Shown piece by piece: positions 1-24,362 of a stretch of 24,362 nt of DNA. Source of the stretch: a virus; IMG/VR virus record IMGVR_UViG_3300048625_000031, positions 1 through 24,362 of that record. One strand, given 5' to 3'. Under the pieces are notes generated by a model. That model was not told where the DNA came from, did no database searches, and was given only the letters and a program-made list of their open reading frames with translations. Positions within the stretch are counted from its first letter, which is position 1, and each line of letters starts with the position of its first letter. The position numbers were made by a program, and so were the translations under genes.

Positions 1-650
1 TGGTTGAGGATGAATCTATCAGACCTGTGTTGGGCGTTGACGTTGCTCGTTTTGGTTCTGATGAGAACCGGATGTACATTAATCGTGGCGGTCGTGTGCG
101 TTTGTATAGCGATGGTTCAGATGATGGCGGGGCTTGGTCTAAAACTGATTTGATTACTACGGCTCGTAAGGTGCATGAGGCAGCGCAGCGTGTTGGTGCG
201 CGGTTGGTGAATGTTGACGTTAATGGTGTGGGTGGTGGTGTTGTTGATGCGCTGGTTACGTTGAATGAGTTTAGTGATGCTATTTATGATGTTGGTGCTA
301 TTGCTGGTTCTAATGCGTCGCCTGATAATTTGCGTTGGTTTAATGCGCGTGCTTGGCATTATGATACGTTGCGTCAGAAGATGTCTGATGGTTTGATTGA
401 TTTGGATTATGAGGATTCTGGTTTGCGTGAGGAGTTGGTTTCGCAGACTTATAAGTTTAGTGCTAAGGGTGCGGTGCAGATTACTTCTAAGGATGAGATG
501 AAGAAGTCTGGGTTGCGTTCTCCTGACTCGTTGGATGCAGCGATTTTGTCTGTGATTGATTTTGTTGAGCAGTCTGGGCCGGCTGTTGGTGAGGTTATTG
601 AGTATGAACCTGAGGTGGAACATTCTTTTTATTCGCAGAACTTTTGGTGA
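1..650 (+). CDS. Terminase large subunit, C-terminal nuclease part (5' truncated)
   Basis: The reading frame is open from base 3, so the gene begins upstream and only its C-terminal part (about 215 residues) is visible. This half of the packaging motor is an RNase H-fold nuclease that cuts concatemeric DNA as heads fill. The sequence shows LGVDVARFGSDENR, the first acidic metal-binding motif of the fold, then NVDVNGVGGGVVDAL (second acidic strand) and SLDAAILSVIDF, whose Asp fits the third metal ligand. The ATPase half with Walker motifs lies outside the window. The GTG at 27 is internal and not a real start. The coding strand is very rich in G and T. The portal follows after a 22-base gap holding a promoter-like box. 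Assignment is secure from the motifs and the position before the portal. Confidence 0.9.
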   Translation, partial: VEDESIRPVLGVDVARFGSDENRMYINRGGRVRLYSDGSDDGGAWSKTDLITTARKVHEAAQRVGARLVNVDVNGVGGGVVDALVTLNEFSDAIYDVGAIAGSNASPDNLRWFNARAWHYDTLRQKMSDGLIDLDYEDSGLREELVSQTYKFSAKGAVQITSKDEMKKSGLRSPDSLDAAILSVIDFVEQSGPAVGEVIEYEPEVEHSFYSQNFW

Positions 651-660
651 TTGAGTCTGC

Positions 661-666
661 TAAGAT
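661..666 (+). promoter_or_regulatory. Putative extended -10 box (TAAGAT) for a leaderless portal mRNA
   Basis: TAAGAT is preceded by TGC (TGN extended -10) and followed by exactly six bases before the portal ATG. No SD sequence precedes that ATG. The same geometry recurs at several genes in the window. No -35 box is recognisable. Confidence 0.45.
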
Positions 667-672
667 TGTTTT

Positions 673-2187
673 ATGTCTAAAATTCCTACAAATCTTTCTG
701 GTTCTCGTAAGAATCTTCCGGGTTATTCGCAGCTTTCTGAAAGGATTGCGGAGCTTTCTGTGGAGAATGAGAGACTGTCAGAGAATTATGCAGCGATTGC
801 TCGCGCTACTTTGGAGTTTGATGAGGTTGGTTGGTCGCCTGTTAATCAGTTGACTGTGAATCATGGTGTTACTTTGGAGCATGTTAAGCAGATTGCTTTC
901 AATGCTCGCATGCAGATGAACAATAATGCGGTGTTGAATCGTGGTGCCGCTCTTCGTGCGTCGTATGTTTTTGGTCGTGGGTTTAAAATGTCTTCGGGTA
1001 ATATGCCGTTGCAGCCTCGTTACCAGTCTATTATTGATGACTCGATTAATCAGCAGGTTCTTTTTTCTGAGGCTGCGTGTAAGAAGAATGAGAAGATTCT
1101 TTTCTCGACGGGTAACTTCTTTGCGCGTTGGGATATTAAGAATCGTCGTTGGGCGCGTATTCCTATTGAGCAGATTACTGGTTGGGCTGTTGACCGTGAT
1201 GACCCCGAGATTTTGAATTATGTTTTGCACGAATATAATCGTGTGCTTTCTGTCAATGCTGATGGTTCGCAAAAGACAGAACATGTGAAGGTTTGGTATC
1301 CTCTGGATTATACGAAGAATCCGATGCCGAAGATTAATACTATTCCTGTTGACCGTAACTTTGTTTTGGTTGACCACCGTGAGAATGATGACACTGGTTC
1401 TTTGTGGGGCATGCCTGACTGTCTTCCTGCTTTGCCGTGGGCTTGGGCTTACAGCGAGTATCTGAAGGATGGCTCAAAAATGTTGAAGGCTCTTTCGAGT
1501 ATTGCTTGGCAGGTTAAGTCTAAGACTAAGAATGGTCAGTCTAATTCTTCGGCTAAGTTGTTGAACAACCGTCAGGTTGCTGCTACTGCTGTTACTGGTT
1601 CGGATGTTGAACTGTCTGCGATGCCACGCAATAATGCTGTTGACTTAGATACTGGTCGCCCGCTTGCTGCGATGGCTGCAACTGCGATGGAAGTTAGCGT
1701 TGATGCTTTGTTGTCTGGTACTGGTACGACTGCTTCGGGTTCGCAGGTTTTGGACCAGTCAACTTTGAATGCTGCTTATGGTCGTCAGGGTAACTGGGAG
1801 GCTTTCTTTACTCGCGTGCTGCGTGTGATGGGTGTTCGTGACCCGAGCGTTAAGTTTAATAAGATTATTGTTGACCCCGGTTACCGTAATGTTCAGTCGC
1901 TTGGTCAGGCTTGGCAGACTGGTTTGTTTGACCCTGCTATTATTCAGGCTGCCTATGCTGAGGAACTTGGTATTGAAGAGCGTGGCATGATTCCTGATGG
2001 TGTTATGGTTCCCAATAATGAGGGTTCTGTTGCAGCTACTAAGGCCCCAGCTTCCGGCACGAAGCCGGGTGCGGATACTACTGGCATGACAAATGTTGCT
2101 ACATCACAAGGTAACTCGGGTGCTGGTGTTGGTGATTTGTCTAATGGTGATAATACTTTAAGGAACCAATCTAACATTCCGCAGTAA
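673..2187 (+). CDS. Portal protein
   Basis: Portal proteins form the dodecameric ring at one capsid vertex through which DNA enters and leaves and to which the terminase and connectors dock. The 504-residue length and the position directly after the terminase fit. The region LAAMAATAMEVSVDALL followed by a Gly/Thr/Ser loop and an aromatic/basic helix (about residues 335-385) resembles the stem and crown region of SPP1-type and actinophage portals. The C-terminus (about 445-504) is low-complexity, rich in Gly, Ser, Thr and Asn, and probably disordered. Start: the ATG at 673 gives MSKIPTNLSG and lies six bases after a TAAGAT box, with no SD, so leaderless initiation is likely. Codon use is strongly G/T-biased, like the terminase. 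Confidence 0.85.
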   Translation: MSKIPTNLSGSRKNLPGYSQLSERIAELSVENERLSENYAAIARATLEFDEVGWSPVNQLTVNHGVTLEHVKQIAFNARMQMNNNAVLNRGAALRASYVFGRGFKMSSGNMPLQPRYQSIIDDSINQQVLFSEAACKKNEKILFSTGNFFARWDIKNRRWARIPIEQITGWAVDRDDPEILNYVLHEYNRVLSVNADGSQKTEHVKVWYPLDYTKNPMPKINTIPVDRNFVLVDHRENDDTGSLWGMPDCLPALPWAWAYSEYLKDGSKMLKALSSIAWQVKSKTKNGQSNSSAKLLNNRQVAATAVTGSDVELSAMPRNNAVDLDTGRPLAAMAATAMEVSVDALLSGTGTTASGSQVLDQSTLNAAYGRQGNWEAFFTRVLRVMGVRDPSVKFNKIIVDPGYRNVQSLGQAWQTGLFDPAIIQAAYAEELGIEERGMIPDGVMVPNNEGSVAATKAPASGTKPGADTTGMTNVATSQGNSGAGVGDLSNGDNTLRNQSNIPQ

Positions 2188-2195
2188 ATGTAGTG

Positions 2196-2201
2196 TAGAA
2201 T
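2196..2201 (+). promoter_or_regulatory. Putative -10 box (TAGAAT) for a leaderless protease mRNA
   Basis: TAGAAT sits in the 20-base gap after the portal and is followed by six bases and then the ATG at 2208, which has no SD. The 12-mer TAGTGTAGAATA (2191-2202) recurs exactly at 7517-7528 in front of another gene. Confidence 0.5.
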
Positions 2202-2207
2202 ATTTAT

Positions 2208-3140
2208 ATGACTACGCTATTCACTGAGAGCGCTGTCGCCCCCGTTAAGGCTGGCGATAATTGGCGTGCTGTTTTGATTACGCCGGGTAAGGGTTCGTCA
2301 GGTATTTATACTGAGTCCATGCTTAAAGAGTATGGTGCTCAGGCTTTTCCTAAGGGAACTCACTCCTATGTTGACCACCCAGTTTCTGAGGGTGAGATTC
2401 GTTCACCTAAGAACCTGATGGGTGTTCTTGCTCAGGATGCATATTATGATGAAGCTGCTGGCGGTCTTGTCGCTGAGCTTCAGGTAATGCCTCACTGGAA
2501 AGATTTTGTGGAGGCTGTAGCCCCACACACTGGTTTGTCCATTTATGCAATGGGCGAGGGTAACCGCAACGATGATGGCGATGTTGTTGTCGAGTCGTTG
2601 GTTCCCAATATTCAGAATTCGGTTGACCTTGTATCTTACGCCGGTCGCCCCGGCTCGGGTCTTGCCGAGAAACTGTACGAGTCTGCGCTTGCTGCACAGA
2701 CTTCGGACAATGGTACTGTTGCTGAGACAGCCGCAGCTCCCATCCCTACTAACGAAGAAGGAATCCCTAACATGGATGAAATCATGGCAAAGCTTGAGGA
2801 GATGAACGCGGCTATTGATGCTAAGTTCGCTGCTATCGCTGAAACCCTGTCGCCCGTCGAGGAGCCTGAAGAGGTTGAAGAGGTTAGTGTTGAGGCTGTT
2901 GCCGAGGCTCTTATCGCTGCTAATCTTCCTGAGGTTTCACGTAAGGCCGTATTTGAGTCGCTTCGCAATGGTGCTGACTTGACTGCTGCTATCGAAGGCC
3001 AGAAGGCTTTTGTTGAGTCGGTTAAGTCGCACCTTAAGGAATCAGCTGTTGCTGCTCCTGCCGCTGAAGAGACTATCGTTGTCAACACCGTCGAGAAGGC
3101 TGCTAGCCTCCGCGACATTCTTAACGTGAAGGTTGGTTAA
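2208..3140 (+). CDS. Capsid maturation protease fused to scaffold
   Basis: The N-terminal part (about residues 1-165) looks like a herpesvirus-assemblin-type prohead protease. THSYVDHP (His52, Asp56, His57) and GLSIYAMG (Ser111) are the likely catalytic His and nucleophilic Ser, and NSVDLVSYAGRPGSGL near residue 155 matches the conserved end of that domain. The C-terminal half (about 185-310) is Ala/Glu-rich with predicted coiled coil and Pro/Glu stretches, as expected of scaffold that is digested when the head matures. Catalytic residues are inferred from motif spacing. An internal in-frame ATG at 2772 with its own SD may give free scaffold (see separate entry). The decoration-type gene starts five bases downstream. 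Confidence 0.8.
   Translation: MTTLFTESAVAPVKAGDNWRAVLITPGKGSSGIYTESMLKEYGAQAFPKGTHSYVDHPVSEGEIRSPKNLMGVLAQDAYYDEAAGGLVAELQVMPHWKDFVEAVAPHTGLSIYAMGEGNRNDDGDVVVESLVPNIQNSVDLVSYAGRPGSGLAEKLYESALAAQTSDNGTVAETAAAPIPTNEEGIPNMDEIMAKLEEMNAAIDAKFAAIAETLSPVEEPEEVEEVSVEAVAEALIAANLPEVSRKAVFESLRNGADLTAAIEGQKAFVESVKSHLKESAVAAPAAEETIVVNTVEKAASLRDILNVKVG
2757..3140 (+). other. Possible internal translation start for free scaffold
   Basis: Inside the protease-scaffold gene the SD-like AAGAAGGA ends at 2762, nine bases before an in-frame ATG at 2772 (residue Met189). Translation from it gives a 122-residue protein starting MDEIMAKLEE, which is just the scaffold part. This copies the lambda C/Nu3 arrangement. 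The parent gene's own start has no SD, so the internal site is the better ribosome binding site of the two. Inference only. Confidence 0.4.
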
Positions 3141-3145
3141 TTCCA

Positions 3146-3529
3146 ATGGCTATTAATGAAGTTTACAAAAAGGCCGATAGCCTCAGCTACGCTGTTAACA
3201 GCGCTGTTGTTGCTGGCAACTTTGTTGTTCTCGGTGGCGTAAACGCTTCCACTTCGCCCACCGGTATTGTCGGTGTTGCAGAGGTAAGCGCAAAGCTCGG
3301 AGACGACACAAACTACTACGCAACACTGCGTCACGAAGGTGTGTTCACTGGTACTACCACTGACACTTCTGCTATCACAGTTGGTGCTCCCCTGTACCTT
3401 GCTTCGGCTGCTACCTACGGTACGGCTCTTACTGCTACAAGCACAAGCAACAAGTTTGTTGGCTACGCTTACACGGCTAAGGGTTCGACTACCGGCACGC
3501 AGACCATCGCAGTCCGAATCAACAACTAA
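3146..3529 (+). CDS. Capsid decoration/cement protein, DUF2190-like
   Basis: This 127-residue protein is rich in Ala, Thr, Val and Gly, with an alternating hydrophobic beta pattern. Segments such as AVVAGNFVVLGG, then EGVFTGTTT, AITVGAPLYLAS and a final TQTIAVRINN follow the layout of small DUF2190-like cement proteins, which trimerise on the outside of HK97-fold capsids. Position between the protease-scaffold and the major capsid gene agrees. No SD is visible and the start is five bases after the preceding stop, so reinitiation is likely. Unlike the terminase and portal, it prefers C-ending codons such as AAC, TAC and ACC, as the capsid gene does, suggesting high expression. The family call rests on pattern and context. 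Confidence 0.65.
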   Translation: MAINEVYKKADSLSYAVNSAVVAGNFVVLGGVNASTSPTGIVGVAEVSAKLGDDTNYYATLRHEGVFTGTTTDTSAITVGAPLYLASAATYGTALTATSTSNKFVGYAYTAKGSTTGTQTIAVRINN

Positions 3530-3540
3530 GGATATTAATA

Positions 3541-4695
3541 ATGTCTAACAAGATTAATCTCGTAGAAAATGCGATTGCTCGCATTGAAGAGAACACCACG
3601 AAGCGTCAGATGGAAGCTGCAAAGCTTTACTTCGCCGCTAAAGAGGGCGACGTTCGCGCTCGCGTAACTCTTCAGGAAGGTATCTCCACTTCGGATGTTC
3701 CTACTCTTCTTCAGCCTGCAATCAATGTTGAGTTCCTTTCCAAGTATGCTGTTCAGCCTACTGTCTGGAACCAGATTGCTCAGGAGAAGCAGCTTGAGTT
3801 CAACACTGAGTACAAGTTCGGTAACTTCGTTATCGATGCTTCGTCACTTGGTAACGTAAACGGAAGCACTCACACTGCTGGTGGACTCCCCGTAGTTCCC
3901 GAGTACGCTGAGTACCCTGCTGTCAAGTTCACTACTTCTTCTTCGAGCGTTACACTGCGCGACAAGAAGGGTATCCGCGCACGTCTGTCGTGGGAAGCTC
4001 TCCGCAAGTCGGGTAACTTCGACCTCATCAACGAGTTCACTACCTACTTCGCTGTTGCTGCTGCTCGTGAAGAGGACTTCGTTCTTGCTAAGCAGTTCGT
4101 TACCGCTGGTGGAGCTGCTGCTTCCGCTTGGTCAGGTAAGGGCGTTTCGGGTAACCCGACTCTTGCTGGCGATGTTAATGCTGCTCTTGAGGCTCTCGGT
4201 GCTGCTAAGACTGCTTCGCGTAACTTCAAGGTTGACGGTAACCCGATTGCCGTAAACCAGTGGAAGCTCGTTCACGGTGTTGCACTTACCCCGACTGTTG
4301 ACAAGCTGTTCAACCTGACCGGTGTTAGCCACCGTCAGACCACAACAGATGGCACGCTTGACTTCGCTGTCAACCCCGGTGTTTACACTGGTGGAATTGC
4401 TCCTGTTGAGTTCCCTGCACTCGATGGTGTTTCTGCTGGAGCAACGGATGACTTCTGGTTCCTCGTTCCCGTTAACCCCGTTCGCCCGAACTTCCACGAG
4501 TTCTTCCTCACTGGTGAGCGTGCTCCGCTCATCACCATCAAGGACAGCGGTCACATGTCGCTGGCTGGTGGAGAGGTTCCTGTTCGTGAAGGTTCGTTCG
4601 ATGAGGATGACATTCAGACTCGTGTTCGCCACCTCGTTGAGGCTGGAACTATGAACTCTGATGGCTTCGTCTACTCGACTGGTGCTGGCGTTTAA
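3541..4695 (+). CDS. Major capsid protein, HK97 fold
   Basis: At 384 residues, directly after the protease-scaffold and decoration genes, this is the major head subunit. The N-terminal 45 residues are charged and helical (MSNKINLVENAIARIEEN), consistent with a delta-like arm. The remainder fits HK97-type proteins: an N-arm/E-loop region with GNFVIDASSLGNV, a spine helix near SWEALRKSGNFDLINEFTTY, and a C-terminal P-domain with RAPLITIKDSGHMSL. The start has a good SD (AAGGA at 3528-3532, eight bases from ATG). Codon use is strongly shifted to C-ending codons (TTC, AAC, CTC, GTC), a sign of selection for high translation. A terminator 18 bases downstream closes the unit. Confidence 0.88.
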   Translation: MSNKINLVENAIARIEENTTKRQMEAAKLYFAAKEGDVRARVTLQEGISTSDVPTLLQPAINVEFLSKYAVQPTVWNQIAQEKQLEFNTEYKFGNFVIDASSLGNVNGSTHTAGGLPVVPEYAEYPAVKFTTSSSSVTLRDKKGIRARLSWEALRKSGNFDLINEFTTYFAVAAAREEDFVLAKQFVTAGGAAASAWSGKGVSGNPTLAGDVNAALEALGAAKTASRNFKVDGNPIAVNQWKLVHGVALTPTVDKLFNLTGVSHRQTTTDGTLDFAVNPGVYTGGIAPVEFPALDGVSAGATDDFWFLVPVNPVRPNFHEFFLTGERAPLITIKDSGHMSLAGGEVPVREGSFDEDDIQTRVRHLVEAGTMNSDGFVYSTGAGV

Positions 4696-4712
4696 TTACT
4701 CCATTAAGATTT

Positions 4713-4743
4713 GCCCCTCGCTTCGGCGGGGGGCTTTTCTTTT
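4713..4743 (+). terminator. Rho-independent terminator after the major capsid gene
   Basis: GCCCCTCGC (4713-4721), a TTCG tetraloop and GCGGGGGGC (4726-4734) form a 9-bp stem with one G-U pair. A T-rich tract (TTTTCTTTTAT) follows. It separates the capsid gene from the next gene, whose promoter-like box begins at 4748. Confidence 0.9.
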
Positions 4744-4747
4744 ATGT

Positions 4748-4753
4748 TAGGAT
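4748..4753 (+). promoter_or_regulatory. Putative extended -10 box (TAGGAT), leaderless
   Basis: TGT-TAGGAT lies just after the terminator and is followed by six bases (AGAATT) and then the ATG at 4760. No SD is present. The six bases AGAATT are also found after the -10 box at 5275. Confidence 0.55.
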
Positions 4754-4759
4754 AGAATT

Positions 4760-5266
4760 ATGGAAAATGACTACGCTATGCTTAATGACCGTCAGCGCAA
4801 ACAGGCTGAACAATATGCTGAACTTGCTGTAGAGTATGGCATGTTTGACCAAACAACTTTTGCTAATGGCGCTCACTACGCTCCCGCGAAATTTAACCCT
4901 TTTGTAAAAGAGGGGATGGCCTGCAAAAATTGCGTATTTTTTGATGAGTCAAATAATCAGTGTCAAGTTGTTGCTGGTCCTATTGAGCCTGATGCTGTTT
5001 GTAAGCTGTGGGTTATTCCAGAGAATCTTCTTGCAGGTTACAAAGCTGAAGCTGCCCCAGCTATTGAGGCCGCTATCAATGTTAAAGAGTTCTATATTCG
5101 TAAGGATGCACCCGGTTGTAAGGGTGGCTGGGCTACGGTTGATGGTAAGGGTGATGTTGTAACCTGCCATGAAACTAAAGACCAAGCTGTTAAGCATATG
5201 GTTGCTGCATCTATTGGTGCTGGTGAGCAGCCCGGTGGTGAGTGGTCACCTAAAAAGAAGGCATAG
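4760..5266 (+). CDS. Cysteine-motif head-region protein, possible Fe-S or zinc binder
   Basis: This 168-residue protein has two recognisable parts. The first has four cysteines (C55, C58, C68, C81) in the pattern CxxCxFF-x7-C-x12-C followed by LWVIPE, similar to high-potential-iron-sulfur-like segments that I recall beside phage head genes. The cysteines could bind Fe-S or zinc. The second (about 109-160) contains PGCKGGWATVDGKGDVVTCH and TKDQAVKHMVAA, a short phage-associated module of the form GGWxVV-x(n)-GxVVxCHxTxxxA, with C120 and C136. The C-terminus is Lys-rich. It stands alone between a terminator and an intergenic control region, with its own promoter-like box. Its exact role is unknown: it may be a virion component or an assembly factor. 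The metal-binding call is inference. Confidence 0.6.
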   Translation: MENDYAMLNDRQRKQAEQYAELAVEYGMFDQTTFANGAHYAPAKFNPFVKEGMACKNCVFFDESNNQCQVVAGPIEPDAVCKLWVIPENLLAGYKAEAAPAIEAAINVKEFYIRKDAPGCKGGWATVDGKGDVVTCHETKDQAVKHMVAASIGAGEQPGGEWSPKKKA

Positions 5267-5274
5267 TTTTACTG

Positions 5275-5280
5275 TAAGAT
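5275..5280 (+). promoter_or_regulatory. Putative -10 box (TAAGAT) inside the intergenic region
   Basis: TAAGAT followed by AGAATT matches the spacing of the window's other promoter-like boxes and predicts a start at G5287. No obvious long gene starts there. It could drive a short RNA or read through to 5374. Confidence 0.4.
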
Positions 5281-5286
5281 AGAATT

Positions 5287-5352
5287 GCATGGTTCCTCCT
5301 CCAATCCAGCCATGCTTGGCCCCCCGTTGTAGCTTATGCTCCGGGGGGCTTC
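5287..5352 (+). ncRNA. Candidate small RNA with CCTCCTCC loop
   Basis: The predicted transcript starts at the first base of an inverted repeat, GCATGG (5287-5292) with CCATGC (5310-5315). Its 17-base loop contains CCTCCTCC (5295-5302), an anti-SD-like sequence. A second, stronger hairpin (5319-5349) follows and could end the RNA. Loop bases 5297-5305 are perfectly complementary to the SD region at 9171-9179, and 5295-5303 to that at 23255-23263. The alternative is a 26-codon ORF (5289-5369) or plain intergenic spacer. No RNA family is recognised, so confidence is limited. Confidence 0.35.
5319..5349 (+). terminator. GC-rich hairpin, probable terminator
   Basis: GCCCCCCG (5319-5326) pairs perfectly with CGGGGGGC (5342-5349) across a 15-base loop in which AGC and GCT (5331-5333, 5338-5340) could also pair. 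The downstream tract is only TTCCCTAT, so intrinsic termination may be partial. Confidence 0.6.
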
Positions 5353-5361
5353 CCTATGAGG

Positions 5362-5367
5362 TAGAAT
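5362..5367 (+). promoter_or_regulatory. Putative -10 box (TAGAAT) for a leaderless connector mRNA
   Basis: TAGAAT is followed by six bases (AGAGTT) and the ATG at 5374, with no SD. The shared form TAGAATAGA also occurs at 7522. Confidence 0.5.
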
Positions 5368-5373
5368 AGAGTT

Positions 5374-5769
5374 ATGGCAAATACAGGCGTAGCACCCGTA
5401 GACTTGGGTTCAAACATTGGTCGTGTTCGTGTACTACTCGGAGACACTGACCCAACAAATATTGTTAACACTACTGGCGAATATCTTTTCTTCAGCGATG
5501 CTGAAATTGAATCCATTCTTACCATGTATGGTGATAACCCTAAACTGGCTGCTGCACGCGCTCTTGAGACTATTGCGGGGTCGCAAGCGCTTCTGCTGAA
5601 GTCGTGGTCATCTGATGACTTGACAGTTAATGGTGACCGTATCGCTAAGGAGTTACGTGAGACTGCTAAGCAGTTGCGCACTGAGGCTGCCAATTGGGAG
5701 TCTAGTGATTTCTATTCACTGATTCAAACCATTGATGCTGATGACCCTACGGTGACGTGGTGGAATTAG
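5374..5769 (+). CDS. Head-tail connector (adaptor) protein
   Basis: This 131-residue protein has the usual pattern of portal-proximal adaptors (HK97 gp6 / SPP1 gp15 type). An N-terminal segment RVRVLLGDTDP is followed by FFSDAEIESILTMYGDNPKLAAARAL, the D-E-I-x-x-hL motif plus Ala-rich helix. Then come ASP/Lys-containing SSDDLTVNGDRIAKEL and a helix KQLRTEAANW. These proteins ring the lower face of the portal and receive the stopper. It opens the neck gene block, and the next gene starts one base after its stop codon (TAG T ATG), so translation is probably coupled. The start lies six bases after a TAGAAT box, consistent with leaderless initiation. Confidence 0.75.
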   Translation: MANTGVAPVDLGSNIGRVRVLLGDTDPTNIVNTTGEYLFFSDAEIESILTMYGDNPKLAAARALETIAGSQALLLKSWSSDDLTVNGDRIAKELRETAKQLRTEAANWESSDFYSLIQTIDADDPTVTWWN

Positions 5770-5770
5770 T

Positions 5771-6514
5771 ATGGGAACTTTTAATAATAAGCCTATAGAC
5801 TTCAGCGCTATCAAAGTTCAGATGGCTTCTACTATGCGTTCATGGATGAATGGAAGCATTCAAATCGTTGACCCTAATAGTGCTGGTGGTACTTGGAATG
5901 AATGGACTAATACTGAAACTGGTGGGGAACCTACAGTTTTGTGGTCTGGTCCTGCGCGCATCCAGCATTTGAAAAATGATTCATCAGTGAGTATTGGATA
6001 TTCAGATACTAGTATTCGCGGTATTCGTATTCAAGTTCCGCTAGATGTTGAGGCCGGTTTTGTCAGGGCTGGTTTGCAAGTTATTGTTACTGATGGTGGT
6101 AATGATTATGAATTAGAGCAGTTGCAGTTTGTTATCACATCTGCCATTAATTCAAGCTATGCTTGGGGCCGTACTATTGAGGCTACTGTTGATGTTAAAT
6201 CAATTGCTAATTCTACATGGTCGGGTATTGCTGGTTCTGTAGTATCTGGAGCGATAGCTATTTCTGGGGCTACTGTGCGTACGTTCCACCATGAAGATAA
6301 CCTTTGGATAATGGATTATGAAACGACGACGGACTCCCTCGGAAATTATGAACTTCCTGCGGATGCAGGTATACCCATCACTGTTGTTGCTTCTGCTTCC
6401 AGCTACGTTACTGATTATTACGATGGTGCTAATGGTTTCGATTTCGCAACGACTGTAACTCCTGAGAATCATGTAGAGATGCAGGGAATCAATTTTGATT
6501 TGGTTGCTATCTAA
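5771..6514 (+). CDS. Head-tail stopper-like protein with C-terminal Ig-like domain
   Basis: Residues 1 to about 150 are consistent with a stopper of the neck: an N-terminal helix with M-R-S-W-M-N, a middle PTVLWSGPARIQHL, then RIQVPLDVEAGFVRAGLQVIVTDGG and a beta-rich end. Proteins of this type, annotated as DUF6093 in some actinophages as I recall, hold DNA in the filled head. Residues 155-247 form a separate domain: GSVVSGAIAISGATVRTF, TTTDSLGNYELPADAG and ASSYVTDYYDG match the carboxypeptidase-regulatory-like/SdrB-type Ig fold seen on virion surfaces. It overlaps the next gene by one base (TAATG). The stopper role rests on gene order; the extra domain is clearer. Confidence 0.65.
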   Translation: MGTFNNKPIDFSAIKVQMASTMRSWMNGSIQIVDPNSAGGTWNEWTNTETGGEPTVLWSGPARIQHLKNDSSVSIGYSDTSIRGIRIQVPLDVEAGFVRAGLQVIVTDGGNDYELEQLQFVITSAINSSYAWGRTIEATVDVKSIANSTWSGIAGSVVSGAIAISGATVRTFHHEDNLWIMDYETTTDSLGNYELPADAGIPITVVASASSYVTDYYDGANGFDFATTVTPENHVEMQGINFDLVAI

Positions 6515-7056
6515 TGGCATATCAAAGTGGAGATAGACGTTCAAGTGTATATGTTGTAGCAACTCAACTATATAGGAGAATGGAAAGTATTGAAGATGTT
6601 TTAACAAATGTTGAGTTCAGAAATGGAATTGAACATCTTGGAATTATTGGTGAGAAAACCGCCAAGAATAAAGTTATTTCTAGCGGAACAGCATATTCAA
6701 ATATACGACAAAGGTATGGTCTTGGCGGTAAGGGGCGTGTTGTCACTGGCAGAATGTTGAATGCTATTTCATATGTTATTGAAAAGGGAACTAAACAGCT
6801 TCGTGTTCGTGTAGGTTTTATTAAAGAAAATCTTGATTACTTTCGCTTACAAGAGGGTGGCTTCTGGAACGTTTGGAAACTTCAATCTTTTGGTCGTGGA
6901 ACACATGGACCAAATGCTAATAGGGGGTTTACTTTCGTAAGGACAGAGGGAAGAAAAACTCAGGGTATGTTTGCTTTGCGTGATGCTAGAGAAAAAATGT
7001 TGGATGAGAGTAAAGTTTTTTCTGCAAAGTTGAGAGAAAGAATTAGGAAAATTTAA
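6514..7056 (+). CDS. Neck / tail completion protein, HK97 gp10-like
   Basis: Gene order (connector, stopper, this, terminator) and size (180 residues) fit the HK97-gp10-like minor tail/neck protein. The sequence is basic and mixed alpha/beta with TGRMLNAISYVIEKGTKQL and VGFIKENLDYFRLQEGG. The latter resembles the tail of gp10-like proteins, where a beta hairpin is followed by a Y-x-x-x-x-E-G-G motif. Base use is odd: AGA, AGG, ATA and CTA codons are frequent here and rare in the head genes, and A/T content is higher. It overlaps both neighbours by one base as TAATG, so translation is coupled. Assignment is from order and the E-G-G region; no catalytic motif applies. Confidence 0.6.
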   Translation: MAYQSGDRRSSVYVVATQLYRRMESIEDVLTNVEFRNGIEHLGIIGEKTAKNKVISSGTAYSNIRQRYGLGGKGRVVTGRMLNAISYVIEKGTKQLRVRVGFIKENLDYFRLQEGGFWNVWKLQSFGRGTHGPNANRGFTFVRTEGRKTQGMFALRDAREKMLDESKVFSAKLRERIRKI

Positions 7057-7514
7057 TGTCTGGTTTAAATATTATTGCAACTCAAGATTCAATATCTGCA
7101 TATGTGCGTCAAGAGTTTTCTAACTATACAGTTTATGATGACGTTCTTCTAGATGATGAGTTCATTGTAAAACAGGGTAATAAGGTTAAACCATATATTG
7201 TTTTGCAATATGGTGGACTTAATAGTTCACCAACTAATGGCTCATTTGTTGGTGTGCGTCACGATGAATACTATTCAAATGTTGACCTATGTATGATAGC
7301 ACCGACCCCTAATCAGGCGCGTCGTGGGCTTAATGCTTTGCAGAATACTCTCTTAGGATGGAAGCCGCTAGATAGTACACCTATGCGTATTACTAGTGGA
7401 ATGGATATTCTTGGAATTCCTAATATTGCTGGCTCAACAATTGCATATATTGCGAGTGTGCGCATGTCATACAATGTAAATATAACCGACATTGGCGCGT
7501 ATATTAGCCACTAA
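7056..7514 (+). CDS. Tail terminator protein
   Basis: At 152 residues, between the gp10-like gene and the tube genes, this fits the tail terminator (lambda gpU/SPP1 gp17-like), a hexamer that caps the tube and joins it to the neck. It starts with an amphipathic helix (TQDSISAYVRQEFSNY), then KVKPYIVLQYGG, and a core beta strand RHDEYYSNVDLCMIAP followed by a helix PNQARRGLNALQNTLLGWKP, matching the strand-then-helix order of that fold. It ends IAYIASVRMSYNVNITD. It shares the AT-rich codon use of the previous gene, though less strongly. The start overlaps the previous stop. Primary sequence identity to a named family is not evident to me. Confidence 0.6.
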   Translation: MSGLNIIATQDSISAYVRQEFSNYTVYDDVLLDDEFIVKQGNKVKPYIVLQYGGLNSSPTNGSFVGVRHDEYYSNVDLCMIAPTPNQARRGLNALQNTLLGWKPLDSTPMRITSGMDILGIPNIAGSTIAYIASVRMSYNVNITDIGAYISH

Positions 7515-7521
7515 TCTAGTG

Positions 7522-7527
7522 TAGAAT
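7522..7527 (+). promoter_or_regulatory. Putative -10 box (TAGAAT) before the tube genes
   Basis: TAGAAT follows the shared 12-mer TAGTGTAGAATA (7517-7528) and is seven bases from the ATG at 7535. No SD is seen, so a leaderless transcript is possible. It could supply the highly expressed tube genes. Confidence 0.5.
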
Positions 7528-7534
7528 AGATACT

Positions 7535-7810
7535 ATGGTACTTGCACGAAATACTATCTCCGGGCAGATTGCTGATATCTCACCTAAGATGCTTGAACAC
7601 CCAAAGTTTAAAGACATTCTTGAGGTCGTTGAAGAAGGCGCTAAGCCATATGTTGCCGAGCTTTATAAGCCCGGTACTAAGCAGGAAAAGACTGCCGGCA
7701 AATCTAAGAAAAAGGAACATGCCCTAGTGGTTGAAGCCTTCATTGAAGATGAGCCTGCAGTCGAAGATGAAGAAATCGAAATCTACCCTGAAATTAAGGA
7801 AGAAAACTAA
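7535..7810 (+). CDS. Small acidic-tailed protein upstream of tube genes, unknown function
   Basis: I do not recognise this 91-residue protein. Its N-terminal half (ARNTISGQIADISPKMLEHP) may form a compact alpha segment, followed by a Lys-rich linker (KTAGKSKKKEH), then a strongly acidic C-terminal tail with repeated Glu and Asp. A basic patch then an acidic tail suggests a chaperone-like or disordered partner. It lies directly before two tube-like genes and shares a TAATG overlap with the first, so its translation is coupled to tube protein synthesis. It may be a structural or assembly partner of the tube, but this is only context. It has its own promoter-like box (see 7522). Confidence 0.55.
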   Translation: MVLARNTISGQIADISPKMLEHPKFKDILEVVEEGAKPYVAELYKPGTKQEKTAGKSKKKEHALVVEAFIEDEPAVEDEEIEIYPEIKEEN

Positions 7811-8325
7811 TGGCAAACACACGACTTTATCGTGAGAACATTACGTTCCTTCTCGCTCACCCGGAGGCTTTCGCAGACCGCACTGCCCCCACAGCAGCTG
7901 AACTGAACAACGCTGTGCTTGTTCACAATATCACCTGCGCCCTGAACGAGGCTGGAACAGAGTTCACTCTTGGAGACTCGGACACCGATGATACCCTAAC
8001 CTTCTGCTCGAAGGCTGGAATCAAGACCCCGACTTTCTACAACCCAACAGTTGCAATGGAAGCATTCCGTGATGCTAACGTTACAGCTGAAGGCGAATTT
8101 AATGAAGCATTCGACCTTCTCGCATTCCCCGACATTGAATACATTGCTATCCTCCGCATTGGTGGAAAGAGCAGTGATGCATTTGTAGCTGGTAATGTTG
8201 TCAAGATGATTGCTGTTAAAACTGACTATGGCACAGACGTTGTTGCAAATGGTGAAAACATTCGCATTGCTCAGGCTTTCTTGCCCAACGACTTTGTTAA
8301 CTGGAACTATGAGGTGGCTGCATAA
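7810..8325 (+). CDS. Major tail tube protein A
   Basis: This 171-residue protein and the next gene's N-terminal domain are paralogous. Both carry an APTAAELN/APTAAEIN motif near residues 26-33 or so, a central aromatic beta region, an ILRIGGK or VIRIDGE strand, a hydrophobic strand (VVKMIAVKTDYG vs VHVFKVMTDGY), and a FLP motif near the domain end. Such proteins stack as rings to form the siphovirus tube. Short length fits a tube subunit, and the frame uses C-ending codons (TTC, AAC, CTC, GAC), as in the capsid gene, consistent with abundant protein. Start and stop overlap neighbours by TAATG. The tube role is inferred from position before the tail chaperones. Confidence 0.75.
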   Translation: MANTRLYRENITFLLAHPEAFADRTAPTAAELNNAVLVHNITCALNEAGTEFTLGDSDTDDTLTFCSKAGIKTPTFYNPTVAMEAFRDANVTAEGEFNEAFDLLAFPDIEYIAILRIGGKSSDAFVAGNVVKMIAVKTDYGTDVVANGENIRIAQAFLPNDFVNWNYEVAA

Positions 8326-9089
8326 TGACCGACGTAAAGGTTCCCGCATCGGGAAACATTCGAGTTTGGTGGGCGCTTCCTAACGCTTTCGCAAACTATG
8401 TTGCACCTACAGCTGCCGAGATTAATGCATCGCTTGACCTTTCTGATGCTATCTCTTGGAATGACTTCGGTTTCGCACTGAACGCATCTAACACAATTGA
8501 TGACCCAGCTATTACTGCCCTCGGTAAAGTATCTGACCGTGGTGCTGCACAGTTCGGTGGAGCTATTTCGTTCTACTACCCCGGCGCTTTCGGTGATGCA
8601 TCTAACAAGTACTCGCTAGTATATGATGCACTTGACCAGCCTCGTACAAGCGGTTTCCTTGTAATCCGTATCGATGGTGAGAACCATTCAGCAACAGCCT
8701 CAAGCAATGAACTTGTTCATGTGTTCAAGGTTATGACTGATGGTTATGCTGAAACAATCGTTGGCGAAGAAGCATTCCGTTACACTGTAACATTCCTCCC
8801 TCAGGGTGACCTTGCAGTTCGCACTCTTGTTGCTTCTGGAACTCCTACAACTGTTGGTATTGTTGAGGGTGTTGGTACTATTATGTCTGCTGGTGATGTT
8901 CTTCCTCTGCACGCTTACCTGAACGAGACTCGCATTTACACGAACGGTCTTAAGTGGACAAGCTCTGACCCTGCTGCTGTTTCAGTATCGACTGCTGGTG
9001 TTCTCACCTGCCACACAACAGCAACTACAACCATTACTGCTACATACAAAGCAACTGGTGCTACTGCTACGTTCCTTGTAAACGACTAA
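8325..9089 (+). CDS. Major tail tube protein B with bacterial Ig-like (Big_2) domain
   Basis: This 254-residue protein has two parts. Residues 1 to about 165 repeat the tube domain of the upstream gene: APTAAEINASLDLSDAISW, ISFYYPGAFGDASN, FLVIRIDGENHSAT and VTFLPQGDLAVRT. Residues 167-254 form a Big_2-type bacterial Ig-like domain: LKWTSSDPAAVSVSTAGVL, then TTTITATYKATGATATF, is the classic strand order. Ig domains on tube subunits project from the tail surface and are thought to aid weak binding to cells or surfaces. Codon use is C-rich as in gene A. It follows gene A with a one-base overlap. A terminator (9116-9133) ends the transcript soon after. Function as a tube protein is inferred; the Ig fold is clear. 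Confidence 0.75.
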   Translation: MTDVKVPASGNIRVWWALPNAFANYVAPTAAEINASLDLSDAISWNDFGFALNASNTIDDPAITALGKVSDRGAAQFGGAISFYYPGAFGDASNKYSLVYDALDQPRTSGFLVIRIDGENHSATASSNELVHVFKVMTDGYAETIVGEEAFRYTVTFLPQGDLAVRTLVASGTPTTVGIVEGVGTIMSAGDVLPLHAYLNETRIYTNGLKWTSSDPAAVSVSTAGVLTCHTTATTTITATYKATGATATFLVND

Positions 9090-9115
9090 GCATATCCCGA
9101 CAAGGATGACGACTT

Positions 9116-9139
9116 GCCCCTCTTCGGAGGGGCTTTTCG
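9116..9139 (+). terminator. Rho-independent terminator after the tube genes
   Basis: GCCCCTC (9116-9122), TTCG loop and GAGGGGC (9127-9133) form a 7-bp stem followed by TTTTCG. It resembles the capsid terminator at 4713 and separates the tube genes from the chaperone gene. Confidence 0.9.
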
Positions 9140-9148
9140 TTTATGTGA

Positions 9149-9154
9149 TAGGAT
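9149..9154 (+). promoter_or_regulatory. Putative extended -10 box (TAGGAT) before the tail chaperone
   Basis: TGA-TAGGAT starts 15 bases after the terminator stem. The expected start near A9161 gives a leader of about 22 bases that contains GGAGG (9174-9178) before the ATG at 9183. Unlike the leaderless sites, this one carries an SD. Confidence 0.55.
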
Positions 9155-9182
9155 GTTTGTATCAAACCCTATTGGAGGATTT

Positions 9183-9821
9183 ATGTCTAACGAAATTGAA
9201 AAAGAAATCATTTCACTTGTTGATGAAGTAACTGATAAGAAAACATTTAACATTATTGAAGCAATCAGTAATCGTTCATACCCTCACACATCAGTTAATG
9301 TTTTTCTTAATGAGTCTCTTGCATTTGATGCGGCACAACTTGAGGAAGAGATTCTTTCACTTGAGCTTTTGAGCGATGATGTTTCTTTAAGTAGAGTTCT
9401 TGAACTTCAAGAGAAACTTGATAACATTATTGAAGAGCTTTCTGCACAGAAGTATGTGTTTCATATTTATGGTATTTCTGAGGGTGAACGCGAAGAGATT
9501 CTTAACGCTACTAAAATCAAATACCCTGTCGAGTATGACGAGGAAAAGAATCCTTATACTGGTGCAGTAACAAAGGTTGAAAAAGATAATGCTGAACGTG
9601 ACCGTCTGTTCACTATTCTTTTGTGGAAGTCACAGATTCGTAAGATTGTTTCCGCTGATGGTTCCGTGCAGGAAAATCTTATTGAGCATGATATTGAACA
9701 GCTGCGTTCTGCACTTCCGGTAGCAGCTATTGCTGAAATCAATAATGCTATCGAGAAGGTTCGTGCTTCCACAGCAATGTTTATGGCTAAGGTAAATCAG
9801 GATTTTTTAGCGAAGCGCTGA
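9183..9821 (+). CDS. Tail assembly chaperone (gpG-like)
   Basis: Tail assembly chaperones bind the tape measure and help tube polymerisation; two forms are made from one start by frameshifting. This 212-residue protein is acidic and mostly helical (EKEIISLVDEVTDKKTFNIIEA, cut here for length) with a charged central coiled coil. Start: the ATG at 9183 has GGAGG four bases upstream of TTT ATG; a longer in-frame ATG at 9114 begins inside the terminator and is rejected. Near the 3' end, the heptamer T TTT TTA (9803-9809) in frame allows a -1 shift into the downstream frame, so this is the shorter, unshifted product. Position between tube and tape measure genes supports the call. Confidence 0.85.
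   Translation: MSNEIEKEIISLVDEVTDKKTFNIIEAISNRSYPHTSVNVFLNESLAFDAAQLEEEILSLELLSDDVSLSRVLELQEKLDNIIEELSAQKYVFHIYGISEGEREEILNATKIKYPVEYDEEKNPYTGAVTKVEKDNAERDRLFTILLWKSQIRKIVSADGSVQENLIEHDIEQLRSALPVAAIAEINNAIEKVRASTAMFMAKVNQDFLAKR
9803..9809 (+). promoter_or_regulatory. Programmed -1 frameshift slippery heptamer T TTT TTA
   Basis: In frame it reads GAT TTT TTA GCG, giving the X XXY YYZ form with U-runs, a known slippery class. A -1 slip re-enters at AGC (9809), in the same frame as the open stretch that ends at 10216. Bases 9809-9819 can form a tiny AGCG/CGCT hairpin, too close to be a convincing stimulator; no strong pseudoknot is apparent by eye. Confidence 0.8.
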
Positions 9822-10216
9822 CTTGGAATCAGAACAGGTATTTTTCTACCTTACTGAAAGCAGCAATTAATTCAGGTCAGCCTCCTTTGGCGGTTATCCT
9901 TGAAGACGCATCCCATATCGAATGGTCGGTATGGGATTACCGTCTTTATAAGGCTCACCATATTTTGCAGGACTGGTATCGTGATGGTATTCCTATATGG
10001 GTTGATGAATCGGATAGGGTTACTTTCGATGCTAAGCCTAAGATTTCTAAGTCTCGTGCAGCTATTGAGAAAGCTCAGGATAGTTCTTCTAAGGGCAATA
10101 AGAAACCTACATTTGGCAGATATTTTATTGCTGAGCCTAAGGTTATGGATGGCGGGGATTTCCCTACACTTGAAGAGTGGCTTGATGAGCAGGAAAAGAA
10201 AACCAAATTTGGCTAG
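9809..10216 (+). CDS. Frameshift extension of the tail chaperone (gpGT-like, -1 frame)
   Basis: This open stretch has no ATG or SD of its own; the only candidate is a TTG at 9887. A -1 slip at 9803-9809 instead fuses it to the chaperone, giving a product of about 344 residues (209 from the first frame plus 135). The extension contains WNQNRYFSTLLKAAINSG, a WSVWDYRLYKAHHILQDWY helix and a basic, low-complexity C-terminus. The helical region with W-x-x-x-D-Y-R pattern fits the T domain that contacts the tape measure, as in lambda. The tape measure gene follows after 44 bases. The shift is inferred from frame continuity and the heptamer. Confidence 0.82.
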   Translation, partial: SEALTWNQNRYFSTLLKAAINSGQPPLAVILEDASHIEWSVWDYRLYKAHHILQDWYRDGIPIWVDESDRVTFDAKPKISKSRAAIEKAQDSSSKGNKKPTFGRYFIAEPKVMDGGDFPTLEEWLDEQEKKTKFG

Positions 10217-10222
10217 TTAGGG

Positions 10223-10228
10223 TACAAT
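10223..10228 (+). promoter_or_regulatory. Putative -10 box (TACAAT) before the tape measure gene
   Basis: TACAAT followed by AGA gives the shared TANNATAGA form. A start near A10235 leaves a leader of about 26 bases with TTGGAG (10250-10255) before the ATG at 10261. It overlaps the inverted repeat at 10225-10245. Confidence 0.45.
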
Positions 10229-10245
10229 AGATTTAGTATCTATTG
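10225..10245 (+). repeat. 8-bp perfect inverted repeat over the tape-measure promoter
   Basis: CAATAGAT (10225-10232), TTAGT, ATCTATTG (10238-10245). It overlaps the -10 box and its centre (10235) falls on the predicted start. It could be an operator, or a hairpin at the 5' end of the mRNA. Confidence 0.6.
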
Positions 10246-10260
10246 AATCTTGGAGCATAA

Positions 10261-13200
10261 ATGGCTAATGAAAGCGATGTCAACATTGTTATTAATGTTG
10301 ATACAAGTCAAGCTATTAAAGCGACCCAAGATTTTTCTACTAAGTCTGTTCAGCAGATTAAGGAAATCAATAGCGCATTAAGTGATTTCTCTCGCAACTG
10401 GATGAATACTAATAAGACTATTAGTTCTTCTGGTGTTAATCCTTTCGCTGCATGGTCTGCAGGCATGAAGGGTACTGAGGCTGCTTTTAAAACTTCTTCT
10501 ACTAACATTAAATCGTCTGCCGATTTGTGGCAAGCATCAATTGCTGGTGGACTTAATGCATTTAAAAGCTGGGGTTCCGCTAGTGCCTCAATTGATTCTG
10601 CTACTTCAGCTACACAGCGTTTCTCTAAATCAACACGCGACCTTGATACAACTAATCTTCCTCGCCTGCGTTATTCTCTTTACGATATTTCTTCTGCTGC
10701 TGGAAATATTTCATCAGTTCTTGGTAGTGGTGTAAGCAGTGTAATTAAAAGCACTACAGAGTATGAGACAGCATTCACGGCTGTTGAGCGTACAACAAAT
10801 CTTTCAGGTGAGGCTGCTAAGGTTTTAAAGAAACAGTTGATGGATTTGGCTACACAGATTCCTTTAACATTCCAAGATATTGCAGGCATCACTACTCTTG
10901 GTGCGCAGATGGGTGTAGCTAATAGTGACCTTACAGCATTCACTAAGAATGTTGCAGAGTTCTCTACTGTTTCAGGTATTTCAACTGAAGAGGTAGCTAA
11001 ATCTTTTGGTACTATTGGTAACCTTCTTGGTATTACTGCTGCAGACTATAACAAGTTTGGTTCTTCTATTGCGGCTGTTGGTAACAAATCTGCTGCTACT
11101 GAAACACAGATTCTTTCTATGGTTAAAAAGATTTCTGGTATATCTGTTTCCGCTGGTTTCAGCACGAAAGATATCATTGGTCTTTCGGCTGCCCTTGCTT
11201 CGCTTGGTGTTGCGCCGCAGCGTGCAGCTGGTGCTCTTACCCGTACTTTCCAAGAAATCAACCGAGCTACTGCTGCTGGCGGAAAGCAGCTTCAAGATTT
11301 CGCTACTGTAATGAACATGAGCGCTGGAGAAGCCGGCAAGCTTGCGCAGACTGATATGTCTGGATTCTTTAATAAGTTTGTTTCTTCGCTTAAGGGTATG
11401 AATCCTGCGCAGATTACTAAAACTTTTGATGCTCTTAAACTTAGTGGTAGTGAGACTGTTGACGTTTTGAGTCGTCTCTCACAAAGCTTTGGTATTGTTA
11501 CACAGTATCAGACACTTGCTGGTACAGCATATGCTGATGGAACTTTCCTTGCTGATGCTTATGCGAAGAAGGTTGATGACATTGCATCGAAGTTTGCTAT
11601 TCTTCAAAATGCTGTAAGCAATTTTAGTGTTGTTCTTGGTTCTAGTTTCTCACCTATTATCGGTTCTGTTCTTGACGCATTAAAAAACATTGTTATCGGC
11701 TTCACTGATATGATGGCTAATCCTGCAATTGCATGGATTGGTCAAGCAGTTTTAGTTATTGGTGGCCTTGGTGCAGCATTGTTTGCTACTATTAGTGCTC
11801 TTGCTATGTTTACTGCTGGAAGCTTTGCTGCACATACTGCTCTTGTAGGTTTTGCTGAAGCCGGAGTTTTACCTAATAATACTCTTACACAGCTTATTGG
11901 AAAACTTTTTGGTGTTGATGTTGCAGCTGTAACTGCTCAGGGTACTGCTGACCGACTTGCAGCTGCAGAGGCTAGGGTTGCTGCTGCTGCTGCTGAAGCT
12001 GGTGGAGCTTTAGCCATTGAAGGCGCTGAAATGGATGGTGCCGCTGTTGGTGCTGGAGCATTAGCTATCGGCATGGATGGTGTTGCTGTAGCTGAGGAGG
12101 GCGCAGCTGTTGGTGCGAAGTCTTTCAAAACAGCCCTTATCAGTACTGGTATTGGTGCTATTGTTGTTTTGCTTGGAACTCTAGCTGCAGCTTTCATTGG
12201 AGCAAATGATGCAGCAGGTCAAGCAGCAACTGGCAACTCTGAACTTAAAGACTCTCAGGGTCGCACACAAAAACAGATTGATGAAGCTAATGCTTCTATT
12301 GATGAGCAGAACACTCAACTTCAAGCGCTTGGTAGTAATGCTAGTGGTGCTGCAAAGTCTATCCGTACTTTGGGTGATTATGCTAATGACCTTTCGTCAA
12401 CCTTTAGCCGAGCATTTGAGATTCGTTACGATACTAGGGCAAAACTTGATAACATCACTACTGGCTGGAAGAGCATGGGTGATGCTACTGAGAAAGCAAA
12501 GAATGAAGTTAAGAGCCTCAATAGTGAGATTGATGGACTGACAGCTGATAAGGCTTTGCAAGAATACTTTTTGAGTGTTGCTACAGCTTATGGTGATACA
12601 TTAACATCATCTAAGTTGAGTGCAAACATTAGCAAGATTGATACACAACTTGTTGATAAAAATAATGCGCTCACTGATGCGCAGGATGCTAGTAATAAAA
12701 CTCTTGTTGGTGGTAGCATAGCTGCTATCAATAACCGTAAAACTATTACAGGTATGGTTACTTCATATCAGGCATATATTCAGTCTCTTGCCGCTTCTGG
12801 TGCAAGTCAGGAAACCATTAGTGCGGCTGTAAAGCAATCAAAGGCTGACTTTATTGCACAGGCTACGCAGCTTGGATATAACACTACTGAACTTCAAACA
12901 TATACAGCATCGTTCACGGATATGTCTACAATCATTAATGCTATTCCACGCGATGTAACTATTAATGCTAATACTACTCCTGCACTTACTGCTTTGGATG
13001 AGTTTGTTACTAAGGCCGGCGCTGCCGGTGCTGATGGTGCAGCAGCTTTCAGTAATTCTTTCAAACCACAGGTTAAGATTCCTGATATTGATGTTAAAAC
13101 TAAAGTTGTTCCACAAGCTCAAGTTGAATATGATAGGTTTGCTACTCACGTTAAAGCAGCTATTCAAGAAGGTTTTGTTTCTGCAGGTGATTTCTATTCA

Positions 13201-13566
13201 CCCCATAAAATAACTACACCCGGAGCTAATGGCATGCCTTGGTATGCTGATGGTGGATATACTGGTACTGGCAGCAAATATGAAACTGCTGGTATTGTTC
13301 ACAAGGGCGAGTATGTAGTTCCTCAAAGTCAAGTTAACCAAATGACTGGTTTGCCTTACTACATGAGTCAGCCTAGAACTTTTGCTAATGGTGGCTTCAC
13401 TGGACAGCAAGGCCCAACAATGGTTGTTCTTTCACCTGAAGACCGTGCAATTCTTCGTAATGCTGGCGGCTCTGGTGAGGTTGTACTGTATGCTAATAAT
13501 GAAGCTTTGGCTCGTAGTACTAATGCTGGTAATCGTTCAATCGTCGCTACTGGAGGACAACCCTAA
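10261..13566 (+). CDS. Tape measure protein
   Basis: The 1101-residue protein sets tail length and is the longest gene before the tip genes. About residues 135-345 resemble the TIGR01760-type tape measure core (VKKISGISVSAGFSTKD, RAAGALTRTFQEINRATAAGG). Two hydrophobic segments, about 484-518 and 626-650, are probable membrane-spanning regions, as expected of a protein that reaches the host membrane at infection. Between them is an Ala/Gly-rich segment. Residues about 985-1050 carry the frequent tape measure C-terminal module: YADGGYTGTGSKYETAGIV, then HKGEYVVPQSQV. No peptidase or lysozyme motif is seen. Start is SD-led. The stop overlaps the next start by one base. Confidence 0.92.
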   Translation: MANESDVNIVINVDTSQAIKATQDFSTKSVQQIKEINSALSDFSRNWMNTNKTISSSGVNPFAAWSAGMKGTEAAFKTSSTNIKSSADLWQASIAGGLNAFKSWGSASASIDSATSATQRFSKSTRDLDTTNLPRLRYSLYDISSAAGNISSVLGSGVSSVIKSTTEYETAFTAVERTTNLSGEAAKVLKKQLMDLATQIPLTFQDIAGITTLGAQMGVANSDLTAFTKNVAEFSTVSGISTEEVAKSFGTIGNLLGITAADYNKFGSSIAAVGNKSAATETQILSMVKKISGISVSAGFSTKDIIGLSAALASLGVAPQRAAGALTRTFQEINRATAAGGKQLQDFATVMNMSAGEAGKLAQTDMSGFFNKFVSSLKGMNPAQITKTFDALKLSGSETVDVLSRLSQSFGIVTQYQTLAGTAYADGTFLADAYAKKVDDIASKFAILQNAVSNFSVVLGSSFSPIIGSVLDALKNIVIGFTDMMANPAIAWIGQAVLVIGGLGAALFATISALAMFTAGSFAAHTALVGFAEAGVLPNNTLTQLIGKLFGVDVAAVTAQGTADRLAAAEARVAAAAAEAGGALAIEGAEMDGAAVGAGALAIGMDGVAVAEEGAAVGAKSFKTALISTGIGAIVVLLGTLAAAFIGANDAAGQAATGNSELKDSQGRTQKQIDEANASIDEQNTQLQALGSNASGAAKSIRTLGDYANDLSSTFSRAFEIRYDTRAKLDNITTGWKSMGDATEKAKNEVKSLNSEIDGLTADKALQEYFLSVATAYGDTLTSSKLSANISKIDTQLVDKNNALTDAQDASNKTLVGGSIAAINNRKTITGMVTSYQAYIQSLAASGASQETISAAVKQSKADFIAQATQLGYNTTELQTYTASFTDMSTIINAIPRDVTINANTTPALTALDEFVTKAGAAGADGAAAFSNSFKPQVKIPDIDVKTKVVPQAQVEYDRFATHVKAAIQEGFVSAGDFYSPHKITTPGANGMPWYADGGYTGTGSKYETAGIVHKGEYVVPQSQVNQMTGLPYYMSQPRTFANGGFTGQQGPTMVVLSPEDRAILRNAGGSGEVVLYANNEALARSTNAGNRSIVATGGQP

Positions 13567-14444
13567 TGACTACTAAAATGTGGTTTGGTATTCCTGAACA
13601 AAAAATGCAATGGGTTCCATGCCCTCTAATGGGTTCAACTATTTCTCGTAAACGATATGTTGACCGTGTACAGTTTGAGAATGGTGGTGGTGATGCTACA
13701 CGCTCTAACCAATACCAGATGGAATATTCTTTCTCATTCAATGACTTAGCCCATGAACTTGATGGTATTGATGTTTTCAATAAATATGCTTCAGGTTTTT
13801 ATGGCAGCAATCTTATACATCTTGCTCATCCGGCAAACTTTGAAACAAACATGTTCAGTGCGCAGTGGGCTACTCCTGCTTTAATTAGTGATGGTTGGAC
13901 AAACATTTGTTCCAACATTCCAACATTTGTAAACACTGATGCTAATGATTATAACCTTCCAAAGCATACTGCTCATTGGAATATTACTTCATCTCCGGGA
14001 ACATACCACAAAAAATTTACTTTAGTTATTCCGCCAACACATACTCTTTATCTTGGAGCAACTGGCTCAGCAACTGGAACTGCGGTGGTTCGTGTGCGCC
14101 CTATTTTTCCTGATGGAACTTACGATACAGCAGTTGATTTGAATCTTTTAACTCCAGCCGATTCTTCGCGAATGAACTTTCCTTTTGCGGGTTCTTCATA
14201 TTCTGCTGTAGATGTTTACATTACTCGCACAGACGCTTTAGCATCAACGATAGATATTACTTCTATGATGGCTCAGCTTTATATATCAACTGTAATACCA
14301 GCACTGCCTTCAAGTCATTACACTGGTGAGGGTTCTACTGGACTAATGTTTGTTGATGATGCTATTGTTGAAACATATTCATATATGCATCCTCCTCGTA
14401 AAGGTATCAGCACGACACTGGTTGAGGTTGAAGCATGGCGCTAG
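13566..14444 (+). CDS. Distal-tail-like minor tail protein
   Basis: The first gene after the tape measure usually encodes the distal tail (Dit) ring that links the tube to the tip. This 292-residue protein fits by order and size. The N-terminal part (about 1-100) has PLMGSTISRKRYVDRVQFENG, a beta strand and turn, then YQMEYSFSFNDLAHELDG, a pattern I have seen in actinophage minor tail proteins. The rest (about 100-292) is beta-rich with many Ser/Thr, like a carbohydrate-binding or jelly-roll appendage (TYHKKFTLVIPPTHTLYLG), and ends in PPRKGISTTLVEVEAWR. It overlaps the next gene by ten bases. The Dit call is by position rather than clear sequence identity. Confidence 0.6.
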   Translation: MTTKMWFGIPEQKMQWVPCPLMGSTISRKRYVDRVQFENGGGDATRSNQYQMEYSFSFNDLAHELDGIDVFNKYASGFYGSNLIHLAHPANFETNMFSAQWATPALISDGWTNICSNIPTFVNTDANDYNLPKHTAHWNITSSPGTYHKKFTLVIPPTHTLYLGATGSATGTAVVRVRPIFPDGTYDTAVDLNLLTPADSSRMNFPFAGSSYSAVDVYITRTDALASTIDITSMMAQLYISTVIPALPSSHYTGEGSTGLMFVDDAIVETYSYMHPPRKGISTTLVEVEAWR

Positions 14445-16786
14445 AAATTGAAATGACTGGTTCAGGAACTATTGGAGATATTGTTCCGGGTTGGAATGTT
14501 AGCGAATATGCTACACCTTCTTCAGTAAATAATTATGCTGGAGGAGTTGGTGCAGTAAACTTTAGTGCCAAAGCAAACAATGATTCTTTGTTTGTATTGA
14601 ACAATAAAATAACATCTACCAATGATGCAGCATCTGACAGTATTAGCGGATACGTTAATTCTGTTTCACAAACTGGTATGGGTGTTTCCATTTCTCATGG
14701 TAATAAGTTTTCCGCATATGATGCTGAAAGAAACATTCCTCCAATATATGCGAGGAGTACTGCTTCTGCCCTTGACCTGTGCACGCAGTTGGTTGGTAAG
14801 TCTTCTCTGAATAAAACTCATGGAGTTTTTTATTCTATGGCTGGTCACAATACTGGTTTCTATAATGAACTGGTTAATAATTCAACATACAATACTGTAA
14901 TTGCTAAGCCATCATATAATTCATCAACTATTTCTTTTAATGATGGATGGTATGCGCAGCAGTGGGTTAACAAAAACTTTGTACTATCTTATAGTGCCGG
15001 ATACAAATTCAATACTGGTATTGATAATGTTATTAACATGTACGCCAATTTTACTGAAGGCGACACATTCAATGTTTCTGGAGATAACACTAATACTGTT
15101 TTCTTTAAAGCATATGGTGATACTGATTTTTCTTTCCGTGCAAATTCATATACAAGCCCTACAACATATGACAGTATTTTTTCTGTAGCAGTTAATCGGG
15201 CAACAGCAACCATTACTGTATCTGCAACTATTAACTATAATGAGATTCTTTCTATACCGGGTGATGTCTATACTTCATCTTCTGTTCTTACATCTGGTCT
15301 TGCAGCAAATGAAGAGTATGTTGTTATGGTTAGGTATATTAGAGATTATGGTTTTGCTGCAAGCCTTATCAAACCAGATGGTTCTGATTCTGCCATAGCA
15401 AGTTTCCTTATTACTGCACCATCTAATTCTTACCAATACTTTCCTTGGACTATTAATTCAACTGCTCGGGCTATCTGGATTTTTTCAGAAAACAAACCAA
15501 CTATTTTTAGTTCACTTGATTACACATATTCAGATTATGAAGTAAAGAATTATGTCATTGCTTCTACTCGAACAACATCTCAAATGTCATTTACTGCTTC
15601 TGGGATTAAGAAGAACATGTGGCAGTATATTCAGGATGCTGCAGCAGTATGTCGTGAAGAAATAGTTATTCTTAATGATACGATTACTGTTCGTGCCATG
15701 TCTACAAACGTTTTGAATATAGATAACTTCTCTAGTGTTCCAAGCATTTCACCTAGTTCAACTTTGACTGGGCGTTCTATAGATATTGAATACACTAATA
15801 GTGAACGTATTATTAGTGATGAAATATATAGCGCATATGATGAAGATGACAGTATCATTTCTGTCAGCACTGGCAAGGTAACTAAAGTAAAAGTTCAAAC
15901 GAACTCATATTTTGAATACTTTTATCAGCCAGCATTAAATAATAGTTTCCCAACAATGCTTGGCGCATACTCAATTGTAGATAATGCTGGTGTTCCCGTT
16001 CCTGAACTTGAGTGGAGTGATTATGGTGGGGAACTTCTTGTAGAAATCAATGCAGATAATTCAACAATTCTTGATGTTACATTGACTGGTCCTCGGGTAG
16101 AAATTCCAGCACATGCTGGTCCATATAAGATGGCTATATCTGATGGAACTAATGACTATCCTGCATTGTCTATTTGGGGTTGGGGTGTCAAAAATAATGT
16201 TAAGACTTTAAGTTTAACTACTGGTGTTGATACTACGAAAGTTTCGCAAACAAATGCATCTTCAGTTTCTAACGTATTTATTAATACCATTGCTGATGCA
16301 TATGATATTGGTGCTCCCATTAGTTCTGCAGCTTCTGGTCCTAACGTAAAATTTTCAGCTAGTATTTCTGCAGCCCATATACCAAATTTTGGGTTTGCTC
16401 CGGGCGCTATCATCTCATACCATAATTCTAAATACCGTGTTGATGATGTGCAAATAAGTAATCTTAATGCATCATTTAATGCTTCACGTTATGTTACTGT
16501 TGCAGATTTTGAAAATGTTTGGCTTGATAAAATTGTTGGTACTCACGATATTGAGTGGGAAAATTATGAAGTTCAAGACCATTTCATTGCACCGTTATCA
16601 TTTGCTGAAAATATTATTGTTAATGTTTTCTCAGATATAGATGGCAACCCATACTTTAGTTCACTTACTGAAGATGCATATGTTATTCTTTTTGATGATG
16701 ATGGGAACCCATACATATCATATACTGAAGATGACCCAAATGCTGTTTTGCTATACTTAGATAGCGACTTCTCGCCTTACTATTAG
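14435..16786 (+). CDS. Large minor tail (tip hub) protein with Asp-rich C-terminal repeats
   Basis: At 783 residues and straight after the Dit-like gene, this is the likely tail hub/Tal-type protein at the tail tip. Its N-terminus (about 1-110) shows IGDIVPGWNVSEYATPSSV and KITSTNDAASDSISG, similar to actinophage tip proteins. A middle region (about 200-370) has a jelly-roll-like pattern (about 220-365), possibly a sugar-binding lectin-like domain. About 420-690 shows the beta-rich hub features. Residues about 730-783 hold three degenerate repeats of about 20 residues containing DIDGNPYFSS, DDDGNPYISY and LDSDFSPYY, which look like calcium-binding loops. No hydrolase motif was recognised. Start at 14435 overlaps the previous stop. 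Confidence 0.65.
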   Translation: MALEIEMTGSGTIGDIVPGWNVSEYATPSSVNNYAGGVGAVNFSAKANNDSLFVLNNKITSTNDAASDSISGYVNSVSQTGMGVSISHGNKFSAYDAERNIPPIYARSTASALDLCTQLVGKSSLNKTHGVFYSMAGHNTGFYNELVNNSTYNTVIAKPSYNSSTISFNDGWYAQQWVNKNFVLSYSAGYKFNTGIDNVINMYANFTEGDTFNVSGDNTNTVFFKAYGDTDFSFRANSYTSPTTYDSIFSVAVNRATATITVSATINYNEILSIPGDVYTSSSVLTSGLAANEEYVVMVRYIRDYGFAASLIKPDGSDSAIASFLITAPSNSYQYFPWTINSTARAIWIFSENKPTIFSSLDYTYSDYEVKNYVIASTRTTSQMSFTASGIKKNMWQYIQDAAAVCREEIVILNDTITVRAMSTNVLNIDNFSSVPSISPSSTLTGRSIDIEYTNSERIISDEIYSAYDEDDSIISVSTGKVTKVKVQTNSYFEYFYQPALNNSFPTMLGAYSIVDNAGVPVPELEWSDYGGELLVEINADNSTILDVTLTGPRVEIPAHAGPYKMAISDGTNDYPALSIWGWGVKNNVKTLSLTTGVDTTKVSQTNASSVSNVFINTIADAYDIGAPISSAASGPNVKFSASISAAHIPNFGFAPGAIISYHNSKYRVDDVQISNLNASFNASRYVTVADFENVWLDKIVGTHDIEWENYEVQDHFIAPLSFAENIIVNVFSDIDGNPYFSSLTEDAYVILFDDDGNPYISYTEDDPNAVLLYLDSDFSPYY

Positions 16787-16789
16787 GAT
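16784..16789 (+). promoter_or_regulatory. Putative -10 box (TAGGAT) overlapping the upstream stop
   Basis: TAGGAT overlaps the TAG stop of the tip gene and is followed by six bases (TGAAAA) and the ATG at 16796. This is the same geometry as the other leaderless sites. AGGAT could alternatively act as a weak SD. Confidence 0.4.
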
Positions 16790-16795
16790 TGAAAA

Positions 16796-18016
16796 ATGAC
16801 TCAACCATCTAATCGCCGTTTCGTTATGGAAGACCGTATCGGAGCTGTTGCTGGTGTACAAGGGTATGATGATGACCTTCAAGGTATTTCTAATGCAACG
16901 CTTAATACTGCTGGTGTTGTTAAGACCAACGGTTCTTCTATATATAGTTCTAGTTTAATTACTGCTAGTGATATTGATACAGGAACAATTACTGGAACTC
17001 AGCTTGCTAGTGCTGACCTTGCTGGTCTTAGCAATGATACTTTAACAGTTTCTGGTTTTGTTAAAACTGATGGTGCTTCAGTATTTTCTGTTGATGTAAC
17101 TAACTATGCTAATAAGGCTGGTGAAACATTCACTGGTGATATTGTTGCACCAAATGTAATATCTGGGACTGTCGCATCTAATCATGTCACAATAAACGGT
17201 AATACGATTCGTGCTTTTAATGGAGCATCAGCATCAGATTTGTTTGTTGGTAATAATTCTTCTGGTGAGAACATTGTTGTTCAAGGTGGAACATCAGTAA
17301 CATTTCGTGGACCCCTCATTTCTGCGCAGAATATGTTTACTGCATCTAATGGTCTTACTGTTTATAATGATGGTTTATCTAATGAAGCAATTGTATTTAG
17401 TGGAACTGCGTTAAAATCAAATCCGAATGATGGAACTATGGAGGCAGATGCTAACGCAATCTATAGCACCACTAAAGCTACGCATGGTCGAGGCGTTATC
17501 CCAAGTATGCTATTTAGTTCTGGAACTAAAACATATGCATCAAGTGCATCTGTGCAAAACCTATTTCCTGTAGCTACTGATACGCTTGCTATGGCAGCTA
17601 ATACAACATACATGGTTGAAGGCCTCATCCAGATTACTGTTCCAGCTACAAGCTCTGCTGCACATACAATGTCTCTAACATTAAATGGTGGAACTGCTGC
17701 AACTACTGGTCAAGTAATGTGTTTCGCTACACAAAATAATACTGCTGCTAATGCTATACCAACTGCTGCTTCATCATATTTGATGACTGGAACTAGTGCT
17801 CTCACAATTTGGGCTACAGCATCAACGGCAGCTACAGCCTGTTATCGGACTGTTTACTTTAATGGAATTATTCGCTGTACTACTGCTGGTACTTTTATTC
17901 CACAGTTCACAACAAGTATTGCTTCTGTAGCTATCCCAGCTGGAAACGTAAATAATTATATTACATTGAATCCTATTGGAGCAAACACTGCTGTATCTTC
18001 TGGAAAGTGGTCATAA
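16796..18016 (+). CDS. Tail fibre protein
   Basis: This 406-residue protein resembles trimeric tail fibres. The N-terminus (VMEDRIGAVAGVQGYDDDL) is a short attachment segment. Residues about 25-110 show two degenerate repeats (LQGISNATLNTAGVVKTNGS and LAGLSNDTLTVSGFVKTDGA) and NKAGETFTGDI, all frequent in fibre shafts. Residues about 100-235 form a beta-helical shaft of short strands and Gly/Asn turns. Residues about 240-406, beginning near TYASSASVQNLFPVATDTL, are a beta-rich globular head, a common distal fibre domain that probably binds the host. The stop overlaps the start of a 41-residue gene as TAATG. Function is inferred from composition and position. Confidence 0.75.
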   Translation: MTQPSNRRFVMEDRIGAVAGVQGYDDDLQGISNATLNTAGVVKTNGSSIYSSSLITASDIDTGTITGTQLASADLAGLSNDTLTVSGFVKTDGASVFSVDVTNYANKAGETFTGDIVAPNVISGTVASNHVTINGNTIRAFNGASASDLFVGNNSSGENIVVQGGTSVTFRGPLISAQNMFTASNGLTVYNDGLSNEAIVFSGTALKSNPNDGTMEADANAIYSTTKATHGRGVIPSMLFSSGTKTYASSASVQNLFPVATDTLAMAANTTYMVEGLIQITVPATSSAAHTMSLTLNGGTAATTGQVMCFATQNNTAANAIPTAASSYLMTGTSALTIWATASTAATACYRTVYFNGIIRCTTAGTFIPQFTTSIASVAIPAGNVNNYITLNPIGANTAVSSGKWS

Positions 18017-18141
18017 TGCCTATCAATAATATTCGTGCTATTGGTGATGACCAGAAATGGAAATCTGAAGTTGAGAAACAGATTGCTTCATTGACTAGCC
18101 AAGTTTCTGTTCTTAAATCTATGATTACTAACAAGGGATAA
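18016..18141 (+). CDS. 41-residue coiled-coil microprotein
   Basis: ATG at 18016 overlaps the fibre stop (TAATG), and the frame runs to TAA at 18139-18141, two bases before the next ATG. The peptide begins MPINNIRAIGDDQKW and continues with a heptad-like helix (EVEKQIASLTSQVSVLKSMI) whose a/d positions are hydrophobic, so it may oligomerise as a trimer. Tight coupling on both sides argues for a real gene. It may be a fibre chaperone, a linker, or a base subunit bridging the two fibre proteins; the start is like many small tail proteins in actinophages. I do not recognise a family. Confidence 0.6.
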   Translation: MPINNIRAIGDDQKWKSEVEKQIASLTSQVSVLKSMITNKG

Positions 18142-18143
18142 TC

Positions 18144-18902
18144 ATGCCTTACTATAAAGATATTTACTATGCAGACAATACGACACCTATGTCTATTGCT
18201 ACGATTACTTCTTCGCAGGCAACTAGCACAGGTAATGCTATTGAATCTTTGAAACTTAAAACAACTGTTCCTGTTGCAGGTATTGTTGAACGTGATTCTT
18301 TGTTTCCTACACCTGCTCAAGGTAATTCTGTTTGGCGTAGTGACCTTGGATGGGAGGAACGTTACTTTGGTTTGTATAGTGCTACAACTAATCCGGGCGG
18401 TGCAACACCTGCCGGCTGGTATCCTACTTCTGGTACTGTTCCTTTTGCCGAGCTTAAGCGTAACTCTACAGCAGTGTCATGTACAACTGGTTCATATAAC
18501 ATTTTGAGTACAGCCTTTAATGCTGGTTGGGCATCTGATGCAACTATTGATGCAACTAATGGAACTATTACTATTAATAAAACTGGAATGTATTTTGTTA
18601 ATGCACAGTTATTCTGGTCTTCTGGTGCTGGAGCAACATACCGTTATCTTTGGGTAACAAAAAACTATACTACTCTCGGTACTCCACCGGCTGTTAACTC
18701 TGTTGCTGAGAGTCTTGTTACTCCATCATTTTCTTACCTTTCGCAAAACATTGCAAGTTCTCTTGTTAAGTTAACTTCTGGCGATGTATTACGTGTTATG
18801 GGTCTTCAAAACTCTGGAGCTACTTTAACTATTGCAGATAATTCTACTGCTCAGGGTGTTCCTGCTGGACTCACAGTGCGATGGGCTGGTCCTGCTAGAT
18901 AA
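18144..18902 (+). CDS. Minor tail/fibre protein with C1q/TNF-like C-terminal domain
   Basis: The N-terminal part (about 1-95) has GIVERDSLFPTPAQGNSVWR and FGLYSATTNPGGATPAGWYP, a pattern seen in many actinophage minor tail proteins. Residues about 110-252 form a C1q/TNF-like jelly roll: YNILSTAFNAGWASDATIDA, TITINKTGMYFVNAQLFWSS and GDVLRVMGLQNSGATLTI match its strand order. Such domains trimerise and bind cell-surface ligands. SD AAGGG (18133-18137) precedes the ATG with six-base spacing. It follows the 41-residue microprotein by two bases. The C1q-like call is from pattern, not a search. Confidence 0.7.
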   Translation: MPYYKDIYYADNTTPMSIATITSSQATSTGNAIESLKLKTTVPVAGIVERDSLFPTPAQGNSVWRSDLGWEERYFGLYSATTNPGGATPAGWYPTSGTVPFAELKRNSTAVSCTTGSYNILSTAFNAGWASDATIDATNGTITINKTGMYFVNAQLFWSSGAGATYRYLWVTKNYTTLGTPPAVNSVAESLVTPSFSYLSQNIASSLVKLTSGDVLRVMGLQNSGATLTIADNSTAQGVPAGLTVRWAGPAR

Positions 18903-18905
18903 CTG

Positions 18906-18917
18906 ATACAATTGTAT
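18906..18917 (+). promoter_or_regulatory. Palindromic TACAAT promoter-like site
   Basis: ATACAATTGTAT is a perfect 12-bp palindrome that holds TACAAT (18907-18912) on both strands, with TGA just before it on the + strand (TGN extended -10). The leader to the ATG at 18948 would be about 30 bases and lacks a clear SD. TATACT (18923-18928) is a second possible -10. Confidence 0.4.
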
Positions 18918-18947
18918 TAACATATACTTAGCAGAGACTTATTAACC

Positions 18948-19232
18948 ATGTCAGACTTGAACCAGCCTACAGACTTAAGCATCGCTGTTTCTGTTGGTCG
19001 TATTGAGGAAATGATTAAGTCTTTGTTTGAACAGAACAAGGAGCAGTCGGTATCTATGCGCGACCTTGATATGCGTGTTCGTGACCTCGAACAGGCCATT
19101 CAGCGCATCGAAGCTAAGCAAGTTCCTAAGCAGCCGTGGTATGCGATTGTTGGTGGAGTTGTTGGAATCATCACTGGTGTTGGTTCTTTGATTGCTCTGC
19201 TCACGATTCTTAGCAACATTAATACACCGTAG
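18948..19232 (+). CDS. Holin/XhlA-like coiled-coil membrane protein
   Basis: This 94-residue protein has an N-terminal cytoplasmic coiled coil (about 12-57, with [16 protein letters not shown] and [15 protein letters not shown]) followed by one strong hydrophobic helix (about 64-88, [20 protein letters not shown]) and a short tail. This coiled coil plus C-terminal membrane anchor is the layout of XhlA-type hemolysin/holin accessory proteins that help endolysin cross the membrane. No endolysin is seen in this window, so a lysis role is unproven; a membrane-anchored tail factor is the alternative. It sits between two fibre genes with its own promoter-like palindrome. The next gene starts 11 bases downstream with a strong SD. 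Confidence 0.55.
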
Positions 19233-19243
19233 GGGGTAGCGCC

Positions 19244-23088
<3,845 letters not shown>

Positions 23089-23089
<1 letters not shown>

Positions 23090-23223
23090 TGAATTATCTT
23101 TTAACATGCCACACTAATAGTTGTGAAAACTGTGATATTGCTATTGAACTTTTTACTGATGCTGAACAGTTCATGTGCGGTGCTTGTTCACAAATGATTA
23201 CAGACGTTCAACCAATCATTTAA
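23089..23223 (+). CDS. 44-residue zinc-ribbon-like microprotein
   Basis: The ATG at 23089 overlaps the fibre stop (TAATG) and the frame runs to TAA at 23221-23223. The peptide holds two Cys pairs, C12-x2-C15 and C30-x2-C33, with C7 and H8 upstream, the pattern of a small zinc ribbon or rubredoxin-like knuckle. The translational coupling to a virion gene and conserved-looking Cys spacing support a real gene. Its role is unknown; a transcription or assembly accessory is possible. The metal is inferred, not shown. Confidence 0.6.
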
Positions 23224-23229
23224 ATATGG

Positions 23230-23235
23230 TAGGCT
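23230..23235 (+). promoter_or_regulatory. Weak -10-like box (TAGGCT) before the phosphoesterase gene
   Basis: TAGGCT deviates from TANNAT. It would start a leader near 23242 with the strong SD GGAGGAGG (23256-23263) before the ATG at 23270. Low support. Confidence 0.25.
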
Positions 23236-23269
23236 TGATTTCAATTGTTCCAAATGGAGGAGGGCAACT

Positions 23270-24362
23270 ATGCCTAAGCACGAAGAACTATTCGATATCG
23301 CAGCATTCCAATCTGACCTTGCTGACATCAGCATTCCGAGTCGTGAAGTAGCTGCTCGTTGGGGTACAGGAAAAACTTTCATCGCTAAGCATCGTCAGCT
23401 TATGATGCAAAGCAAAACCGTACAGGTAAACGAAGGCAACGGTCCACTCTGGAATCCGATAACAAACGCCAAGCCTACAATCGTGAAGTCAAATACTGCA
23501 ACCCCGTTGACGAAGAGCGACTGGAAGACGGCAGTAATCTTTCCCGACCCTCAGATTGGTTTCCGCCAGTTTGATGACGGCTCGCTTGACCCATTCCATG
23601 ATGAGTATGCAATGGATGTTGCATTGCAGGTTCTCGCATTCGAGCAGGAACAGAATGGTGTTGACCAAGTAGTTAACCTTGGTGACTTCCTTGACCTGCC
23701 ATCGCAGGGGCGCTTCGCTCAAGAAGCTACGTTTGCTAACACGACTCAACTTGCTATTGATGCTGGTCACTTGTTCCTTGCCAAGCAGCGAGCTACTGCA
23801 CCCAATGCAGATGTTGTTCTTATCGAGGGTAACCATGACCGTCGCTTGCAAAACTTTGTTGAAATTAATGCTTTGGCTGCGTTTGGGTTGAAGCGTGCGC
23901 AAGCTCCCAACTCTTTGCCTGTCATGTCGCTACCTTTCTTGCTGCGTCTTGACGAGTTGAATGTTACATACATTGATTCGTATCCTGCTGGTAAGCATTG
24001 GATTGCTGACAACCTGCGTGCTATTCACGGCAACAAGGTTCGCTCGAATGGTTCAACTGCTGCTGCTTACACGAATGATATGCCTCACATCTCTACCGTG
24101 TTCGGTCACACACACCGCCTTGAAATCCAATCTAAGACAACTTGGGACCGTGTAGGTAAGATTAGGTCAATGGCTATCTCTCCGGGCTGTCTATGCCGCG
24201 TAGACGGCGCTGTACCTAGTGTTCATGGTTCTATTGGTGTTGATGGTCGCCCAGCTGTAGAGTATGAGAACTGGCAGCAGGGTGTTGCTGTTATCAAATA
24301 CAAAGATTCAGGCGAGTTCTTTGTTGACCTCGTACAAATTGATGATGGTCGCACGGTTTATC
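23270..24362 (+). CDS. Calcineurin-like metallophosphoesterase with HTH-like N-terminus (3' truncated)
   Basis: The ATG at 23270 is six bases after GGAGGAGG. The frame is open to the window end (364 codons seen). Residues about 22-45 (IPSREVAARWGTGKTFIAKH) look like a helix-turn-helix. The rest is a calcineurin-type metallophosphoesterase with four motifs: FPDPQIGF (D93, Q95 in place of the usual His), GDFLD (138-142), EGNHDRR (G187-N188-H189-D190) and GHTHR (279-283). These bind two metals and cleave phosphoesters. Related phage enzymes sit near structural or replication genes, and their substrate is usually unknown. DxQ for DxH is an unusual first motif. The gene has its own SD, so it may belong to the next, perhaps early or DNA-processing, block. 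Confidence 0.85.
   Translation, partial: MPKHEELFDIAAFQSDLADISIPSREVAARWGTGKTFIAKHRQLMMQSKTVQVNEGNGPLWNPITNAKPTIVKSNTATPLTKSDWKTAVIFPDPQIGFRQFDDGSLDPFHDEYAMDVALQVLAFEQEQNGVDQVVNLGDFLDLPSQGRFAQEATFANTTQLAIDAGHLFLAKQRATAPNADVVLIEGNHDRRLQNFVEINALAAFGLKRAQAPNSLPVMSLPFLLRLDELNVTYIDSYPAGKHWIADNLRAIHGNKVRSNGSTAAAYTNDMPHISTVFGHTHRLEIQSKTTWDRVGKIRSMAISPGCLCRVDGAVPSVHGSIGVDGRPAVEYENWQQGVAVIKYKDSGEFFVDLVQIDDGRTVY

Follow-up and report, generated by a model that had tools for sequence, protein, structure and literature searches.

A conserved phage RNA gene with a hairpin loop complementary to the Shine-Dalgarno core

By analyzing a 24,362-nt stretch of phage DNA (positions 1 to 24,362 of the IMG/VR record IMGVR_UViG_3300048625_000031; hereafter, the window), we identified at positions 5287-5351 what is almost certainly a conserved noncoding RNA gene. 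It is comprised of two hairpins, the first of which carries a nearly invariant loop whose core is the reverse complement of the Shine-Dalgarno (SD) core GGAG(G). Members of the family are 55-85 nt long and are found in one copy per phage, under a predicted promoter of their own inside the late (head) module. Few structured RNAs combine strong covariation with a single copy per genome in divergent phages, and this one is absent from Rfam at the family thresholds. The feature proposed at positions 5275-5352 in the initial annotation is thereby confirmed, and the case for it is stronger than first stated. In the best reading, the RNA acts through some form of SD-site masking. Our explanation as a whole, to which we give somewhat more credence than doubt, is that a late anti-SD RNA would mask leadered mRNAs, from which leaderless and translationally coupled late genes would escape.

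The RNA gene lies on the plus strand between the gene for the major capsid protein (3541-4695, plus strand; Pfam PF25209, E 9.9e-18), which served as the upstream landmark, and the next structural gene (5374-5769, plus strand; PHROG 18316, a family of unknown function, E 1.9e-20), probably a head-tail adaptor as judged by its position. The capsid proteins of the window and of Clavibacter phage CN1A share 41% identity. A -10 element, TAAGAT (5275-5280), is located 6 nt before G5287, the predicted start, and the inverted repeat begins with this G, exactly as initially described. The 6-bp repeat GCATGG/CCATGC reported there is present as well; its length has to be revised, since folding extends the stem by a U-A and a U-G pair to 8 bp. 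The resulting hairpin P1 occupies 5287-5315, with arms at 5287-5294 and 5308-5315. Its loop, CCUCCUCCAAUCC, includes the anti-SD stretch CCUCCUCC (5295-5302), for which the family alignment A9 gives the core CUCC(U). Hairpin P2 (5318-5350) is a terminator-like stem with a UU bulge on its 5' side (5327-5328) and UUAU in its loop region, followed by a T-rich tail in the family. The 65-nt RNA of the window is predicted to fold with -32.7 kcal/mol (z -4.2). A further -10 element on the same strand, TAGAAT (5362-5367), ends 6 nt before ATG 5374 and marks the next gene as a separate, apparently leaderless transcription unit.

These signals are conserved among the relatives. Of 57 distinct members, 55 have TAnnnT 3-10 nt (nearly always 5-8 nt) before the RNA start set by the model, compared with a background of 10%. 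In 51, five or more T are found among the 12 nt that follow P2, and 55 have both another TAnnnT and a start codon no more than 70 nt downstream of the RNA. Since the RNA has its own -10 element, a T-rich tail after P2 and a separate promoter downstream, we consider it an independent gene, and the sequence data agree with the original proposal of a discrete RNA of ~65 nt with a promoter, an anti-SD-loop hairpin and a terminator-like hairpin. In most phages the RNA is found directly upstream of the adaptor-like gene, as would be expected for a cis-acting leader or attenuator of that structural gene. However, the tail after P2 and the separate downstream promoter and start codon argue against such a role, as do three phages (L078-L080) in which the next gene, read from the sequence by eye, is WhiB-like and lies on the opposite strand. 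The cis-leader reading is thus largely refuted and very unlikely. The opposite-strand WhiB-like gene adjoins the RNA at L078:4230-4398, L079:4260-4500 and L080:4260-4390. Six genes of the window, starting at 673, 2208, 4760, 5374, 7535 and 16796, have TAnnnT 6-7 nt before the ATG and look leaderless with promoters of their own.

A CCUCC-loop hairpin that begins 4-7 nt behind a -10 element, together with a GC hairpin, was found at the matching site in relatives with capsid identities of 96-100%, 57-58% and 41%. A scan for a -10 element plus CCUCC-loop hairpin through 18 phage records (1.25 Mb over both strands) yielded 19 matches, 17 of which were the RNA site, one per record, and two were due to chance; the hairpin thus occurs far beyond chance expectation. 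The remaining record (G005) has the unit and was missed by the scan for having G-U pairs in excess of the allowed number. With a capsid alignment of distant members (A7), 262 loci were matched in IMG/VR, and we retained the 80 best. Two covariance models were built, R1 from seven clade-2 sequences and R2 from 19 distant phage sequences (A8), the latter with the window and its clade left out; since MAFFT misregistered P1 across clades, both relied on within-group alignments and structures given by hand.

The clade-1 sites were among the top matches of R1. The R2 model matched the window over the full length of 5287-5351 (39.2 bits, E 5.6e-6 in 757 kb) as well as Clavibacter phage CN1A (34.5 bits, E 6e-5; record KF669650, RNA at 42880-42943, minus strand), and recovered nearly all clade-1 and clade-2 members, the first off-site match appearing at E 0.21. 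Full-length matches were obtained for 58 of 62 distant IMG/VR loci, and one more (L227) was cut by the contig end. All 12 long IMG/VR records contained one copy; in three short IMG/VR contigs the RNA was not found. In the distant loci, the distance between the RNA and the capsid gene reaches about 2.4 kb, and where genes are inserted behind the capsid gene (L086, G014, L081), the RNA is still present farther downstream. One of these phages has, immediately behind the capsid gene, an additional hairpin led by a promoter (L081:4200-4260; loop UUUUCUCCC), and the CCUCC hairpin farther on. When we looked for relatives that have the genes without the hairpin or its loop, most relatives turned out to keep both.

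The family has members beyond the reach of the model. In clade 3 (L078-L081) the unit is clear by eye and by the scan and was missed by R2, and Jojan60 has a clear P1 with an R2 score of only 15 bits. A search of Pan2, Amigo and Molivia with R2 gave no match, though CCUCC-containing hairpins are found at the matching place. Jojan60 (L040) and Pan2 (L039), were recorded from Stenotrophomonas and Pseudanabaena, respectively; their capsid proteins are related to actinophage capsid proteins, and the RNA site holds a hairpin with UUUCCUCCUUUC. Amigo (L044:3225-3260) and Molivia (L045:3290-3325) have a hairpin with the loop GUUCCUCC before the downstream gene, beyond what R2 can detect, which is possibly a diverged or convergent version of the RNA. 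No clear unit was found by eye or with R2 in CMP1, Kukla, LuckyBarnes, BarnCat, Yappy and MinS1, and a capsid-based search of GTDB genome contigs identified no prophage relative. The exact 16-mer GCATGGTTCCTCCTCC occurs in 31 stretches of IMG/VR, three of them from the phage group of the window; by our own estimate, 31 is about the number expected by chance.

Covariation in related phages is strong in both P1 and P2. In the R2 alignment of 56 distinct sequences, which was fitted to the structure and comprises related sequences, the margins are wide: the paired cells amount to 98.2%, two-sided changes are seen in 15 of 18 pairs, and doubly changed cells number 238, as against 69 in shuffles, with none of 500 shuffles reaching 238. 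Partners slid along the same alignment are paired in 45-55% of cells. The R1-based set of 21 sequences, similarly fitted and related, has 99.0% of cells paired and 15 of 19 pairs changed on both sides. By hairpin, two-sided changes among relatives affect every one of the six pairs modeled for P1, where 96.4% of cells are paired, and nine of the 12 pairs of P2, where 99.1% are paired. The P1 stems include GTCGCG/CGCGAC, GTCCCA/TGGGAC, GTTGCG/CGCAAC and CCAGC/GCTGG, which share no sequence. Such changes preserve pairing and not codons, which argues against a leaderless small protein of 26 codons read from ATG 5289. The -10 spacing of this open reading frame is that of the neighboring leaderless genes, but its ATG is not kept, the RNAs of relatives starting with GCGTGG, GTAGC, CCAGC or GTCGCG. 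The reading frame is not conserved and the candidate, extremely improbable in our view, was ruled out.

While the P1 stems differ fully, 52 of the 53 distinct A9 sequences that have letters at the loop positions retain CUCCU (the remaining one has a C-to-U change), a pattern that argues for SD masking. The base that follows CUCCU is U in 45 of 52. Since clade 1 has CUCCA and clade 3 has CUCCG, CUCC is the core of the whole family. The P2 bulge is conserved in part: its first base is U in 54 of 54 A9 sequences and its second base varies (U in 43, C in 8, A in 3), and the bulge is followed by a G-C pair (55/55) and an A-U pair (55/55), while the outer P2 pairs vary. The window contains the variant GUUGUAGC (GUAGC, with an extra U before the A), and its close relative G002 has the canonical GUUGAG.

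These invariant features of P2 are accounted for neither by anti-SD pairing nor by termination. The arrangement of a first U, then G-C and A-U (upper stem GAGC/GCUC), is that of the arginine-binding site of HIV TAR, a structural likeness only that implies no common descent. The invariant TAR-like bulge suggests a protein partner, and it provides a handle for finding one. The RNA as a whole could be a protein-binding RNA with an arginine-fork-like P2 bulge, involved in head assembly, DNA packaging or ribosome binding, with CUCCU contacting a protein or a ribosomal component. This role would explain the invariant bulge amid varying outer pairs and the conserved location in the head module. However, the location can be due to simple linkage, the conserved loop is an exact complement of the SD core, and the loop change of clade 1 is mirrored in SDs; we consider this explanation unlikely.

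Two candidate mRNA targets were named in the initial annotation on account of 9-nt complements to the loop, the SD of the tail-chaperone gene (9171-9179, plus strand; ATG 9183) and the SD of the phosphoesterase gene (23255-23263, plus strand; ATG 23270), and both complements are exact. Among 2000 loop shuffles that preserve the core (CTCCTCC kept), at least one 9-nt start-region match arose in 431 (about 21%) and two in 24 (about 1%), thus these matches are only moderately unusual. The accompanying suggestion that extra flanking complementarity marks the two genes as specific targets did not hold up, as the flanking loop bases are not kept in relatives. The match of the tail-chaperone leader to the loop is 7 nt in G001-G004, 6 nt in G005 and a 5-nt core in G011/G012, for which the loop predicts CGGAGG and the sequence is UUGGAGG. 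The phosphoesterase SD matches over 9 nt also in G001 and over 8 nt (GGAGGAGG) in G003.

Comparison of clades gives a broader picture of the base next to the core. The tail-chaperone SD is UGGAGG in all six clade-1 phages (loop CUCC-A) and AGGAGG in all eight clade-2 phages (loop CUCC-U). Among clade-1 SDs in general, U precedes GGAG in 53% versus 27% elsewhere (p 9e-5, the orthologs not being independent), and GGAG sites other than SDs show no such U shift between clade 1 and the others. In clade 3 (loop CUCC-G), C precedes GGAG in 18% of SDs (p 0.08), and the expected preference is not clear. Because the preference of clade 1 for U is general at SDs and absent elsewhere, the loop and the SDs may co-vary genome-wide, either by direct pairing or by both following the host.

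An alternative is a trans-acting sRNA of the conventional type, directed specifically at one or a few mRNAs (in the window, tail chaperone at 9183 and phosphoesterase at 23270), for which CCUCC is the seed only. It would be consistent with two exact 9-nt matches at SDs, a rare pair in the shuffles, and with tail-chaperone SDs that mirror the loop in both clades. In contrast, the difference between clades 1 and 2 represents roughly a single event in evolution and accords with the background preference, clade 3 does not obey the rule, and in most relatives only 5-7 nt of the match are left, making this alternative rather unlikely. Covariation of the loop with the tail chaperone as a specific target is consistent with clades 1 and 2 but not with clade 3, is weak in Jojan60, and was rejected. 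The tail-chaperone gene (9183; orthologs in L089-L102) is SD-led, has its own promoter in nearly all relatives read, and differs in its SD leader from most neighboring late genes.

The masking of SD sites, our preferred reading, can be envisaged as follows. Transcription would start at the first base of P1, which would present CCUCCU as an accessible loop, and end with the terminator-like P2. By mimicking the 3' end of 16S rRNA, P1 would pair through its loop with SD sequences and cover them, and initiation would be blocked on leadered mRNAs, i.e., those of the host and of early phage genes. Expression of the few late genes that have an SD (the tail chaperone, for example) would be dampened, and leaderless and translationally coupled late genes would escape. 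Such an escape is plausible, with indirect support from gene content: by crude gene calls, leaderless genes make up 18% on the strand of the RNA and 5% on the other strand, and SD-led genes 19% and 33%, respectively (p 1e-6). As a precedent, mycobacteria that lose the anti-SD of 16S rRNA almost cease to make protein; preferential translation of leaderless mRNAs after such a loss is disputed (PMC12274833). A generic decoy, however, must outnumber its target mRNAs, SD-led genes of the late strand, such as the tail chaperone, would be hit as well, clade 3 has no clear C before GGAG, and the P2 invariants are left unexplained by masking. It is doubtful that masking is global and serves as an early/late or host/phage switch. 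Equally tentative is a version in which a late RNA mimicking the 16S 3' end would, together with a protein on the TAR-like P2, silence SD-led mRNAs of the host and of early phage genes while translation of leaderless late mRNAs continues. Should the proposed action hold, the toxins that remove the anti-SD would have an RNA counterpart, and the abundance of leaderless genes in the late modules of these phages would have a function.

A search of Rfam (4227 families) produced no match for the window at gathering scores and otherwise weak matches only. The 6C RNAs are defined by two loops of six or more consecutive C, whereas the window has CCUCCUCCAAUCC in the P1 loop and UUAU in the P2 loop region, and no 6C covariance match was obtained for the window, L057 or L062, even at E 10. 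The 6C/B11 sRNA of Actinobacteria and the phage RNA are alike in being small RNAs with C-rich hairpin loops. Either C-rich loop of B11 in M. abscessus suffices to repress an mRNA with a G tract in the 5' UTR (PMC10470900), a further precedent for the masking proposed here. That work concerns bacteria, whereas our RNA belongs to phages, has CUCCU(U) instead of a run of C in its loop, and conserves the P2 bulge. The Betaproteobacteria toxic small RNA (RF02278) likewise consists of two hairpins with a terminal terminator, and its consensus CUCCUCC and the stretch CCUCCUCC of the window (5295-5302) have an anti-SD motif in common. Kimelman et al., in 2012, reportedly linked this motif of RF02278 to toxicity in E. 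coli. The RF02278 search gave the relative L062 20.2 bits (E 0.033) versus a gathering score of 50 and no match for the window; we claim membership in neither 6C nor RF02278.

The staphylococcal sRNAs with C-rich loops differ in being bacterial and in having another architecture and a defined target mRNA; one of them, RsaA, is reported to pair with the SD sequence of its target (PMC3961350). The toxins MazF-mt11 and RelE1, which remove or cleave the anti-SD, act on the same functional node, the SD to anti-SD contact (PMC12274833; PMC12620021); in contrast to the phage RNA, which would mimic the rRNA end, they are protein RNases that act on 16S rRNA. In the titles and abstracts returned by our searches of an incomplete open-access collection, no description of this RNA was found.

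Two other parts of the RNA are of note in individual groups. The P2 loop of clade-2 phages (L114, L115, L116, L122) is pyrimidine-rich and conserved (ACCCCCUUCCC), and it is possible that it represents a second SD-binding loop. In one subclade (L178, L183, L186), a GU-rich spacer between P1 and P2, TGTGTTGTGTTCACAT, recurs and may form a further element.
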